Assembly (NCBI GenBank): GCA_018267545.1
Contig: JAFDYG010000031.1
Coordinates: 1-64,000 of the forward strand
Origin: Bacteroidota bacterium
GTDB lineage: Bacteria > Bacteroidota > Bacteroidia > Chitinophagales > Chitinophagaceae
Reading direction: 5' to 3'
Length of the DNA: 64,000 bases
Position numbers and translations under genes: made by a program. A model generated the notes under the pieces. That model saw only the letters and a program-made list of their open reading frames with translations. It searched no databases and had not been told where the DNA came from. Positions 1 through 64,000 of the stretch are shown piece by piece. Numbering within the stretch: position 1 is the stretch's first letter; each line of letters begins with the position of its first letter.

Positions 1-1208
1 ACGGTCGCATTGATCTTTTCGATCCCGTAATTGAGGTAGTTGTCATAATACTTTCCACTGCCGGGATAAAGATCGTCGAATACCGCTCCGTAAATCCTTT
101 TGCTCGCCAGCAAATTCTGAGCTCCCTGGCGTTGAACGTCGAATAAGCTGGCTTCTACAACACTACCGGGAGGCGCACCGGTAACATCCGAACAGTCTAC
201 CTTCCGCTGCTCGATAAGTACTGAGTAAAGCGCCACCAGACTGTCTTTTTTATAGAACCTTTCGCCGTCTGATGCCCTGGAGACGCGCGTGTCCTTTTTT
301 ACCCGGCAAAGCTCGTTGAATGCGGGGAAATTCCTTTCACCACTGCCCGACAGGACCATGGCGACCCCGCAACCCCCCTGACCATCCGGGAAGATGTTGA
401 AAGAGCTGGCGGTGAAAAATCCACCGGTTGTAAAGGGACTGTTGGTGTAGCCGCCGATCCCGCTCGCCGCACAAAAGCGGTAATTATTCATAATACTATT
501 AAAATTGACCACGCCACTCATATAACCCCCGCCATTAAACTTCAACCGCCCCCCTTCGTCTTTATAGCCATACAGCATCACCTGGGCCACGCTGCCGTTG
601 AAACCGCTGTTGGTCAATAAATAACCGATAAAAAAACCGCCGTTCTCATCGGCAATCAGCTGCGGCTGGGTGTATCGTAGTGAGGAAGTCGTGGGCAGGG
701 CGAGTCCGTAACCCTCGGTAGCAAAAGCCTGGCTCCCGTCACTTCGGATATGCTGTAGGTAAACCCCATAGCTGCTGATCGGGCTACCCAGGTAGTTCTG
801 CCAGGTGATGTAAAATCCCCCCTTTCCATCGGTGGCGGCATGGCTAACGCTCATGTAATTGGTATAATTGACGGTTCCATTGCTGATATTCGAATATTGC
901 TGGTCGGGAGCAGCACCCGTTGCCACGGGAACACCATTCGTGGCCCAGAGCACATGCCCGTCCTTATCATATTTCTGGGCGTAGATATCGCAATTGCTAT
1001 TGCCGACCCCATTACGGTAGTCTTCCCAAATCACGAAATAACCGCCGTCCGGCTCGCTTTTTACTACCAATGGGTTTTTCTGGTCGTACATCGCCTGAGC
1101 GACAGGCATATCCAACGAGTCGTAAAACTGGTTAGTGGTATTGCTCCATTGGGCATGGGTGGTGGCAAACCAGGCTATCAGCAAGGAGAGAAGTAAAATT
1201 CTTTTCAT
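1..1208 (-). CDS. Secreted repeat protein, C-terminus outside window
   Basis: The reading frame starts with ATG at 1208 (MKRILLLSLLIAWFATTHAQ, a clear signal peptide cleaved after HAQ) and stays open to the window edge, so about 402 residues are seen and the C-terminus is missing. The mature part has repeated units of the type GGYFVIWEDYRNG...CDIYAQKYDKDGHVLW and GGFYITWQNYLGS...YGVYLQHIRSDG, with W/Y-rich strands and a polar DxxG turn. These resemble beta-propeller-like blades common in exported Bacteroidota proteins. Such proteins often end in a type IX secretion sorting domain, which would lie beyond the edge, so this cannot be checked. No enzyme motif is seen. It is divergent from the LytS-type kinase at 1466. 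Exact function is unknown. Confidence 0.75.
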   Translation of the reverse strand, partial: MKRILLLSLLIAWFATTHAQWSNTTNQFYDSLDMPVAQAMYDQKNPLVVKSEPDGGYFVIWEDYRNGVGNSNCDIYAQKYDKDGHVLWATNGVPVATGAAPDQQYSNISNGTVNYTNYMSVSHAATDGKGGFYITWQNYLGSPISSYGVYLQHIRSDGSQAFATEGYGLALPTTSSLRYTQPQLIADENGGFFIGYLLTNSGFNGSVAQVMLYGYKDEGGRLKFNGGGYMSGVVNFNSIMNNYRFCAASGIGGYTNSPFTTGGFFTASSFNIFPDGQGGCGVAMVLSGSGERNFPAFNELCRVKKDTRVSRASDGERFYKKDSLVALYSVLIEQRKVDCSDVTGAPPGSVVEASLFDVQRQGAQNLLASKRIYGAVFDDLYPGSGKYYDNYLNYGIEKINAT

Positions 1209-1438
1209 GTCAAAAAATTGGAATAATTAAATGTGGAGGTCAAGTTAGCGGAGAAAAAAGCGCTAATTTCCAGCAACTGAGTGAGTGACGGGGTAGCAGG
1301 GATGAGTGAAGGATTTATTGTGTGAACGAAAAAGGGTAGTTTTGGGTGCATGTCCCTCTCCCACACAAAATCACCACCTGTTCACCGGTCAAAATGCACA
1401 TCCCGCAAGGTTAGCTGTTCACAGCCGGTATTTTGAAG

Positions 1439-1446
1439 TAGATTTG
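1439..1446 (+). promoter_or_regulatory. Possible promoter -7 box before sensor kinase
   Basis: TAGATTTG matches the Bacteroidota -7 consensus TAnnTTTG and lies 19 bases before the kinase ATG, which would give a very short leader. The -33 element is weak (only TTC near 1418). It is a motif match only, without support from any second copy. Confidence 0.35.
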
Positions 1447-1465
1447 TATTGCTAACAGCGCGTTT

Positions 1466-3385
1466 ATGATCCAACGGTTTACGGTAGCATTTTTGATCTT
1501 TTGTTTCTATTTCAACATCACCCGGGCACAGGGGCCTCAACTGGATTCCCTGCTAAGGGTGGAGCGGACCTATACAAAGGAAGACAGCGTTAGAGTGAAA
1601 TTGCTGAATGATATCGCATTTTACCAGCAATACGTGGATCCACGGAAAGGTTTGCTTTACGCCGAAAGAGCCATTGCGCTGGCTGCCAAAATCAACGACG
1701 GGCCGGGTCTGGCGAGAGGTTATTTTGTAATGGGAGCGGATTACCTGCGATCCGACCAGGTTTCTAAATCCCTGGAGTATCTCCAGAAAGCTGCCAAAAT
1801 GTATGAATCCCAGAACAGGCCTATTGACCTTGCCCGGGTCTATAATACCATTGGCGCTGCCTATCTTCCACATCAGGAACACTATAAAGACGCGCTGATC
1901 TATCTGGATAAGGCCATCGTGATCTATAAAGCCCAGGGTGACAAACAGTACCTTCCCAATTCCATTCTCAATAAGGCGCTGGTATATAAGCGAATGGACA
2001 GCGTTGGCCCTGCAATCCGGCATTTCAATGAAGCACTGCGGTTATTCAGGGTGAATATGCCGGACAACAAACAGCTCGAAGCCCGGATCTACAGCGGGAT
2101 CGGCGATGCCTATATCGAGTTTTCCGAAGCAAAACTCAGGGCGACAGGGTTTACCGGACAGAAATACGATTCAGCCGTGTATTATGTGCAGAAGGCGCTC
2201 GCCGTATTCAACGAATTGGGCAGCGAAGATGGGAAAACAGCCAACTACAGGAGGCTTGCGTCTGTCTATCTCGCGCAGAAAAAGTATCCACTTGCCTTGA
2301 AGAATGCATATACGGCCAAACAGATCGCCGAACAGAGTGGATTCGTGGCTATGGAAGCGGATGCGATCACCATCCTTTCGGAAGTATATGGCGCCACGGG
2401 GCGTTACGATAGTGCCTTCGCTTATCTGAAGCAGTATTCCGTGCTGAATGACAGCCTTCTCAACGATGAAAAGGAGCGGGAACTTATCCAGAACGAGATG
2501 CAGTACAATTTTTCAAAAAAGGAAGATTCCCTTCATTTCCAGAACGAATTATTAAGCCAGCACAATACGCTGAACACACTACAGTTGCGCCAGCAATGGT
2601 TGTACAGTGGCGCTGCACTCGTCTTATTGCTGGGGTTGGGGGGCTTTTTATACTACCGTAACCGGAATAAACAGGCGAAGCTGGTTTTGCAACTGGAAAA
2701 AGAACGGGCCGAACAGAAGCAGCGGGAGTCGGAGTTCGAGCGAAAAGTAAGTGATGCCGCATTGCACTCGCTTCGGTCGCAGATGAATCCGCATTTTATT
2801 TTCAACTGTCTTAATTCCATCAAGCTTTATGCTGTCGAAAATAACCAGGAGGCAGCAACTGCTTACCTGGGTAAGTTTTCCAGGCTGATGCGGCTGGTGC
2901 TCGAGAATTCCAAAAGTGATCGCATTAACCTGCAGCAGGAGGTGGAAACCTTACAATTGTACGTGGAAATGGAAGCTATGCGTTTTAAGGAAAAACTACA
3001 GTACGAGATTGAAATAGCAGAGAACATGGATATGGAATATATCGAGATTCCGCCCATGCTTATCCAGCCCTATGTGGAAAATGCAATATGGCATGGATTA
3101 ATGCCGAAAGAGGATGGCGGAAGGCTCGTTGTGGCATTCCGATGCAAGGATGACAACCTGAAGATCACTGTGACGGATAACGGTGTGGGCAGGGCCAGGG
3201 CCGCTGAGCTGAAAAGCAGATCGGCAACGGCGCATAGATCCTTTGGCATGAGTATTACGCACGAACGCATTGAGTTGATCAACCAGATGTATAACACCCG
3301 GATGTCGATCGAGATAAAGGACCTGATGGACGGACTGGGGAATGCTACAGGCACTGAAGTAATTATTGATATTCCTATTGACTAA
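1466..3385 (+). CDS. LytS-type sensor histidine kinase with TPR repeats
   Basis: This is a membrane sensor kinase of the LytS/YehU (His_kinase, PF06580) family. A signal peptide (residues 1-21) precedes about 350 residues of tetratricopeptide repeats (for example ALIYLDKAIVIYKAQGD), probably periplasmic. One membrane helix (about 378-398) and a short coiled coil follow. The catalytic part begins with the family hallmark SLRSQMNPHFIFNCLNSIK near residue 440, with the phospho-accepting His, and ends with an HATPase domain carrying PYVENAIWHGL and DNGVGRARA. The response regulator gene starts three bases after the stop, so the two form a two-component pair. The ligand is unknown; TPR input domains of this kind are common in Bacteroidota. 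Confidence 0.92.
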   Translation: MIQRFTVAFLIFCFYFNITRAQGPQLDSLLRVERTYTKEDSVRVKLLNDIAFYQQYVDPRKGLLYAERAIALAAKINDGPGLARGYFVMGADYLRSDQVSKSLEYLQKAAKMYESQNRPIDLARVYNTIGAAYLPHQEHYKDALIYLDKAIVIYKAQGDKQYLPNSILNKALVYKRMDSVGPAIRHFNEALRLFRVNMPDNKQLEARIYSGIGDAYIEFSEAKLRATGFTGQKYDSAVYYVQKALAVFNELGSEDGKTANYRRLASVYLAQKKYPLALKNAYTAKQIAEQSGFVAMEADAITILSEVYGATGRYDSAFAYLKQYSVLNDSLLNDEKERELIQNEMQYNFSKKEDSLHFQNELLSQHNTLNTLQLRQQWLYSGAALVLLLGLGGFLYYRNRNKQAKLVLQLEKERAEQKQRESEFERKVSDAALHSLRSQMNPHFIFNCLNSIKLYAVENNQEAATAYLGKFSRLMRLVLENSKSDRINLQQEVETLQLYVEMEAMRFKEKLQYEIEIAENMDMEYIEIPPMLIQPYVENAIWHGLMPKEDGGRLVVAFRCKDDNLKITVTDNGVGRARAAELKSRSATAHRSFGMSITHERIELINQMYNTRMSIEIKDLMDGLGNATGTEVIIDIPID

Positions 3386-3388
3386 TGT

Positions 3389-4132
3389 ATGGACAACACT
3401 ATCAGAACGATCATTCTCGACGACGAGCCGGACAGCGTGCGGCTGATGCAGTTAAACCTGGAGAAACATTTTCCGGAGCTGGAAATTGTGGGTGTCTTCA
3501 CCAGTAGTCAGAAAGCATTGCAGGAAATCCCATTGCTTCAACCCGACCTGCTCTTCCTGGATATCGAAATGCCGGTAATAAACGGTTTCGACCTGCTGGA
3601 GAAGTTGATCCCTGTTGAATTTGCGGTAGTCTTTGTAACAGCGTATAATGATTTCGCGATAAAGGCTTTTCGATTCAATGCACTCGATTATTTAGTAAAA
3701 CCTGTCACCATCGCCGATTTGCAGGAAGTAGTGGGCAAAGTTGAAAAGCGTCAGCATATCCAGTCAGACCAGCTCCAGGTGCTTCAGCAGCAGTTCAAGA
3801 AAGGTGCTATCACGAAGATTGCCATACCCAGTCAAACCGGTGTGACGTTTATCGACCTGAAAGAAATTGTGTTCGTAGAAGCCAGGAGCAATTATTCAGA
3901 TCTTGTACTGGTTGATAAAAGAAGGATCCTGGTCTCAAAAACCTTGAAAGATATCCAGTTCGTGCTGGAACAACAGCAATTTCTTCGTATCCACCGCCAG
4001 TATATTATCAACCTCAACGAAGTAAAACATTTTAACCGCAACGAAAGCCTGCTTACCATGATCACGAACGATGTGTTGCCTGTTTCCCGCCTGCAAAAAG
4101 ATAAGCTGATAGAACAATATGGGTGGTTGTGA
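3389..4132 (+). CDS. LytTR-family response regulator
   Basis: This is the partner of the upstream LytS-type kinase. The receiver domain (about 1-120) has the acidic pair ILDDEPD, the phospho-acceptor D58 in LLFLDIEMP and the conserved Lys in DYLVKPV. The C-terminal LytTR DNA-binding domain (about 140-247) shows the typical VFVEARSNYSDLVL strand and the FLRIHRQYIINLNEV segment. It probably binds DNA as a phosphorylation-dependent dimer. Target genes are not evident; the adjacent genes on the other strand (4166-6123) could be among them, but nothing here proves it. Confidence 0.93.
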   Translation: MDNTIRTIILDDEPDSVRLMQLNLEKHFPELEIVGVFTSSQKALQEIPLLQPDLLFLDIEMPVINGFDLLEKLIPVEFAVVFVTAYNDFAIKAFRFNALDYLVKPVTIADLQEVVGKVEKRQHIQSDQLQVLQQQFKKGAITKIAIPSQTGVTFIDLKEIVFVEARSNYSDLVLVDKRRILVSKTLKDIQFVLEQQQFLRIHRQYIINLNEVKHFNRNESLLTMITNDVLPVSRLQKDKLIEQYGWL

Positions 4133-4165
4133 TCCTATCCTGGATAGCATTGTATTCTTCCATAA

Positions 4166-4576
4166 TCACCGAACAATACTCCCCCTAAAAATAAGAAGCG
4201 TACTAGGATCCGTAGCATTCGCCGAAACAACCGCAGACGATTGAAAAACCCCTTCCTGCACCGCATCATATCTAAGCGTAATAACCGTAGAATCATTCGG
4301 CGGTACCGCTTTCTTAGAAAAGTCAGCCACCGTACAATGACAGTCGGGAGCAACATTCTGTATATAAAGATCGTCGTTCCCGGTGTTATAAATAACATAG
4401 CTCGCTGTAACGACAGAATTCTGCTTTCTTTCCCCAACATCGATCAATTTTCTCGATATTCTAATCGTAGTAGTTTGTGGATCATTTGAACCCTGACCCT
4501 GCCGATATCTTTTATAGAACCTAATTCCGGCAATTACAAAGAGAATAGCTGCGAGACCAAAAAGCGCATATTTCAT
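4166..4576 (-). CDS. DUF1573 protein, membrane-anchored
   Basis: A 136-residue protein with one N-terminal membrane helix (MKYALFGLAAILFVIAGIRF) followed by an Ig-like DUF1573 domain. The hallmark pattern of that family is present: VIYNTGNDDLYIQNVAPDCHCTV, then VPPNDSTVITLRYD. The exposed part should be periplasmic. It is the third gene of a minus-strand run that begins with the small peptide at 6123 and the propeller lipoprotein at 5795, with 22 bases to the latter. DUF1573 proteins are frequently found beside 6-bladed propeller genes and small secreted peptides in Bacteroidales. Their molecular role is not established; a chaperone or binding role for the peptide would be inference. Confidence 0.85.
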   Translation of the reverse strand: MKYALFGLAAILFVIAGIRFYKRYRQGQGSNDPQTTTIRISRKLIDVGERKQNSVVTASYVIYNTGNDDLYIQNVAPDCHCTVADFSKKAVPPNDSTVITLRYDAVQEGVFQSSAVVSANATDPSTLLIFRGSIVR

Positions 4577-4598
4577 AAAAATCGATTCTGAATGAACA

Positions 4599-5795
4599 CT
4601 AAAATGTCTTGAGGGTGAATGTCAGCAACAGCGGATTCCGTTTTGTTTTAGAAACGCTCATGTGAGCATGCAAATCGGGAAAGCGCTGTTGAATGGACAC
4701 CGCGTTCCGTTGAAGAAACCCGGACAATCTATTCATATCCAATATCATCATCACTCTTCCGTCATTTTCGAACATGGAATTCGAAAAGAGTATATTCAAA
4801 CTATCGGACCGGAGGTCGCTTGTAGCAATATTCCCCGAATGGGTATTGAGAAAAGCCGCATATTCATTACCGCTCAAATAATTAAAGCCAATGTATTCCT
4901 TTCCTGTTGCAAACGTCGACGCCTGGCAGCTATAGCTTCTAAGATTCCTATAGATCTCCATTTCAGGCTTTCCCGCTGGAATGTTCCTGGAGCCATAATC
5001 TATTTTAAAGACGGCTTTAGCCGTGTCTTCGACTATCCTGTAAAAAGTATCCGAAAATATCGGGTTGAAGTATATACCCTGACCCGTTGAATAAAGTCCC
5101 CCCGATGCATTTGAAACCGAAAATATATTTTTGGGAAAATCGAACATCTTGCATTTGATGACATCGTTCGAATCCGTCAAAAGAATATTTTTCTTACCGG
5201 AGAGTTCGGTTTTGTTTTGATTGACATAAAAAACCCTTGAATTGTCCGAAGGAAACGCAAAACTCGACGCAAAAAAATCCAATTTGTCTTCTTTCACCAA
5301 ATGGCCGTCCAACGTAAACTGCAGAATCTTCGTAGGTCTGTTGGATAATACCATCAATAAATTATGGTGGAAATCTAATTCGATGTCCTCCATGTGCAGA
5401 GATTGCCCCCTGTCAACTCCAAGCTTGCCTATATCATACAAATATTTTCCCTGTGAATTGAAAACTTTGATCGAAAAGTACCGTTGGTCGAAGACGAAAA
5501 ACTTATCGTCTTTGTATATAACCCTTTTTACAAAAGCCGGATCGGAGATAATGGAATTGTCTGTCGTTTCAAGATCGACGATCTTCAAACTATCGATCAG
5601 ACTGGCAAGTGAGTAATGCTTTGCACCTGAATCCAGGTTGATAAGAATAGGTTTGCCTTTTTCAATATACCCTTCCTTTATGCCGGAAGAAGAGCAGGAT
5701 ATGGTTAAAGTAATGGTTGCAACTATAACAAAGAAACTGAACAAGCGTTTGTCAGGCAGGTTGATAAAGAACATTCTATGGAAGGATTGGGTCAT
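4599..5795 (-). CDS. 6-bladed beta-propeller lipoprotein
   Basis: A 398-residue predicted lipoprotein: basic residues then LFSFFVIVATITLTISC, with lipobox Cys at residue 34. The start at 5795 gives a long n-region; Met8 is an alternative. The mature part contains strands characteristic of Bacteroidota 6-bladed beta-propellers (DUF5128/NHL-like), for example FFVFDQRYFSIKVFNSQGKYLYDIGK. It would sit on the periplasmic side of a membrane. It lies downstream of the small Cys-rich peptide gene, separated by a hairpin, and upstream of the DUF1573 gene. A second propeller protein is encoded divergently at 6337. Function is not known for the family; sensing or binding of the peptide or of a carbohydrate is a guess. 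Confidence 0.82.
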   Translation of the reverse strand: MTQSFHRMFFINLPDKRLFSFFVIVATITLTISCSSSGIKEGYIEKGKPILINLDSGAKHYSLASLIDSLKIVDLETTDNSIISDPAFVKRVIYKDDKFFVFDQRYFSIKVFNSQGKYLYDIGKLGVDRGQSLHMEDIELDFHHNLLMVLSNRPTKILQFTLDGHLVKEDKLDFFASSFAFPSDNSRVFYVNQNKTELSGKKNILLTDSNDVIKCKMFDFPKNIFSVSNASGGLYSTGQGIYFNPIFSDTFYRIVEDTAKAVFKIDYGSRNIPAGKPEMEIYRNLRSYSCQASTFATGKEYIGFNYLSGNEYAAFLNTHSGNIATSDLRSDSLNILFSNSMFENDGRVMMILDMNRLSGFLQRNAVSIQQRFPDLHAHMSVSKTKRNPLLLTFTLKTF

Positions 5796-5840
5796 GGAAA
5801 TACCAGCGTGTACATAGATCTTATGTATACGAATAAAAGT

Positions 5841-5871
5841 ACGGAGTGTTCCACCTGGTAAAACACTCCGT
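5841..5871 (-). terminator. Hairpin between peptide gene and propeller gene
   Basis: ACGGAGTGTT (5841-5850) and AACACTCCGT (5862-5871) form a perfect 10-bp stem with an 11-base loop. Read on the minus strand the stem is followed by ACTTTTATT, a weak U-rich tail. It sits between the stop of the peptide gene and the start of the propeller gene, so it may be a partial terminator or a 3' stabiliser that makes the peptide mRNA more abundant than the rest of the operon. Confidence 0.6.
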
Positions 5872-5889
5872 GTTTGTCAGGTCATCAGA

Positions 5890-6123
5890 TCAAGGTGCAG
5901 GAGGGCAGGGAACACCGGAACAAAAAGTGTTTGCCCCCGGACCACAAGCCCAGAAGATACCACCCCCTGACGGGCAGGGGAATGAGTATATTTGCCAGGT
6001 TAGGTCCTGGGCCTTGGCAGATTGAACTACCTGCATCTTGCCGTTGGAACTTGGAGAGAAGGAGAACAGAAGAGCCGCTAGGGACAAGCAAACGGTGGCT
6101 AATCCCAGTGAGAGTTTTTTCAT
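5890..6123 (-). CDS. Small secreted Cys-rich peptide (NVEALA-like)
   Basis: A 77-residue product: MKK plus a hydrophobic stretch to about residue 22, then SSNGKMQVVQSAKAQDLTW, then a tail rich in Gly, Pro and Cys with four cysteines (50, 60, 68, 73). Overall plan and context match the NVEALA family of small Bacteroidota exported peptides: short leader, a conserved element ending in an Ala-rich motif (here QSAKAQDL), a Cys-containing tail, and linkage to 6-bladed propeller and DUF1573 genes. The exact NVEALA motif is not present, so membership is inferred. It is the first gene of the minus-strand set and is followed by a hairpin at 5841-5871. Role unknown; secreted signal, toxin-like peptide or structural peptide are all possible. 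Confidence 0.7.
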   Translation of the reverse strand: MKKLSLGLATVCLSLAALLFSFSPSSNGKMQVVQSAKAQDLTWQIYSFPCPSGGGIFWACGPGANTFCSGVPCPPAP

Positions 6124-6287
6124 GTTTAAAAGTTTAATGGTAATAAATACTTAGGTTAAGCTATGTATATTCTCAAATTGCAACAAGGATTATCATATAT
6201 TTATCTTATTTATATTTTTTACCGATTCTAGCCTAACGGTTAAGGGGAAATTGTTTTCGGAGGTAGGATTCAAATAAATGTTTAAAT

Positions 6288-6295
6288 TACATTTG
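6288..6295 (+). promoter_or_regulatory. Possible promoter -7 box before propeller/barrel operon
   Basis: TACATTTG fits TAnnTTTG exactly and lies 42 bases before the preferred ATG at 6337. No convincing -33 TTG is at the usual distance. The surrounding intergenic region (6124-6336) is markedly AT-rich and separates the divergent peptide operon from the propeller/barrel operon. Confidence 0.4.
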
Positions 6296-6336
6296 ATTCA
6301 TGAGTTAGTAACCACTAATTGCAAAACTGCTGGTTT

Positions 6337-7527
6337 ATGAGGTATTTCATCTTGCTATTCCTTATTCTATTAAGCCATTCTCTGTGGTCTCAAAAGTTCA
6401 TTACATTACGTCTCGATCCCGATAATTCCAGAGGAGGTACCGCTTCACAAGTCTTTGATTCCATTCGGTTTATTCCATTAGAAACGACAAAAGAGAGCTT
6501 GTTCGGAGCCATCGATCAGATGGAAGTGACCGATTCTCTCTTTGTTATTCTCGATATTCGTGGACATTCGATCCTGCTATTCGACAGAAGTGGGAAATTT
6601 TATACCAGGATTACAACCGGAGGTGGAGAAAAATATTTCTACTACTTTTCGATCGATCGATCGAAAAATGAGATCGTAGCTACTAATAACTATGCCAATG
6701 GATTGTTGGTTTATGACCTTCGGGGCCGATTCCTGAGAAAAGAAAAATGCCCCGACAACATAGCTTCATTTTATCATTTTTCAGGTAATTCCGTATTGTA
6801 TAACCTCCGTAGAAAGGGTACATATGAATCTTCCGATCATATTTTATACGATCTATGTTATTCGCATGGGTATGATTCTGTCGTCAAAAATTTAAAACCT
6901 TACAACGCCAGGAACGAAGCTAATGAATACAATATTAGCTCCAACCCGTTTAACTTCTCCGGCGAAGCGGGCTCGTGTATGTTCTCGATGCCATTCGAAT
7001 ATTCTATTTACCAGCTTGCGGATACGGGTGTTATTTGTAAATATCAATTTGTCTTCCCCTTATTGCATTCCCTTCCTTTAAATTTCGCTACGGATGGTGC
7101 ATATCGAAGCCTGAGGGGGAAGTTTGCATATAATACGCCCGGCAACGAATCCATGATTACTGCATTGGAGAGGGGATGCCGATTCGGAGACTATATGTTG
7201 TTCTCCGCTATTAGCCGGCAATCGACATTTAGTGCCGACTTTAATATGGCTTACAATCTGCATACAAGCAGTCTTATTTCCTTTTCCAGGGTAACGGGAG
7301 ACAGTAGCTCCTCTTATTTTCCGATCTTGTCTACGCAGCTCGAAAGAGTGGATGCGATCTATGACGGTAAGATTTTTTCATCGAGTCCGGGATTCAGGTT
7401 GTTTGCCATCAAAAACAGCCTCGATAAAAAAGTAGAGTATCCTGAGTCCTTACAGAAATATTTTACTAATGGCAAAAAGACAGATAACGCCGTAATTGTT
7501 CAATTCAAGTTGAAACCTGGCCTTTAG
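6337..7527 (+). CDS. Secreted 6-bladed beta-propeller protein
   Basis: The ATG at 6337 gives a clean signal peptide (MRYFILLFLILLSHSLWSQ); a TTG at 6319 would only add six residues. The mature 375 or so residues read like the propeller protein encoded divergently at 4599-5795: an early FDSIRFIPLETTKES segment, then blades such as LFVILDIRGHSILLFDRSGKFY and GLLVYDLRGRFLRKE. No lipobox is seen, so it should be periplasmic or exported rather than lipid-anchored. Its stop is two bases before the start of the outer-membrane barrel gene, so the two are surely co-expressed. Its function is unknown; the pairing suggests a binding partner for the barrel. Confidence 0.78.
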   Translation: MRYFILLFLILLSHSLWSQKFITLRLDPDNSRGGTASQVFDSIRFIPLETTKESLFGAIDQMEVTDSLFVILDIRGHSILLFDRSGKFYTRITTGGGEKYFYYFSIDRSKNEIVATNNYANGLLVYDLRGRFLRKEKCPDNIASFYHFSGNSVLYNLRRKGTYESSDHILYDLCYSHGYDSVVKNLKPYNARNEANEYNISSNPFNFSGEAGSCMFSMPFEYSIYQLADTGVICKYQFVFPLLHSLPLNFATDGAYRSLRGKFAYNTPGNESMITALERGCRFGDYMLFSAISRQSTFSADFNMAYNLHTSSLISFSRVTGDSSSSYFPILSTQLERVDAIYDGKIFSSSPGFRLFAIKNSLDKKVEYPESLQKYFTNGKKTDNAVIVQFKLKPGL

Positions 7528-7529
7528 GT

Positions 7530-10391
7530 ATGAATTTTTGTATAAAGAAGCACGCTGGCATTTTTATCGTAACCTTATTCTCAGGTCTGAGCCTTTTTTC
7601 ACAGGTAAAAGATACTACAGCAGTAGGATCTGTCAAAGGGTCGGTCAAGGATACGGCGCTTAACTATTTCCTACAGTCGGCTTCTGTTACGATCAATAGA
7701 GCCAGTGACGGTACCCTCATTGCTTATTCGATGACGAATGGATTGGGCGAATTTAGTTTAAAAGGCATTCCCACCGGTCTGTTGTTGAAAATAAGCGTAA
7801 GCTATGTCGGCTATAGGACGGTCTCTCAGTCCTTCCGCATTCCGGCGGATAATCCATGTTTCAACATCGGAAGGATCGACCTGGTAAAAGGCACGGAGCA
7901 CTCGGAAGATAGCGTTATCGTAACACCCCCTCCCGTTCGTATGAAAGGCGATACGTTGGAATTCAGCGCCGCTGCGTTTTCTCTGGATAAGAATGCGGTA
8001 GCGGAGGATCTGTTGAAAAAGCTGCCTGGCGTCATCCTGTGGGGTGACGGCACCATCACGGTCAACGGCAAGCAGATAAGCAAGCTGCTGGTGGATGGAA
8101 AACCTTTTTTTGGCGGAGACACAAAGGTAGCCACGCAAAACATCCCCAAGAGCTCCATTGATAAGATCCAGGTTTATCAGGAACAGCTGAATATCTTCGA
8201 CCCCCTGGACTCGACTTCGACCATCAATATAAAATTGAGAAAGAACAAGCAATCGGGGTATTTCGGCGCATTATCCGCGGGAGGCGGAACGGATGGCAGA
8301 TACGAGCTTGGCGCAAACAACAGCCTTTTCTCCCCCAGGTCTCAGTATGCGCTTGTCGGGCAGGGTAATAATATCAACAAGACGGCAGGCGATGTCGGAA
8401 CGCTATTGAGAAATAATACGTATAAAGGCGTTGGCGTCCGTGTGGAGTATCAACCCGATTTTAGTTTGCAGGGCCGCAATCAGTCATCATCCGGCGGCTT
8501 TTTGTATTCGCATGACTTTAGTCCCGTCTATAATGACTATGAAAAAAATCAGCTATTGGTGAATTCGTTTATCAATCATAATGACAATATAACGATAAAG
8601 AACACGCAGACAGTCAGCTATATTGGGAGCCAATCCGCTCTGACCCAGGACAATAGCGATAATTTAAAGAGTACCATCGAAACAAGGAATCTGAATGGCC
8701 GCTATGTGAAACATAAAGGAGAAAACACATTGACGCTGAATGGCGCTTACAACGATAAAAAGAACAGCATTCAGGATTCGGGCAGAAATGAGGTTCGTGG
8801 TTCCGGAGGCGCCCTGATCAGCGGGGATCTCGAGCACGATAGCAGCGTAAACAGGTCGCATGCGTTCGACTTTAAGAGCTCTTTCGATCACAATGGTTTT
8901 TCAACGGCCAACACACACAAGCTGACGACCTGGGATATCACCCATTCCATCTCCATAAGATCGGGTAAGAAGGACAGTGCTGTACAAACGGATTTTACGA
9001 GTGTTCCCGATCCTTTATTGAATCGGTCCTATGACAGGAGATATGATAATGATGCCCGGACGGTCAATCAGACCTTATCTATGCGGCTGGGCGATTTCTC
9101 GTCCTGGTTGTTTTCAGGCAACAGACGGTTCGCAGGCTTTCATATCCAGCTAAAGAATGATTTGAGCTACAATATTGCCAACCAGGATAATGCGATCAGG
9201 GATCGGGACCCCCTTTCCAAAACCTATGTTATCAATACTTATCTCACCACCAATAGCCGGTATACGGTTCTGAACGAGGTCCCCGATCTGAGATTGGGGA
9301 AAACCTTTTTTAACGTTCTGGCAAACAGGTACCAAAAAGAGCTTTCGCTCTATGCGGATGCTCGGGCGCAGTTGTACAACGAGAGAAATGCTTCGACACA
9401 TAAATTTCAGGAATTCGATAATACGTATCGCCAATGGATTCCGTCAGCAGGCGTAGAATACACTAATTTCCGGTATGGGGAGCTGCTCGATAAATATAAT
9501 TTGAACTTCGACCTGTCGTATGATTACCCCACGGTCGACCAACGGGCCGCTCTTATCGACAGCTCCAACATCTATAGTTTAAGAGGGGGCAATTTGTTGC
9601 TGATGCCAATGAAAAAGTATGAGCTTTCCGCAAAGTTCAGACACGACAGTTACCGGCTGAAAAATACATTTGCTTACGGAGCAGGTCTGCTGGGAGGAAT
9701 AAGGGACCATTATTTTGCAGACAGCGCCATCATAGATCAGTCGGGTCGATATACTTATTATACGGTGAATTTAAACGGAAACAAATATTTGACGATGAAC
9801 TTGTTTTTGAATAAGGCCTTTGTTTCCAATTCCCATCAGGTCCAGATTAGTCTGATTTCCGTAGCTCAATTATCCCGGACCCCGGGCTATTTACAAAATG
9901 CAGTCGATAATAAGGCCCGTCTTAATACCACCGATCTGTTTCTAAACTCGGATACTTTATCCGTCTACTATACTCTGGGGGACATCTTTTCCGCGAACCT
10001 CATTCAGAGTATCTCTTATTTCAGGTCCCGGCAAAAAGGGTTGTACAGTTCGGTATTTGCCAATACGCAATCGATAAGCCGGCTGGGTATCGGAGTAAAT
10101 TTTACGAAGAAATTCTCACTCTATAGCAATGTTAGTTATAATTCGTCGGTAACATCCGGGTCAGGGGCTGCCAGCTATCGCTTCACGCTCTGGAACGCCT
10201 CGGCCTTATATCGATTCTTGCCGGCCAATAATCTCGAATTGAAAGTATCCGCTTTGGACCTTTTGAATCAAAATAAAGGAGTGATCAACTACGGAAATAA
10301 TCTGTCCTACACGCACGGCACGGTCAATCTATTGCACCAATATTTTATGATGACGCTTACTTATTATCCTAGAAAATTCGGTAAAAAATAG
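7530..10391 (+). CDS. TonB-receptor-like outer membrane beta-barrel protein
   Basis: A 953-residue outer-membrane protein. A signal peptide (to about residue 25) is followed by a carboxypeptidase regulatory-like domain (GSVKGSVKDTALNYFLQSAS to about residue 110). A plug-like region follows (KLPGVILWGDGTITVNGKQI, then NIPKSSIDKIQVYQEQ), and then about 700 residues of alternating barrel strands of the OMP_b-brl_3 type. It ends ...LTYYPRKFGKK. Members of this group look like TonB-dependent receptors but their substrates are mostly unknown. Being two bases after the propeller gene and divergent from the peptide operon, it may handle export, uptake or display of the small peptide; this is inference from position only. 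Confidence 0.85.
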   Translation: MNFCIKKHAGIFIVTLFSGLSLFSQVKDTTAVGSVKGSVKDTALNYFLQSASVTINRASDGTLIAYSMTNGLGEFSLKGIPTGLLLKISVSYVGYRTVSQSFRIPADNPCFNIGRIDLVKGTEHSEDSVIVTPPPVRMKGDTLEFSAAAFSLDKNAVAEDLLKKLPGVILWGDGTITVNGKQISKLLVDGKPFFGGDTKVATQNIPKSSIDKIQVYQEQLNIFDPLDSTSTINIKLRKNKQSGYFGALSAGGGTDGRYELGANNSLFSPRSQYALVGQGNNINKTAGDVGTLLRNNTYKGVGVRVEYQPDFSLQGRNQSSSGGFLYSHDFSPVYNDYEKNQLLVNSFINHNDNITIKNTQTVSYIGSQSALTQDNSDNLKSTIETRNLNGRYVKHKGENTLTLNGAYNDKKNSIQDSGRNEVRGSGGALISGDLEHDSSVNRSHAFDFKSSFDHNGFSTANTHKLTTWDITHSISIRSGKKDSAVQTDFTSVPDPLLNRSYDRRYDNDARTVNQTLSMRLGDFSSWLFSGNRRFAGFHIQLKNDLSYNIANQDNAIRDRDPLSKTYVINTYLTTNSRYTVLNEVPDLRLGKTFFNVLANRYQKELSLYADARAQLYNERNASTHKFQEFDNTYRQWIPSAGVEYTNFRYGELLDKYNLNFDLSYDYPTVDQRAALIDSSNIYSLRGGNLLLMPMKKYELSAKFRHDSYRLKNTFAYGAGLLGGIRDHYFADSAIIDQSGRYTYYTVNLNGNKYLTMNLFLNKAFVSNSHQVQISLISVAQLSRTPGYLQNAVDNKARLNTTDLFLNSDTLSVYYTLGDIFSANLIQSISYFRSRQKGLYSSVFANTQSISRLGIGVNFTKKFSLYSNVSYNSSVTSGSGAASYRFTLWNASALYRFLPANNLELKVSALDLLNQNKGVINYGNNLSYTHGTVNLLHQYFMMTLTYYPRKFGKK

Positions 10392-10396
10392 CTGGC

Positions 10397-10895
10397 ATGT
10401 TCAATCCCTTCAAAAAGAAACTCCCCCACTGCGATAAACTTTTTTCCTCCTATATCGCCCCATGGCTTCCCGACGCCTATTATCGGGAAATGACACGCCC
10501 GGATATGTACACAATCTCCGGCTATGAAGGAAAACCATTGGACCTGAACGAAATTCAATACCTACCCGAAGAATGCAGTTGATAAATACTACGATAGAGA
10601 AAAAATAAGAAATCTTATAAAAAGAAGCGACCCGACCGATTTCTCTAACGACTATCTCGTTTCAGTTTGCGAGTTTGGCGCAACATTGGGGAAATTATTT
10701 GCAGAACAAGCTGGATTCGGATGGCTATACTCACAGCCCTACTTTAACTCGATCATCGTTCACCAGGAAACGGGATACGGGATAACGGTTTTGGACTGTG
10801 CAGTAAAAAAGTTTAGTGAGTATGGGTGGGATGATGGATTCGCGGGGAAATTTTATGCCGCTCTTGAGGCGGTAAAACACAAAGACACTCCCTAA
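10397..10895 (+). pseudogene. Hypothetical gene split by a +1 frameshift
   Basis: An ATG at 10397 opens a frame ending ...DLNEIQYLPEECS at a stop (10580-10582). The downstream frame, one base off, continues the protein: KNAVDKYYDREKIRNL...CEFGATLGKLFAEQAGFGW and runs to a stop at 10895. Removing one C from the CCC at 10565-10567 restores one frame reading ...QYLPKNAVDKYYDREK, a product of about 165 residues. The break is therefore a homopolymer indel, either a real mutation or a sequencing error. The family is not recognised; the content (WLYSQPYFNSIIVHQETGYG) looks cytoplasmic and globular. It follows the barrel gene by five bases and meets the next gene tail to tail. Confidence 0.7.
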
Positions 10896-11591
10896 TCAAC
10901 AAATCAGCAACAACCTCTTCTCCCCAGCTTTCTCCTTCGGCGCACGATGCAGGCAGGGGAGCACCCGACTTTCAGGATGATCCACCGCCAGCCTCCATAA
11001 GTGACCCACGCCTAAATTTATTATACCCGCATCAGGATCTGCCTGATAATGCAGATCAAAAAAATACTCACTTAAAAACGATTCAAAACCCTCCTCCCCC
11101 CCATTATATAGTTTTTTCAGCTCATCACGTATTTCCGGAATAAGCACTTTCTTTCTGCCTTGAGAATTTGGCAATATTTCACTCGGCTCGCCATAATAAG
11201 TGCACAAAAAAGTATCAGTTGGTACAGGAGAACGATCTACATGAAAAGAATAAACATCGGTTGGAAAAAACGGGTATGCTTCATCCCGGTCATAGTGACT
11301 GATCACATTAAGCACAGGCGACGCACCATAAACTTTCAATGCCTCCATGTCATTTAAAAGAATTTCACGCGCAGCCTGCCCTCGTTCACTCAACCGAAGC
11401 TCACGAAGCTCCTCTTCTCCAATTACCGTTATATTCCCATCAAGCTCTACCTTTTCAACGATTTCAGAGAAATTACCCATCAGTTCACGAGTCCAGCAAA
11501 TCGCATTGATTACTCCTGTAAATGGCGTAGAAACAAGATCTCGAAAACTCGTAACATAGTGAATCTGATTCTCAGTCAGGGGTTGGTTCAT
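10896..11591 (-). CDS. DUF1826-like protein
   Basis: A 231-residue cytoplasmic protein. The early INAICWTREL segment, the central YSFHVDRSPVPTDTFLCTYYG and the late CLHRAP resemble the DUF1826 family, in which an FHxD...CTY...HRSP arrangement is conserved; the assignment is by memory of the motif and is moderate. Those His, Asp and Cys residues could bind a metal. The start overlaps the end of the upstream esterase gene by four bases (ATGA), so the two are translationally coupled. The stop abuts the stop of the frameshifted gene on the other strand. Confidence 0.6.
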   Translation of the reverse strand: MNQPLTENQIHYVTSFRDLVSTPFTGVINAICWTRELMGNFSEIVEKVELDGNITVIGEEELRELRLSERGQAAREILLNDMEALKVYGASPVLNVISHYDRDEAYPFFPTDVYSFHVDRSPVPTDTFLCTYYGEPSEILPNSQGRKKVLIPEIRDELKKLYNGGEEGFESFLSEYFFDLHYQADPDAGIINLGVGHLWRLAVDHPESRVLPCLHRAPKEKAGEKRLLLIC

Positions 11592-12433
11592 TTTTCTTTC
11601 CAGTCTTTAAAAATAAATCTTAACGCATCATAATAGGCGGTAACAGGTTCCGTCATGTGTGTTTCCGTAGGATAGTATTTGTAAGTTCGCACAAGGCCTT
11701 TTATCTTTCTCACGGATAGTAATGAATCGAATGTCAATAGGTTTGTATGAAAAGTGCTTGAGTCGTCCATCCCTTCGTTTCCGTCACTGTAAAAAAGTGT
11801 TTTGTACAGCACAGTCCCCTCCCGTAATCTTTTGTCAGCCAGCTTTAATACATATTCTCTGTCCCACCAGAATGAAGGGCTGATTGCAACATACGCATCG
11901 AACATGCCAGGATGAGTAAGTAAGCAGTTGATCGAAGCAATACCTCCGAATGAGTGACCGGCCAATATTTTGTAGGAAATCGTTTTATAATTTGAATCGA
12001 CATACGGGATGAGCTCCTGGGATATAAATTGTAAAAATTTCTCATTGCCGCCGCTAGGCCTCATCCATGACGTTGCGCTTGTATCAGGCTTTCCATAATA
12101 ATTAAAGATACTTTCTGATGGCGTCAGATCCCGGGTGCGTTTTGTATTGGCAACCCCCACCACGATCATTTGAGGAATTGCTTTAACATCCCATCGGCTA
12201 AGATAGTCGGCGTACTGGGCAAGCATATCAAAATGGCTTTCCCCATCCATTAAATATAAAACAGGAAATCGTTTATTTATATTACTGCTATCCGGCTTCG
12301 GGTAATGTATATATACCGTCCGATTTTCTTGCAATATTTTCGAGGCAATGATAACTACATCCCCCGGCATCGTCTTTTGTGCTTTTGCCTGAACCGAAAA
12401 AAGCAGAAGCAATATTACCAGTGCTTTAGCCAT
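11588..12433 (-). CDS. Secreted alpha/beta-hydrolase, putative esterase (Fes/PF00756 type)
   Basis: A 281-residue protein with a signal peptide (MAKALVILLLLFSVQAKAQ). The PF00756 esterase fold is indicated by PVLYLMDGESHFDMLA, IVVGVANTKRTRDLTPS, the nucleophile elbow AGHSFGGIASIN, an acidic residue in FYSDGNEGMDDS and the likely catalytic His in YPTETHMTE. Relatives cleave siderophore esters, acyl esters or feruloyl-polysaccharide links; the substrate here cannot be read from sequence. It acts outside the cytoplasm. It overlaps the DUF1826-like gene by four bases. It is divergent from the glycosyltransferase at 12608. Confidence 0.85.
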   Translation of the reverse strand: MAKALVILLLLFSVQAKAQKTMPGDVVIIASKILQENRTVYIHYPKPDSSNINKRFPVLYLMDGESHFDMLAQYADYLSRWDVKAIPQMIVVGVANTKRTRDLTPSESIFNYYGKPDTSATSWMRPSGGNEKFLQFISQELIPYVDSNYKTISYKILAGHSFGGIASINCLLTHPGMFDAYVAISPSFWWDREYVLKLADKRLREGTVLYKTLFYSDGNEGMDDSSTFHTNLLTFDSLLSVRKIKGLVRTYKYYPTETHMTEPVTAYYDALRFIFKDWKEK

Positions 12434-12607
12434 ATTAGCTATTGTTTTTATTTCTACCGTTCCAATTTAAAGAAAAACACGCTTACATTCATTACTCAAA
12501 CGCTTCAAATCACTCTCTACAGGAGCCGAAACGTCTGGAGAACCCCAATTTTATGCCTTTGGTCAAAATTTGCCAGGGGTCTACCCGAATCTTTCTATCT
12601 TTTTTCC

Positions 12608-14188
12608 ATGAAACCAACCCACCTTCTTTATCTCCTTGCATTGATCAAGCTGATCTTGCCCTTCTTCCTTCAATCCCCCGTCTGGGAACCTCACCGCGAT
12701 GAGTTTCTTTACCTTGCGGAGGCGCGGCACATGGCTTGGGGATACATGGAGGCTCCCCCTCTTCTCTCCATCTTAGCCTGGCTGACGAACCTGATGGGCG
12801 GCGCGATGTGGACGATCAAGATCTGGCCTTCACTGGCGGGCGCTCTGACCTACCTCCTCACAGGCCGGCTGGTGCTCCACCTGGGCGGTCGTTGGTTCGC
12901 CCTGGTTTTGGCCTGGATGCCTTTCATGGCGGGCGCCTGGCTCAGAATGCATTTTCTCTTCCAGCCGAATTTCCTTGATATATTCTGCTGGACTGCGATG
13001 GCTTATGGGCTGGTCCGGTTTCAACAGACTGAAAAACCGATGCATCTCTATGTCGCGGGCATCAGCCTTGGCCTCGGCATGCTCAGCAAATACACTATGG
13101 CCTTTTATGGCACAGGTTTGCTGGCTGGCCTGTTGCTTGTCCGCGATAAAAAGGTCCTCGGCAACCGCCATTTTTATTATGCCATGGGCCTTGGCTTTCT
13201 GCTTTTCCTGCCGAATCTTCTCTGGCAGGTACTCCATGGCTTTCCGATCGTCTACCATATGAAGACCCTCCAGGATAGCCAGCTTCAATACCTGAGTTCC
13301 TGGACTTTCCTCACCGACCAGCTGCTTTATAATGCAGCCACCCTCTTTACCTGGGTGACGGGCCTCATCTGGGCTGCACGTACGAAGCAGTATAGTTTTA
13401 TAAGCTGGGCATTTTTCATCACACTCGGACTCCTGATGATAGGACATGGAAAAAGCTATTACTCGCAAGGAGCCTACCCCGTCCTGTTCGCATTCGGCGC
13501 TCCCCGGCTGGAAGCCTGGGCGAACCGATGGTGGAGGATAGGCATGGTTGCCTTCAGCCTCTTCATAGGCGTTCGTCTGGTACCCCTCCTTCTTCCATTC
13601 AAGTCCCCGGCTCCTCTGGCCGAATACTACGTCCATCACCCCCTGGCCCGTAAAATAGGAGCCCTCCGCTGGGGAGACCTCCAGGACCATTCCCTGCCCC
13701 AGGACTTCGCAGATATGCTCTCCTGGGAGGAGATGACCCAAAAGGTAGCCAGGGCATATGCTTCCCTTGACAGCACGGAAAAAGCCCATACGCTGCTATT
13801 CTGCGATAATTATGGTGAAGCAGGATCGGTAAACTATTACGGACCGAAATACCACCTGCCGCTGGCATACAGCGATAATGCCAGTTTCCTCTACTGGATG
13901 CCCAAGGACTACGACCGGTTCGACGTACTGCTGCTCGTTACGGACGATCGGCAGGAGATGCAGCACCGCTTCATCAAAGAATTCAAAGAGGCCCGGCTGG
14001 TAGACAGCATCGCAAACCCTTATGCTATCGAAAACGGGTCGCTGATCATCCTGCTGAAGGGACCAAGCGATGCGTTCCGGGAAGCATTCAGGAATAAAAT
14101 CGAGCTGAGCAGGCTGAAGACTACCGCACATGGTGCCGTCCAGACACTGAAACCCAATCCCCTGGACAAAGGTGGCTCTTTGCATTGA
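12608..14188 (+). CDS. GT-C family glycosyltransferase (ArnT/PMT-like)
   Basis: A 526-residue integral membrane protein. The ATG at 12608 is chosen because an earlier in-frame start at 12305 would read antisense through the esterase gene and lacks sense. The first helix is followed by WEPHRDEFLYLAEARHMAWGY, the acidic DE motif of GT-C enzymes in the first external loop. About ten hydrophobic helices and SKYTMAFYGTGLLAG follow, then a C-terminal soluble domain (KAHTLLFCDNYGEAGSVNYYG). Such enzymes (PF13231) transfer sugars from polyprenyl-phosphate donors to lipids or proteins on the outer side of the inner membrane. No lipid-A genes are adjacent, so the acceptor is unknown. Confidence 0.85.
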   Translation: MKPTHLLYLLALIKLILPFFLQSPVWEPHRDEFLYLAEARHMAWGYMEAPPLLSILAWLTNLMGGAMWTIKIWPSLAGALTYLLTGRLVLHLGGRWFALVLAWMPFMAGAWLRMHFLFQPNFLDIFCWTAMAYGLVRFQQTEKPMHLYVAGISLGLGMLSKYTMAFYGTGLLAGLLLVRDKKVLGNRHFYYAMGLGFLLFLPNLLWQVLHGFPIVYHMKTLQDSQLQYLSSWTFLTDQLLYNAATLFTWVTGLIWAARTKQYSFISWAFFITLGLLMIGHGKSYYSQGAYPVLFAFGAPRLEAWANRWWRIGMVAFSLFIGVRLVPLLLPFKSPAPLAEYYVHHPLARKIGALRWGDLQDHSLPQDFADMLSWEEMTQKVARAYASLDSTEKAHTLLFCDNYGEAGSVNYYGPKYHLPLAYSDNASFLYWMPKDYDRFDVLLLVTDDRQEMQHRFIKEFKEARLVDSIANPYAIENGSLIILLKGPSDAFREAFRNKIELSRLKTTAHGAVQTLKPNPLDKGGSLH

Positions 14189-14261
14189 AGAGCCGCCCCC
14201 TTCCCCAAAAAAAACCTTTATCAACGATGACCTGCAATGGCTGCAAATTCAACATAATCCA

Positions 14262-15728
14262 TTATATCCCCCATACTTTTATTGTTCCATCATAAGAAGC
14301 ACTAATAATTTTATTATCCCCCAATTGCTCGACAGCCTGTACGAAATTCTGATGCCTTAGCTCAGTAAGCAATCGCCCATCAAAACGCCAAATCTTTATC
14401 ATATTATCCTCACCCCCAGTAACCAAAGTGTCTCCGTTGATAATTTTTATAGTTCTGATGATACCGGTATGAGCGGCAAAAGTGAATATCGACTCTTCCT
14501 GGTAATCCTCTCCCAACGACCGCACAGAAACCCTGCCGCTTAAACTCCCACTAATCAATTGCCCCTTGGAGGAATGAAAATCCAGGCTTATAACCGGTTC
14601 ATTATCGAAAAATGTTGCAAGCAATCGCCCGCTTCCAATCTCCCATAGTTTGATGGAATTGTCTTCTGAACAGGAAGCAATGGTGTTTTCATCCAGTTTT
14701 ATCACTTTCCAGACCCAGTTGCTATGCCCGGTCAAAGTCCTCAGGACTTCCCCCTCGACGTTAGCAATGGTGATCATATTATCGCCGCCTCCTGAAGCAA
14801 AGGTGCTATCTGTGATACGACACAGTGAAAGCACGATAGCAGAATGAATTTTTATTTTGTTTACGGCCTGGTAATTCTTCCAGATAATAATGTATTGATC
14901 TCTAGAGCCCGAAATAAAGGTGTCATTATTCATCTTCTCCATACATAAAATGGAGTTTTGATGCTCTTTGAGCGACTGCCTTTCTTCCCCGTCGATGGTC
15001 CACACCTTAATGCTGGTATCACGGCCACCGCTTAAAATTGTATTGTCATCGAATTTTAATAATGACCAAATGTACCCCAGGTGGCCGGAAAAGGGGCCAC
15101 TTCCTTGCATGCCGCCGGAAATCCTTAAATATAGGATATCGCTTCTTAACACAAATTTTTCGCCTTCCGATAGCACTTCACCTTCATGCCATACATTATG
15201 ATCGAAAACGATCAGGTCGCCTTGTTTGGGAACATAGGCTGCCCATACCTCATCGGTTTCTTTTGTTTTGAAGAATAATGTTCTGCCGCCCTTAAATTCT
15301 TCCGCACCATTCAGGTAGATCATAAAGGTGAGCTTGGATTGAACAGCATCATTCCTGTAGTGAATGCCATCGAGATGACGGTGGAAATACTGGTTGGAGG
15401 AATACTTGCAGAATCGAAGCCTGCTATTCAGTTCCTTTAGCTGCCAAGTGCCGTTTTCTGCCTGAATAGAAGAGTCGATTTCGATTGTCGCAGGCAGATA
15501 AGGTTTAACCTTTTGAAATAATGTATTGGCCAGCCCTTCGTCGTTGAGCACAAAACGGTCATTATTTCTGTAATAGGTGGGATAATTGGCCTTGGCTTGC
15601 TGAAACGATTTTTTTACAGTGGGGGTCAACAATTCTTCACATTCCGCTTTTGAGAACAAAGAACGCACTACAAAACAGGTAAAGGTGGAATCGGGTAAAA
15701 TATCTTCCACCGATAATTCAGGGTTCAT
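14262..15728 (-). CDS. 2OG-Fe(II) dioxygenase fused to a seven-bladed WD40 propeller
   Basis: A 488-residue protein without a signal peptide. Residues 1-200 form a prolyl-4-hydroxylase-like 2-oxoglutarate/Fe(II) dioxygenase: iron ligands H118 and D120 (FHRHLDG), distal H181 (VWHEGE), 2OG-binding R195 (FVLRSD), and the strand SKLTFMIYLNGAEEFKGGRT. From about residue 212 seven WD40 blades follow, each with the GH..V...LSGG.D..IK.W type, such as GHLGYIWSLLKFDDNT and GHSNWVWKVIKLDENT; the last ends SYDGTIKVWGI at the C-terminus, closing a seven-blade ring. The propeller probably recruits the hydroxylation target. The combination is unusual. The gene stands alone, convergent with the glycosyltransferase. 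Confidence 0.88.
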   Translation of the reverse strand: MNPELSVEDILPDSTFTCFVVRSLFSKAECEELLTPTVKKSFQQAKANYPTYYRNNDRFVLNDEGLANTLFQKVKPYLPATIEIDSSIQAENGTWQLKELNSRLRFCKYSSNQYFHRHLDGIHYRNDAVQSKLTFMIYLNGAEEFKGGRTLFFKTKETDEVWAAYVPKQGDLIVFDHNVWHEGEVLSEGEKFVLRSDILYLRISGGMQGSGPFSGHLGYIWSLLKFDDNTILSGGRDTSIKVWTIDGEERQSLKEHQNSILCMEKMNNDTFISGSRDQYIIIWKNYQAVNKIKIHSAIVLSLCRITDSTFASGGGDNMITIANVEGEVLRTLTGHSNWVWKVIKLDENTIASCSEDNSIKLWEIGSGRLLATFFDNEPVISLDFHSSKGQLISGSLSGRVSVRSLGEDYQEESIFTFAAHTGIIRTIKIINGDTLVTGGEDNMIKIWRFDGRLLTELRHQNFVQAVEQLGDNKIISASYDGTIKVWGI

Positions 15729-15822
15729 ATGAATCGTATTACGAAATCAGAGACTAAACTTACAAAGGAGCTCAAATCTTTCCAAATTTGGCTCAGAAAA
15801 TACCCCTGGTCAGTTTCGTTAC

Positions 15823-16200
15823 CTACGATTCTTCCCGCACCCATTGAGACAGATCATCAACCGGTCTCGGCATCCTCGCTTCCAGCCATTCTGCCAGAAG
15901 CATAGGTGAAAAATCCTGATTAGTCGATTCAATAATCCACGACAGAAAATCTTTAGGCCCCCCGTTTAAATAGGAAGGAGGGGAGACTGGATAAAACCTT
16001 GTCGGCAACCGATCATTTATCGACAGATAGTTTATAATATTTCCCAATTCCTGGACGACATTCCACGCGAGCGGATGATCTATGTCGATTTTAAATTTTA
16101 TCCACCATAGACCATCTTCATAATGTCCAGAGCCTATTCCGACTTTAATAGCCGGCACTTTTTCAATAAAATCTAATAAATCAGCAAAATCATTATTCAA
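15823..16200 (-). CDS. Small cytoplasmic hypothetical protein
   Basis: A 125-residue acidic protein (NNDFADLLDFIEKVPAIKVG...LSQWVREES) with no signal, helix or known motif. The frame begins with TTG at 16200, since no ATG is available in frame near the start; the TTG follows the FtsX permease stop by 33 bases on the same strand. Size, acidity and aromatic-rich segments (YEDGLWWIKFKID) are reminiscent of immunity-like or SUKH-like accessory proteins, but I cannot place it in a family. Confidence 0.6.
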   Translation of the reverse strand: MNNDFADLLDFIEKVPAIKVGIGSGHYEDGLWWIKFKIDIDHPLAWNVVQELGNIINYLSINDRLPTRFYPVSPPSYLNGGPKDFLSWIIESTNQDFSPMLLAEWLEARMPRPVDDLSQWVREES

Positions 16201-16233
16201 GCCTTATGAATTTAATGGGTAAACTTACAATTT

Positions 16234-18627
16234 TCACTCCGTCTTCAAACTTTTCACCGGATTCGCCACCGCCGCCTTCACAGACTGAAAACTAACCGTA
16301 AACAACGCAATCAATACCACCAAAAGCCCCGCCGAAGCAAACAACCACCAGCTAAGCGTAATTCGATAAGGATAATTCTGCAGCCACTTACTCGTCGCAA
16401 ACCATGCAAGGGGCATAGAGATGACTAACGAAACGACAATCAACTTTAAAAAATCCGCCGAAAGAATAGAAACAATACTACTCACCGATGCGCCTAAAAC
16501 CTTACGTATGCCAATCTCCTTTGTCCTTTTCTCAGCCGATAAAACGGACAGCCCGAACAATCCAATACAGGATATAAAAATGGTCAAAACGGCGCTGAAT
16601 AAAATAATCTGCTTCCATCTGTTCTCCGCCTCATAAGAAGCCGCATTCTGCCTGTCGAGAAAATTATAAGCATAAGCGTCGAGCGGAAATAATTGCCTGA
16701 ACGTCTGTTGTATAAACGCAAGACTTTGCACCTCTCTGCCCGGGCGTATTTTTATATACACCTTTCCATAATTATTTTGCGGGCTCATCGTAAACATCTC
16801 CGGCTCGACAGCGCTCGTAAGCGGCTTGAAATGATAGTCTTTTACAACACCGACGACCGTAAGCTTTTCGTTATTGTCATAGTTCGAAATCTGCTCCCCA
16901 ATCGGCTTTTTCCATCCGGCTTGCTTTACGAAGCTTTCATTTACCAGTACATTCTTTGTAGAATCCGACGAAAATTGGGCGGAAAAATTCCTCCCCTGTA
17001 CAATCGGTATTTTTAACAGCGGCAAATACGTTTCATCGACAGTCTGCAAAATTATATTTATCGGTTTGTCGCCATTTACCTTAAGAGTAGTGCCCGAAAA
17101 ACCGCTATTCTTAGGCGCTACATCGGTTATGTCGGTATTTCGCAGCAGAGTTTGTTTGAATAGCGCCGCCTCATTACGCGTTAGATTCGATTTCTCGACC
17201 GTTATGATATTTTCATCGTGATAACCCAATGGCTGTGTAGTGAGATAATTGAACTGTAAAACGATGCCGAAGGTCGCAATGATTAAAAAGGAAGCCAGCG
17301 CAAACTGGAAAACGACAAGGCTCTTTTGCAGGTAACTTTTTCCGGCGAGATTAAAACGGGAATACAATGTTTGAACGGGCCGATAGTTGGATAGCACCAT
17401 GGCCGGATACAGTCCTGCCAGCAGGCTCGTACCGACTAGCAGCAGCACATAGCCGGACACCAGTTTTACATTCAGCAGGTATGCAAGCGAAAGTGACTTA
17501 TTGCATAATCGGTTGAAAACCGGCAATGCAAGCTGGACGACAAGAATAGATAAGGCAAAAGCAGCAAAGCAGAACAGGAATGATTCTCCAAGAAACTGTA
17601 CCATCAGCTGCCGCCTGCTGCTGCCGATTACTTTGCGTATACCTATTTCCTTTGCCCGCTTCACAGAACGCGCAACCGTAAGATTGATGAAGTTGATGCA
17701 GGCAATTAGCAAAATGAAGATAGCAATGCCAGAAAGTATATAGGAATATACCGGGTTGCTGGCATTGTATAATGGCGTTTCTGCCGTTGCATCCTTGCTC
17801 AAATGAATAGCGCTGAAAGGTTGCAGATAAAAGGATAAACCGATGTCTTTGACACCATATTGCTGCTGAATAGCCCTTATCGTTTCTGCGGCGTCATTTA
17901 AAAAGAACCGCTGCATCTTATCTCCGGTCTTCATTGCGTTCGCCTGCGGCGTCAGCACTACAAACGTGTTTAGGAAAGCGTTGAACCAGTTTTCATTCTT
18001 ACCTGCCTCTTCTTTTGAAACCTTCAACGGGATGACGACGCCGAATTGCATGGATGAGTTTTGCGGACAATTTCTAGCAACGGCAGTAACCTGGTAAGGA
18101 CTGAAATTATCACCGTCTTTAAACAGGAGCGATTTGCCGATGGCATCCGTTGTGCCAAACTCTTTCTTAGCGATATCTTCCGTAATCACTACCGAATTGG
18201 GTTGCTGCAAAGCCCTATGCACATCACCGGCCAGAAGCGGGAAGCTAAAAACTGAAAAGAAGTTACTATCGGCTAAAAAAACTTCCTGGGAATGAATATC
18301 ATTACCCTTTTGCATATTCATTTCTACGTGCCGGTAACGAACGAATGCCTTTATTTCGGGAATATTTGCCGCAAACCTTGGCCCCTGCAGATAGCCCGTA
18401 TAACCACTCTTGGCGATATCCCCATTGGGTTTCGTTATTTGCCGGTTTACCCGGTATAATACCGATATATTTTTTTGAAACGCATCATAGCTTACCTCGT
18501 CGCTTACATATAATAATATTAGCATGGCACAAGCCATACCCAGCGTTAACCCAGCAATATTGATAAAGGAATAGACTTTATTATTCCGCAGGTTTCTGAG
18601 CGATGTTTTGAGGAAGTTCTTTAGCAT
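16234..18627 (-). CDS. FtsX-like ABC transporter permease (MacB type, two FtsX domains)
   Basis: A 797-residue inner-membrane protein. It opens MLKNFLKTSLRNLRNNKVYSF and has the first helix about 20-42. A MacB-type periplasmic domain (residues about 45-240) follows, then FtsX helices around INFINLTVARSVKRAKEIGIRKV near 310-330, a second periplasmic domain, and a closing FtsX block with KRTKEIGIRKVLGASVSSIV near 700. It ends ANPVKSLKTE, a tail shared with two other permeases in this window (28704-31079 and 31124-33490). These work with a LolD/MacB-type ATPase, but none is encoded nearby. Likely export of a drug, peptide or lipoprotein; substrate unknown. A small hypothetical gene follows 33 bases downstream. 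Confidence 0.9.
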   Translation of the reverse strand: MLKNFLKTSLRNLRNNKVYSFINIAGLTLGMACAMLILLYVSDEVSYDAFQKNISVLYRVNRQITKPNGDIAKSGYTGYLQGPRFAANIPEIKAFVRYRHVEMNMQKGNDIHSQEVFLADSNFFSVFSFPLLAGDVHRALQQPNSVVITEDIAKKEFGTTDAIGKSLLFKDGDNFSPYQVTAVARNCPQNSSMQFGVVIPLKVSKEEAGKNENWFNAFLNTFVVLTPQANAMKTGDKMQRFFLNDAAETIRAIQQQYGVKDIGLSFYLQPFSAIHLSKDATAETPLYNASNPVYSYILSGIAIFILLIACINFINLTVARSVKRAKEIGIRKVIGSSRRQLMVQFLGESFLFCFAAFALSILVVQLALPVFNRLCNKSLSLAYLLNVKLVSGYVLLLVGTSLLAGLYPAMVLSNYRPVQTLYSRFNLAGKSYLQKSLVVFQFALASFLIIATFGIVLQFNYLTTQPLGYHDENIITVEKSNLTRNEAALFKQTLLRNTDITDVAPKNSGFSGTTLKVNGDKPINIILQTVDETYLPLLKIPIVQGRNFSAQFSSDSTKNVLVNESFVKQAGWKKPIGEQISNYDNNEKLTVVGVVKDYHFKPLTSAVEPEMFTMSPQNNYGKVYIKIRPGREVQSLAFIQQTFRQLFPLDAYAYNFLDRQNAASYEAENRWKQIILFSAVLTIFISCIGLFGLSVLSAEKRTKEIGIRKVLGASVSSIVSILSADFLKLIVVSLVISMPLAWFATSKWLQNYPYRITLSWWLFASAGLLVVLIALFTVSFQSVKAAVANPVKSLKTE

Positions 18628-18748
18628 GATGCGTGTTTTGGCTCTAAAGCTGCATCAACTGACATGCCATTACTGCAACTGATTGCAAAACAATAGATTG
18701 AATGATTTTGACACACCGAATCTGTTCAGAACCGAACATCGGTTGTAC

Positions 18749-19351
18749 CTATCTGATACTACAAAACACACTAAAGCTCCCCTCGACCTGCGTCTTCGCC
18801 ACAACATGCCATTCATACCCCCCTTTCTCTTGTTCCACATGAGCCATGGACCCACTAAACTGCCCTTCAACTCTTTTAGTCATAAGTGGACTTCCCTCCA
18901 TTTGCTCATCAGTTATCGAGGTAATAGTGAGCGTTAATGGCTTTAGTCCCAGCTTTGGGGCATTGAATGCCGTCCGAAACAAGCTCAGTGCTGGCATAGG
19001 GTCCTTAGGGTAGGGCCCATATTGCGCTACCTGATTATTATCGGGCATTGTTTCATTGCATTCGGACGCAGATTTGCAATCGTACACCTGGTACGTCCCC
19101 GGTTTTAAATCCTGCATATAAGACGATAGGGAAAGCTGAACGTCCTCTTTTTCGCTTAGATAACCCGTCACAAGGTGAGCGCCTGTGTACCCACATGAAA
19201 TAATAGACCCCGGGTCCGCATTTTTTTTATTTCCATCGACTATCAATTCGAACTTTTGAGTCGTACCGCCATTGGAAGATCCGTCTTTTGTTCCTGGCCC
19301 TTTGCAATTCAATAACGACAATACGAATAATAGAATCGGTATCTTTTTCAT
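18749..19351 (-). CDS. Putative lipoprotein, unknown function
   Basis: A 200-residue protein starting MKKIPILLFVLSLLNCKGPG, a typical lipoprotein signal with Cys at residue 16. The rest reads like a small beta-rich domain (KFELIVDGNKKNADPGSIIS, GTYQVYDCKSASECNETMP, VEGQFSGSMAHVE) with cysteines that could form disulfides. Nothing identifies an activity. It is divergent from the S51 peptidase gene (69 bases apart) and probably anchored in the periplasm or outer membrane. Confidence 0.72.
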   Translation of the reverse strand: MKKIPILLFVLSLLNCKGPGTKDGSSNGGTTQKFELIVDGNKKNADPGSIISCGYTGAHLVTGYLSEKEDVQLSLSSYMQDLKPGTYQVYDCKSASECNETMPDNNQVAQYGPYPKDPMPALSLFRTAFNAPKLGLKPLTLTITSITDEQMEGSPLMTKRVEGQFSGSMAHVEQEKGGYEWHVVAKTQVEGSFSVFCSIR

Positions 19352-19420
19352 TCAGTAGGTTTTGCAATTTTCGTGCTGCAAATATCGTCGATTTCCCCCG
19401 ACTTATCTGTATCTTGAATC

Positions 19421-20086
19421 ATGAAGCTCCTCCTCACTTCCGCCGGAATCAGCAACACCAGCATCCAAAACGCATTGATCGACCTCCTGGGTAAACCGGT
19501 TTCCGAATCGAGTGCCCTTTTCGTCCCCACAGCCATATACGGTATCCCTAACGGTGGGGACATTGTCCGAAGAGTAATTAACGGATCACTGGGCGACCCG
19601 TTCTGCGAGCTGGGGTGGAAGTCACTGGGTTTGTTGGAGCTCACCGCGCTTCCGAGCATCAAGCCCGAGCTTTGGATTCCCATTCTCGAGAAAACCGACG
19701 CCTTGCTCGTCGGGGGCGGCGACTGCCAGTACCTGTGCTATTGGATGAAGAAGTCCGGACTGACAGACCTCCTGCCGTCCCTGCTGGACAGAATAGTCTA
19801 CGTAGGTCTTAGCGCAGGAAGTATGATAATGACCCGCTACGGAACCACCTACGGTAATCACACCCTGCCGCCTGAAAGTGATAAATCGCTAGGACTCCTC
19901 GACATGGCCATCCACCCACACCTGGATCATGAATGGTTTCCGAAGAATTCCCTCGCCAATCTGGAACAGCTGGCCGCCACGCTGCCCATGCCTTCCTATA
20001 TGATCGACGACCAAACCGCCATTAAAGTAACCGATGGGAACATCGAAGTCATCTCCGAAGGCAACTGGAAGCTGTTTATTCCCTAA
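19421..20086 (+). CDS. S51-family peptidase (dipeptidase E-like)
   Basis: A 221-residue cytoplasmic protein of the peptidase S51 family. It has the opening KLLLTSAGISNTSIQ, the glycine-rich TDALLVGGGDCQYLCYWMKK (site near residue 95) and the nucleophile Ser in VYVGLSAGSMIMT near residue 131. An Asp/His set follows (DMAIHPHLDHEW). Family members cleave Asp-X dipeptides or cyanophycin-like peptides. Its size matches dipeptidase E rather than the longer cyanophycinases. A hypothetical gene follows after eight bases and is probably co-transcribed. Confidence 0.85.
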   Translation: MKLLLTSAGISNTSIQNALIDLLGKPVSESSALFVPTAIYGIPNGGDIVRRVINGSLGDPFCELGWKSLGLLELTALPSIKPELWIPILEKTDALLVGGGDCQYLCYWMKKSGLTDLLPSLLDRIVYVGLSAGSMIMTRYGTTYGNHTLPPESDKSLGLLDMAIHPHLDHEWFPKNSLANLEQLAATLPMPSYMIDDQTAIKVTDGNIEVISEGNWKLFIP

Positions 20087-20094
20087 TATCATTT

Positions 20095-20511
20095 ATGGAC
20101 TATCAACTATTATCAAAAGCCTGGAACGCAGACCCCAACGCCCCGGAAGTCAATATTTCCGTCACAGGAAATCAGGTAACCCTACGTTTCTATCTGAACT
20201 GCTTCCTATTTGACGCTTTTAATGAGGGCGATACGGCAATCCTTCGTTTTAATGGCTGCCATAAATACACTTTAAACTCGATGAATGACGAAGGTTACTT
20301 TATGGGAAAGTACCGTTATAAGCACGATCAACTGCCTTGGGGTGAGTTTTATCAGCTGGAGACAGATTGGGAAGTGGATTTCCCGCGGACCAACACCATA
20401 CTGACAACAGAAATTTATCCCGAACGCCTAAAGCATTATATATTCTTCTTCAAAGACAACTGCTTCGAATGCGTGACTGAAAACTACGAAGTGGAATTTC
20501 TGACAACCTAA
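20095..20511 (+). CDS. Small cytoplasmic hypothetical protein
   Basis: A 138-residue protein with no signal peptide, starting MDYQLLSKAWNADPNAPEVN. It has many aromatic and acidic residues and looks like an all-beta/alpha fold (VTLRFYLNCFLFDAFNEGD, YFMGKYRYKHDQLPWGEFY). I do not recognise the family. It follows the S51 peptidase by eight bases on the same strand, so it is probably in the same transcript. Confidence 0.65.
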   Translation: MDYQLLSKAWNADPNAPEVNISVTGNQVTLRFYLNCFLFDAFNEGDTAILRFNGCHKYTLNSMNDEGYFMGKYRYKHDQLPWGEFYQLETDWEVDFPRTNTILTTEIYPERLKHYIFFFKDNCFECVTENYEVEFLTT

Positions 20512-20658
20512 ACAGATTCTCTTTATTTCACTACCCCATCTCGAACATTGCCGAAATACAGTGAAAAACTAGCCCCGCCCAAACAGCAAACATTTGACTA
20601 GCAATAAATTGAATTAAAGGTATGCCTATTGTTACATTTCATCTCTAAAAACCAAAAG

Positions 20659-21033
20659 ATGAACAGTGAACAATTAATCGAACTGACAAAGCAACTCATC
20701 TACCATGCTACACACTTTGATTTGCCCTACGTCAAAGAAACGTATGCCGACAAGCTGCTAGTGATCAATGTCGACGAAAACGGCGCGGTAGACACTATGA
20801 ACAAAGAGCAACTCGTGGCCTTTGTTCAGCAAAACAAGGACACGAATGCCAAGCCTTTTTCCACAAAAACCGAGTACCACTACGCCGTATGCGACGAAAA
20901 CATGGGCATGATTGTGATAACCCGTGAACTGGAATTTAATGGAAAACCAAGCAGAAAATTCTTTACCATCATCTGGGAATACCTGGCCGGAAGATGGCAG
21001 ATCGTTAAAGAATCCTCGATCGTACGAAATTAA
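20659..21033 (+). CDS. NTF2-like/DUF4440-type small protein
   Basis: The ATG at 20659 gives a 124-residue protein; an upstream TTG at 20629 is less likely. The helix-rich start (MNSEQLIELTKQLIYHATHF) followed by KLLVINVDENGAVDTMNKEQ and a curved sheet ending IIWEYLAGRWQIVKESSIV is the plan of the SnoaL/DUF4440 NTF2-like fold, which includes small isomerases, hydrolases and many uncharacterised dimers. No catalytic Asp/His pair can be assigned with confidence. It is probably a cytoplasmic single gene. Confidence 0.7.
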   Translation: MNSEQLIELTKQLIYHATHFDLPYVKETYADKLLVINVDENGAVDTMNKEQLVAFVQQNKDTNAKPFSTKTEYHYAVCDENMGMIVITRELEFNGKPSRKFFTIIWEYLAGRWQIVKESSIVRN

Positions 21034-21044
21034 AAGCTATCTCA

Positions 21045-21305
21045 CTATCGATCCAGGTACTTAATAGTATAAACCATTCGTGCATGAACCGGCTGTCCCT
21101 TATAAACAGCCGGTTTCCATTTTTTTGACGTCTTCTTCAATTGCCTGCAAACCTCCAGATCAAAACCACCCGTGATCCCATTTATTACCTGAACGCTATC
21201 GACTACCCCGTCCTTATTTACTATAAAGGAAGCATTGAAAAAGCAAAGCTCCCAGAATAACAAGACAGGATTTACGCATTTTATGGATTTTAAAAATGAC
21301 CTCAT
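21045..21305 (-). pseudogene. Remnant of a TonB C-terminal-domain protein
   Basis: The frame from 21305 ends with a recognisable TonB_C-like half-domain: FIVNKDGVVDSVQVINGI, then CRQLKKTSKKWKPAVYKGQP and ARMVYTIKYLDR. Its first 26 residues make no signal peptide. In a different frame an ATG at 21279 gives MRKSCLVILGALLFQCF, a lipoprotein-type signal that runs into a stop after 21 residues. Signal and domain thus overlap out of frame, which fits an internal deletion that removed the linker and first part of the domain. The fragment is probably not functional. Confidence 0.55.
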
Positions 21306-21426
21306 TCCTCATACAATAAACCCGATACCCGAAACTCGGCCAGGATGCTAACGACAAGACCCCGGTCTTTTCTTCCCGCTTTTATCATAAAAGCAAGATG
21401 ATAGTAAAATTTCAAATTAGCTAAAA

Positions 21427-22145
21427 CTATCGCCCCGCAACCTCCTTCTCTCCTAAAAAGCCCACGATCTTCCCTCCGATATCATTGATAGTCGCCAAGG
21501 CTGCCTCATTCAAGACCCGATCCCTGGTCTGACTATAATCGAGGTCTTCCTTCGTCTTCTTGGTGAGGACATCCTTGGTCACAGTAGTAGAGAAAGGAAT
21601 CATCCCCGTCCTCACATCCATCAACAACAATTCGGTGGTAGCAAAAGCCTTCAGGTCTGCCGGCGAAAAACTTTATACCGCGAGTAATAATCGCCGCTAA
21701 CAGAATAAACCAACACCATATTACACTGCATTCTAACCGCAGCCTCCCGGATAACGGTAAAAGAGGGCGACTTGGAGATCATAATGCCGGGAACGCTGAG
21801 GACCGCCGCCACCCGGGGTGAAGACTTCAGCCGCACCGTAAAGGAATCCAGGTAGGACTGCTGCGCCTTCTGATAATACTCGTCGTTCCAGTAAGACCGC
21901 TGCTGCTTGGGCGACTCCAACCGCACAACGGCAATTCGTAACGCCGACGGCAGGTTATAGCTGCCCTCCAGCAGCCGCTGGATATTTTCCTCCGAAATAC
22001 TCGAAGCCTTGTCATTGAACAAGGACTGAATGATGCTAGTGTCTTCACCCGAGCCCACACCAACCGCACCCGAAGTCATCGGACGCATAGAACCACAAGA
22101 CACCATAAAAAACGCAACGAAGAAGAAAAGGATAATTTGCTTCAT
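21427..22145 (-). pseudogene. Lipoprotein gene split by a frameshift
   Basis: The frame from 22145 codes for a lipoprotein (MKQIILFFFVAFFMVSCGSM, Cys17). It continues LPSALRIAVVRLESPKQQR, then VAAVLSVPGIMISKSPSFT, and breaks after YYSRYKVF into a premature stop at 21651. Adding one T to the T5 run at that point restores ...KVFSPADLKAFATTELLLMD, which continues in the second frame through TGMIPFSTTVTKDVL to AALATINDIGGKIVGFLGEK and a stop at 21427. The intact product would be about 239 residues. Either a recent inactivating slip or a sequencing error in a homopolymer. The function of the intact protein is unknown. Confidence 0.75.
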
Positions 22146-22369
22146 GATAGATCAGTTTAAGGTGATAGTAGCTGGCCATAAACGGCCCCTCCGAATTTAC
22201 GGAATAAGAAATCCCCCTTTCTTCGTAGACCTAGTTAAAATACCTATAATTCGATTTCGACCACACCCAGCAAACTCCACCCCCTCGCGAAACACTCCCC
22301 GATATCCGCCGTTAACCACTCCCCAACCCCCGTTCGCTAATTCTCATTATCCCGGGACCTGCTACTTTT

Positions 22370-22377
22370 TACCTTTG
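22370..22377 (+). promoter_or_regulatory. Possible promoter -7 box before SHOCT gene
   Basis: TACCTTTG matches TAnnTTTG and lies 47 bases before the SHOCT-protein ATG. No clear -33 element is seen. The 278-base gap 22146-22424 otherwise contains C-rich sequence with no other feature that I can support. Confidence 0.4.
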
Positions 22378-22424
22378 CAGGCGCTAACCCGGCCATCACG
22401 CTAACAACAAACAAACAACCAGAC

Positions 22425-22652
22425 ATGGAACACACCAAATCCTTACAACAGCCCTCCCCCAATGAAACGACCGAAAGCCAGACCGGCATCGACATCATCC
22501 TAAAGGAGCTATTCGCCTGCCTGCAACGGGATAACGAATTTACCGCGAGCGCCATCTTAAAACTGCGCAAGCTAAAAACCCTTGTAGACGAAGGTCTTAT
22601 AACGCAGGACGAATACGAAGCAAAGAAAAAAGAATGGCTTCGCACGCTATAA
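22425..22652 (+). CDS. Small SHOCT-domain protein
   Basis: A 75-residue cytoplasmic protein. The C-terminal LRKLKTLVDEGLITQDEYEA, followed by KKKEWL, is a textbook SHOCT motif (about 30 residues, found at the C-terminus of many bacterial proteins, with possible oligomerisation or nucleic-acid roles). The first 40 residues are polar and predicted helical (GIDIILKELFACLQRDNE). It ends two bases before the stop of the DUF2306-like gene on the other strand. Confidence 0.75.
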   Translation: MEHTKSLQQPSPNETTESQTGIDIILKELFACLQRDNEFTASAILKLRKLKTLVDEGLITQDEYEAKKKEWLRTL

Positions 22653-22654
22653 AA

Positions 22655-23287
22655 TTAAAACTTCAGCCTTCTCCTGTTGAAATAAACGATAAACCCAATC
22701 TGCATCAGCGTCCCCAATACCGAAGGTAGAAATTGACTATAAGGCTGATAACGATAAAAAACCGTCCCGGAAAACGCCGACAGCAAAGCCGAAAAGGCCC
22801 CAATCATCTTGAAAATATGCTCATACAGCCACAACCGCCCATACCTCGATGCCGGAATAAAATAGCGGATAAAATCATACAAAACCACCACCAACAACGT
22901 CCCCACCGTACTATAAATGATAACCGGCGACCAAATCATCCCGATCGACCGAAAATAATAAAGGAAATAAGAAACAGCACAAAGCGAAACCACTGCCACA
23001 AAGACATCCAGCCACCGCACCCGATTCGATCGCAACCCCAGCACCCGATACCCCGAAAACCCAAAATACCCGCTAAGCACCGTAATCACCAATAAAAAAG
23101 TATTTCGCTTAAACACGAATACCCCCACGAAACCCGTTACGATCACCACCGCCAGAAATACAAGAAACGCATTCCCCACTTTCCGGTGCACGAGACCTCC
23201 CTTCCTCGTCACAAGCGCCAAAATACCCAACAGCAGAGCGATCGACCCGCAAAGAACATGAATAAAGATATTGGCCTTGTGAAGCAT
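22655..23287 (-). CDS. DUF2306-like integral membrane protein
   Basis: A 210-residue protein with about six to seven hydrophobic helices. The start MLHKANIFIHVLCGSIALLLG and then GGLVHRKVGNAFL is the usual opening of DUF2306-type membrane proteins, with conserved His residues at the membrane surface. A late HIFKMIGAFSALLSAFSG helix is also typical. Function of the family is unknown. It follows the 135-residue hypothetical gene by 20 bases and is probably the third gene of the OsmC operon. Confidence 0.75.
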   Translation of the reverse strand: MLHKANIFIHVLCGSIALLLGILALVTRKGGLVHRKVGNAFLVFLAVVIVTGFVGVFVFKRNTFLLVITVLSGYFGFSGYRVLGLRSNRVRWLDVFVAVVSLCAVSYFLYYFRSIGMIWSPVIIYSTVGTLLVVVLYDFIRYFIPASRYGRLWLYEHIFKMIGAFSALLSAFSGTVFYRYQPYSQFLPSVLGTLMQIGFIVYFNRRRLKF

Positions 23288-23307
23288 TCCCCGAGCAGTT
23301 TTATAAT

Positions 23308-23715
23308 TTAAAGGTCCTTCCAGTATAAATATTCGATAACCTCATTCTCATCCCGGAACTTTTCTACATCCTCCATATCTTCCGGATCACCTGGGAAATA
23401 TCCGAGGACGCTGCTATGTATAATTCCCGTCTTGCCATTTATTATCTCGCTTATGATGGCTAAAGCGTCTTTTATATTTTCGTCGGCAGCAATAGGGGAA
23501 AGATGATCATGCCAATCGAATAGTCCTGGCCCAACCCCAAACCCGATAGTCAGCTGGGCATCCCTGGTGCTGATCAATACCTTCAGCTTGCCTTGTGGAC
23601 TCGGAAATTCCAGGTAGCAAACATCTACATGCTCATCGATGATATATTCTTTTGCCTGAGGCAGTGCCTCTTTAAGCTTAGGAATGACGTAGTCTGTAAA
23701 CTCTTTTTGATTCAT
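23308..23715 (-). CDS. Small cytoplasmic hypothetical protein
   Basis: A 135-residue acidic protein (MNQKEFTDYVIPKLKEALPQ...EYLYWKDL) with no signal or membrane helix. The segment LGYFPGDPEDMEDVEKF is strongly acidic and the middle (GFGVGPGLFDWHDHLSP) aromatic. The style resembles contact-dependent immunity proteins, but no toxin gene is near and I cannot name a family. Its ATG overlaps the OsmC stop by four bases, so translation is coupled. Confidence 0.65.
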   Translation of the reverse strand: MNQKEFTDYVIPKLKEALPQAKEYIIDEHVDVCYLEFPSPQGKLKVLISTRDAQLTIGFGVGPGLFDWHDHLSPIAADENIKDALAIISEIINGKTGIIHSSVLGYFPGDPEDMEDVEKFRDENEVIEYLYWKDL

Positions 23716-24119
23716 GGCTGTGTCTCGTCTAGTCTAACCGCAAGCCCCTTCCTCAGCGTATTATGCACCTCCGCAATCCGGTCGGTATAAAGAATCAGTT
23801 CTTTTATCTCCTCCGCCGATGCAGATGATTCCACCTTGGCCTTGTAAGTAAAGTTACTCCCCGGCTCCCCCTCACCCCCAAACTCGCCATTAAACTCTAC
23901 CTCCACACCAGTGACGGAAATTCCGCGCTTCCCCGCCTCCCGATATATATCATTGCAAAAACAAGTAGCCAGCGCCAGCAGCAACAATTCGCCTCCATTG
24001 ACGGCCGAACCAAGCCCCGTAGGCTTTACCGGCAAAACCACGGTCTTCGCAGAATCGTTCGTCTGTACTACTGTCTCCTGGCGGTTATACCCGCTATCGA
24101 TACGTGCTGAAATTTTCAT
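23712..24119 (-). CDS. OsmC-family protein
   Basis: A 135-residue OsmC/Ohr-fold protein. It has a strand-rich start (MKISARIDSGYNRQETVVQT), GGELLLLALATCFCNDIYRE with the peroxidatic-type Cys pair position in the central helix, and GVEVEFNGEFG followed by a C-terminal helix. OsmC/Ohr proteins reduce organic hydroperoxides, but this member is closer to the broad OsmC group than to Ohr, so the substrate is uncertain. It is the first gene of a three-gene minus-strand set with the hypothetical at 23715 and the DUF2306-like gene. Confidence 0.82.
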   Translation of the reverse strand: MKISARIDSGYNRQETVVQTNDSAKTVVLPVKPTGLGSAVNGGELLLLALATCFCNDIYREAGKRGISVTGVEVEFNGEFGGEGEPGSNFTYKAKVESSASAEEIKELILYTDRIAEVHNTLRKGLAVRLDETQP

Positions 24120-24150
24120 GTCTAAACTTACGACAATTCAGCCAAAAGAA

Positions 24151-24180
24151 AATCCCCCGGAGCTCACGCCCCAGGGGATT
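24151..24180 (-). terminator. Intrinsic terminator of the 745-residue gene
   Basis: AATCCCC (24151-24157) pairs with GGGGATT (24174-24180); on the minus strand the stem is followed by TTTTCTTTT. It lies between the stop at 24201 and the OsmC start at 24119, so it ends transcription of the large gene and separates it from the OsmC operon. Confidence 0.65.
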
Positions 24181-24200
24181 AGCAACAACAGCCGACAGGT

Positions 24201-26438
24201 CTATGTATTGCTCAACGCAAATGCATTCGTATCGTAGGCGTCATAGTAATAAGGTGTATCACCTACCGAATAGTCATAGCCATACAGCCGGTTGGTCCCA
24301 TCCGTAGCCAGCGCCGACACATGCAGATTCTCCGCAAACGCCGCCTGACCCGGACAGCCATTCAATAGTCCGGCTACCGTATAGTCGTTCCCGAACACAC
24401 CACCTGCGGATAGGGTATACCCGCCAACGCTCGACACGACATATCCCGATGGCGCAATTCCAGTAGGCTGCGTGTTATTCCCCTTCACGACCCCATAGTC
24501 GAACCACGCAAAATTCCTTGGATGCGAAGCCTCGAAGCTGAGGTGTACATGGTGCCCAGTATCGTTATAGTGGATAAAACCACACGGGCCCGACAACGCG
24601 CCCGTTTCGTTCAGCACCGCATCGTGGATATCTCCCACGCAAGGCGCATTGTCGATCCGGACGTTAATCTTGAAAGAAGCCGCCTTGCCCGCGGCCAAAT
24701 TCAGATACGTATCCGGCGCATCCTGGCTATCGTCGATCGAATTCACTTTCGAAACCTGGAAGGTCGCTTTATCGACGCTCACCGGGGTGAAGCTGCCATT
24801 GGACTCCTTCTTCAAGAGCTCCAGCTCGAACTTCCAGATGCCATCGGTCAGCGAATGACTATCGATATAGGCGCTGTCGAAGAAGATATCGTTCCAGGTT
24901 GGATTCCGGCCCGTATCCGCAGGGTCCTGCAAAGAGCTCACGGGCTCTCCGGTCACCAGCGAATGAGGTAGACGATAGGCGATATCTGTTCCACTGCCCT
25001 CGGCGCCCAACGTGCAATAGTGCGTCTCATAGTGACTGGCCGACATCTGCACCATATAAGGACGAGAGACCGTACCCGTAAGAATCGAGGTCGACCCGCT
25101 AACCGCCCCTTGAGTCGCATCGGTTACCATCGTTCTCTTCCAGCGATAGTGCGTAACACCGGCATTGAAGATATTTCCTCCGACAAAAAGCTTAAAGGTC
25201 AGGCCGCCTCCAAAAGGACTTATCTTCTGCCCCTTCGCCAGATCGACGATATCCGTACACCCGCCGTTGAGCATCGTAGCGCTTTGGACGGTAACCGTGC
25301 TGGTCGTATTCTGCTCGATATGCAGCGCGGAGGCGCTCCACCCGATCGACCGAAACCAAACCGCATCGGCAGGCCCCTTCGTACCACAGCTGCAAGGCCC
25401 TACGCGGCTGTCGGTAACCCGGATATTGATATCCGAACCACAGGCGTAGTTCCACTTGGTGTTGCAGGGTAGGGGAGGACGATAGACCGTAACCCACTGA
25501 CCATTGATATTGGCCTCTACCCAGATATAAATATTCAACGGATGTTCCTTCCCAAAAGTAATCAGCCAGGACTCGAAATGCCCGTTGCAATCCGTAGTCA
25601 CTACCTGCTCTTCGACCATCGTATAGATCCAGGGCCAGTAGATGGGCCACAGACAGAAATAGGGATAGAGAAGGTCATGGTAGTCGATCAACGCCTGACG
25701 AACGGTGTCGATGGACTTGGACTGGATCTTCGTGACGACATCCGCGGACAAGGCCTGCGTGGTATTGACGGGTTTGATAAAAGGAGTAAGCTGCCGGTTG
25801 GTCAACGTAGCGAGCGGCACATTGAGCTTCTGCGTAAGAACGGGAGCCGTTGTAATGGGAAGCCGGCTCACAGGACCGATCGGGTCCGGCGGCGTCGGCT
25901 TGGGCTGCACCGCAACGATTTTCTGCGCAAGCTCCGAAATGACCCAATCCGGAATACGCCGGTAGTTGATCGGGATAAACGGCCACCTTAGCTCCGTCTC
26001 CACCTCGCAGATATGTACCCGCACATCGCAAAGCGGCAGGTTCTGCAGCTTTCCGTCGATGTTGAAGTTTTTGTTGACGTGACCGGTGACAAGACAGGTA
26101 GAGAAAGGGAAGGGATTGATCACGATCGGAGGCAGCTGCGAAACACTGATGGTCCCGGCCTTGACGCTCTTAACCGCTTCATAACCGCCCATCTTCTGCA
26201 AAGTACGCTCGCTCTTGGCATCTTCTCCGATGCCGGCCGGCAGAGCCTGCGCGATGTACACCTTGCTGCGTCCATCGAGATCTTCCGCCGTGGTGGCGAG
26301 CGCAGCCTGCCCGCCCTTGAACGGCGCCGTCTCCGTAATGGCCCCATTGGCGTTAACGACATAAGCATAGAGATTCTGGGCGTTTTGCGCGCCGGGGTCC
26401 TTTGGTAGTTGGATGACTACCTGTTGCTTGCTATCCAT
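24201..26438 (-). CDS. Large protein of unknown function, no signal peptide
   Basis: A 745-residue protein starting MDSKQQVVIQLPKDPGAQNA, with no signal peptide or membrane helix. Two parts look like transthyretin/carboxypeptidase-regulatory folds: CLVTGHVNKNFNIDGKLQNL, LCDVRVHICEVE (about 115-150) and TTDCNGHFESWLITF, NIYIWVEANINGQWVTVY (about 285-325). A Pro-rich linker precedes the second. The C-terminal half is beta-rich with many Gly/Asn/Tyr and ends in YGYDYSVGDTPYYYDAYDTN. Cysteines occur in pairs (GPCSCGTKG). The plan resembles an extracellular binding protein, but the export route is not visible, so secretion by an injection system or lysis is possible. No relative is recognised. The gene has its own terminator and no operon partners. 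Confidence 0.75.
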   Translation of the reverse strand: MDSKQQVVIQLPKDPGAQNAQNLYAYVVNANGAITETAPFKGGQAALATTAEDLDGRSKVYIAQALPAGIGEDAKSERTLQKMGGYEAVKSVKAGTISVSQLPPIVINPFPFSTCLVTGHVNKNFNIDGKLQNLPLCDVRVHICEVETELRWPFIPINYRRIPDWVISELAQKIVAVQPKPTPPDPIGPVSRLPITTAPVLTQKLNVPLATLTNRQLTPFIKPVNTTQALSADVVTKIQSKSIDTVRQALIDYHDLLYPYFCLWPIYWPWIYTMVEEQVVTTDCNGHFESWLITFGKEHPLNIYIWVEANINGQWVTVYRPPLPCNTKWNYACGSDINIRVTDSRVGPCSCGTKGPADAVWFRSIGWSASALHIEQNTTSTVTVQSATMLNGGCTDIVDLAKGQKISPFGGGLTFKLFVGGNIFNAGVTHYRWKRTMVTDATQGAVSGSTSILTGTVSRPYMVQMSASHYETHYCTLGAEGSGTDIAYRLPHSLVTGEPVSSLQDPADTGRNPTWNDIFFDSAYIDSHSLTDGIWKFELELLKKESNGSFTPVSVDKATFQVSKVNSIDDSQDAPDTYLNLAAGKAASFKINVRIDNAPCVGDIHDAVLNETGALSGPCGFIHYNDTGHHVHLSFEASHPRNFAWFDYGVVKGNNTQPTGIAPSGYVVSSVGGYTLSAGGVFGNDYTVAGLLNGCPGQAAFAENLHVSALATDGTNRLYGYDYSVGDTPYYYDAYDTNAFALSNT

Positions 26439-26681
26439 AGTAATGATTTGCGCCTACTCTATTTCCCCTTTTCGGCTTACGGGTTGCTTACTCTTTTAAT
26501 AGGATTTTCAGCTGTCTCCATTTGGTGGAAATCGCGATAGATGTGTGGGGGTAGCCAAATAGTCGCAGACCGGACAAAGGCGGGAAACAAATAGAAGTAC
26601 CCTAAAAGTGGTATTTTGGCGGCGGCGCATCCCGCCTCCCCCCAACCGTCAAATACTGCCAAATAAAATTTAACTTTAGAT

Positions 26682-27587
26682 ATGACTATCGAGACCTATT
26701 TGCCTCGTGGTCCGCTGGAAGAATTTGTTGAATACATCGGCTTCATCAGCGGCAAGGAAAGCGGCACCGGCATCGCCTTCCCCCGCATGCACCAGGTCAT
26801 CATCATCAACTTGGGCACCCATTTTTCCTCCTCGGGCGTCTATACCCCTACCGCCGCCAGGGAAACAAGCACCGCCGTCTGGATCAACGGCAAGCAGGAC
26901 GACCCCTTCCTGCTCGAAAACTACGGCACCACCGCCATGTACGCCATCGGCCTCAAGCTGGGCATGCTCCCCTACTTCGCCGGTCTCCCCGCGCTGGAAA
27001 CCAATAATACCACCCTCAGCGCCGAACACTGGACGTCCCGCGACGTCTTCTTCCTGCGCGAACAATTATCGGAATGCACTTCGGTCAACGAAGGCTTCCT
27101 CCTCATCGAAAAATACCTGCTGAACTTGTTAAAAGGGAAAGACTTTACCGGGCTCGATCGGATCAAGTGGCTGAGCCAGGCCATGTACACCCACTCCGTA
27201 GAAGAGATCGGCAGCTACCTGGGCATGACACGCAAACGCATGAGCAGCGAGGCCCACCACTATTTCGGCGGACCCATAAAAAATATCCAGGGTATCATCC
27301 GCTTGAACAAAACCCTGGCAACAATTGCAAACGTAGCAACCGGCCGTCTCGACCACATCCACACCTCACGCGTCGGCAGCTACACCTCACCCACAAGCAC
27401 TCTCTCCTCCCTTCATGAATATTTCGACCAATCCCACTTCATCCACGACTTCAAAGCCCGCACCGGCATCACCCCCCTGCAGTACAAACGCCTCGTCCAG
27501 CAATTCCCCTTCATCGCCCAAACCCCCAACTTCATCGCCTTACCCCGGGAAACATTTTTACAATTTATTTCCAACACCCCCCGCTAA
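26682..27587 (+). CDS. AraC-family transcriptional regulator
   Basis: A 301-residue regulator. The N-terminal part (1-150) resembles the DUF6597-type sensory domain seen in Bacteroidota AraC proteins (YLPRGPLEEFVEYIGFISG, MHQVIIINLG). The C-terminal AraC DNA-binding domain has the helix-turn-helix LHEYFDQSHFIHDFKARTGI followed by TPLQYKRLV. The start is the ATG at 26682. The VOC gene begins 19 bases after the stop and is a plausible co-transcribed partner or target. Confidence 0.85.
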   Translation: MTIETYLPRGPLEEFVEYIGFISGKESGTGIAFPRMHQVIIINLGTHFSSSGVYTPTAARETSTAVWINGKQDDPFLLENYGTTAMYAIGLKLGMLPYFAGLPALETNNTTLSAEHWTSRDVFFLREQLSECTSVNEGFLLIEKYLLNLLKGKDFTGLDRIKWLSQAMYTHSVEEIGSYLGMTRKRMSSEAHHYFGGPIKNIQGIIRLNKTLATIANVATGRLDHIHTSRVGSYTSPTSTLSSLHEYFDQSHFIHDFKARTGITPLQYKRLVQQFPFIAQTPNFIALPRETFLQFISNTPR

Positions 27588-27606
27588 CTTAGCCACAAAA
27601 AGCACT

Positions 27607-27966
27607 ATGAACCCATCTATCGGAAACCCCGTCGTCCACTTCGAGATCGGCTGCAAAGACCTGCCCGGCACCACCGACTTCTATACGAAGATTTTCGGCT
27701 GGACGGCTACCCCTATCCCCTCGGCCTCCCTCCTGGACACCCATTCGACGAAAGGCATCCCCGGCCACATCACCTCCCTCGGTCATGAGCCCCACCAATA
27801 CGTAACCGTCTATATCGAAGTAGAAGACATCCCCGAAACCCTGACCCGCATCGAAGCCGCAGGCGGCCACAAGCTGCTCGGCCCCATCCCCCTGCCCGAC
27901 GGCAAGAAATTCGCCTGGTTCAAAGACCCCGGCGGAAATATCATGGCGCTGATCACCAAAGCCTAA
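27607..27966 (+). CDS. VOC-family protein (glyoxalase-like)
   Basis: The ATG at 27607 gives 119 residues; an upstream in-frame start at 27415 would lie inside the AraC gene. The vicinal-oxygen-chelate fold is seen in VVHFEIGCKDLPGTTDFYTK, the second half-site VTVYIEVEDIPETLTRIEAA and the closing FKDPGGNIMALI with the typical metal-binding-like Glu/His places partly replaced. Members include glyoxalases, dioxygenases and many uncharacterised proteins. It follows the AraC gene directly. TAACTTAG, an imperfect -7-like box, lies in the short gap. Confidence 0.82.
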   Translation: MNPSIGNPVVHFEIGCKDLPGTTDFYTKIFGWTATPIPSASLLDTHSTKGIPGHITSLGHEPHQYVTVYIEVEDIPETLTRIEAAGGHKLLGPIPLPDGKKFAWFKDPGGNIMALITKA

Positions 27967-28033
27967 CCCCCGCCGCGCCCGCAGGTTCCGCCCACCCCGC
28001 CGCAAGCCCCGCCCGCGGCCCCCACGCCACTGC

Positions 28034-28534
28034 CTAACCCGGCCAGCCCTCAATTCTCATTCTCTGCTTGAAGTGATGCCGCATATGCATCTCCGCAAAC
28101 TGCAGCCACTCCAGCCCACTAAAATATAATAATCCCGGGTGCCGGGTCTTCCCCTTCGAAGACCCGAAGTCGAACCCATTCACATCCTCCCTAATCCATC
28201 TCAACTTCTCCAATAGCTCTTCTTTACTCTCAGGCTGCGGCACACTCGTGTTCGTAGCCGGACCTTCTATCGTCATATCCGGAAACCCACCCCGCTCGAA
28301 CATCCACCTCGCATCCGCATGCATGGCCTTATCGCTATTCAAATCATTCGACAACGCCTCCCTCATCTGCTCGACAAAATATCCGGTATCATCGACGATA
28401 TGGACATACATTTGCCCCAACGACCAGGACTCCGGCCGGGGCTTCCGAATCAGCGCCTCATAGCTATACCCCTCCAGCCAGCCAATCCACTGATCGATCG
28501 TCTCATTGAATCGTATTAAAAGAATCTCTTTCAT
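28034..28534 (-). CDS. DinB-family protein
   Basis: The ATG at 28534 gives 166 residues; a longer frame from 28612 adds a Cys/Gly-rich stretch without plausibility. The four-helix DinB fold shows in MKEILLIRFNETIDQWIGWL, WSLGQMYVHIVDDTGYFVEQ (first His) and EWLQFAEMHMRHHFKQRMRI (the HxxxHH end motif that binds a divalent metal). DinB/YfiT proteins include bacillithiol- or mycothiol-type transferases; this one may be such a transferase, but the thiol cofactor is unknown. Confidence 0.82.
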   Translation of the reverse strand: MKEILLIRFNETIDQWIGWLEGYSYEALIRKPRPESWSLGQMYVHIVDDTGYFVEQMREALSNDLNSDKAMHADARWMFERGGFPDMTIEGPATNTSVPQPESKEELLEKLRWIREDVNGFDFGSSKGKTRHPGLLYFSGLEWLQFAEMHMRHHFKQRMRIEGWPG

Positions 28535-28703
28535 AACCGACAATATACGACCGCGCCCGCACAAACCGCACAATCCACGTATCGAAACCGTACACCCACC
28601 CACGCCGCACAACTCCCAATTAAATAAAAACCAACCCCTTACCCGACTGGCATCTTTTTAGATACCCCATCCCACAGGGACCATCACCCCATAAGCCATA
28701 ACT

Positions 28704-31079
28704 ATGCTTAAAAACTACTTCAAGACCGCCTTCCGCACCCTTTGGCGCCACAAAGGCTTTTCCGCCCTCAACATCACCGGCCTCGCCGTCGGCATGTGCG
28801 CCTTCTTCCTTATCTACCAATACATCCGCTTCGAATCCAGCTACGATAACTTCGAGACCAGGAGCAACCGCATGTACCGCATGGTCACCGACCTCAAATC
28901 CTCCTCCGGCACCCTCCACTGGCCGTCTACCACCATGCCCATGGCCCGCACCCTCAAAGAAGACTATCCCGACATCGAAAAAATGGTTCGGATGAACTGG
29001 ACCAGCACACTCCTGAGACGAGGCGAAGTAAAGTCCGAAGAAGGTTTCACCGTCTACGCCGACTCCACCCTCTTTTCGATCTTCGATTTCCCACTCCTGC
29101 AAGGCGACCCCGCCACAGCCCTGACCGAACCCCAAACGGTCGTCCTTTCCGAAAAGACGGCCAAAAAATATTTCGGTACTACCAACCCCATCGGTCAAAC
29201 GATGCTGCTATCGGATAAAGGCTATCCCATCAAGGTCACCGGCGTCATGAAAGACATCCCCGAGAACTCCTCGATCAAGGCCGACCTCTTCATCTCCATG
29301 CCTACCATAAGAAAATTTAACGATAGCATCGATTATCGCTGGGGCAACTTTAGCGTCTACTCCTACCTGCTTCTCAAACCCGGCGCCAATCCCGATCACC
29401 TGCAGGCCCAGCTAAAACCCTTTATGGACCGTCACCTGGGCAACTATCTCAAAACCTCCCAGCAAGACTATATCCTTTCTCTCGAAAAGATGAAAGACGT
29501 CTATTGGTCTTCCCGCGGCGGCTTTGTATCCGGCAGCAAAAGCAACGTATATATCTTTTCCATCATCGGGCTCTTCATCCTGCTCATCGCCTGTATCAAC
29601 TTCGTCAACCTCACCACCGCCCGCGCCGCCGAAAGGGCCAAGGAAGTCGGCATCCGCAAAGTCGTCGGAGCCGCGCGCTTCCAGCTCACCGGCCAATTCC
29701 TGGGTGAGTCGCTGATCATCAGCATTATCGCCTTCATCCTTTCCATCGGCCTCTACAGCCTCGCCCTGCCCCTGTTCAATGGCCTCGCCGGGAAGGAAGT
29801 CAGCACCGGCTTCTTCAGCAAGCCCTCATATGTCATTACGCTCTTCAATATCGCACTGAGCATCGGCCTGCTCGCCGGCATCTACCCGGCGTTAGTCCTG
29901 TCTTCCTTCAAACCCATCGCTTCCCTGAAGGGACGCTTTAGCAGCAGCACCCGCGGCCTCCTGCTGAGAAAAGGACTGGTCATCACACAGTTCACGATCT
30001 CTATCGCCCTCATCATCGGCACCGCCATCGTATACCTGCAATTACACTACATGCGCAGCCAGGACCTCGGCTTCAGCAAGGAGCAGACCCTGGTGATCGA
30101 TACCCATAACGACGAGCACAAAAAAGCCTACCAGCACGAGGTAGCATCTCTGCCTAACGTGATCTCCACCTCCTATACGGGTTCCATTCCCGGACAAGGG
30201 ACCTACGGAGCCTATTCAAAAGTCCAAAACAGCAAGGGAGAAATGCAGGTCGCCAACCTGGACCTGACCTACGTCGACTTCGGCTACCTGGAACAGTATA
30301 AGATGAAATTCGTAGCCGGCCGCAGCTTCGACAAGAACATCGCCACCGACACCACCCAGGCCATGATCCTCAACGAAAAAGCGGTACGCCTCTTCGGCTA
30401 TCCCAACGCCCAGGCCGCCATCGGCCGCAATTTCGACCAGTGGGGTAAAAAAGGTAAAATCATCGGCGTAATAAAGGATTATAATTTCCACGGCCTCCAG
30501 CAGGAGATCACCCCGCTGAGCATCTGCCTCGATTGGAATGACTGTAACTACCTCTCGACAAAAGTTGGCAGCAACAACCTGCCCGCTACCATCGCCGCCA
30601 TGAAGGCCAGCTGGGACCGCCTCGTTCCCACCCGCCCCTTCGACTACTTCTTCCTCGACGAAGCCTTCGATAAACAATATCGCTCCGAAGAACGCTTCGG
30701 CAAGCTGTTTATCAACTTCGCCGTCCTGGCGATCTTTATCAGCTGCCTCGGTCTGCTCGGCCTCGCCTCCTACAGCACCCTGCAACGCATCAAAGAAGTA
30801 GGAGTCCGCCGCGTCCTCGGGGCCAGCACCCCCGGAATCGTCCGACTACTGTCCGTAGACTTCCTGCAGCTCGTGCTCATCGCCTTTGTCATCGCGGCAC
30901 CCCTCTCCTGGTTCGTCATGCACCGCTGGCTACAAGACTTCGCCTACCGGACCGCCATCCAGTGGTGGGTCTTCGCCCTCTCCGGTCTCGGCGCCCTGTT
31001 CATAGCCTTCGGCACTATCAGCTACCAGGCCATCCGCGCAGCCCGCGCCAACCCGGTCAAAAGCCTCCGGTCCGAATAG
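28704..31079 (+). CDS. FtsX-like ABC transporter permease (MacB type)
   Basis: A 791-residue inner-membrane protein of the same two-FtsX-domain plan as the permease at 16234-18627. It opens MLKNYFKTAFRTLWRHKGFS with helix one near 20-40, a periplasmic MacB domain, then INFVNLTTARAAERAKEVGI near residue 300, a second periplasmic domain and a closing VGVRRVLGASTPGIVRLLSV, and ends ARANPVKSLRSE. No ATPase is adjacent. It is convergent with the next permease gene (44 bases between stops), so the two may have arisen by duplication, though they read in opposite directions. Confidence 0.9.
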   Translation: MLKNYFKTAFRTLWRHKGFSALNITGLAVGMCAFFLIYQYIRFESSYDNFETRSNRMYRMVTDLKSSSGTLHWPSTTMPMARTLKEDYPDIEKMVRMNWTSTLLRRGEVKSEEGFTVYADSTLFSIFDFPLLQGDPATALTEPQTVVLSEKTAKKYFGTTNPIGQTMLLSDKGYPIKVTGVMKDIPENSSIKADLFISMPTIRKFNDSIDYRWGNFSVYSYLLLKPGANPDHLQAQLKPFMDRHLGNYLKTSQQDYILSLEKMKDVYWSSRGGFVSGSKSNVYIFSIIGLFILLIACINFVNLTTARAAERAKEVGIRKVVGAARFQLTGQFLGESLIISIIAFILSIGLYSLALPLFNGLAGKEVSTGFFSKPSYVITLFNIALSIGLLAGIYPALVLSSFKPIASLKGRFSSSTRGLLLRKGLVITQFTISIALIIGTAIVYLQLHYMRSQDLGFSKEQTLVIDTHNDEHKKAYQHEVASLPNVISTSYTGSIPGQGTYGAYSKVQNSKGEMQVANLDLTYVDFGYLEQYKMKFVAGRSFDKNIATDTTQAMILNEKAVRLFGYPNAQAAIGRNFDQWGKKGKIIGVIKDYNFHGLQQEITPLSICLDWNDCNYLSTKVGSNNLPATIAAMKASWDRLVPTRPFDYFFLDEAFDKQYRSEERFGKLFINFAVLAIFISCLGLLGLASYSTLQRIKEVGVRRVLGASTPGIVRLLSVDFLQLVLIAFVIAAPLSWFVMHRWLQDFAYRTAIQWWVFALSGLGALFIAFGTISYQAIRAARANPVKSLRSE

Positions 31080-31123
31080 CCGCCCAACCGAGCCCGTGCC
31101 CCGCGCCCGGCGCAGCCCGCAGC

Positions 31124-33490
31124 CTACTCACTACGCAACCCATCCACCGGATTTGCAAACGCAGCCCTTAACGCCTGCCAGCTCACCGCCAGCAGACACA
31201 ACACCACCGTTGCCAAAAGCGTCGCCAAAAAAGCCCATAAACTAAGCGAAGTATGAAAAGCATAAGCAGCTAACCACCGATGCACAAAATACCAGCTAAC
31301 CGCCGACCCAATCACAAACGCCAGCAGCACAAGCCCCACAAACTCCCGCGACAGCTGCACCCACAAACCCGCAACCGAAGCGCCCAGCACCTTCCTGATC
31401 CCCATTTCCTTCTTCCGCTGCTCGGCAGAAAAAGAAGCCAGTCCCCACAACCCCAAACATGAAATCATGATTGCCAGCGCCGTAAATCCCACCGATATCT
31501 TCCCCAACAGCTGCTCATTATCGAACTTCTGGCTAAAAGTCTCGTCTGTCCACTTATACTCGAAAGGATACTCAGGATTATATCGCTTATACACCGACTG
31601 CAGCAAGGCCAGACTCTTCGACGCCGGCAAACCCGGATTGAGCCGCAGACCTATGTTCCCGACCCAGTCCTTGACAAATCCAATAATCGCCGGCTTGACC
31701 GGTTCATACGGCGAACCACGCACCCAGTCCTTAACGACTCCAATCACCTTCCTCTTCACCCCCAGCCAGGTGATCTCCTGTCCCACCGGCTCCTTCATCC
31801 GCATCAGCCGCACCGCCGCTTCGTTCAACAGCACCCCCGTCGAATCCGCCGGACGGCTTTCGTCGAAGTCCCGGCCCTGCACCAGCGTCAGCCCATACGT
31901 TTTGATAAAATGATACGTAACAGCCATACAGTCGAACACGAGCTTGTCCTCTCCCGGCAGCTGATTCGGCCAGCGATTATCCCAGGCGCCCTGCTGATTG
32001 TCGGTGATCGCGGCCGAGGTCATCGCCGCATCGGCAACCGCCCCACTCTCGATCGCCTCCCGCCTAAAGCGACCGAACTCCCCAAACAACTTCCCGTCCA
32101 CCGTCATCTCTACCAATCCCTCCCGCTCATAACCCACCGGACGATCCTTGATATACCCCACCTGCTTATAGATAAAGATGCTCGACAGGATCAGACAGAC
32201 CGCAAACGTAAACTGCACGACTACCAGCGCCTGCCTCGGCCGCACCGACGCCCGGCTCGTAAACAACCGGCCCTTCAAAACTCTAACCGGATTGAAGGAA
32301 GATAGAAATAAAGCCGGATAGCTCCCCGCTAACAATCCCGTCAGCAGCGTAACACCCAACGCCGCAAGCCAGGCCAGGACATTATCATAAGGTAGACGCA
32401 GCTGCAGCCCAACCACCTGGTTAAACACCGGAAGCAGCACCGCCACCAGCCCCAGCGCAATCAAAAACGCCAAAAGCGACAACAGCACCGACTCTCCCAT
32501 AAACTGCTTCACCAACGCCACCCTCCCTGCACCCATCGTCTTGCGGACACCCACCTCCCTGGCCCTCTTCTCCGACCGAGCCGTCGAGAGGTTCATAAAA
32601 TTGATACAAGCAATCAGCAGGATGCCGATGGCAAGAATCAAAAACAACCGCACATATTCGATCCTCCCTCCCGAAGGAACCCCATTCTGAAACTCATTGT
32701 ATAGATGAAGACGTTCGACCGGATACAAAAACGGCTGAATATCTTTATTGGCCTGGTCATACTTCGCCAGCATCCCCCGCATCTTTGCATTCACCCGCTC
32801 CATCGAAGTCCCCGGCTTCAGCAGCACATAGGTAGAAAAGGAATAATTGTCCCAGCCCGCATCCTTCATCCACGGACGCTGATAGATAAAGGTCTCCCAG
32901 GAAATCATTGCAGTAAACGCCAGACTGGAATTGCCTGCCACATCTTTTATCACCGCCTTTACGGTTAACGGATACTGATTATTGAACTGAACTACCCGCC
33001 CCACCGGGTCGACGTCCCCAAACAACGCCCGCGAAGCAGCGGAAGTCAGCACGATAGTAGAGGGACCCGCCAGCGCATCCCGCTGCTCACCATAAAGAAA
33101 TTCAAAACTAAATAAGTCCAGCAGACTCGCATCCGCCGCAATAGTAGACATCTTCAGCCGCTTACTCCCATATGAAACAAGACTATTCTCCGCCATATTG
33201 GTCCGCGCCGCCGCCTCCACTTCCGGAAAGTCCCGAACCAACGCCGCCGCCATCGGCTCGGTCGACAAAGGCTTGGTCTTGATGACCCCGTTATTCGACT
33301 GGTTTTTGAAGGCCAGATACAACCGATCCCGCTTCCTGTTGAACCGGTCATAGCTGAACTCATGGTAGACGTATAACAGCAGCACAAAGCTCACCGCCAT
33401 GCCGACCGCAAGCCCGATCAGATTGATAGAGCTGTATGCCTTATTGCGGGAAATATTCCGCCAGGCGATTTTGAAGTAATGGAAAAGCAT
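31124..33490 (-). CDS. FtsX-like ABC transporter permease (MacB type)
   Basis: A 788-residue inner-membrane protein. It opens MLFHYFKIAWRNISRNKAYS with first helix about 20-40; FtsX blocks lie at INFMNLSTARSEKRAREVGV and KKEMGIRKVLGASVAGLWVQ. It ends AFANPVDGLRSE. The periplasmic loops differ from the other two permeases, so it probably has a different cargo or regulator. It follows the dehydrogenase-cytochrome gene by seven bases on the same strand, so both are likely expressed together. No local ATPase gene is seen. Confidence 0.9.
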   Translation of the reverse strand: MLFHYFKIAWRNISRNKAYSSINLIGLAVGMAVSFVLLLYVYHEFSYDRFNRKRDRLYLAFKNQSNNGVIKTKPLSTEPMAAALVRDFPEVEAAARTNMAENSLVSYGSKRLKMSTIAADASLLDLFSFEFLYGEQRDALAGPSTIVLTSAASRALFGDVDPVGRVVQFNNQYPLTVKAVIKDVAGNSSLAFTAMISWETFIYQRPWMKDAGWDNYSFSTYVLLKPGTSMERVNAKMRGMLAKYDQANKDIQPFLYPVERLHLYNEFQNGVPSGGRIEYVRLFLILAIGILLIACINFMNLSTARSEKRAREVGVRKTMGAGRVALVKQFMGESVLLSLLAFLIALGLVAVLLPVFNQVVGLQLRLPYDNVLAWLAALGVTLLTGLLAGSYPALFLSSFNPVRVLKGRLFTSRASVRPRQALVVVQFTFAVCLILSSIFIYKQVGYIKDRPVGYEREGLVEMTVDGKLFGEFGRFRREAIESGAVADAAMTSAAITDNQQGAWDNRWPNQLPGEDKLVFDCMAVTYHFIKTYGLTLVQGRDFDESRPADSTGVLLNEAAVRLMRMKEPVGQEITWLGVKRKVIGVVKDWVRGSPYEPVKPAIIGFVKDWVGNIGLRLNPGLPASKSLALLQSVYKRYNPEYPFEYKWTDETFSQKFDNEQLLGKISVGFTALAIMISCLGLWGLASFSAEQRKKEMGIRKVLGASVAGLWVQLSREFVGLVLLAFVIGSAVSWYFVHRWLAAYAFHTSLSLWAFLATLLATVVLCLLAVSWQALRAAFANPVDGLRSE

Positions 33491-33497
33491 AAAAAAA

Positions 33498-35300
33498 TTA
33501 TTTGTCGGGCATCGGCGCAGCTACTCTGGCAACGTTACGCACCTTGGTAACCTCCGATGACCCGATTGGATTATGCTGTTTATTGAATGCGCTCTCTACA
33601 TAGGTAAGGATCGACGCAATGGCATGGTCATCCAAAAAACCGCCATGTGCAGGCATCACACCGTTGAAGGTCTTGCCGTTCACCACGATCTGCCCCTGCA
33701 GTCCGTGCAGGATGACTTCGATCAATCTGTCTTTGTCCCCCAGCGTCCAGTCCGAACCCGCCAGCGGAGGATAACGGCTGCCATCCCCCTTGCCATCCCG
33801 CTGATGACAAGTCGCACAGTATACATTATACAGCACATGCCCCTCCATCTCACCCCCCAACCCCATATTGTCTTTTGTCTCATCCGGCGTCTTGATATAG
33901 GAACGCGACTTGCGAGCTTCCATCGACGCAAGCTGCGCCTCACCAAACCCCGCCCGATCACCCTTATACATCACTCTCCATATTTTCCCCTTATTCGACT
34001 CGGAGATATACAATGAACCATCCGGTCCTTCCGCAAGCCCCATCGGCCGGTAGACCGCATCCCGTGTATTGACTACCGTATCCACGCCGGTAAATCCATC
34101 CGCGAACACCTCCCATCGATCCGTCGGCGTCCCATTCACAAACGGAACAAAACAAACGATATAACCCGCCTGCGGATAAGGCGACCGATCCGTCGACCCG
34201 TGAAAGGCCACAAACACGCCATTCTTATACCGCTCCGGAAACTGATTTCCACGATAAAACAGTAAATCCATCGGCGCCCAGTGCCCCGGGAATCCAAAAA
34301 TAGGTTTGTCGAATTTGCCCGCCCTTCCCACCGACTTCCCATCCCCGCCATACGCCGGCTGCATCACGTTCTTCCCCTGCAGCTGATCGTAGTACGCATA
34401 CGGCCAACCGTAATCCGCCCCATCCCGGACCTTCAGCAGCGGCTCCGACGGCAGCATCGCCGCCTGCCATCCCGAAAAGATGTTAGGATAGCGCGTATGA
34501 AAATTGTCGATGCCATTCATCGCCACATACAGACTGTTATCCGTTTGATTCCACGTAATACCCAGCGCGCTACGAATCCCGGTGGCGTATTTATAGCCGT
34601 CTTTTTGCGTTTGTCCGGTTTTATTCGCATCGAACCGCCAAATCCCCGCATATCGCTCCAGGTCGGGCGAAGGATCAAGACCCTTACCCCCCGGGATACC
34701 CGCCGGTCCAACGGTATTGATATCCTGCCCCCCATCGTCCGGCGCACCAAACGGAACATATAGATGACCGTCATTGTCAAACGCAAGCGGTTTGGCCGTA
34801 TGCCAGTGCCGCATCAGGTTCGAATCTTCATCCGACACAATGATCTCTATCTTTCCCGTCGGAACCAATTCCCCCGGCGTCAGCTTATTCCGCAATACAT
34901 ATTTAACCGTAGAAGTATAAAGGTAGCCATCATGGATCACCATCCCGGCCGGGAGTCCACCCTCGTCTTTGTAATCGCCAAAATACGTGAGCACGTCGGC
35001 CTTGCCGTCATTATTTATATCCCTTATGCCGACCGTTCCCCCATAACCATGCAAAATATTGTTGTAGGTCAGCTTCACATAAATATCTCCATTGTCATTG
35101 ACCGCCAGATGCCGCGCATTGCCGATACTATCGACCACAACTACTGCCCCAAAACCATCCGGCAGAAACAACCCGCCATTATTCTTATCGGCCGGCGGAA
35201 GAACCTGCTCAGCGTTTGAATTCGATTTACATTGAATAAGAAAAGTCATCGCAGCGACGAGGATAAAGGCTGATACTAGAAGCGTGGATTTGTGCGGCAT
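33498..35300 (-). CDS. Sorbosone-dehydrogenase-like propeller fused to cytochrome c, lipoprotein
   Basis: A 600-residue lipoprotein (MPHKSTLLVSAFILVAAMTF then LIQC, Cys24). Residues about 45-450 form a PQQ-dependent sugar/sorbosone dehydrogenase-type propeller: ARHLAVNDNGDIYVKL, HWHTAKPLAFDNDGHLYV, GIRSALGITWNQTDNSLYVA and MGLAEGPDGSLYISES. A class-I cytochrome c domain follows, with the haem site YCATCHQRDGKG near residue 493 and the axial Met in NGVMPAHGG. Electrons from sugar oxidation would go to the attached haem and on to the respiratory chain. It is anchored in the periplasm or outer membrane. The permease at 33490 is seven bases downstream. Confidence 0.88.
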   Translation of the reverse strand: MPHKSTLLVSAFILVAAMTFLIQCKSNSNAEQVLPPADKNNGGLFLPDGFGAVVVVDSIGNARHLAVNDNGDIYVKLTYNNILHGYGGTVGIRDINNDGKADVLTYFGDYKDEGGLPAGMVIHDGYLYTSTVKYVLRNKLTPGELVPTGKIEIIVSDEDSNLMRHWHTAKPLAFDNDGHLYVPFGAPDDGGQDINTVGPAGIPGGKGLDPSPDLERYAGIWRFDANKTGQTQKDGYKYATGIRSALGITWNQTDNSLYVAMNGIDNFHTRYPNIFSGWQAAMLPSEPLLKVRDGADYGWPYAYYDQLQGKNVMQPAYGGDGKSVGRAGKFDKPIFGFPGHWAPMDLLFYRGNQFPERYKNGVFVAFHGSTDRSPYPQAGYIVCFVPFVNGTPTDRWEVFADGFTGVDTVVNTRDAVYRPMGLAEGPDGSLYISESNKGKIWRVMYKGDRAGFGEAQLASMEARKSRSYIKTPDETKDNMGLGGEMEGHVLYNVYCATCHQRDGKGDGSRYPPLAGSDWTLGDKDRLIEVILHGLQGQIVVNGKTFNGVMPAHGGFLDDHAIASILTYVESAFNKQHNPIGSSEVTKVRNVARVAAPMPDK

Positions 35301-35358
35301 GGCTGGTTTTGGTTCGATTCTTAAACTTACGATTTGCCCAAGACCTTGCCAAATCTAT

Positions 35359-35919
35359 CTACCCCTCCGGATACCCCAATTCTACTGACGTTAACACAAA
35401 TTCCCCCGGATTGATTTCACTATCGAACCCGCCCGGAAACTGTATCTCCAATCTCACCACCGACTGCGGATACACCCGGAACGGAATCTTCCAAGCCCAC
35501 GCATTCGCCACCGAAGCCGGCGCTACTCTCTCCACCGTCGTAAAATCACCCCGCAGATTCGTAGTGATACGGAAATTTACACTCAACCCAGACCGCAGCT
35601 CCACCGCCCTCAGCGAAGGCCCATCCTTACTGGTACGAAAATGAAGAACGAGACGATACAGCTTCGCCTCCGCAGACGTCGGCGGCGGTATCCGCACCGA
35701 AGCCCGCAGCAAAACTTTAGCAAAAGCCTTGCCCCGAAACCGCCGGCCACCGGCGACATTGTCGAACACGACGTTCTCACCCCGTCCTTCTGGAATAAAA
35801 GCAGTACCCGGGATTCTTTCTTTAATTAGATTTTGAGCAAACAATGACTGACGGCCAGGCAGAACGGCCAATAGTAGGAAAAGCATTGTCAAAATGGGCC
35901 GGGAAGGAGTAATAAGCAT
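35359..35919 (-). CDS. Secreted hypothetical protein
   Basis: A 186-residue protein with a signal peptide (ILTMLFLLLAVLPGRQSLFAQ). The mature domain is beta-rich and basic (FRGKAFAKVLLRASVRIPPP, AKLYRLVLHFRTSKDGPSL), with Val/Arg-alternating strands typical of a compact jelly-roll or Ig-like domain. No motif identifies a family. It is upstream of, and read in the same direction as, the dehydrogenase gene but 58 bases away. It is likely periplasmic. Confidence 0.62.
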   Translation of the reverse strand: MLITPSRPILTMLFLLLAVLPGRQSLFAQNLIKERIPGTAFIPEGRGENVVFDNVAGGRRFRGKAFAKVLLRASVRIPPPTSAEAKLYRLVLHFRTSKDGPSLRAVELRSGLSVNFRITTNLRGDFTTVERVAPASVANAWAWKIPFRVYPQSVVRLEIQFPGGFDSEINPGEFVLTSVELGYPEG

Positions 35920-35972
35920 AACATGGGTTTATGCCTATTTAGACGTAGGAATCACCGATAGGCGAACACGAC

Positions 35973-36833
35973 TTATGCGGTCACGGCTTCACGTTTCTTC
36001 TGCGGCTCTCCCTTCCCCTTCGTCAGTAAGTCATAGATGCTCGTCTTTACATAAAAAGTCCACCCCTGTACACAGTTATCATAACATTCTACCTGCGGCA
36101 CCAGTCCCTGATGCGTCAATCGTACCTGCGTCATTCCGCCTTCCGGGAGTATCTCCCAAACCAGGTGCGTTCCCTGCCACTCCTTGTTGTCGTTCACAAA
36201 ATGAATAAAACAATCCACCACTTCCCACACTACTCTTTGACCGGGTACCGATTCGACAATCTTCATCGTCAGAAACGTCTTCCCAAAATCTACCGTAAAC
36301 ACATCCCCCAGGTTCTTCGTGCTTCCGTCGATATTCTCCGTCCACCACTCCGTTACCCGGTTGACTACATCGAAAGCCGCTGCCGGCGTCGCTTCTGCAG
36401 TAAAGCTGCAGGAAAAATCCAGACGATTCATTAAAGACTCTCCCAGCAACCATTCCCAACTGCCCGCAAAATTCTTCTTCTGACGCAGCTCATCTGCAAA
36501 AGTATCCAACCCCGAATGCGTCAGCTTCAGCCTCGTCTGATCCCCCTCCCCAAACAGCTCGAACGTCACCAACGAATCCCCCGGATGCCCCTCATACCGC
36601 CAGGTGTAGACGAGCCGCTTATTTTTCACCACTTCCATCACCTTACAAAGATGGACGTTAGGCTTTTCACAAGCCCCATTCGCCTCGAAGCTAAACTCAC
36701 ACCCTACCTCCGGCTTGAAGCCCGGCATATCGAAATACCACAGCTTCAGCAGCTCCCGCTGCGTAATCGCCTTCCACACATTGACGACCGGCGCGTCATA
36801 CGTTTTCTCGATGACAAATGTTTTTGCTTCCAT
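35973..36833 (-). CDS. Tandem SRPBCC (AHSA1-like) protein
   Basis: A 286-residue protein with two START-like AHSA1/SRPBCC domains. The first (about 1-140) opens FVIEKTYDAPVVNVWKAITQ and includes TRLKLTHSGLDTF. The second (about 155-275) opens FSCSFTAEATPAAAFDVVNR and includes TQVRLTHQGLVPQ. Such domains bind hydrophobic ligands. The gene starts in the base right after the ArsR stop (TAAATG), so its translation is coupled. ArsR-SRPBCC pairs are common, and the ArsR protein probably represses both genes until an unknown ligand is present. Confidence 0.88.
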   Translation of the reverse strand: MEAKTFVIEKTYDAPVVNVWKAITQRELLKLWYFDMPGFKPEVGCEFSFEANGACEKPNVHLCKVMEVVKNKRLVYTWRYEGHPGDSLVTFELFGEGDQTRLKLTHSGLDTFADELRQKKNFAGSWEWLLGESLMNRLDFSCSFTAEATPAAAFDVVNRVTEWWTENIDGSTKNLGDVFTVDFGKTFLTMKIVESVPGQRVVWEVVDCFIHFVNDNKEWQGTHLVWEILPEGGMTQVRLTHQGLVPQVECYDNCVQGWTFYVKTSIYDLLTKGKGEPQKKREAVTA

Positions 36834-37220
36834 TTATTTACTTTTTTTAGTTGTCTTCCCCCCACCCGCAGCCCTCGCGCCGCCGCTTCCCACCGCCCCG
36901 CGGCCTCCACTCATCTGTTTCAACACATCCCCCAATGCCCCCAGCTTCTCCTCCCACATCTTCCGAAAAGGCTCGATAAAATCCGCCACCTCCGCCAATT
37001 TCTGCGGCTGCATCTCACAATACCTTTCCCTCCCTTCCTGCCGGATAACAATCAACCCACACTCCGTCAAAATCTTGATATGCAGCGATATGGCCTGCCT
37101 GCTCACGTCGAAATTCTCCGATATCGCATTCAAATTCTGCGGATTCCCCGCAATCATGCCGATAATCTTCCTCCGCGTAGGATCCGCTATAGCCTGAAAG
37201 ACATCTCTCCTTGTTTCCAT
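36834..37220 (-). CDS. ArsR-family transcriptional repressor
   Basis: The ATG at 37220 gives 128 residues. The winged helix is clear: METRRDVFQAIADPTRRKII, then NLNAISENFDVSRQAISLHI as the recognition region and LIVIRQEGRERYCEMQ as the wing. The last 30 residues are Gly/Ala/Lys-rich and disordered, which is unusual. It lacks the CxC metal site of arsenic sensors, so it is of the non-metal type found with SRPBCC proteins. Two palindromic boxes at 37230-37271 lie just upstream and are the probable operator for autoregulation. Confidence 0.9.
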   Translation of the reverse strand: METRRDVFQAIADPTRRKIIGMIAGNPQNLNAISENFDVSRQAISLHIKILTECGLIVIRQEGRERYCEMQPQKLAEVADFIEPFRKMWEEKLGALGDVLKQMSGGRGAVGSGGARAAGGGKTTKKSK

Positions 37221-37229
37221 GATAAATAT

Positions 37230-37276
37230 GCAAGTATTTCCTTGCAAATTTATGTGCAAGTATTCACTTGCGCAAG
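37230..37276. promoter_or_regulatory. Tandem palindromic operator upstream of ArsR gene
   Basis: GCAAGTATTTCCTTGC (37230-37245) and GCAAGTATTCACTTGC (37256-37271) are two near-identical palindromes 26 bases apart, centre to centre; the second has perfect GCAAGT/ACTTGC arms. A further CTTGCGCAAG palindrome (37267-37276) overlaps the second. They start ten bases before the ArsR ATG, where an ArsR dimer would block transcription. Binding is inferred from position and symmetry. Confidence 0.72.
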
Positions 37277-37353
37277 TTTTCCCAAAATTTTTTTGAAACG
37301 CGGCCTCACCCCGCAGAACCATCCCCGCAACCCAGCCCGAGGCCCCAAGAAAC

Positions 37354-38268
37354 CTATCCCTTGTACAACTCCCCATTTAAATACTTCAACCCCGAATCCA
37401 CAATTATCGTCACAATCTTCTTCCCCGGACCAATCACCCTCGCCCGCTGTATCGCCGCCCACACATTCGCCCCCGACGTCGTCCCCCCAAAAATCCCCTC
37501 CATCCTCGCCAGCTTCCTCGCCATATCGATCGCATCCTCATCCGCCACCGCCATAATCTCATCGGCCAAATCCATCCGGCAGATCGCCGGTATAAACCCC
37601 GACCCGATCCCCTCTAATTTATGCTTCCCCGACACGTCCCCTCCCGACAACGCCCGCACATGCAGCGGCTCGATCGGAATACACCGTATCCCGGGAACCT
37701 TTTCTTTAAAGACTTCCGCATTCCCCGAAAAGCTTCCCCCCGTTCCCACACCCATGATAAACTCGGCAATATCCGTCCCCAACACATCGATGACCTCCTG
37801 CGCCATCGCATGATACGCGTTCCGGTTATCTACATTGACGAATTGATTCGGCCAAAATGTATTCGGTTCCCCACTCAGTTCCCTCGCCCGCTCGATCATC
37901 GAATCGATCAGCTTCGCCGTAATCTTCCCATCCCCACTCGGAAACACTTCCAGCTCCGCACCAAACGCCCGCATCGTCGCCAGTTTCTCCTGCGAAAACG
38001 CATCCGAAGAAACAAAGCGCGCCTTGTATCCCTTCATCGCACACACCATCGCCAACGAGCTCCCCGTACTTCCCCCCGTATACTCGACCACCTTCCCTCC
38101 CGGCTTCAGCTCACCCCTTCTCTCCGCGCCCTCGATCATCGACAGCGCCATCCGGTCCTTCATACTCCCCGTAGGATTCGCGCCTTCACACTTGACCCAA
38201 ATTTCTGCGCATCCTGGTTCGGACAATCTTTCCAATTTCAGCAACGGTGTTTTTCCAATTACGGGCAT
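37354..38268 (-). CDS. Cysteine-synthase-family PLP enzyme
   Basis: A 304-residue fold-type II PLP enzyme. The PLP lysine is in NPTGSMKDRMALSMIEG near residue 37, the phosphate loop GVGTGGSFSG is near 172, and the last loop has GTTSGANVW. The substrate loop reads VVEYTGGSTGSSLA instead of the TSGNTG of classical O-acetylserine sulfhydrylases, so the substrate may differ; many actinobacterial and proteobacterial relatives share this form and are annotated only as cysteine synthase family. It lies 35 bases after the GlxA-type regulator on the same strand, which may control it. Confidence 0.82.
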   Translation of the reverse strand: MPVIGKTPLLKLERLSEPGCAEIWVKCEGANPTGSMKDRMALSMIEGAERRGELKPGGKVVEYTGGSTGSSLAMVCAMKGYKARFVSSDAFSQEKLATMRAFGAELEVFPSGDGKITAKLIDSMIERARELSGEPNTFWPNQFVNVDNRNAYHAMAQEVIDVLGTDIAEFIMGVGTGGSFSGNAEVFKEKVPGIRCIPIEPLHVRALSGGDVSGKHKLEGIGSGFIPAICRMDLADEIMAVADEDAIDMARKLARMEGIFGGTTSGANVWAAIQRARVIGPGKKIVTIIVDSGLKYLNGELYKG

Positions 38269-38303
38269 AATATCTTTTTTTTCAAATTAAAATAGTCTTC
38301 TTG

Positions 38304-39284
38304 CTACTCCACAAATTCCCGATTATACCGATTCCTATACTGCATCGGCGACAACCCCGTCACCTTCTTAAAAATCACCCGAAACGCCTTCGGATCCGAA
38401 TACCCCACCTTATCCATCGCCTCATTAACCCCCACTCTCGAACTCTCCAAACTCTTCTTCACCGCCTCCATCTTCACCCGCTGCACATATTCCATCACCG
38501 TATTCCCCGTCGCCTTCTTAAACCGCCGCTCCAAATTCCGCCTTCCCAGCGCCAGCATCGAAGCCAGCTCATCCACATTGATCTTCGAATGAATATTCTT
38601 TTCTATAAACTCCTGCGCAGCCTTGATCGGTGCATCCTCATGCTCCTTCTGCCCGCTGAAGATGATAAACGGCGACTGACTATCCCGCTGAAAGTCGATC
38701 TGGAACCCCTTGGAACAAGCCACCGCCATATCCCGACCCGCATATTTCTCCACCAGGTATAAAATCAAATTTAACCAGGAATACGCCCCGCCGCTCGTAT
38801 AAATGTTATGCTCATCCGTAATGATCTTGTCCTCGACCAATCGTACCTCCGGAAACATCCGCTGAAACTCACCGGAAAACTCCCAGTGCGTAGTACAGCT
38901 CTTCCCATTCAGCAGCCCCGTCCCCGCCAGCAAAAAAGCGCCGATACAAAGAGAAGCCACCGCCGCCCCCTCCCGATACCGCTCTACCACCCAATCAAGC
39001 ATTGGCTTATTCGACACTAAGATTTCGTCCTTATTCCCATGCACCGATGGAATCAAAATCAAATCGGTCCGCCCCACCTCCTGTATCATCACATCCGGCG
39101 AAATACAAAACAACCCATTCTTCATCCGTACATCCCGCTGCAGCCCCACCAGCTGAACATTGAACAGGGGAGGCTCCCCCGCCTCTTCCAGCCAGGCATT
39201 GACCCTCAGCAAAATCTGATAGGTCCCCTCGATATTGGTTAGGCTGCATTCGCCATTCGGCACAAGAATCGATACGTGCTTCAT
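38304..39284 (-). CDS. GlxA-type transcriptional regulator (DJ-1/PfpI + AraC)
   Basis: A 326-residue regulator. The N-terminal class I amidotransferase-like domain (1-190) shows VSILVPNGECSLTNIEGTYQ, DLILIPSVHGNKDEI and the nucleophile-elbow Cys in VASLCIGAFLLAGTG near residue 117. The C-terminal AraC domain (about 210-320) has LASMLALGRRNLERRFKKAT as first helix-turn-helix and VGYSDPKAFRVIFKKVTGLS as second. It lies upstream of the cysteine-synthase-like gene by 35 bases and could sense a metabolite of that enzyme. Confidence 0.9.
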   Translation of the reverse strand: MKHVSILVPNGECSLTNIEGTYQILLRVNAWLEEAGEPPLFNVQLVGLQRDVRMKNGLFCISPDVMIQEVGRTDLILIPSVHGNKDEILVSNKPMLDWVVERYREGAAVASLCIGAFLLAGTGLLNGKSCTTHWEFSGEFQRMFPEVRLVEDKIITDEHNIYTSGGAYSWLNLILYLVEKYAGRDMAVACSKGFQIDFQRDSQSPFIIFSGQKEHEDAPIKAAQEFIEKNIHSKINVDELASMLALGRRNLERRFKKATGNTVMEYVQRVKMEAVKKSLESSRVGVNEAMDKVGYSDPKAFRVIFKKVTGLSPMQYRNRYNREFVE

Positions 39285-39326
39285 GTATTAAAAATTTATT
39301 GCCGCCGCCCGTGCCGGCGTACACTA

Positions 39327-40862
39327 TTATTCTACCAATTTCGCCTTCAAATCCGGCTCCGCCATCTTCTTATCGAACGGAAACATCGGCCGCTCTATCC
39401 GCTTATACGTCAACCCCTCCAGGTTCTGATCCACCCCTCCCGGCGTCAACGCCATCGTCCAGTCCGCCTGCATCGCATACAAATCCGGCTCCAAATACCC
39501 CATCTTCACCATCACGATATCCGCCTTCAACGGCTCCAGCCCCAGCCGGGAATAATCTTCCTTCGTCCGATACGACTTCCGCTTACGCGGAACGATGATA
39601 TGCAAGCTTCCCACTCTAACCACGACTTCCACCTCCGCCTGCTCATCCCCGGTCTTGATCGCTTCCACAACACCCGACAGCCGCACCGGCCCCGCAAACC
39701 GCGAGTCCACTGCCGCTCCCGCCTCCGCATCGATACGCCCACCCACACCCGCTGCAACCGCCGCCTCGACCACCTTCGGTCCCGGTATCGACGCATAGAT
39801 CAGCGAAGGTCCGCCCTCCGACTGAAACTCCTTACGACCCAACAGCTGCTTCAGCGTCCAGGTAACATCCCCGGCTCCACCCGCCGTGGGATTGTCCCCA
39901 CAGTCGCTGATAAAATAAGGGTGCTTCGTGCTCGCCAGCGCCTTCGCCAAACATTCATCCAGCGTCCCCGTCGGAGCCACAAAGGCAAATCCATTACGCG
40001 CTTCCCAAAAGCTCCGCGCCAGCCGCTCAGCCGTCCCAGTCACAACCTCCTTCTCGTCCCCCGTTACCATCACCACCGCATGATTCCTCGGCTCATCCGC
40101 CCACGCATACCCGATCCAAATCGAAGCATCGATCACCCCCTTCTGCGCCGCAGCCGGCGCCACCGCCTTATAAACACTCTTCGCCGGCTCGATCCGCGTA
40201 CTCGTCTTTTCACCCGGCAACAGTATCGGCACCTTCACATACGCTTTATACGTAGGCTTCCCCTTCCCGCTCTGAATCCGGTCCAGCAGCGTGACAATGG
40301 CCCGCTGCTTCGTCTCCATCGCATCCTCGTGCGGCGCCATTCGGTAACAAGTAATGAAATCGGTATTCTGCGCCAGCCGCCAGGATACATTCCCATGCAG
40401 GTCCATCGACGTCGAAATCAACACACCCTTTCCCACCACCTTCCGGATCCGCACTATATAATCTCCCTCCGGATCATCCAAACCCTCGACACTCATAGCC
40501 CCATGAATATCTAAATAAATGCCGTCAAAAGGCCCATTCTTCCGAAGCGAGTCCAGGGTCTTGCCCACAATCGCCTCATAAGCCTCCCGCGCAACCCTTC
40601 CACCAGGCAATGCCCTTGCCAGCACCGTCGGCACCCACACCGCCCGCCCACGAAGAGGTGAATCCACCGCAAGAAACGGATAAGAGCTAAAAGCGACCGA
40701 ACCATACTTCGCATGAAACGCCTCTTCCAAGGTCACCGCCGGCGAAAAAGTGCTCGACTCTATCGCAATTCCCGCAATAGCAATTCTCGGCAGCCGGCTA
40801 CCGCCCTGCGCACGCAAAACCACTGGCCCAAAAGCCAGAAAAAGGAATAAGAAATATCTCAC
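39327..40862 (-). CDS. M81-family metallopeptidase (MlrC-like), secreted
   Basis: A 511-residue protein with a GTG start at 40862 (VRYFLFLFLAFGPVVLRAQ, a signal peptide). The GTGA overlaps the stop of the upstream membrane-protein gene by four bases; a longer frame from 41006 would lie inside that gene. M81 signatures are clear: AIESSTFSP, GIYLDIHGAMS, STSMDLHGNVSWRL, CYRMAPHEDAMETK and the DNPTAGGAGD segment. The conserved Asp/His residues bind zinc. MlrC degrades linearised microcystin, but most M81 members have other, unknown substrates. The operon order is PadR, membrane protein, M81. Confidence 0.87.
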   Translation of the reverse strand: MRYFLFLFLAFGPVVLRAQGGSRLPRIAIAGIAIESSTFSPAVTLEEAFHAKYGSVAFSSYPFLAVDSPLRGRAVWVPTVLARALPGGRVAREAYEAIVGKTLDSLRKNGPFDGIYLDIHGAMSVEGLDDPEGDYIVRIRKVVGKGVLISTSMDLHGNVSWRLAQNTDFITCYRMAPHEDAMETKQRAIVTLLDRIQSGKGKPTYKAYVKVPILLPGEKTSTRIEPAKSVYKAVAPAAAQKGVIDASIWIGYAWADEPRNHAVVMVTGDEKEVVTGTAERLARSFWEARNGFAFVAPTGTLDECLAKALASTKHPYFISDCGDNPTAGGAGDVTWTLKQLLGRKEFQSEGGPSLIYASIPGPKVVEAAVAAGVGGRIDAEAGAAVDSRFAGPVRLSGVVEAIKTGDEQAEVEVVVRVGSLHIIVPRKRKSYRTKEDYSRLGLEPLKADIVMVKMGYLEPDLYAMQADWTMALTPGGVDQNLEGLTYKRIERPMFPFDKKMAEPDLKAKLVE

Positions 40863-41362
40863 TTGGAAACGATTTTTATAAATGGATGAACACCGAGCAA
40901 AACCTTCGACCTCTGCGGTATCAACGGATCCAACCGGTCCGGTGTCAAATATAAAACGCATAGCACCAACAATGGAAAAGCCGAATACACCACCGCCGCA
41001 GCCCACACCTGGAAAGAAACAATCCCACCTGACCGAAGCATCGAAGCTATGACATACCCCACAAACGGTCCCCCCACCAGCACAAACAACAATAAAAAGA
41101 ACAATCCCCTGCTCAAAACCAGCCGACCCCTCGCCTGCATTAAAAAGGTCGTTTCCCGTTCGATCTCCCGCAGCTCCTCTTTATAAAATGCCCGAAGAGC
41201 ACTATGATAAAACAAAACAAAATCTCCTCCCTCGCAGAGCCCCTCCTCGATCATCACACAGACATGATCGAGCAGCGCATACCGCAAGCTCTCCGTCTCG
41301 ATTCCCCTGGCCAAAAGGTCATCGAGAATATAATCCACCTCCTGATCGCTGATTTGATACAT
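40859..41362 (-). CDS. PadR-linked membrane protein of unknown function
   Basis: A 167-residue protein. The first 90 residues are acidic and helical (DQEVDYILDDLLARGIETES, EELREIERETTFL), then about three hydrophobic helices (GLFFLLLFVLVGGPFVGYVI, VWAAAVVYSAFPLLVLCVLY) and a short basic tail. It resembles the prefix-like membrane proteins that accompany PadR regulators in this phylum, but no family name is certain. Its ATG shares one base with the PadR stop (TAATG) and its stop overlaps the M81 start by four, so all three are translationally coupled. Confidence 0.72.
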   Translation of the reverse strand: MYQISDQEVDYILDDLLARGIETESLRYALLDHVCVMIEEGLCEGGDFVLFYHSALRAFYKEELREIERETTFLMQARGRLVLSRGLFFLLLFVLVGGPFVGYVIASMLRSGGIVSFQVWAAAVVYSAFPLLVLCVLYLTPDRLDPLIPQRSKVLLGVHPFIKIVSK

Positions 41363-41700
41363 TAAGCTACCCTGGGTTTAAGATCTAATAAGGAAACCAT
41401 CGTCTCGATAAAGCTCGCCAGCTCTTTGACCTTTTCCTTCGCCTTGGTCTTCCCCGACGGACTCAGACTGTAATACTTTCGCACCCGCTTGCCGATAAAC
41501 TCCGTTTCCGTCGTCACCAGCCCATCGGCCTCCAGTGCATGCAGGGTAGGGTAGAGTGCCCCCTCGGTGATCTGTATCCGGTCCATCGTCATCTCCTTCA
41601 CTTTCTGCGTAATCTCATACCCGTACATCTTCTTGTTATCCGCTAACAGCTTTAGAATAATTGTCTTTAATGTTCCCTTTAAAAGTTCAGTGGAATACAT
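41362..41700 (-). CDS. PadR-family transcriptional repressor
   Basis: A 112-residue winged-helix repressor. MYSTELLKGTLKTIILKLLA, MYGYEITQKVKEMT, TEGALYPTLHALEADGLVTT and RKYYSLSPSGKTKAK are the standard PadR motifs. The C-terminal helix mediates dimerisation. It heads a coupled three-gene unit with a membrane protein and the M81 peptidase and likely regulates it. Confidence 0.92.
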   Translation of the reverse strand: MYSTELLKGTLKTIILKLLADNKKMYGYEITQKVKEMTMDRIQITEGALYPTLHALEADGLVTTETEFIGKRVRKYYSLSPSGKTKAKEKVKELASFIETMVSLLDLKPRVA

Positions 41701-41741
41701 AAAATAGTTCTCCCGGATAAATTTATGTCTTTTTTTCCTCC

Positions 41742-43946
41742 CTACGCGGTGGTCGCGATCACCTTTTTTTCTTCCCCGTACTGCTTGAAGACCAGGGAAA
41801 TCTGTACGCCGGGGTTACAGGAGAACAGGAGGTCCCCCTCCAGCTGATCTGAAAAAAGCCGCATGAGCTGCATCCCCAGGGAGTTGTTGGCGTTAGGGTC
41901 GAAATCGGCGGGAAGCCCCGGCCCATTGTCCTTTATCTTAAGGCTGATACGGCTCCCGTTCACCTTGGAGAGCTGTATAAAAAGAGTCCCCACCTGATCT
42001 CCGGGAAAAGCGTATTTGATGGCATTGGTAACCGCCTCATTCAACATCAGACCCAGCGGCACCGCCTGTGAAATATCCAGGTTGATTTCTTCGATGTCCA
42101 GCTCGAACCTGACCTTCCAGGTATTCGTCAGGCTCGTGCTCAAAAACGTGATCATCTCCTCGATATAGGAGGGCATATTGATGACCGTCGTATTGTCGGC
42201 CTGGTATAATTTCTGGTGGATGATCGCGATCGCCTGCATCCGCTCCCGGCTCTCCCGGATAGCCCGGATCGCCGAAGGACTGTCCAGGTACTCGGACTGC
42301 GTATTCAACAGGCTGATTACTACCTGCAGGTTGTTCTTCACGCGGTGATGTATCTCCTTGACCAGCCACTCCTTCTCTTCCAGCAGCTTCTTCTGCGCCG
42401 AGAGCAGTTCCTTCAGCTGCTCATTCTGCCGGTTGATCTCCTCCTGGTGGGCGCGCAGCTTTGCATTGCTCCGCTTCTTGAACTGGTAGCCGGTGAAGAG
42501 CAAGGCCGACAGGACCAGCGCCGTGACAATGATGATGTTCCGGGTAATACCCGCCTTCTTCAGACTCACTTCCTGCAGCTGGTTCTGACTCGTCAGCAGC
42601 TCGATGTGCTGCTGCTTCTTCTCCGTCTCGTAGATGACCTGCATCTGGGCAAACTGCATATTCTTTGATACGCTGGTCATCGAATCGGCCATATTCCTGG
42701 CTAGCTGAAAGTGCTGTAAAGCGGCGCGATAATCGCCAAGCCCCGAATCCGCCCGGGACTTTAGCTGATAAGCCCAGGCGACGCTTCTCTTGTTCTTGTA
42801 TATTTTTGCATAATCGATCAGCTCCGACGTGTATTTGTCCGCAAGCTTGTATTGTCCCGTGGCCAGATAATAATTGCTCAGCGTCTGTATGGCGAAATGA
42901 ATGTCGATACCCTTTTGCCTGCACAGGGGCATCTGTTTTATAATCTCGTTGGCATAAACCCCAGCCCTCGCATATTGCTTCCCGGCCACATAGGGGACCA
43001 CGTAAAAACAGCTCCAGTAAAGGCTATCCTCGGTGCTTTTTGACCGGATGCTGGCTTCCGCGGTCTGAAACAATCGTAACGTCTCCTCCCATCTCGGGTC
43101 ATACATGACCCTATAGCAGATATTTAAAATCACCGTCTCGATATAGTCCGCATCGTGATACTTCATGGCGATAGCCAGCGCCTTTTTCAAATATACCATG
43201 GCTTCGGGGTTCTTCCCCCAATTCCCATAAGCTACCCCCAGCCGGCTGTAGATCGTGCACAGCTGCAGGGTCGTATCCCCCATGGCCTCGGCCGTCTGAG
43301 CAGCCAGCAGCCCATACTTGACGGCGCCCGGGTAATCGGCCAGGTTGGTAGAGGTTATCCCCAGCAGGTCATAGACTCCATGCAGCGATTTATATCCAAC
43401 CGATTGGTACAAGGCCAGCGCCTCACGCAGATTGACCATCGCCTCGCCATAATTACGAAGCAGCTGGTTGTAATCGGCAATGTCTTTCAAAACATCCGCC
43501 TGCCGCTCTTTGAGCCCGACCTGCCGGAATTGCGCCAGCGCCTGCTGCAAACACTCCTTCCGGCTCGTCCATCCCGCATCGTTCCCATCGTAATAGTTGA
43601 CCCGCTCCAGGTAAGCCTCGCCGGCATCTGCACTGGCCGGTAACCCCTTGAACAGAGCAAGCGCTTTATCGGTTAGTTCCCGGCCCTTCTCCCGGTATCC
43701 CTTCTCCCGCAAAGCCTTGGCTTTAACGATCAGCGTCCGCGCCTGTAAAGGAACATTCCCCTTGCTCAAAACGTCCGCCTGCCCGATCAGCAACAGCGCG
43801 CTATCAAGATCGATTTTGTTTTCCCCCGGTCTGTTTACATATGAGAGGGCCGTCTGGAGCAATGACTTGGCCCGATTGGTATCTTGTGCTACTCCAGAAA
43901 AGACAAATGCTACAAATAAGCAAAAAAGCAGGATATGCTTGCGCAT
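41742..43946 (-). CDS. TPR-containing sensor histidine kinase (HisKA_2 type)
   Basis: The ATG at 43946 (MRKHILLFCLFVAFVFSGVA, signal peptide) gives 734 residues. A periplasmic region of tetratricopeptide repeats (about 25-460, for example LGVAYGNWGKNPEAMVYLKK) is followed by a membrane helix (about 475-495, IIIVTALVLSALLFTGYQF). A coiled coil comes next, then the HisKA_2 dimerisation helix KEIHHRVKNNLQVVISLLNT with the phospho-His near residue 533, and an HATPase with NEAVTNAIKYAF and DNGPGLPAD. The cognate regulator may be the response regulator at 45250 or one elsewhere; the AraC gene lies between them. Confidence 0.9.
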   Translation of the reverse strand: MRKHILLFCLFVAFVFSGVAQDTNRAKSLLQTALSYVNRPGENKIDLDSALLLIGQADVLSKGNVPLQARTLIVKAKALREKGYREKGRELTDKALALFKGLPASADAGEAYLERVNYYDGNDAGWTSRKECLQQALAQFRQVGLKERQADVLKDIADYNQLLRNYGEAMVNLREALALYQSVGYKSLHGVYDLLGITSTNLADYPGAVKYGLLAAQTAEAMGDTTLQLCTIYSRLGVAYGNWGKNPEAMVYLKKALAIAMKYHDADYIETVILNICYRVMYDPRWEETLRLFQTAEASIRSKSTEDSLYWSCFYVVPYVAGKQYARAGVYANEIIKQMPLCRQKGIDIHFAIQTLSNYYLATGQYKLADKYTSELIDYAKIYKNKRSVAWAYQLKSRADSGLGDYRAALQHFQLARNMADSMTSVSKNMQFAQMQVIYETEKKQQHIELLTSQNQLQEVSLKKAGITRNIIIVTALVLSALLFTGYQFKKRSNAKLRAHQEEINRQNEQLKELLSAQKKLLEEKEWLVKEIHHRVKNNLQVVISLLNTQSEYLDSPSAIRAIRESRERMQAIAIIHQKLYQADNTTVINMPSYIEEMITFLSTSLTNTWKVRFELDIEEINLDISQAVPLGLMLNEAVTNAIKYAFPGDQVGTLFIQLSKVNGSRISLKIKDNGPGLPADFDPNANNSLGMQLMRLFSDQLEGDLLFSCNPGVQISLVFKQYGEEKKVIATTA

Positions 43947-44026
43947 AATGGACGAGAAAATAGCAAATTTTTTGCATGTGACCCGGCAGCAGCGATAAAA
44001 ACCCAGTAACGGCGATAAAATCGACA

Positions 44027-44869
44027 TTAAAACCGATGAAACTTCTTGCGAAAGTCCAGCGGCGAACACTCCGCACTGTTGGTAAAAAAGCGGACAAAGT
44101 ACGCCGGGTCCTCATACCCCAGCGCGTACCCCACCTCCTTCACCGTCATCTCCGTATGCGCCAGCAAACGCTTCGCTTCGAGTAAAATCCGCTCCTTGAT
44201 CAGGTCGTTCGGCGTCACGGAGCTCACCTGCGCAATACGCTTGCTCAACGCCTTGGGCGTCATGTTCAGCATCTCCGCATAGTCCGCCACCGCATGCTTG
44301 GTCTTGAAATACCGGTCGATCAGCTGGCTGAACTTCCGGATGATATCCACCTCCGCTGCATCCTGCCCCGCCAAACCTTCCTTTCCCTTCTTCCACATCC
44401 GCGTGCTGCGGATAATGATCTGCTTGAGCAGCACCCGCAGCATCTCCTCCATCACGAAGTCCTTTTCCGCCAGCTCTTCCTTCATTTCCTCGAAGATCTT
44501 CCCATACAGCCCCGACTGGGCTGAGTCCAATTCCACAAAGGGCACCTCAAAAACATTATGATACAGGATGCCGTCACAGGCGACTTCCTTATCATGAATC
44601 TCGATACAATAAAAATCACGGTTGTAGGAAAGAAGGATCCCCGCAGACATCGGGTCCTTTACTCGAAACCACTGACCGGGACCTATAAAGAAGACCGTAT
44701 CCCTTGCCAGCTCATAATGATTGAACTCCAAATCCAGCACACTCCCCTTCGTCAAAAACAAGATCTTGATAAACTCATTGAACAGGGGCTTGTTCGCCTT
44801 CTCGGCTTCCTCCAGCCCAAACTCCATAAAGCCAAACTTCTTATACTCGAATTCCTGTAGTGGATACAT
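44027..44869 (-). CDS. AraC-family transcriptional regulator
   Basis: The ATG at 44869 (MYPLQEFEYKKFGF) is preferred to a TTG at 44884; the product has 280 residues. The N-terminal cupin-like part (VLDLEFNHYELARDTVFFIG, GQWFRVKDPMSAG) is a ligand-binding domain. The C-terminal AraC domain has helices VADYAEMLNMTPKALSKRIA and VGYALGYEDPAYFVRFFTNS. The response regulator ends about 20 bases before this ATG, so the two may be co-transcribed. It precedes the TPR kinase gene by 80 bases. Confidence 0.88.
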   Translation of the reverse strand: MYPLQEFEYKKFGFMEFGLEEAEKANKPLFNEFIKILFLTKGSVLDLEFNHYELARDTVFFIGPGQWFRVKDPMSAGILLSYNRDFYCIEIHDKEVACDGILYHNVFEVPFVELDSAQSGLYGKIFEEMKEELAEKDFVMEEMLRVLLKQIIIRSTRMWKKGKEGLAGQDAAEVDIIRKFSQLIDRYFKTKHAVADYAEMLNMTPKALSKRIAQVSSVTPNDLIKERILLEAKRLLAHTEMTVKEVGYALGYEDPAYFVRFFTNSAECSPLDFRKKFHRF

Positions 44870-44890
44870 TTGCGCAAGATACAAAAAACC

Positions 44891-45250
44891 TCACCCGCAA
44901 GCCCTCGTAATCAACCCCACCAGCCTGTCCAGGTCAAAAGGCTTCTCTATAAAATAATCTGCGCCGGCCTCCACCGCCAGACGAGCCACGTCCTGATTCG
45001 CGCTGAAAAACACGATCGGCAGCCGGCCGAACTCCTCCGAACCCTTAAGCTCCCTCGCGGCACTAATCCCACCCACCGGAGGTATCTTATTATCCAGCAG
45101 CACCACATCCGGTGAAGCTTCCCGCACCTTACCCACGACATCCTCACAGCTGCCCAGCGCAACTACCTCGAAACCGCTCGTCTCCAGCACAATCGTACAC
45201 ACTTCCAGGATGTCTGCATCATCATCGAAAATCAATACACGTTTCTTCAT
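44891..45250 (-). CDS. Single-domain response regulator
   Basis: A 119-residue receiver domain with no output domain: VLIFDDDADILEV for the acidic pocket, phospho-acceptor D53 in VVLLDNKIPPVGG and the conserved Lys in IEKPFD. It is divergent from the stressosome operon (99 bases between ATGs) and upstream of the AraC gene. It is a plausible phospho-acceptor for the histidine kinase at 48049-49248, which would make it the output element of that module. Alternatively it serves the TPR kinase at 41742-43946. Confidence 0.9.
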   Translation of the reverse strand: MKKRVLIFDDDADILEVCTIVLETSGFEVVALGSCEDVVGKVREASPDVVLLDNKIPPVGGISAARELKGSEEFGRLPIVFFSANQDVARLAVEAGADYFIEKPFDLDRLVGLITRACG

Positions 45251-45349
45251 ACCGGTTACTTTAATCCCGGAAAATTAATCCTTTATACTGGAAATAGCCT
45301 ACATTTATGCCCAACCTTCTCTTTTAACGGGTTAGAAAAAACTAAAACC

Positions 45350-46219
45350 ATGGCGCTCGACATTACCAAGATTTTAAAATCTAAAAAGAAATCCCTTTTC
45401 GAGGACTGGATGAAGAACCAGCTTTCGAACGAGGGTCTCAGGGAAGATCTGGTCAGCAATGAGGATTTACGAGCACAGTCCGAAGAACTGATCAACATCC
45501 TGCTGCAAACACTGACCCCCGAAAATCTGAGCGACCCATCCTCAGCCTCCTTCGACCCCGTTCTCGAAATACTCTCCGGCATCGCCATCGTCCGGGCCCA
45601 GCAGGGCTTTAGCCCAAGAGAAACCGGTCTGTTTGTCATCAGCCTCAAGGAAGCGCTGTTAGCCCGCTTACAGGAAGAGGTAAAGGACAACCCCATCGCC
45701 ATCTTTGAAGAAAGCCTGAAGCTGAACCGCGTCATGGACCACTTCATCATCAACAGCTTCGAAACCTTTATAAAGGGACGCGAAGAAGTCATCCTCCGCC
45801 AGACCGACGAGATCGCCGAGATCTCGACCCCGGTCATCCGCATCTGGGACGGTATCCTCGCCCTGCCCATCATCGGCACCCTGGATAGCTCGCGCACCCA
45901 GATCATCATGGAAAGCCTGCTCAACGAAATCGTCGCCACCGGCAGCAGCATCACCATCCTGGATATCTCCGGTGTACCCGCCGTAGACTCCCTGGTCGCA
46001 CAGCACCTGATCAAGACCGTCAGCGCTACCCGCCTCATGGGTGCAGAATGCATCATCAGCGGCATCCGCCCCGAGATAGCACAGACCATCGTTCACCTGG
46101 GGATCGAATTGACCAATATCGTGACCAAGGCTACCCTGGCAAGCGCTTTGCGATATGCATTCCAGACGCTCAACCTTCAGGTAAGAAAGGCTGGAACTCA
46201 AAATGCTACAAACCAATAA
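45350..46219 (+). CDS. rsbR: Stressosome scaffold protein RsbR
   Basis: A 289-residue RsbR-type protein. The N-terminal globin-like sensory domain (about 1-150) has no haem or flavin motif that I can identify. A linker helix (about 150-165) leads to a C-terminal STAS domain: PIIGTLDSSRTQIIMESLLN, LDISGVPAVDSLVAQHLIKT and SGIRPEIAQTIVHLGIELTN, nearly the text of Bacillus RsbRA. The two phosphorylated Thr of RsbRA (T171, T205) align with S180 and S214. It is the first gene of the operon rsbR-rsbS-rsbT-fusion-kinase. In the stressosome, RsbR and RsbS build a large shell that holds RsbT until stress. Confidence 0.92.
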   Translation: MALDITKILKSKKKSLFEDWMKNQLSNEGLREDLVSNEDLRAQSEELINILLQTLTPENLSDPSSASFDPVLEILSGIAIVRAQQGFSPRETGLFVISLKEALLARLQEEVKDNPIAIFEESLKLNRVMDHFIINSFETFIKGREEVILRQTDEIAEISTPVIRIWDGILALPIIGTLDSSRTQIIMESLLNEIVATGSSITILDISGVPAVDSLVAQHLIKTVSATRLMGAECIISGIRPEIAQTIVHLGIELTNIVTKATLASALRYAFQTLNLQVRKAGTQNATNQ

Positions 46220-46244
46220 ATTAAGTCACTAATCGCTCTTGGCA

Positions 46245-46649
46245 ATGGATAAAATTCCAATCCTGAGAATGGGCCCCTTCTTATTAGTAACCATCCAGGT
46301 CGATCTGTACGACCGGCTGGCGCTGAATCTGGAGGCCGATCTGGTTCAAATGGTAAGTAAAACTGGCGCGAAAGGCGTGTTGATCGATATCTCTGCCGTA
46401 AGCATTGTCGACTCTTTCATGGGTCGCATCATCGGCAATATCGCCAACATGTCCCGTATCCTCGACGCCGAAACCGTGGTCGTAGGCATGCAGCCCGCTG
46501 TAGCCATTACGCTCGTCGAGCTGGGACTTCCTTTGAAAGGAGTCTACACCGCACTGGATGTTGAAAAAGGAATGAATCTTTTACGCTCGAAAATTAGTCT
46601 CGTCGAAGACGAAGACGTAAACGAAGAAGATGATAATATCCCTGTCTAA
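46245..46649 (+). CDS. rsbS: Stressosome antagonist RsbS
   Basis: The ATG at 46245 gives 134 residues, close to the 133 of Bacillus RsbS; an in-frame TTG six bases earlier is less likely. The single STAS domain reads IPILRMGPFLLVTIQVDLYD, GVLIDISAVSIVDSFMGRII, AETVVVGMQPAVAITLVELG. The phosphorylation site corresponding to RsbS S59 is S57 in IVDSFMG. An unusual acidic tail (EDEDVNEEDDN) is added and overlaps the start of rsbT by 20 bases. RsbS holds RsbT on the stressosome until RsbT phosphorylates it. Confidence 0.93.
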   Translation: MDKIPILRMGPFLLVTIQVDLYDRLALNLEADLVQMVSKTGAKGVLIDISAVSIVDSFMGRIIGNIANMSRILDAETVVVGMQPAVAITLVELGLPLKGVYTALDVEKGMNLLRSKISLVEDEDVNEEDDNIPV

Positions 46650-47043
46650 GGATGTAGTTATCATACAAAGAGAGCAGGACGTCGTCCTGTTCCGCAATCG
46701 CGTCAAAGAATTCGCCACAAAGATCAAGATGGGGCTCGTCAACCAGACGAAGCTCATCACCGCAGCCAGCGAGCTGGTCCGAAACATGATCCGCTACGCA
46801 GAAGGCGGCGACATCAGCATCGAGGTCGTCTCCAAAGGTCGGGAAAACGGCATCCGGCTTACCTTCAAAGACACCGGTCCAGGCATCGCCGATATCCAGC
46901 TGGCGATGAAAGACGGATATTCTACCGGAAAAAGTTTAGGCCTGGGTCTGCCCGGCGCCAAAAGATTGGTCAACGACTTCAACATTACGAGCGAGGTGAA
47001 CAAAGGCACGGTCGTAACAATCATAAAGTGGGCGAATGGTTAA
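46630..47043 (+). CDS. rsbT: Stressosome kinase RsbT
   Basis: A 137-residue GHKL serine/threonine kinase. E48 and N52 in ITAASELVRNMIRYAEGGDI form the N-box, D81TGPGI binds the adenine, and the flexible lid ends in GLGLPGAKRLV (about 104-114). The match to Bacillus RsbT (132 residues) is close along its entire length. It overlaps rsbS by 20 bases and the next gene starts 8 bases before its stop. Once freed by phosphorylating RsbR/RsbS, it would act on a downstream partner; here the likely partners are the next two gene products. Confidence 0.93.
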   Translation: MIISLSKDVVIIQREQDVVLFRNRVKEFATKIKMGLVNQTKLITAASELVRNMIRYAEGGDISIEVVSKGRENGIRLTFKDTGPGIADIQLAMKDGYSTGKSLGLGLPGAKRLVNDFNITSEVNKGTVVTIIKWANG

Positions 47044-48046
47044 ATCACACTATAGGAGCTTCCGTGCCGACGACAGAAGCTACTTTGCACTAATAAAAAA
47101 GGACGTTCATGCCACCGTAGTCACAGCAGGCTTTGACGAGGTCAAGGTGGGCAAGATCGACATCGTGCTCTCCGAAATAACCTCGAACCTGAGCAAATAT
47201 GCCAAAGGAGGCGAGCTGCTCGTCGGCCTGGGAAGAGATACCGGCGGACAATACGTCGAGATCGCCTGCATCGACCGGGGACCGGGAATACCCGACGTCA
47301 GCCGCGTGCTGGCGGACGGCTACTCCTCCGCCAGCACCCTGGGGCACGGTCTTGGAAGCATCAAACGCCTCTCGGACCAGTTCGATATCTATTCGCTCAA
47401 AGACTGGGGAACCATCCTGCTGTCCCGGATTTACAGCGACGACCAGCCTACCTTCCGTAAAAAGAAATTCGACTGCCAGGGCCTGAACGTACCCAAATCC
47501 GGCGAGACCGTCAGCGGCGACGGCTTCTGCCTCAAGGAAACAAAGGACGGCTTCCGTATCCTGGTCGCCGACGGCCTTGGACACGGAGTCGACGCCAACG
47601 AAGCCGTCAGGAAAGCCTGCGAAGCTTTCATGGCCTGTACCGAAGAAAGCCCCACCGAAATCATCCGCTCCATGCATTCCCAAATCCGTAAGACCAGGGG
47701 GGCCGTAGGTTTAGTCATCAACTATGACACCAAAGCCCGGCAATGGAAAATGGCCGGCGTCGGCAACATCGCCGCCCGCTGGATTGGGGCCTCCAATACC
47801 CGGAATTATATCTCCTATAATGGGATTATCGGCTACAATATACCCGGCACTATGAACGACCAGGTCCTGTCCCAGGAAGAATTTACCCGTTTCATCGCCT
47901 GCTCGGACGGCGTCCGCTCCCGGTGGGACCTCCTGAAGCTCCCCAACCTGCTTCAGCACCATGGAATCATAATTGCTTCTGCCCTATATAAAGAATTTAG
48001 CCGCGGGACAGACGATGTATCCGTAGTAGTGTGTAAATCAATGTAA
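47036..48046 (+). CDS. RsbT-like domain fused to RsbX-like PP2C phosphatase
   Basis: A 336-residue fusion. Residues 1-135 are a second RsbT-like GHKL domain with intact N-box (E47, N51), D80RGPGI and GHGLGSIKRL. Residues about 145-336 are a SpoIIE/RsbX-type PP2C phosphatase: SGDGFCLKE (about 160), ILVADGLGHGVDANEA (about 176), CSDGVRSR (about 289) and a final GTDDVSVVV. In Bacillus RsbX resets the stressosome by removing phosphates from RsbR and RsbS; the attached RsbT-like half would target the phosphatase to the same complex. It overlaps rsbT by eight bases and precedes the kinase gene by two. Confidence 0.9.
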   Translation: MVKSHYRSFRADDRSYFALIKKDVHATVVTAGFDEVKVGKIDIVLSEITSNLSKYAKGGELLVGLGRDTGGQYVEIACIDRGPGIPDVSRVLADGYSSASTLGHGLGSIKRLSDQFDIYSLKDWGTILLSRIYSDDQPTFRKKKFDCQGLNVPKSGETVSGDGFCLKETKDGFRILVADGLGHGVDANEAVRKACEAFMACTEESPTEIIRSMHSQIRKTRGAVGLVINYDTKARQWKMAGVGNIAARWIGASNTRNYISYNGIIGYNIPGTMNDQVLSQEEFTRFIACSDGVRSRWDLLKLPNLLQHHGIIIASALYKEFSRGTDDVSVVVCKSM

Positions 48047-48048
48047 CT

Positions 48049-49248
48049 ATGACAGAAATTACGCGGGTTTCGCTGGAGAACGAGATGGACATAGTCGTAG
48101 CGCACAAACGTATGATTGGCGTAGCCCAATTCTTTTACCTTACACTTTCTACTCAGTCGACCATCGCCACCGCCGTTGCCGAAGTAAGCCGCGTAGTTAT
48201 CGATAAGACGGACCAGGGCTGGCTCTCCATCGGCATAGAAAAGACCGGCGACAAGTTCTCCCTGATCGGCCAGATCGCTTTCCCTTCCCAGGTCGAAGTC
48301 CGGTCCTCGGAAGAAGGACTAAAATATGCTCAGCTCCTGGTTCCCGAATTCAAGTTCGACAAACAAAAGGACGCCAGCATTGTCCAGGTGGGCATCGGCA
48401 TCCCCCGCTCGCTCAAGGTCTCCGATACAAGGGTAAACGAAGCGGCCGAATTCTTCCGGGTTACCCAACCCACCCCCCCCTACGAAAAGCTCAAGCTCCG
48501 CAACAACCTCCTGAACCAGCAGGCCATCGAAAAAGACGAAGAGTTGAAACATAGCCGCATCCTCGACGAAAAAAAGAACGAATTCATCTCCGTCGCCAGT
48601 CACGAGCTAAAGACACCCCTCACCTCGATCATGGCCTTTACAAAGCTGGCCGTTGCCGCCAGCCAGACCGAAGCTACCCCAAAGATCCAGCACTACCTCG
48701 ATAAGATCGACCACCAGGTCTTCAAGCTCCACCAGCTCATCCAGCAGCTGCTGGACATCTCCAAGATCGAATCCGGGAAGCTGGACTATAACATGCAGCG
48801 GCAAGACTGGAACGGCTATATGGTCGACATGATGCCCATTCTCGAACACCTGGTCCCCTCCCACAAGCTCTCCTGGCAGCCCTGCACGGCAGCGGTCCTG
48901 GTCAGCATGGACATCCTTCGTATCGAACAGGTCCTCACCAATCTCGTCGGCAACGCCGCCAAATACTCCAACCCCGATACCGCAATCGCTATCCAATGCT
49001 CCAGCGACGAAGACAACCTCACCGTTTGCGTCCACGACGAAGGCATCGGTATCTCCCCCCAGAATCTCGACCGACTTTTCGATAAATATTTCCGCGAAGA
49101 AGCCGTCGCCGACAAATACAGCGGCTTCGGTATGGGCCTCTACATCACCTCCGGCATCGTCCGCGAGCACAAGGGCGCTATCTGGGCGGAAAAAAATAAG
49201 GAAGCCGGCTCATCCTTTTATTTCACCCTGCCCCTAAGCAAGGTCTAA
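48049..49248 (+). CDS. Sensor histidine kinase with degenerate RsbT-like N-terminus
   Basis: A 399-residue cytoplasmic kinase, last gene of the stressosome operon. Residues 1-about 135 resemble RsbT but lack the ATP site: TAVAEVSRVVIDKTDQGWLS keeps the Glu and has Val for the N-box Asn, and the glycine-rich lid is lost. A coiled coil (about 150-178) leads to a HisKA domain with phospho-H185 (ISVASHELKTPLTSIM) and an HATPase with NLVGNAAKYSN, DEGIGISPQN and SGFGMGLYI. No membrane helix or PAS is present, so the input is probably docking on the stressosome through the pseudo-RsbT domain. The partner is unknown; the receiver at 44891 is nearby. Confidence 0.9.
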   Translation: MTEITRVSLENEMDIVVAHKRMIGVAQFFYLTLSTQSTIATAVAEVSRVVIDKTDQGWLSIGIEKTGDKFSLIGQIAFPSQVEVRSSEEGLKYAQLLVPEFKFDKQKDASIVQVGIGIPRSLKVSDTRVNEAAEFFRVTQPTPPYEKLKLRNNLLNQQAIEKDEELKHSRILDEKKNEFISVASHELKTPLTSIMAFTKLAVAASQTEATPKIQHYLDKIDHQVFKLHQLIQQLLDISKIESGKLDYNMQRQDWNGYMVDMMPILEHLVPSHKLSWQPCTAAVLVSMDILRIEQVLTNLVGNAAKYSNPDTAIAIQCSSDEDNLTVCVHDEGIGISPQNLDRLFDKYFREEAVADKYSGFGMGLYITSGIVREHKGAIWAEKNKEAGSSFYFTLPLSKV

Positions 49249-49289
49249 AAGAATCGCCGGCCCCTGAACCTCTACTACTAACTCAGAAC

Positions 49290-50045
49290 TTATTTTGCAG
49301 AACCCTTCGCCGCAGCCTCGATCACATCGGCAACAGCCTTGGGCTGAGACATGAATACCACGTGGCTGCCCTTGATCTCGGTGATCTTGTCATTGCCGCG
49401 CTTATACGCCTTGCGTTCGATATCGGGATTGATCGACTTGTCTTCCGTTGCAACGATACCCCAGCTCGGCTTGGTCTTCCAGGCAGCTTGCGTGATCGGC
49501 GTAGTCAGGCTCTTTACACCGAAAGAACCCTGCGATGCATACATAAAGGCTGCTTTCTCTGCGGGAAGATCGGCACAGAAACCGGCATGGTATTTTTCTT
49601 TGGAGTAATAGACGAAACCTTTATCATCCGGTGGGAGAAGGCCGTTTTCAGGTGCAGGAGGCGCCCACTGCGCTAATGTAAGCAGGGTTTCTCCGGCATC
49701 AGGCTGAAAAGCCGCTACATAAACCAGACCGGCTACCTTCGGAGAATTTCCGGCTTCGGTAATGATAACCCCGCCATAAGAATGACCCACCAGGATAGCC
49801 GGACCATCCAATTTCTCCAACGCACGATTAACCGTAGCGACGTCGCCTTCCAGCGAGCTCAGATCGTGCTGAGTAACCACGACATTATAACCTTTCTTGC
49901 TTAAAATCTTATAAACGTCTTCCCAACCCGAACCATCGGCAAATGCACCATGAACTAATACGATGTTTTTAACTGCGCCGGCCGGTTGCGCCATTACACC
50001 AAGAGAGAACAGCAGAGCGATAGCAAATCCAGTAATGTGTTTCAT
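49290..50045 (-). CDS. Secreted alpha/beta-hydrolase
   Basis: The ATG at 50045 is chosen over a TTG nine bases earlier. The signal peptide (MKHITGFAIALLFSLGVMAQ) is followed by a complete alpha/beta-hydrolase: IVLVHGAFADGSGWEDVYKI, the nucleophile elbow LVGHSYGGVIITEAG, an acidic residue region near VATEDKSINPD and the catalytic His in IKGSHVVFM. This HGAFADGS...GHSYGG form is common in Bacteroidota and Proteobacteria and is annotated as esterase or haloperoxidase-like; the true substrate is unknown. It is convergent with the stressosome operon. Confidence 0.88.
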   Translation of the reverse strand: MKHITGFAIALLFSLGVMAQPAGAVKNIVLVHGAFADGSGWEDVYKILSKKGYNVVVTQHDLSSLEGDVATVNRALEKLDGPAILVGHSYGGVIITEAGNSPKVAGLVYVAAFQPDAGETLLTLAQWAPPAPENGLLPPDDKGFVYYSKEKYHAGFCADLPAEKAAFMYASQGSFGVKSLTTPITQAAWKTKPSWGIVATEDKSINPDIERKAYKRGNDKITEIKGSHVVFMSQPKAVADVIEAAAKGSAK

Positions 50046-50235
50046 TTGTTTCAATTTTATGACACAAAGCTATCACAGTCGCCAGGCTTCATCAATGCAC
50101 ATATTGGAGCATTTATTGTACTTTTTTCCCTCCCTATCCTCCCGTGGGCTCGCGCCCCCCTCCCCCAAAATTCCCCAAAATGGGGAGTACACCCCCTAAA
50201 CAATTAGGAACGAGGTTTGTACTATTACCTACGAC

Positions 50236-51537
50236 ATGAAAAGACTCCTGTTTCTATTATTACTGACCGGCATACAAACCATAGCCTTTAGCCAGGTCGG
50301 CCACCCGGCCGACTCCCTAAAGGTCGACTCGCTTACACCCAAAAAGCCCCAGGCCCCTCCCCACGAAAACCTCCAAAAACAATACGACTTTGGCGACCTT
50401 ATGGGCGCCGTCCTCCACCCCCACAAAAAACGCGATAGCCTCCGCAACAAATCCGGCATCACCGTCGTCCCCAACGTCGCCGCCAATCCCACCATCGGTG
50501 GTCAGCTCGGAATAAAAGCCGTAGCAGGACGCCGATTAGGCAACGACCCCAAGACCCTCTTCTCCGTCGGCGCCACCTCCGCCTCGATCACTACCAAGGG
50601 TATCCTCTATTTCTATATCAACCACAACATATTTACCCCCGGCAACAAATGGAACTTCCAGGGGAACCTCGTCGCCGCCAAAACCGTCACCCCCGACTTC
50701 GGCTATGGCATCGGCCGCGCCTATAAAGGAGAAAGCCCCACCGACTCCGTCCTCGCCGACCCTACGCATAAAGTTTATCCCATCCACTCCCAATACTATA
50801 ACATAAGAGAGAAAGTCTACAAAAACGTCGCCGAACACCTCTTCGTCGGCGCAGGCCTCTCCTTCGAAATCCGCCGCAACATAGAAAACAAAGACACCGC
50901 CAACAACGCCACGCCTTCCAGCGTCTATAACAACCGCCACGGCCTGCCCCAGGGCCACTACTCCGCCAACGGCTTCCTGTTCAATATCGAATACATTACC
51001 CGCGATAACCCCAACCGCGCCTACAAAGGCATCTTCTTCGACGCCGGCATCCGTGTCAACCAAACCTGGATCGGCAGCACCAAGAACTCCCTGCAGCTGA
51101 CCACCGACTTTAGAAAATACTTTAGCCTGTCCTCCTCCAGCCCCGAAACCGTTCTCGCCCTCTGGAACTGGGGCTCCTACCTGCTCAGCGGTACCATCCC
51201 CTACCTCGAGCTCCCCGGCACCGCCCGCGACGGCACCTTCCGCAGCGGCCGCGGCTATACGGCCCAGTATTTCAAAGGGACCAAGTTCAACGACACCGAA
51301 GCCGAGCTGCGCTTCCCCATCCTGGCCAATAAATTCCTAAGCGGCGTCGTCTTCGGCAGCCTCCAGACCGGCAACGACGAACACGGCACCCAGCTCTTCC
51401 AGGTCTTCCAACCCGGCTACGGCGCCGGCCTCCGCGTCTTGTTCAACAAGGCCACCCGAACCAACCTCGCCCTCGACTACGCCTTCGGCAGGTTCGGAAA
51501 CAAAGGATTTTTCCTAAACCTAAACGAGACTTTTTGA
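50236..51537 (+). CDS. BamA/Omp85-family outer membrane protein
   Basis: A 433-residue protein with a signal peptide (MKRLLFLLLLTGIQTIAFSQ). No POTRA repeats are present before the barrel; a Pro/Lys-rich linker (SLTPKKPQAPPHENLQKQ) leads to the C-terminal surface-antigen barrel: SGITVVPNVAANPTIGGQLG, the late FRSGRGYTAQYFKG and a C-terminal strand ending FFLNLNETF. The short form lacking POTRA domains occurs in many Bacteroidota; its role may be in lipid or protein transfer rather than canonical BAM assembly. It stands alone, 50 bases before the M28 peptidase. Confidence 0.83.
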   Translation: MKRLLFLLLLTGIQTIAFSQVGHPADSLKVDSLTPKKPQAPPHENLQKQYDFGDLMGAVLHPHKKRDSLRNKSGITVVPNVAANPTIGGQLGIKAVAGRRLGNDPKTLFSVGATSASITTKGILYFYINHNIFTPGNKWNFQGNLVAAKTVTPDFGYGIGRAYKGESPTDSVLADPTHKVYPIHSQYYNIREKVYKNVAEHLFVGAGLSFEIRRNIENKDTANNATPSSVYNNRHGLPQGHYSANGFLFNIEYITRDNPNRAYKGIFFDAGIRVNQTWIGSTKNSLQLTTDFRKYFSLSSSSPETVLALWNWGSYLLSGTIPYLELPGTARDGTFRSGRGYTAQYFKGTKFNDTEAELRFPILANKFLSGVVFGSLQTGNDEHGTQLFQVFQPGYGAGLRVLFNKATRTNLALDYAFGRFGNKGFFLNLNETF

Positions 51538-51583
51538 TCCCCCCGCCCCCTCGTCCCTGCTGAAAATTGCCTATATTGCTAAT

Positions 51584-53290
51584 ATGCCAAACAAACAACT
51601 AACTGCTCTCCTCCTGGCTGGGCTGGCCTTGGCCTGCCAAGCCCAACCCCAGACAAAAACAGTCCCGGCCTCCGTCGCTCCCGTCAACGCAGCCCCGCTG
51701 CCAGAAACCTTACGTCCCGCCGTAGAAGCTGCCTTCCACACCATCAACCCCCAAGCCATAAAAGCCACCATGAGCTTCCTCGCCGACGACCTCGTCGAGG
51801 GCCGCCAACCCGGCTCCCGCGGCTTCGCCATCGCCTCCCGCTATATCGAAACCCGCTTCATCGCCCTCGGTCTCCAACCCGCTGGCCTCAACGGAACCTA
51901 CGTCCAACCCGTTACTTTCAAGAAAGGAGTCACCATACCCTCCGGCTGCAGCCTCTCTCTACAAACAGACGGCGCCACCGAAACGCTCATCAACGGCCAG
52001 GACTTCCTCGTCTTCCCCACCCAATCCAACCCCTCCTCCGAAGTCACCGCACCCCTGGCATTTGTCGGCTTCGGCGTATACGCACCCGAGTTGAAATATG
52101 ACGACTACGGCTCCCTCGACGTAAAAGGAAAGATCGTCGTCCTCTTCGACGGCTCTCCCACCAGCTTTCCCTCCAACGAACGCGCCTTCTTCTCCTCCAC
52201 CGCCACCAAATACGCAGAAGCAGTCAAAAGAGGCGCGGTAGGAGCCCTCCTCCTCTCGGCCAATGGCCAACGAACTTCCTTCGAAGCCACCGCAAGAAGG
52301 GTAGGGCAGGGGAACTTCAAATGGGCAGATACACAAGGCCAGGCCCAGGGAACCTTCGAGCAGCTAAAAGTAATCGGCGCTCTCAACTCTGAACGCTCAC
52401 AACAGCTCTTTGCAAAATCAGGAATAGACGCGACGGCCCTCATCGCCCAGCTAAAAGCAGGCAAACCCCAACCCACCGCGCTAAAGACCACCGCCACGAT
52501 GAAAGTGACCACCACCGTCACCGATATAAAGACGTCCAATCTCGTCAGCATCATCCCCGGCAGCGACCCCGTCCTCAAAAACGAATACGTCATCTTCACC
52601 GCCCACCTCGACCACTTCGGCATCGGCACCCCCGTAAACGGCGACAGCATCTACAACGGCGCCCACGACGACGCTTCCGGCGTCGCCATCCTGATGGAAA
52701 TCGCACAGACTTTCCGCAACCTGCCCAAAGCGCCTAAACGCTCCATCATCATCGCCGTCGTCACCGGTGAAGAATATGGACTGCTGGGTTCCGACTATTT
52801 CGCCAACCATCCTACCGTTCCCCGCAAACAGATCGTGGCAGACCTCTCCATTGACATGCCCTTCTTCTTTCATCCGGTCCTAGACGTCGTCCCATATGGA
52901 GCGCAGCACTCGAGTCTCTCGCAACCCGTAGAGACAGCGGCCAAATACATGGGTCTCAAGATCGGCCCCGACCCCTTCCCCGAACAGGTGATCTTTATCC
53001 GCAGCGACCACTATAGCTTTATCCGTAAAGGCATTCCCGCACTCTTCATCAAGAGCGGCTTCATGACCGTTGCCTCCGATACGGTGGACCGCAGTAAGTC
53101 CGACGTAGGCTGGCGAAGCACTACCTATCATACGCCCAAGGACGATATGAGCCAGGCCTTCGATTTCGACGCAGCCGCCACACACGTAAAATATAATTTC
53201 CTGATCGGTCTGCTCGTTAGCGAAAACGCGGCAAGGCCCACCTGGAATAAAGGCGACTTCTTCGGCGGCAGGTTCGGAAATAGCGAGTAA
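51584..53290 (+). CDS. M28-family metallopeptidase with PA domain
   Basis: A 568-residue exported aminopeptidase with a signal peptide (QLTALLLAGLALACQAQ; a Cys in ACQ also allows a lipoprotein reading). A protease-associated domain (about 140-300) is inserted ahead of the catalytic one. Zinc ligands are seen in FTAHLDHFGIG (about 340), NGAHDDASGVA (about 360), the Glu pair in VTGEEYGLLG (about 395), DLSIDMPF and the late SDHYSFIRKG. It probably trims peptides in the periplasm or outside the cell. The ABC exporter gene follows 51 bases later. Confidence 0.9.
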   Translation: MPNKQLTALLLAGLALACQAQPQTKTVPASVAPVNAAPLPETLRPAVEAAFHTINPQAIKATMSFLADDLVEGRQPGSRGFAIASRYIETRFIALGLQPAGLNGTYVQPVTFKKGVTIPSGCSLSLQTDGATETLINGQDFLVFPTQSNPSSEVTAPLAFVGFGVYAPELKYDDYGSLDVKGKIVVLFDGSPTSFPSNERAFFSSTATKYAEAVKRGAVGALLLSANGQRTSFEATARRVGQGNFKWADTQGQAQGTFEQLKVIGALNSERSQQLFAKSGIDATALIAQLKAGKPQPTALKTTATMKVTTTVTDIKTSNLVSIIPGSDPVLKNEYVIFTAHLDHFGIGTPVNGDSIYNGAHDDASGVAILMEIAQTFRNLPKAPKRSIIIAVVTGEEYGLLGSDYFANHPTVPRKQIVADLSIDMPFFFHPVLDVVPYGAQHSSLSQPVETAAKYMGLKIGPDPFPEQVIFIRSDHYSFIRKGIPALFIKSGFMTVASDTVDRSKSDVGWRSTTYHTPKDDMSQAFDFDAAATHVKYNFLIGLLVSENAARPTWNKGDFFGGRFGNSE

Positions 53291-53341
53291 CTTCGCTGCC
53301 GCCGGCCCTTCCAACCGAATGACCGGCTTAAACCGCCGCTC

Positions 53342-55117
53342 ATGACCAATCCATACATATCCCTACTCGGCACCGCATGGCGCTACGCTCGTAAGGAAAG
53401 GAAGAAGTATGTCCTGGTCTATCTCATGTTTGCCTTCTCGCTGCTGGTCATCTCCCTCAACCCGATCCTCTTCGGCTGGTTCATCGGCAGGATCCAACGC
53501 GACTCCCAGAACCTCCCGCGATACGTATTCCTCTATGCCGGAGGATACATCGCGATCAAGTTCATCCAGTGGTGCTTCCACGGCCCCGCCCGCATCATGG
53601 AACGCTCCCTTGCCTTCCACCTCAGCCGCAACTTCCTCCAGGAGAAGTACCACCAGGTGCTCCACCTTCCGGTCAAGTGGCAGCAGGATCACCACAGCGG
53701 CTCCACCATCAACCGCGTCCGCAAGGCATACGAATCCCTTCGCGAATTCTTCGACCGCGGCTTTATGTATGTCTATGCGCTGGGAAAATTTTTCGTGTCC
53801 GTCGCCGCCATGCTCTATTTCTCTCCCTTATACGGAGCCATCGCCATCGCCATGGGCTTTTTCACGGTCTTCATCATCCGCACATTCGACAGACCCTTTA
53901 TAAAAGCCCTCGACGAAGTAAACGAAAAGGAACACGTCGTCTCCGCCACTCTCTTCGACAGCCTCTCGAATATCATGACGGTCATTACACTGCGCCTTGA
54001 AAAAAGCATGGAGACCGGTCTGATGAATAAAGTCAGCCTGATCTTCAACCCCTTCCGCAAAAGCGCCCTCCTCAACGAATGGAAATGGTTCTGGGCCGAA
54101 ATGCTCATCGTCTGTATATACGCCACGATTACACTGGGCTATATTTTTTCCCACTGGACGCCGGGCCAAACTTTCTACGTCGGAAGCCTCGTCACCCTCC
54201 TGGCCTACGTCAACCAATTCACCAGCGTCTTCCAGGATATCGCGTGGCAGTATACCGAAATAGTCCGCTTCAACACCGACGTACAGACGGCCTCCGTCAT
54301 CAGCGAAGCCTACGCGGAACGACACCGCGCAGATCGACCCGACGCCCTCCCCGAAGGATGGAAAAACATCGAGATCAAAGACCTCGACTTCTCCTATCAC
54401 GAATCTTATGACACGACTCGTCGCGCCCAAAGTCTCCACGACCTGCACCTGAAAATACAGCGCGGTCACCGCATCGCCCTCATCGGCGAAAGCGGCAGCG
54501 GAAAAAGCACCCTCCTCGCCCTACTCCGCGGCCTCTACAATCCCCAGCCCGGCATGCAGCTTCACGTCGACGGCAAACCCGAATCCCTGGAACAGCTCAA
54601 CGAAACCGTCACCCTCTTCCCGCAAGAACCGGAGATCTTCGAAAACACCCTCGAATACAATATCACTCTCGGCCTCCCCTTCACTGAAGAAGAAATCCTA
54701 CAGGTCTGCGAAAGCGCCCACTTCACCGAGGTCATCCACCAGCTGCCCCAGGGCCTCCAATCGGACATCCGCGAAAAAGGGGTCAATCTATCCGGGGGCC
54801 AAAAACAACGCCTCGCCCTCGCCCGCGGCATCCTCGCCGCCCGCGACAGCGACCTCGTCCTCCTCGACGAACCCACCAGCAGCGTCGACCCCCGTACCGA
54901 AGCCCTGATCTACGAAGGACTCTTCAACGCCTTCTCCGACAAGGCGATCATTTCCTCCATCCACCGCCTCCACCTCCTGTCCCGCTTCGACTACGTCTAC
55001 GTCCTCCACCAGGGCCGCATCATCGCCGAAGGCTCCTTCACCGACCTCCGCGACAACAACCCCCACTTCCAGGAAATGTGGCGCCACCAAAAAGAAGAAA
55101 CCCCGCTCGACGCCTAA
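53342..55117 (+). CDS. ABC exporter, fused permease and ATPase
   Basis: A 591-residue half-transporter of the ABCB/MsbA class. Six membrane helices lie in residues about 20-310 (YVLVYLMFAFSLLVISLNPI, then the second about 55-75). The ATPase has Walker A IGESGSGKSTLLALLRG near 381, the Q-loop FPQEPEI, signature LSGGQKQRLALARG near 483, Walker B LVLLDEPTSSVDPRT near 505 and the switch His in SSIHRLHL. The substrate may be a lipid, peptide or drug. It ends at the strong terminator 55141-55178. Confidence 0.93.
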   Translation: MTNPYISLLGTAWRYARKERKKYVLVYLMFAFSLLVISLNPILFGWFIGRIQRDSQNLPRYVFLYAGGYIAIKFIQWCFHGPARIMERSLAFHLSRNFLQEKYHQVLHLPVKWQQDHHSGSTINRVRKAYESLREFFDRGFMYVYALGKFFVSVAAMLYFSPLYGAIAIAMGFFTVFIIRTFDRPFIKALDEVNEKEHVVSATLFDSLSNIMTVITLRLEKSMETGLMNKVSLIFNPFRKSALLNEWKWFWAEMLIVCIYATITLGYIFSHWTPGQTFYVGSLVTLLAYVNQFTSVFQDIAWQYTEIVRFNTDVQTASVISEAYAERHRADRPDALPEGWKNIEIKDLDFSYHESYDTTRRAQSLHDLHLKIQRGHRIALIGESGSGKSTLLALLRGLYNPQPGMQLHVDGKPESLEQLNETVTLFPQEPEIFENTLEYNITLGLPFTEEEILQVCESAHFTEVIHQLPQGLQSDIREKGVNLSGGQKQRLALARGILAARDSDLVLLDEPTSSVDPRTEALIYEGLFNAFSDKAIISSIHRLHLLSRFDYVYVLHQGRIIAEGSFTDLRDNNPHFQEMWRHQKEETPLDA

Positions 55118-55140
55118 CCCCACCCGCCACCTACCCCCAG

Positions 55141-55178
55141 CAAAGAAAAGCGCCCCCGGCAGGGGGCGCTTTTCTTTG
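55141..55178. terminator. Strong bidirectional terminator
   Basis: A perfect 17-bp inverted repeat, CAAAGAAAAGCGCCCCC (55141-55157) and GGGGGCGCTTTTCTTTG (55162-55178), with a GGCA loop. Each strand ends the GC-rich stem with a T-rich tail (TTTTCTTTG), so it can stop transcripts from both the ABC exporter and the homoserine dehydrogenase operon that converge here. Confidence 0.9.
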
Positions 55179-55200
55179 AAACCATTAGCAACTAGCCGCT

Positions 55201-56457
55201 CTAAACAATGCCAGCCAATTCTAAACTCTTTTTCTTCAGCTTCCGTATCTCCACATCCTCGATAATCGGATCCGGCGTCAGCACCAGCGAAGTACTATTC
55301 TCCTTCCACCACGTCTTCTCCTTGATCTCCCGAAAATGAATCACACCCACCAGGTACTTCCTGTCACTCTCCGCATGCCACTCCTCAATCCACTCGAACC
55401 GATCCCTCGGAATATACTTCCAGTCGTCGAAGCTCAGATATACCCGCACATAAAAATCATTCGTCAGTTCGTGCGGCGTATGATGATATAATTTCTTGTA
55501 TTCGTATTTATATTGGTAACGAAGCGCCGAAAGATCGCTCAGCACCGCCGACGCAGTAGGGAAGGAGCCCGCGCCCTTTCCATAAAAGAACTGCTTGTCG
55601 GCAAACCCGCTCTCGATCACCACGCCATTGTATTCGTTCTTGACAAAAGCCAGGTGGTCGTCCTGCTTGATAAACTGCGGCAGCACAAAAGCCGCTACCT
55701 TCCCATTCTCCAGCTTCTTGGCCTGCGCGACCAGCTTGATATCGAAGTGCTTCTCCCTCGCTACGGCAGCATCACCGCCCTGGACGTGCTGAATACCGTT
55801 AAAGACGAGGTTGTCCGTCGTCTCGATGATGCCATACGCGTGCGTCAGCAGAAACGTCCACTTATTGGCCGCATCGTATCCCTCCACGTCCAGCTTGGGG
55901 TCGCTCTCTGCAAATCCCAGCTGCTGCGCCAGCAGCAAAGCCTCCTGGAAGTCCAGCTTCTCCTCGAACATCTTCGTCAGGATAAAGTTCGTGCTGCCGT
56001 TTACGATCGCCTTGATCGAATGCAGCAGGTCGTTGTCATAATATTCTTCCAGGTTGCGGATAACAGGAATCGAAGCACAAGCAGCCGACTCATATAGGAA
56101 TGACTCTCCCGTTTGTTTCTGTAGCTCCAGCAGCTCCGGCAGGTGCTCGGCAATCATCTTCTTGCTGGCGCTTACTACGGACTTGCCGCTCTTCAACGCC
56201 CTCGACACGATCTCGAACGCCGGCCCTGATTCATTGATCACCTCCACGATGACGTTGATCGAAGGGTCGTTTAAGATGACATCCCGGTCCGTAGTGAACA
56301 GATCGGCCGGAGCCTCTCTCTTCTTGCCGGGATTCTTGATACAAACTTTCTTGATCGAAGCCTTTAACGAAGGCGTTTGTTGCAACACCTTGTAAAGACC
56401 TTCTCCTACTACGCCAAACCCAAAGAGCCCGATGGTAAGCTGCTTATGTGTTTCCAT
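55201..56457 (-). CDS. hom: Homoserine dehydrogenase
   Basis: A 418-residue NAD(P)-dependent homoserine dehydrogenase, which reduces aspartate semialdehyde to homoserine for threonine and methionine synthesis. The nucleotide fold starts with GLFGFGVVGEGLYKVL (GxGxxG at 13-18); the catalytic region reads SVVSASKKMIAEHLPELLEL, then VNGSTNFILTKMFEE and SDPKLDVEGYDAANK. The final 70 residues are shorter than a full ACT domain (FEWIEEWHAESDRKYLVGVI), so threonine feedback may be weak or absent. It is the last gene of the operon under the SAM riboswitch and follows the QueF-like gene by 31 bases. Confidence 0.93.
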   Translation of the reverse strand: METHKQLTIGLFGFGVVGEGLYKVLQQTPSLKASIKKVCIKNPGKKREAPADLFTTDRDVILNDPSINVIVEVINESGPAFEIVSRALKSGKSVVSASKKMIAEHLPELLELQKQTGESFLYESAACASIPVIRNLEEYYDNDLLHSIKAIVNGSTNFILTKMFEEKLDFQEALLLAQQLGFAESDPKLDVEGYDAANKWTFLLTHAYGIIETTDNLVFNGIQHVQGGDAAVAREKHFDIKLVAQAKKLENGKVAAFVLPQFIKQDDHLAFVKNEYNGVVIESGFADKQFFYGKGAGSFPTASAVLSDLSALRYQYKYEYKKLYHHTPHELTNDFYVRVYLSFDDWKYIPRDRFEWIEEWHAESDRKYLVGVIHFREIKEKTWWKENSTSLVLTPDPIIEDVEIRKLKKKSLELAGIV

Positions 56458-56488
56458 TTGCTTATATATGTTGGTTTTAAATTTACAC

Positions 56489-56923
56489 CTACATGGTCAC
56501 TTCCCATTCATCCTCTATCCGCTGCCAGTCGTTGAACAATTCCTTGCCTCCCCTTGCCTTCCAGTCGCTGTCGATGGTCAGCTTGCTGCTGATCCCGCCC
56601 CTGGGGTTGCAGATCATAACAACCCGCAGCCGCTGCGGTTCATAAACCGCCATCAGGTCATCGTAGAAAATATTGATCAGCCGCTCGTAAGATACCACCG
56701 TGTCCCGCAGCTGGAACACATAGTGCTTCAACGAACGAAGCTCGATGATCTTCTTCCCCGGATAGAAAGTCAGATAGATGACGGCGAAGTCGGGCTGTTC
56801 TTTCACGCCCAAAAAAGTAAATTCCGGGATTTTAGTCTTGATCTCATAGGCCTCGCCGCTCGGATTCGAAATCCCTTGTAATATATTTCTGTCGATATCC
56901 TTATAGGTTCGGATGTTGCTCAT
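56489..56923 (-). CDS. QueF-like protein lacking catalytic Cys and His
   Basis: A 144-residue T-fold protein related to NADPH-dependent preQ0 reductase QueF. The QueF pattern remains in IPEFTFLG then QPDFAVIYLTFYPGKKIIEL, RSLKHYVFQLRD and NPRGGISSK. The nucleophilic Cys of TSLCPxTGQPD is replaced (Gly39) and one residue is deleted. The Asp of QPD is kept. The active-site His of the FHE motif is Tyr79 (SYE), with Glu80 kept. It is therefore unlikely to reduce a nitrile. It lies between a gamma-synthase gene and homoserine dehydrogenase in a SAM-controlled operon, so a role in methionine metabolism, not queuosine, is likely. The family is known in Bacteroidota genomes, but the function is unclear to me. 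Confidence 0.78.
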   Translation of the reverse strand: MSNIRTYKDIDRNILQGISNPSGEAYEIKTKIPEFTFLGVKEQPDFAVIYLTFYPGKKIIELRSLKHYVFQLRDTVVSYERLINIFYDDLMAVYEPQRLRVVMICNPRGGISSKLTIDSDWKARGGKELFNDWQRIEDEWEVTM

Positions 56924-56932
56924 GATTTTTGC

Positions 56933-58141
56933 TTACGCGTTTACCAAAACTTTTACCGTTTCAATTGCTCTTTTCGCCGCGGCCTCGCTCAGCGTCCCGA
57001 TCTTTTCCAACGCCCTCTGCAGGTCCTCGATCAAATCTTCTGCATCTTCCAAACCCACGGACAGCCGGACCAGTCCATCCGTAACTCCTGCCGCCTTCCT
57101 CTTTTCCGCCGGTATCGTCTTATGCGTCATCTGCGCCGGATGTGAAACCAGGCTCTTGATACCGCCAAGACTCTCCGCCAGCTTGAACAAGCTCGTCGAC
57201 GTCACGAAGGTATTGGCCGCCTCGATCGTATCTTCCTTCAATCGGAACGTAACGATTCCACCAAAACCTCCCTTCGACTGCGACTTTGCAACGTCATGAC
57301 CCGGATGATTAACCAATCCGGGGTAAAAAACTTTTTCGACCGCCGGATGCTTCTCCAGGAACTTCGCAACCTCCAGCGCGCTGGCCGAATGCTGCCGTAC
57401 CCGCAGGTGCAGCGTCTCGATTCCCCGGATCAACAGCCAGCTGTCGAAAGGCCCGAGCACCGCGCCGCTTGCATTCTGATAGAACTTGATCAGCTTCCCC
57501 AGATCCGGATCGGCTGTAACGACTATACCCGCAATAAGATCGCTATGACCGCCCAGGTACTTGGTGCCCGAATGAACGACCAGGTCGGCGCCCAATAGCA
57601 ACGGCCGTTGCAAGGCCGGCGAAGCAAACGTATTATCGACGGCGAGCAGACACTTCTGCGCCTTTGCAATCTTGGCAATGGCCCGGATATCCGTAATCTT
57701 CAGCGTGGGATTGGTCGGCGTTTCAATCCAGATCAGCTTCGTCTTCGGCGTCAGCGCGTTAAAGACTTCCTCGGGTTTCGTCGTATCGACATACTTCACC
57801 GAGATCCCGAATTTCTTATAAACTTGTTCAAAGAGCCTGAAGGCGCCGCCATAAATGTCGTCGACCGCGACGATCTCGTCCCCGGTCTGCAACAGCTTGA
57901 GCACCGCATCGATGGCCGCCAGCCCGCTGGCAAAAGCCGCGCCGGTACTGCCGCCTTCCAGTTGGGCAACCAAATCTTCGAGCGTAGCACGCGTAGGATT
58001 GCCGCTCCGGGCGTAGTCGTAGCCCTTGTTGACGCCGGGCGCCTCTTGTACGAAGGTAGAAGTCTGATAGATCGGCACAGCAATCGCGCCGGTTTGAGGA
58101 TCAACAGGAATTGCGTGAATTAGTTGTGTTGTCGCTTGCAT
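56933..58141 (-). CDS. Cystathionine gamma-synthase-family PLP enzyme
   Basis: The ATG at 58141 gives 402 residues; a TTG nine bases before is unlikely. It is a Cys/Met-metabolism PLP enzyme: YDYARSGNPTRATLEDLVAQ, then GGAFRLFEQ, the PLP lysine in DLVVHSGTKYLGGHSDLIAG near residue 195, and a C-terminal LVRLSVGLEDAEDLIEDL. It could be a cystathionine gamma-synthase, gamma-lyase or O-acetylhomoserine sulfhydrylase; the SAM riboswitch and homoserine dehydrogenase point to a forward biosynthetic enzyme. It is the first gene behind the riboswitch and ends nine bases before the QueF-like gene. Confidence 0.9.
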   Translation of the reverse strand: MQATTQLIHAIPVDPQTGAIAVPIYQTSTFVQEAPGVNKGYDYARSGNPTRATLEDLVAQLEGGSTGAAFASGLAAIDAVLKLLQTGDEIVAVDDIYGGAFRLFEQVYKKFGISVKYVDTTKPEEVFNALTPKTKLIWIETPTNPTLKITDIRAIAKIAKAQKCLLAVDNTFASPALQRPLLLGADLVVHSGTKYLGGHSDLIAGIVVTADPDLGKLIKFYQNASGAVLGPFDSWLLIRGIETLHLRVRQHSASALEVAKFLEKHPAVEKVFYPGLVNHPGHDVAKSQSKGGFGGIVTFRLKEDTIEAANTFVTSTSLFKLAESLGGIKSLVSHPAQMTHKTIPAEKRKAAGVTDGLVRLSVGLEDAEDLIEDLQRALEKIGTLSEAAAKRAIETVKVLVNA

Positions 58142-58237
58142 GATAAACAAATTTTAATGTGTTAACTAAAATTGTTCAGCGACACCACTTACCAAGGCCA
58201 TCAGCCGAGTATCTTACCAGGATTGATCAGGTCCTGG

Positions 58238-58270
58238 CAAAAAAAAACTCTTCTGATTCGTCAGAAGAGC
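58238..58270 (-). terminator. Riboswitch expression-platform terminator
   Basis: On the minus strand CTCTTCTGA, loop CGAA, TCAGAAGAG form a perfect 9-bp stem (58248-58269) followed by nine Ts and then GCC. It lies between the SAM aptamer and the gamma-synthase start, where a SAM-dependent terminator is expected. Confidence 0.88.
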
Positions 58271-58311
58271 TTTGAATATGTTTACTGTGATATTTTCAAG
58301 CTTGGATCTGA

Positions 58312-58431
58312 CTTATCTGTCCCAATTTATCCATTGGGATGGAGTTGGCACCTTACTTTCCACTTGCAGAGCAAGCTTTAGCAGGTTGTCAAGGCTTCAA
58401 CGGGCCATTTCCCTCAGCCTTTCTTGATAAG
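58312..58431 (-). ncRNA. SAM-I riboswitch (S-box) aptamer
   Basis: Read on the minus strand the leader starts CTTATCAAGAAAGGCTGAGG and closes with GATAAG, giving the P1 helix. Internal S-box signatures are present: GAGGGAAATGGCCC, TTGAAGCC, GACAACC and GGTGCCAACTCC. It precedes the gamma-synthase, QueF-like and homoserine dehydrogenase genes. Binding of S-adenosylmethionine should favour the downstream terminator (58238-58270) and shut off the operon when methionine is plentiful. Confidence 0.93.
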
Positions 58432-58451
58432 AGATGTTGTAAGAACTGCGG

Positions 58452-58484
58452 CAAAGATAGCATCCAATTTTTCATATTTCCAAA
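58452..58484 (-). promoter_or_regulatory. Promoter of the methionine operon
   Basis: On the minus strand TTTG (58481-58484), a 21-base spacer and TATCTTTG (58452-58459) match the Bacteroidota -33/-7 pattern (TTTG, TAnnTTTG). Transcription would begin about ten bases before the SAM aptamer, a sensible arrangement. Confidence 0.65.
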
Positions 58485-58618
58485 TTCACCCCGGAATTTT
58501 TTACCCGCCGATACCCCAAAACGGTCATTTTCACCCCCTTTACACTTCGATTAACAATTGGATAACCAAACTATCCTACCCCTTGGAAATAAATTACTTG
58601 AATAAAAGTTTAAGGCTC

Positions 58619-61414
58619 ATGTTTCACCTCAAGAAGCTACTAAGGTATGCGATCGGCCTCCTGGCTGTCGCCCTGCTTTTCAACATATTGGGTTACGTCT
58701 ATATCCGTTATCAATCCCGTGAAAACGACCGCCAGGAAGAAAACGAAAAGATCGCCGGAAACCTCCAAACCCTCAGCCAGCAGGTAGCCAAAGACGTTCT
58801 ATTTCTCTTGGTCGACCAGAACCACCAGCTTCGCCCCCTCGGCCTCGACGACGAGCTCCAGTCCACCCTCAGGGACTTCGAAACAAAACAGACCTTCCTC
58901 CGCCACGAAATCGAACGCCCCAAAGCCCAAACCACCGACGCCCTCCAGGGCCTCCATCGCATATACACGAAGATCGACCCCTTCTATCTCCGCCTTGACT
59001 CCCTCGCACACGTCGTCACTTCCGCTACCGCCGCCGCAAACCCTACCACCACAAACCCCGCCTCCCCCACCTCCCTCACAGCCGCCCAGGCCGCCTCCCT
59101 TTCCGCCCAAATCCGCTACAACGAATCCCACTACCTCGAAGGCATGCAAGACATCGCCCGCATCTACCGCAACGTAGATAACGGCTTCGTCAATAAAATC
59201 TTCTTCGCCAACACCGGCATCCTCACTTCCCTCATCTTCGCCATCATCATCATGGCCGTCTTCGTCATCATTCCGGTGATCAAACAAGGCGACAAAAACT
59301 ACCGCGAACTCAAAATCTCCCTCCACAAAGTCCGCGAGTCCGAAGCCGCCCTCCGACGCCGCGACCAGCAGCTCCAAACCCTCGGCGCCGCAACCCACCA
59401 GCTCATCGGCAGCCTCGACTTCAAGGCCGCGATGAAAGAAGCCCTCAGCCTGCTCGGCCCTCCCATGGGCACCGATCGCATGAGCATCTACCAGATCGTC
59501 TCCGACCAGGCTGTCCGCCTCGTCCACTGGAACAAAAACGGCCTCGATATCTACCCCGCCGGCGTAGAAAATATTTCACTCGACTCCATGACCGGTATCA
59601 TCGAAATCCTGCAGCAAAACGAAGTCTTTACAGCCGCCGCATCCGAAGCGCCATCGCAGCTAAAGGAATGGCTCCACAAAACACAAACAAAATCCGTCAT
59701 CGCCATCCCCATCTTTGCCATGGGTGAGCTCTGGGGATACCTCGGTCTCTCCAACCGCAGCGACGACCTCCAATATAACGCCGCCGACTATTCCATCCTC
59801 CGCTCCTTCGCAGCCAGCCTCGGCTCCGCCATCGAACGCTCCCGTATGGAAGACCAGCTCGTCCTCGCCAAAGAAGCCGCAGAAGCCGGCAGCCGCGCCC
59901 GCAGCGAGTTCATGGCCAATATCAGCCACGAGCTCCGTACTCCCATGAACGGAATCATCGGCTTCTCCGACCTCCTCCTGGCCACCACCCTCCAGGACAC
60001 CCAGCGCGAATACATCCGCCACGTCAGCAAATCCGCCTATAGCCTGCTAAGTATCATCAACGACATCCTCGATTTCTCGAAGATAGAAGCCGGTAAATTT
60101 TTCTTCGAACACATGGCCTTCGACCTCAACGAGCTCGTCGGCGACGCCGTCGACATTCTCTCGATCAAGGCCTTCGAAAAGCAGCTCGAGCTCATCTGCG
60201 ACATCGACCCCGACCTCCCCGCCCGCGTCTGGGGCGACCCCCTGCGCATCCGCCAAATCCTCGTCAACCTACTCGGCAACGCCATCAAGTTTACCGAGAA
60301 AGGAGAGGTCAGCATCGCCGTCCGGGCGACATACCAGCAAACACAAAAACTACAATTGCTTATCACCGTTAAGGACACCGGCATCGGCATTCCACCGGAG
60401 AAAATAAACCGCATCTTCGAGTCTTTCACGCAAGCCGACTCTTCCACTACCCGCAAATACGGCGGCACAGGCCTCGGCCTCACCATCTCCAAAAGCCTCG
60501 CCGAGCTCATGGGTGGCCACCTCACCGCCGAAAGCGAACCCGGCAAAGGCAGCACTTTCTTCCTGCAGCTCGAGCTCGAGATCGCAGAAGATACACCCGC
60601 CGAAACGCCCCTGCAAAAAGTGCCGCTGCACAGGGTTCTCGTCATCGACGACAACGCCGCCAACTGCCGCCTCATGCAAGGCATCTTCAGCCACTTTCAC
60701 ATCGCCTGCGACGTGACCCAAAGCGGAGAAGAAGCGCTCTCGCTAATAGCAAACGCAAAGGAAAACTACGACCTCATCATCACCGACCACCACATGCCCG
60801 GGATGGATGGCATCAGTCTCGTAAAAGAAATAAAGAACAAGCTCCACGACCACTCCGAACCGTTTATTCTCATGCTCTCCTCTCTCGACAAATCCCAACA
60901 CCGCCAGGAAGCAAAAGACGCCGGCATCGATCGCTTCCTGCCCAAACCCGTCAAGATCAGAGAGCTCAGCAACCTGATCGGCTCCATCTTCAACAAACCC
61001 GAAACCGCCGCGGCGACAACGACAAAGACTGCCTTCGAACAATTTCCAAAAGAAACCCAGGTCCTCGTCGTCGAGGATGAACCCGTTAACATGATGTTAA
61101 TTTCAGAAGTGCTCAAAAACATGGGCGTACAGGTGATTCGAGCCGGCAACGGCAACGAAGCCCTGCAGCGCCTGAATGAAACTTCCCCCGATATCATCTT
61201 TATGGATATCAACATGCCCGAAATGGACGGCTATACCGCTACACGCCATATCCGCAAGCTCCCTTCCGCACAGCGCCGCATCCCCATCATCGCCCTCACC
61301 GCCGACGCTACCCGCGACGATAAGGAAAAGTGCCTGCATGCCGGCATGGACAACTTTGTTTCCAAACCCTTTCGCATGGATGAGATTACCAGTGTGCTAA
61401 AAAAATACTTATAA
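58619..61414 (+). CDS. Hybrid sensor histidine kinase with GAF and two receiver domains
   Basis: The ATG at 58619 gives 931 residues; a longer frame from 58424 runs antisense through the riboswitch promoter and is rejected. Helix one (about 10-30) and helix two (about 200-225, LTSLIFAIIIMAVFVIIPVI) flank a periplasmic helical segment of about 170 residues with an Ala/Thr/Pro-rich insert. A coiled coil and GAF-like domain (about 260-420) follow. HisKA has EFMANISHELRTPMNGIIGF, HATPase has NLLGNAIKFTEKG and DTGIGIPPEKI. Receiver 1 (VLVIDDNAANCRLM, DLIITDHHMPGMDG) and receiver 2 (VLVVEDEPVNMM, DIIFMDINMPEMDG) end the protein. No HPt domain is present, so an external phosphotransfer protein is expected. 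Confidence 0.92.
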   Translation: MFHLKKLLRYAIGLLAVALLFNILGYVYIRYQSRENDRQEENEKIAGNLQTLSQQVAKDVLFLLVDQNHQLRPLGLDDELQSTLRDFETKQTFLRHEIERPKAQTTDALQGLHRIYTKIDPFYLRLDSLAHVVTSATAAANPTTTNPASPTSLTAAQAASLSAQIRYNESHYLEGMQDIARIYRNVDNGFVNKIFFANTGILTSLIFAIIIMAVFVIIPVIKQGDKNYRELKISLHKVRESEAALRRRDQQLQTLGAATHQLIGSLDFKAAMKEALSLLGPPMGTDRMSIYQIVSDQAVRLVHWNKNGLDIYPAGVENISLDSMTGIIEILQQNEVFTAAASEAPSQLKEWLHKTQTKSVIAIPIFAMGELWGYLGLSNRSDDLQYNAADYSILRSFAASLGSAIERSRMEDQLVLAKEAAEAGSRARSEFMANISHELRTPMNGIIGFSDLLLATTLQDTQREYIRHVSKSAYSLLSIINDILDFSKIEAGKFFFEHMAFDLNELVGDAVDILSIKAFEKQLELICDIDPDLPARVWGDPLRIRQILVNLLGNAIKFTEKGEVSIAVRATYQQTQKLQLLITVKDTGIGIPPEKINRIFESFTQADSSTTRKYGGTGLGLTISKSLAELMGGHLTAESEPGKGSTFFLQLELEIAEDTPAETPLQKVPLHRVLVIDDNAANCRLMQGIFSHFHIACDVTQSGEEALSLIANAKENYDLIITDHHMPGMDGISLVKEIKNKLHDHSEPFILMLSSLDKSQHRQEAKDAGIDRFLPKPVKIRELSNLIGSIFNKPETAAATTTKTAFEQFPKETQVLVVEDEPVNMMLISEVLKNMGVQVIRAGNGNEALQRLNETSPDIIFMDINMPEMDGYTATRHIRKLPSAQRRIPIIALTADATRDDKEKCLHAGMDNFVSKPFRMDEITSVLKKYL

Positions 61415-61485
61415 CATTTTTTTTGGAACGGTTTTTGGCATTCAGTTGTTACATGCGCGATCTCTACCTATAAAACTACAACAAC

Positions 61486-62373
61486 ATGAAAACGGTAACC
61501 AAGTGGCTAGCCGCTACCACCAGCGCTGCAGCCGTACTCTTTGTATTCGCATGTAACAAAAGCAACTCGTCCGACTCCAATCCAAACATTCCACAAGGCC
61601 AATCTCAGCTTCACTTATATATGATGGATGACCCCATCCAGTTCTCAAAAGTTCTTATCGACATCCGCCAGGTAGCCGTCCTCATCGATACCGGAGATAA
61701 GCAAAGCAACAGTGACCACGACGATCAGTGGGATGACAACTACTGCGGCTGGCATCGCGACAAGTCCAACAAATCCGTCATCTGGGATACCCTCACCATC
61801 AAACCCGGCGTATATGACCTTCTCGCCCTGCGCAACGGCGCCGACACCCTGCTCGCTTCCGGTCTCTTTCCCAGCGGTAAGATCTTGAAAATCCGCGTCA
61901 CGCTCGGTGCCGACAACACCGTCTTTACCGACAGCACGACTTCCTACCCGCTCGAAGTCTTCGGACCCAATCCATACTTTACGGTCAATGTCAAACACCT
62001 CGACGTCGCCTCCCTCAGTAGCAACGACTTCAAGCTCTGGCTCGACTTCAACCTCTCCAAATCCATCTTCTTCTGGAACGGCCAGTTCCTGCTGAAACCC
62101 TACTTCGTCGTCTTCAACGACCAATTCAAGGCGAAAATCCAGGGCGTAGTCCTGCCATCCGGCGCAGCAGCCCTCGTAACCGCCTATAACGCAACAGATA
62201 CCCTCTACGCCGTACCATTCTGGGGTGGAGCCTATCAATTCCGCGGCGTTACCGCAGGAACCTACTCAATAAACTTTAAAGGCCGCGGCGGCTACAAAGA
62301 CACCACGCTCACCAACGTCAAAATAGACTCCATGAAGGTGGTCAAACTGCCCACAATTACTTTGCATAAATAG
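61486..62373 (+). CDS. DUF4382 lipoprotein
   Basis: A 295-residue predicted lipoprotein (WLAATTSAAAVLFVFACNKS, lipobox Cys23). The DUF4382 core is recognisable: SQLHLYMMDDPIQFSKVLID, IRQVAVLID, then VYDLLALRNGADTLLASGLF and LKIRVTLGADNTVF, followed by a C-terminal Ig-like half (AAALVTAYNATDTLYAVPFW). An acidic His-rich loop (QSNSDHDDQWDDNYCGWHRD) could bind metal. DUF4382 proteins are exported, with no known function. A strong terminator follows. Confidence 0.85.
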   Translation: MKTVTKWLAATTSAAAVLFVFACNKSNSSDSNPNIPQGQSQLHLYMMDDPIQFSKVLIDIRQVAVLIDTGDKQSNSDHDDQWDDNYCGWHRDKSNKSVIWDTLTIKPGVYDLLALRNGADTLLASGLFPSGKILKIRVTLGADNTVFTDSTTSYPLEVFGPNPYFTVNVKHLDVASLSSNDFKLWLDFNLSKSIFFWNGQFLLKPYFVVFNDQFKAKIQGVVLPSGAAALVTAYNATDTLYAVPFWGGAYQFRGVTAGTYSINFKGRGGYKDTTLTNVKIDSMKVVKLPTITLHK

Positions 62374-62400
62374 TTCATCCATAATCATTTAACCTGTCAG

Positions 62401-62426
62401 AGAACCGGGCCCCCAGGCCCGGTTCT
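62401..62426 (+). terminator. Intrinsic terminator after DUF4382 gene
   Basis: AGAACCGGGCC (62401-62411), loop CCCA, GGCCCGGTTCT (62416-62426) form a perfect 11-bp stem followed by TAATTTTT. It ends the DUF4382 transcript before the uvrA leader. Confidence 0.9.
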
Positions 62427-62470
62427 TAATTTTTGCCAACTTTTGTAGCATTTCATGTGTTAACTTAGCG

Positions 62471-62559
62471 GAACTGGACGGAGTCCAGTTCGTGCACGAA
62501 GTGCACAGACATTATGCGTATAGCGGCAAAAAATTACATTTAACCCAATTTTTTGCCGC
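62471..62559 (+). repeat. Three consecutive hairpins in the uvrA leader
   Basis: Three perfect inverted repeats follow each other: GAACTGGAC/GTCCAGTTC with loop GGA (62471-62491), GTGCAC/GTGCAC with loop GAA (62492-62506), and GCGGCAAAAAATT/AATTTTTTGCCGC with an 11-base loop (62523-62559). The last ends 12 bases before the uvrA ATG. A -7-like TAACTTAG just before the first hairpin (62461-62468) would place all three in the transcript. Possible roles are mRNA stability, translation control or a repeated palindromic element. Confidence 0.6.
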
Positions 62560-62571
62560 AATTTAAATACT

Positions 62572-64000
62572 ATGGCGAATCCCGTGAATCATGAGACCGG
62601 CATCCAGCCCGGCGAAGAAACAATAGACGTATCCGGAGCCCGGGTACACAACCTGAAGAACATAGATATCCGAATCCCTAAAAATCAACTCGTTGTCATC
62701 ACTGGCATCAGCGGCAGCGGCAAATCCTCCCTTGCCTTCGATACCATCTACGCCGAAGGCCAGCGACGCTACATGGAGTCCTTCGGAGCCTACGCCCGCC
62801 AATTCATCGGCGACATGGAACGCCCCGACGTCGACAAGATTACCGGCCTCAGCCCCGTCATCTCCATCGAGCAAAAAACGACCAACAAAAACCCGCGTAG
62901 CACCGTAGGCACCGTCACCGAGATCTACGACTTCCTGCGCCTCCTATACGCCCGTATCGGCGAAGCCCATTCTTATAATACGGGCAAGAAGATGATCAAA
63001 TTCAGCGAGGAAGAGATCGTCGACAACGTCTTCAAAAAGTTCAAAGGCAAAAAGATTTCCATCCTGGCCCCCATCGTCCGCGGCCGTAAAGGACACTACC
63101 GCGAGCTCTTCGAAGACATCCGCAAAAAGGGCTATCTCAAGGTCCGCGTCGACGGCGAAGTAAAAGACCTCGCGCCCAAGATGCAGGTCGATCGTTACAA
63201 GATCCACGACATCGAAATCGTCATCGACCGCCTCGCCGTCACAGAAGACATGAAGACCCGCCTCAGCCAAAGCGTGCAGAAAGCCCTCCAGATGGGGAAG
63301 GATCTATTGTTCCTCCTGCTGAACGACGACAACAAAGTCCACCAGTACAGCAAACAGCTGATGTGCGAGGACACCGGCATCAGCTACGAGGAACCCTCTC
63401 CCAATAGCTTCTCTTTCAACTCGCCCTACGGCGCCTGCCCCACCTGTAAAGGCCTTGGCTCCGTCTACCAGATTAGCATGGACGCCATCATCCCCGACCC
63501 GTCCAAGACTGTCAACGAAGGCGGCATCGTTCCCCTGGGTGAAGAACGCGAAGCCTATATGTTCCGCCAGATCCAACAAATTGCAAAGAAAAATAAATTC
63601 AGCCTCGACACGCCGATCAAGGACATGCCCAAAAAGGCGATGAACATCATCCTTTACGGCACCGAAGCTGGCGAGACGTCGCTCGACCTCGACTTCGATG
63701 AAAGCGCCGCCGGCGGACAAATGTATGCGGCCGAATACGAAGGCGTCATCAACGCGCTCAAACGCTGGTTCTCGGCCGGCACCACCGACGCCTTGAGAGA
63801 ATGGGTGGAACGCTTTATGGAGCTCCGCACCTGCGACACCTGTAACGGCACCCGGCTAAGAAAAGAAAGCCTCTGGTTCAGGGTGGGAGAGAAGAACATC
63901 GCAGAGCTCAGCGAAATGAACCTGAACAAGCTCGTAGATTGGTTCGGCGGCGTAGAAAAGAAGCTGAGCAACAAACAAAACACTATCGCCAAAGATATCC
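62572..64000 (+). CDS. uvrA: Excinuclease ABC subunit A, N-terminal half
   Basis: UvrA finds DNA damage in nucleotide excision repair and loads UvrB. The first 476 residues are in the window and the rest is cut off. Seen are the first Walker A (VITGISGSGKSSLAFDTIYA, about 43-62), the Q-loop region GLSPVISIEQKTTNKNPRST, the UvrB-binding part (about 130-250), FSFNSPYGACPTCKGLGSVY of the insertion domain and CDTCNGTRLRKESL of the second zinc module. The first zinc knuckle has only one Cys (LMCEDTGISYEE near 265) before CPTC, so its CxxC half is degenerate. The ATG at 62572 follows a structured leader. Confidence 0.95.
   Translation, partial: MANPVNHETGIQPGEETIDVSGARVHNLKNIDIRIPKNQLVVITGISGSGKSSLAFDTIYAEGQRRYMESFGAYARQFIGDMERPDVDKITGLSPVISIEQKTTNKNPRSTVGTVTEIYDFLRLLYARIGEAHSYNTGKKMIKFSEEEIVDNVFKKFKGKKISILAPIVRGRKGHYRELFEDIRKKGYLKVRVDGEVKDLAPKMQVDRYKIHDIEIVIDRLAVTEDMKTRLSQSVQKALQMGKDLLFLLLNDDNKVHQYSKQLMCEDTGISYEEPSPNSFSFNSPYGACPTCKGLGSVYQISMDAIIPDPSKTVNEGGIVPLGEEREAYMFRQIQQIAKKNKFSLDTPIKDMPKKAMNIILYGTEAGETSLDLDFDESAAGGQMYAAEYEGVINALKRWFSAGTTDALREWVERFMELRTCDTCNGTRLRKESLWFRVGEKNIAELSEMNLNKLVDWFGGVEKKLSNKQNTIAKDI

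What the first reader, a model, noticed from the sequence alone, without database searches (positions are those of the whole stretch)
44891..49248. Complete stressosome operon wired to two-component signalling in a Bacteroidota
RsbR, RsbS and RsbT, close in text to the Bacillus proteins, are followed in one tight operon by an RsbT/RsbX-like fusion and a cytoplasmic histidine kinase, with a single receiver protein divergent. No sigma factor, anti-sigma or anti-anti-sigma partner of the RsbU/V/W kind is present. RsbRST modules with non-sigma outputs are known in general terms; here the sequence suggests the output is a histidine kinase-receiver pair. The phospho-Thr sites of RsbRA are both Ser here (S180, S214).
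Basis: partly seen in the sequence, partly recalled or inferred. Interest (0 to 1): 0.72.

Follow-up and report, generated by a model that had tools for sequence, protein, structure and literature searches.

The report
Stress hub wired directly to kinase
A bacterium of the Bacteroidota carries the genes of a known stress-sensing protein cage, but its output enzyme, a histidine kinase, begins with a worn-down copy of the cage's own switch protein, which suggests that the enzyme plugs straight into the cage instead of waiting for a messenger.

Summary
In detail: a tight RsbR-RsbS-RsbT-(RsbT/RsbX fusion, 'TX')-histidine kinase operon at 45350-49248, with a divergent single-domain receiver. The draft genome shows no other STAS or SpoIIE protein and no RsbU_N over cut-off, so an RsbU/RsbV route is unlikely.

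The 20 family relatives found all keep the order (one cut by a contig start). The kinase core was exchanged (one clade rejected, p 0.00016) while the adaptor stayed. Seven of eight hand-picked plasmid operons of Deinococcus, Proteobacteria and Streptomyces also carry it on the output enzyme; in Streptomyces that enzyme is a phosphatase. Close kin of the window's receiver sit directly behind the kinase in eight Mucilaginibacter operons.

Best reading: three RsbT-derived domains (kinase, phosphatase, output) address one STAS cage. Docking is inferred. Stressosomes with kinase outputs were known; I found no account of an RsbT-type adaptor on the output enzyme. New variant of a known kind.

The parts
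44891..45250 (-). single-domain receiver (CheY-like), divergent from the operon, 99 bp from rsbR
   Evidence: PF00072 76.6 bits; groups with receivers directly downstream of the kinase in eight Mucilaginibacter operons, 41-51% identity (tree without support values)
45350..46219 (+). RsbR: RsbRD-type N-terminal sensor + STAS; putative phosphosites S180 and S214
   Evidence: PF14361 83.1 bits, PF01740 54 bits; Ser in 96 of 96
46239..46649 (+). RsbS: single STAS domain, putative phosphosite S59; likely real start ATG 46245
   Evidence: PF01740 30.7 bits; 71-84% identity to 12 relatives
46630..47043 (+). RsbT: GHKL switch kinase, intact ATP motifs
   Evidence: PF02518/PF13581; N-box Asn 97 of 97, D-x-G-x-G letters 96-97 of 97
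47036..48046 (+). TX: RsbT-like GHKL domain (about residues 1-135, motifs intact) fused to SpoIIE/PP2C phosphatase (RsbX-like)
   Evidence: PF13581 32.7 bits, PF07228 29.4 bits; motif conservation
48049..48408 (+). adaptor: degenerate RsbT domain at the N-terminus of the histidine kinase (residues 1 to about 120)
   Evidence: hhalign to RsbT profile 97.5% (96.6% without L051); AlphaFold2 pLDDT 92.4; best fold matches RsbW/SpoIIAB; no Pfam match at 0.1 and no NCBIfam match at 0.01
48574..48777 (+). HisKA phospho-acceptor domain of the kinase
   Evidence: PF00512 59.8 bits, residues 176-243; an SH[DE] motif in 21 of 21 family rows and 96 of 98 loci
48910..49239 (+). HATPase_c catalytic domain of the kinase
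   Evidence: PF02518 92.4 bits, residues 288-397

Best explanation
This is a stressosome whose output enzyme is built to address the cage itself. RsbR and RsbS (STAS proteins) form the cage; RsbT phosphorylates them on stress; TX resets them. The histidine kinase at the end of the operon carries an RsbT-type domain without an ATP site as a docking adaptor. I propose that this adaptor sits on the STAS surface that RsbT uses, so that phosphorylation or conformational change of the cage releases or re-orients the kinase dimer and switches its activity, with phosphate then passed to a single-domain receiver (in the window the divergent one). Shown: gene order, kinship and predicted fold of the adaptor, loss of its ATP motifs, retention of RsbT signature residues, persistence of the adaptor while the kinase core changed, receiver kinship. 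From knowledge of the family: cage, RsbT and RsbX roles. Inferred: docking on RsbS/RsbR, direction of the switch, phosphotransfer to this receiver.
Against: No binding data. No small receiver within 1.5 kb of 56 of 98 operons, so the phosphate acceptor may differ. In Variovorax the kinase in this position lacks the adaptor, so it is not strictly needed. RsbT itself matches kinase ATPase domains at 98.4%, so fold kinship alone would not single out RsbT; the case rests on the 0.5% control and the shared signature. The Streptomyces adaptor match is weak (21 and 17 bits) and on the longest branch. RsbT contacts in print come from RsbU binding and from docking models (passages of PMC12143880 and PMC9237128).
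Confidence: 0.55

Rival explanations
1. The adaptor binds RsbT, not the cage: RsbT released on stress pairs with the RsbT-like adaptor (GHKL-GHKL dimer) and activates the kinase, as RsbT does with RsbU.
For: RsbW/SpoIIAB-type kinases are dimers (recalled); kinases in related operons carry RsbU_N, an RsbT-binding domain, at the same place; T-T contacts on the cage are proposed in PMC9237128 (passage); in Moorella an RsbT-like kinase binds the output cyclase directly (passage of PMC7647112).
Against: The residues kept are RsbT's own signature, which fits mimicry of RsbT better than an RsbT receptor; in several lineages the adaptor keeps ATP motifs, as a STAS kinase would.
Confidence: 0.2
2. RsbT directly phosphorylates the histidine kinase as a transient substrate; the N-domain is only a dimerising spacer.
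For: [quoted passage not shown]
Against: Does not explain an RsbT-type domain with a conserved RsbT signature in 98 loci nor its persistence on different kinase cores.
Confidence: 0.1
3. The kinase is an independent sensor that merely sits in the operon; the N-domain senses a nucleotide or another ligand.
For: GHKL folds bind nucleotides (recalled); the one long kinase scanned also carries a PAS domain (L040).
Against: The N-box Asn is absent in 85 of 98 loci and a D-x-G-x-G string is found in the first 135 residues of only 3 of 98 (L051, L074, L095); strict operon linkage.
Confidence: 0.07
4. The output is a conventional sigma route: an RsbU/RsbV pair elsewhere in the genome, with the kinase as a side branch.
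For: The genome is about 95% complete in 553 contigs, so a gene could be missing.
Against: Only two STAS and one SpoIIE protein found in the genome, all in this operon; no RsbU_N over cut-off.
Confidence: 0.03

Closest known systems
Bacillus/Listeria stressosome (RsbRST-RsbX, RsbU-RsbV-RsbW-SigB)
   Same: RsbR/RsbS STAS proteins with the phosphosite positions, RsbT switch kinase, PP2C reset phosphatase
   Different: no RsbU/V found; RsbX-like phosphatase fused to an RsbT-like domain; output is a histidine kinase carrying a pseudo-RsbT domain; the RsbR sites are Ser (Thr in Bacillus is recalled)
RSTX modules with two-component or c-di-GMP outputs (Vibrio vulnificus and others, PMC9237108)
   Same: RSTX core followed by kinase/receiver genes, no SigB
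   Different: those surveyed there had a globin-coupled RsbR and a single-domain RsbX; the adaptor reported was RsbU_N in some and none detected in most; here RsbRD-type sensor, TX fusion and RsbT-type adaptor
RsbU_N-linked histidine kinases (Proteobacteria, PMC12143880 and PMC9237108; Bacteroidota loci L162, L163, L166 and, just below cut-off, L164 here)
   Same: a stressosome-addressing domain at the N-terminus of a histidine kinase behind the RST genes
   Different: RsbU_N is an RsbT receptor (four-helix bundle); here the domain is itself an RsbT homologue
RsbW / SpoIIAB anti-sigma switch kinases
   Same: predicted fold of the adaptor; these bind STAS proteins
   Different: the adaptor lacks the ATP motifs in the window and is fused to a histidine kinase; no sigma partner shown

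Membership tests
stressosome (RsbRST) module | RsbR with N-terminal sensor + STAS, RsbS single STAS, RsbT GHKL kinase in one operon | tested here: met
   RsbR aligns over residues 4-278 to the RsbR chain of 9o3z, E 4.5e-34
stressosome (RsbRST) module | conserved phosphorylatable residues in RsbR (two) and RsbS (one) | tested here: met
   S180, S214, S59
stressosome (RsbRST) module | megadalton RsbR/RsbS cage that sequesters RsbT | not testable with these tools
   needs purification and microscopy
SigB-type stressosome pathway | RsbU and RsbV downstream | tested here: not met
   no further STAS or SpoIIE protein and no RsbU_N over cut-off in the genome, about 95% complete
SigB-type stressosome pathway | RsbW and SigB downstream | not tested
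   not searched genome-wide; none in the proteins scanned around the locus
globin-coupled RSTX module (Vibrio type) | RsbR with globin-coupled sensor and single-domain RsbX | tested here: not met
   RsbRD_N sensor and TX fusion
RsbU_N output kinase | N-terminal RsbU_N domain | tested here: not met
   no RsbU_N in the window kinase at 0.1; the same scan finds it in L162, L163 and L166 and just below cut-off in L164; L165 not scanned
RsbT family (kinase N-domain) | GHKL switch-kinase fold | tested here: met
RsbT family (kinase N-domain) | RsbT sequence signature | tested here: met
   profile 97.5%; ten shared conserved columns
RsbT family (kinase N-domain) | ATP-binding N-box Asn and D-x-G-x-G | tested here: not met
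   Asn in 13 of 98, not in the window; D-x-G-x-G string in 3 of 98, not in the window; so RsbT-derived pseudo-domain, not an RsbT kinase
two-component histidine kinase | HisKA + HATPase_c with phospho-acceptor His | tested here: met

The most novel reading that the evidence does not exclude
Many bacteria outside the SigB world use one address system for the stressosome: three RsbT-derived domains, one free (kinase), one fused to the reset phosphatase and one fused to an exchangeable output enzyme (histidine kinase or PP2C), compete for the same STAS surface. The output enzyme is held and released by the cage directly, without a diffusible RsbT-RsbU step, and its adaptor lost ATP binding more than once.
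Probability: 0.42. Interest if true: 0.82.

Novelty: new variant of a known kind. Interest (0 to 1): 0.7.

Why it matters
[quoted passage not shown] A degenerate RsbT domain at the front of the output enzyme, kept while the enzyme behind it changes, gives a concrete and testable link, and Pfam and NCBIfam do not see it in the window protein. It also suggests that a switch kinase was turned into a plug.

Tried and rejected

Limits: the receiver tree and the first core tree carry no support values in my view; those are quick ones, on 137 columns with support 90 (adaptor), 73 (RsbT) and 99 (TX). The AU test used 59 rows with long branches among the background kinases. The gene-calling profiles were built from the 21 loci, so their matches in those 21 are by construction. 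Eight of the plasmid records with a match (99, 105) were opened, picked by hand over genera; this is not a survey. Of 282 relatives only the best 80 were returned.
Full report
WHAT IS THERE. The window is contig C244 of a 7.3 Mb draft genome in 553 contigs (94.7% complete). Two family genomes share contig lengths with Taibaiella lutea and a Chitinophagaceae MAG, and Taibaiella belongs to Chitinophagaceae, so the family is Chitinophagaceae by inference. Five genes on the + strand lie 2-19 bp apart or overlap: rsbR 45350-46219, rsbS 46239-46649, rsbT 46630-47043, TX 47036-48046, HK 48049-49248. A receiver gene (44891-45250) is divergent, 99 bp away. An AraC-type regulator and an alpha/beta hydrolase flank the set.

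DOMAINS. RsbR has an RsbRD-type sensor and a STAS domain; RsbS one STAS; RsbT a GHKL ATPase; TX a GHKL domain plus SpoIIE phosphatase; HK has HisKA and HATPase_c, and no Pfam family at 0.1 covers its first ~165 residues, nor any NCBIfam model residues 1-148 at 0.01. RsbR matches the RsbR chain of 9o3z over residues 4-278 (E 4.5e-34).

NO SIGN OF RsbU/RsbV. In the own genome STAS hits only RsbR and RsbS, SpoIIE only TX, and RsbU_N nothing above cut-off (best E 0.585). Sigma factors and RsbW were not searched.

WHAT WAS KEPT AND LOST. In 98 non-redundant loci the adaptor keeps D14 (98), E45 (97) and R48 (98), but the N-box Asn stands in only 13, and a D-x-G-x-G string occurs in the first 135 residues of 3 (L051, L074, L095; the place of the last two was not checked). 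Of 26 adaptor columns conserved at 80% or more (residues 8-51), ten share their letter with RsbT at 80% or more and four with TX; RsbT and TX share three, one of them the Asn (ungapped register from the N-box). TX's ATP motifs are intact in 97 of 98, the other being a gap. So the two copies diverged in opposite ways: TX kept the ATP site, the adaptor kept RsbT's other signature.

INTERMEDIATES. In L161 (same phylum, other family) the second gene behind R-S-T-TX, after a receiver-receiver-kinase, is a 458-residue kinase with an RsbT domain whose motifs are all there (86 bits to RsbT, 41 to the adaptor profile). L051 in the family keeps the Asn and part of the glycine loop. More distant Bacteroidota loci have a single-domain RsbX and kinases with RsbU_N instead (L162, L163, L166 over cut-off, L164 just below, L165 not scanned).

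CONSERVATION OF THE SYSTEM. RsbS occurs in 21 of 195 family genomes, the window's included, and 14 of 395 phylum genomes at E 1e-20, patchily: the three same-genus genomes listed have none. A kinase follows in 34 of 34 RsbS loci examined (21 family; 13 phylum): 29 with an RsbT-type adaptor, the other five the distant loci L162-L166. A genome-wide scan gave 282 relatives of the adaptor, 80 returned; 77 of these 80 have the complete order R-S-T-TX-HK, two are cut by contig ends and one has rsbT in two ORFs.

ADAPTOR STAYS, KINASE CHANGES. Kinases come in a short form (about 400 residues, 71 loci) and a long form (about 540, 27 loci); the long one scanned has a PAS domain (L040). The window's core scores a median 202 bits against short cores (n 70) but 83 against long cores (n 27), while its N-domain scores 120 and 87. 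Fifty other stretches of the window's own genome also match the core at E 1e-12 or better, the best at 137 bits in a different program. One clade of short and long cores is rejected (p-AU 0.000164; quick tree with long branches).

RECEIVER. A small receiver (170 residues or less) lies within 1.5 kb in 42 of 98 loci, and directly behind the kinase on the same strand in 31 of 98: 21 of 27 long, 10 of 71 short. Leaving the window out, there are 44 in 286 kb near the operon against 13 in 835 kb elsewhere. The window's receiver groups with those directly behind the kinase in eight Mucilaginibacter operons (41-51% identity); 19 of 21 receivers behind long kinases make a group of their own (no support values). 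So the pairing looks real, though optional by position.

BEYOND THE PHYLUM. With RsbS and the L161 domain as queries against plasmids (99 and 105 records with a match) I opened eight records. Seven of eight output genes carry the adaptor: Deinococcus radiodurans, D. psychrotolerans, Deinococcus sp. KNUC1210, Sphingomonas aliaeris and Paraburkholderia sp. D15 (58-74 bits to RsbT, ATP motifs largely intact), Caballeronia sp. M1242 (degenerate, 40 bits to the adaptor profile) and Streptomyces sp. Mg1 (degenerate and weak, 21 bits to RsbT). Variovorax has a kinase without it. In Streptomyces the enzyme is a SpoIIE phosphatase (139.8 bits), not a kinase. The order R-S-T-TX-output is seen in seven; in D. 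psychrotolerans only the output stretch was opened. In a tree of 42 domains adaptor, RsbT and TX-N are each one side of a branch (support 90, 73, 99).

READING. The anatomy is best explained by an output enzyme that addresses the STAS cage through its own RsbT-type domain. RsbT phosphorylates RsbR/RsbS, TX resets them, and the kinase is held or released. The docking is inferred. The chief rival is that the adaptor pairs with free RsbT. RSTX modules with kinase outputs are known (PMC9237108, section 10 read; a CheY-like gene beside the V. brasiliensis operon in PMC4976288, passages), RsbU_N-kinases are known (PMC12143880, passages), and an RsbT-like kinase that binds its output cyclase is known in Moorella (PMC7647112, one passage). 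An RsbT-type adaptor on the output enzyme I did not find in ten searches of the held library (listings seen).

Noticed in passing
L118 3604-5270 and 5329 onward (Sediminibacterium roseum): tandem duplication of rsbR-rsbS-rsbT in front of TX and kinase
   Followed up: no
L039 1706-3569 (script orientation, reverse complement of the fetched locus): two rsbR genes in tandem in front of rsbS
   Followed up: no
L054/L062, L055/L065, L066/L088: three Mucilaginibacter genomes hold two complete operons each
   Followed up: no
window 58424-61414: 996-residue hybrid kinase with HATPase and two receiver domains further along the same contig (locus L167)
   Followed up: partly
window 41742-44069, - strand: TPR + HisKA_2 kinase close to the AraC-type regulator beside the receiver
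   Followed up: no
L177 4962-6332 (Streptomyces sp. Mg1 plasmid): a SpoIIE phosphatase with a degenerate RsbT-type N-domain behind R-S-T-TX
   Followed up: partly
L163 13370-13783 (script orientation, reverse complement of the fetched locus): 137-residue ORF on the opposite strand with a weak match (21 bits) to the adaptor profile, perhaps an RsbW-like protein
   Followed up: no
L172 7986-8857: rsbR of Paraburkholderia sp. D15 is annotated as two pieces, sensor and STAS apart
   Followed up: no
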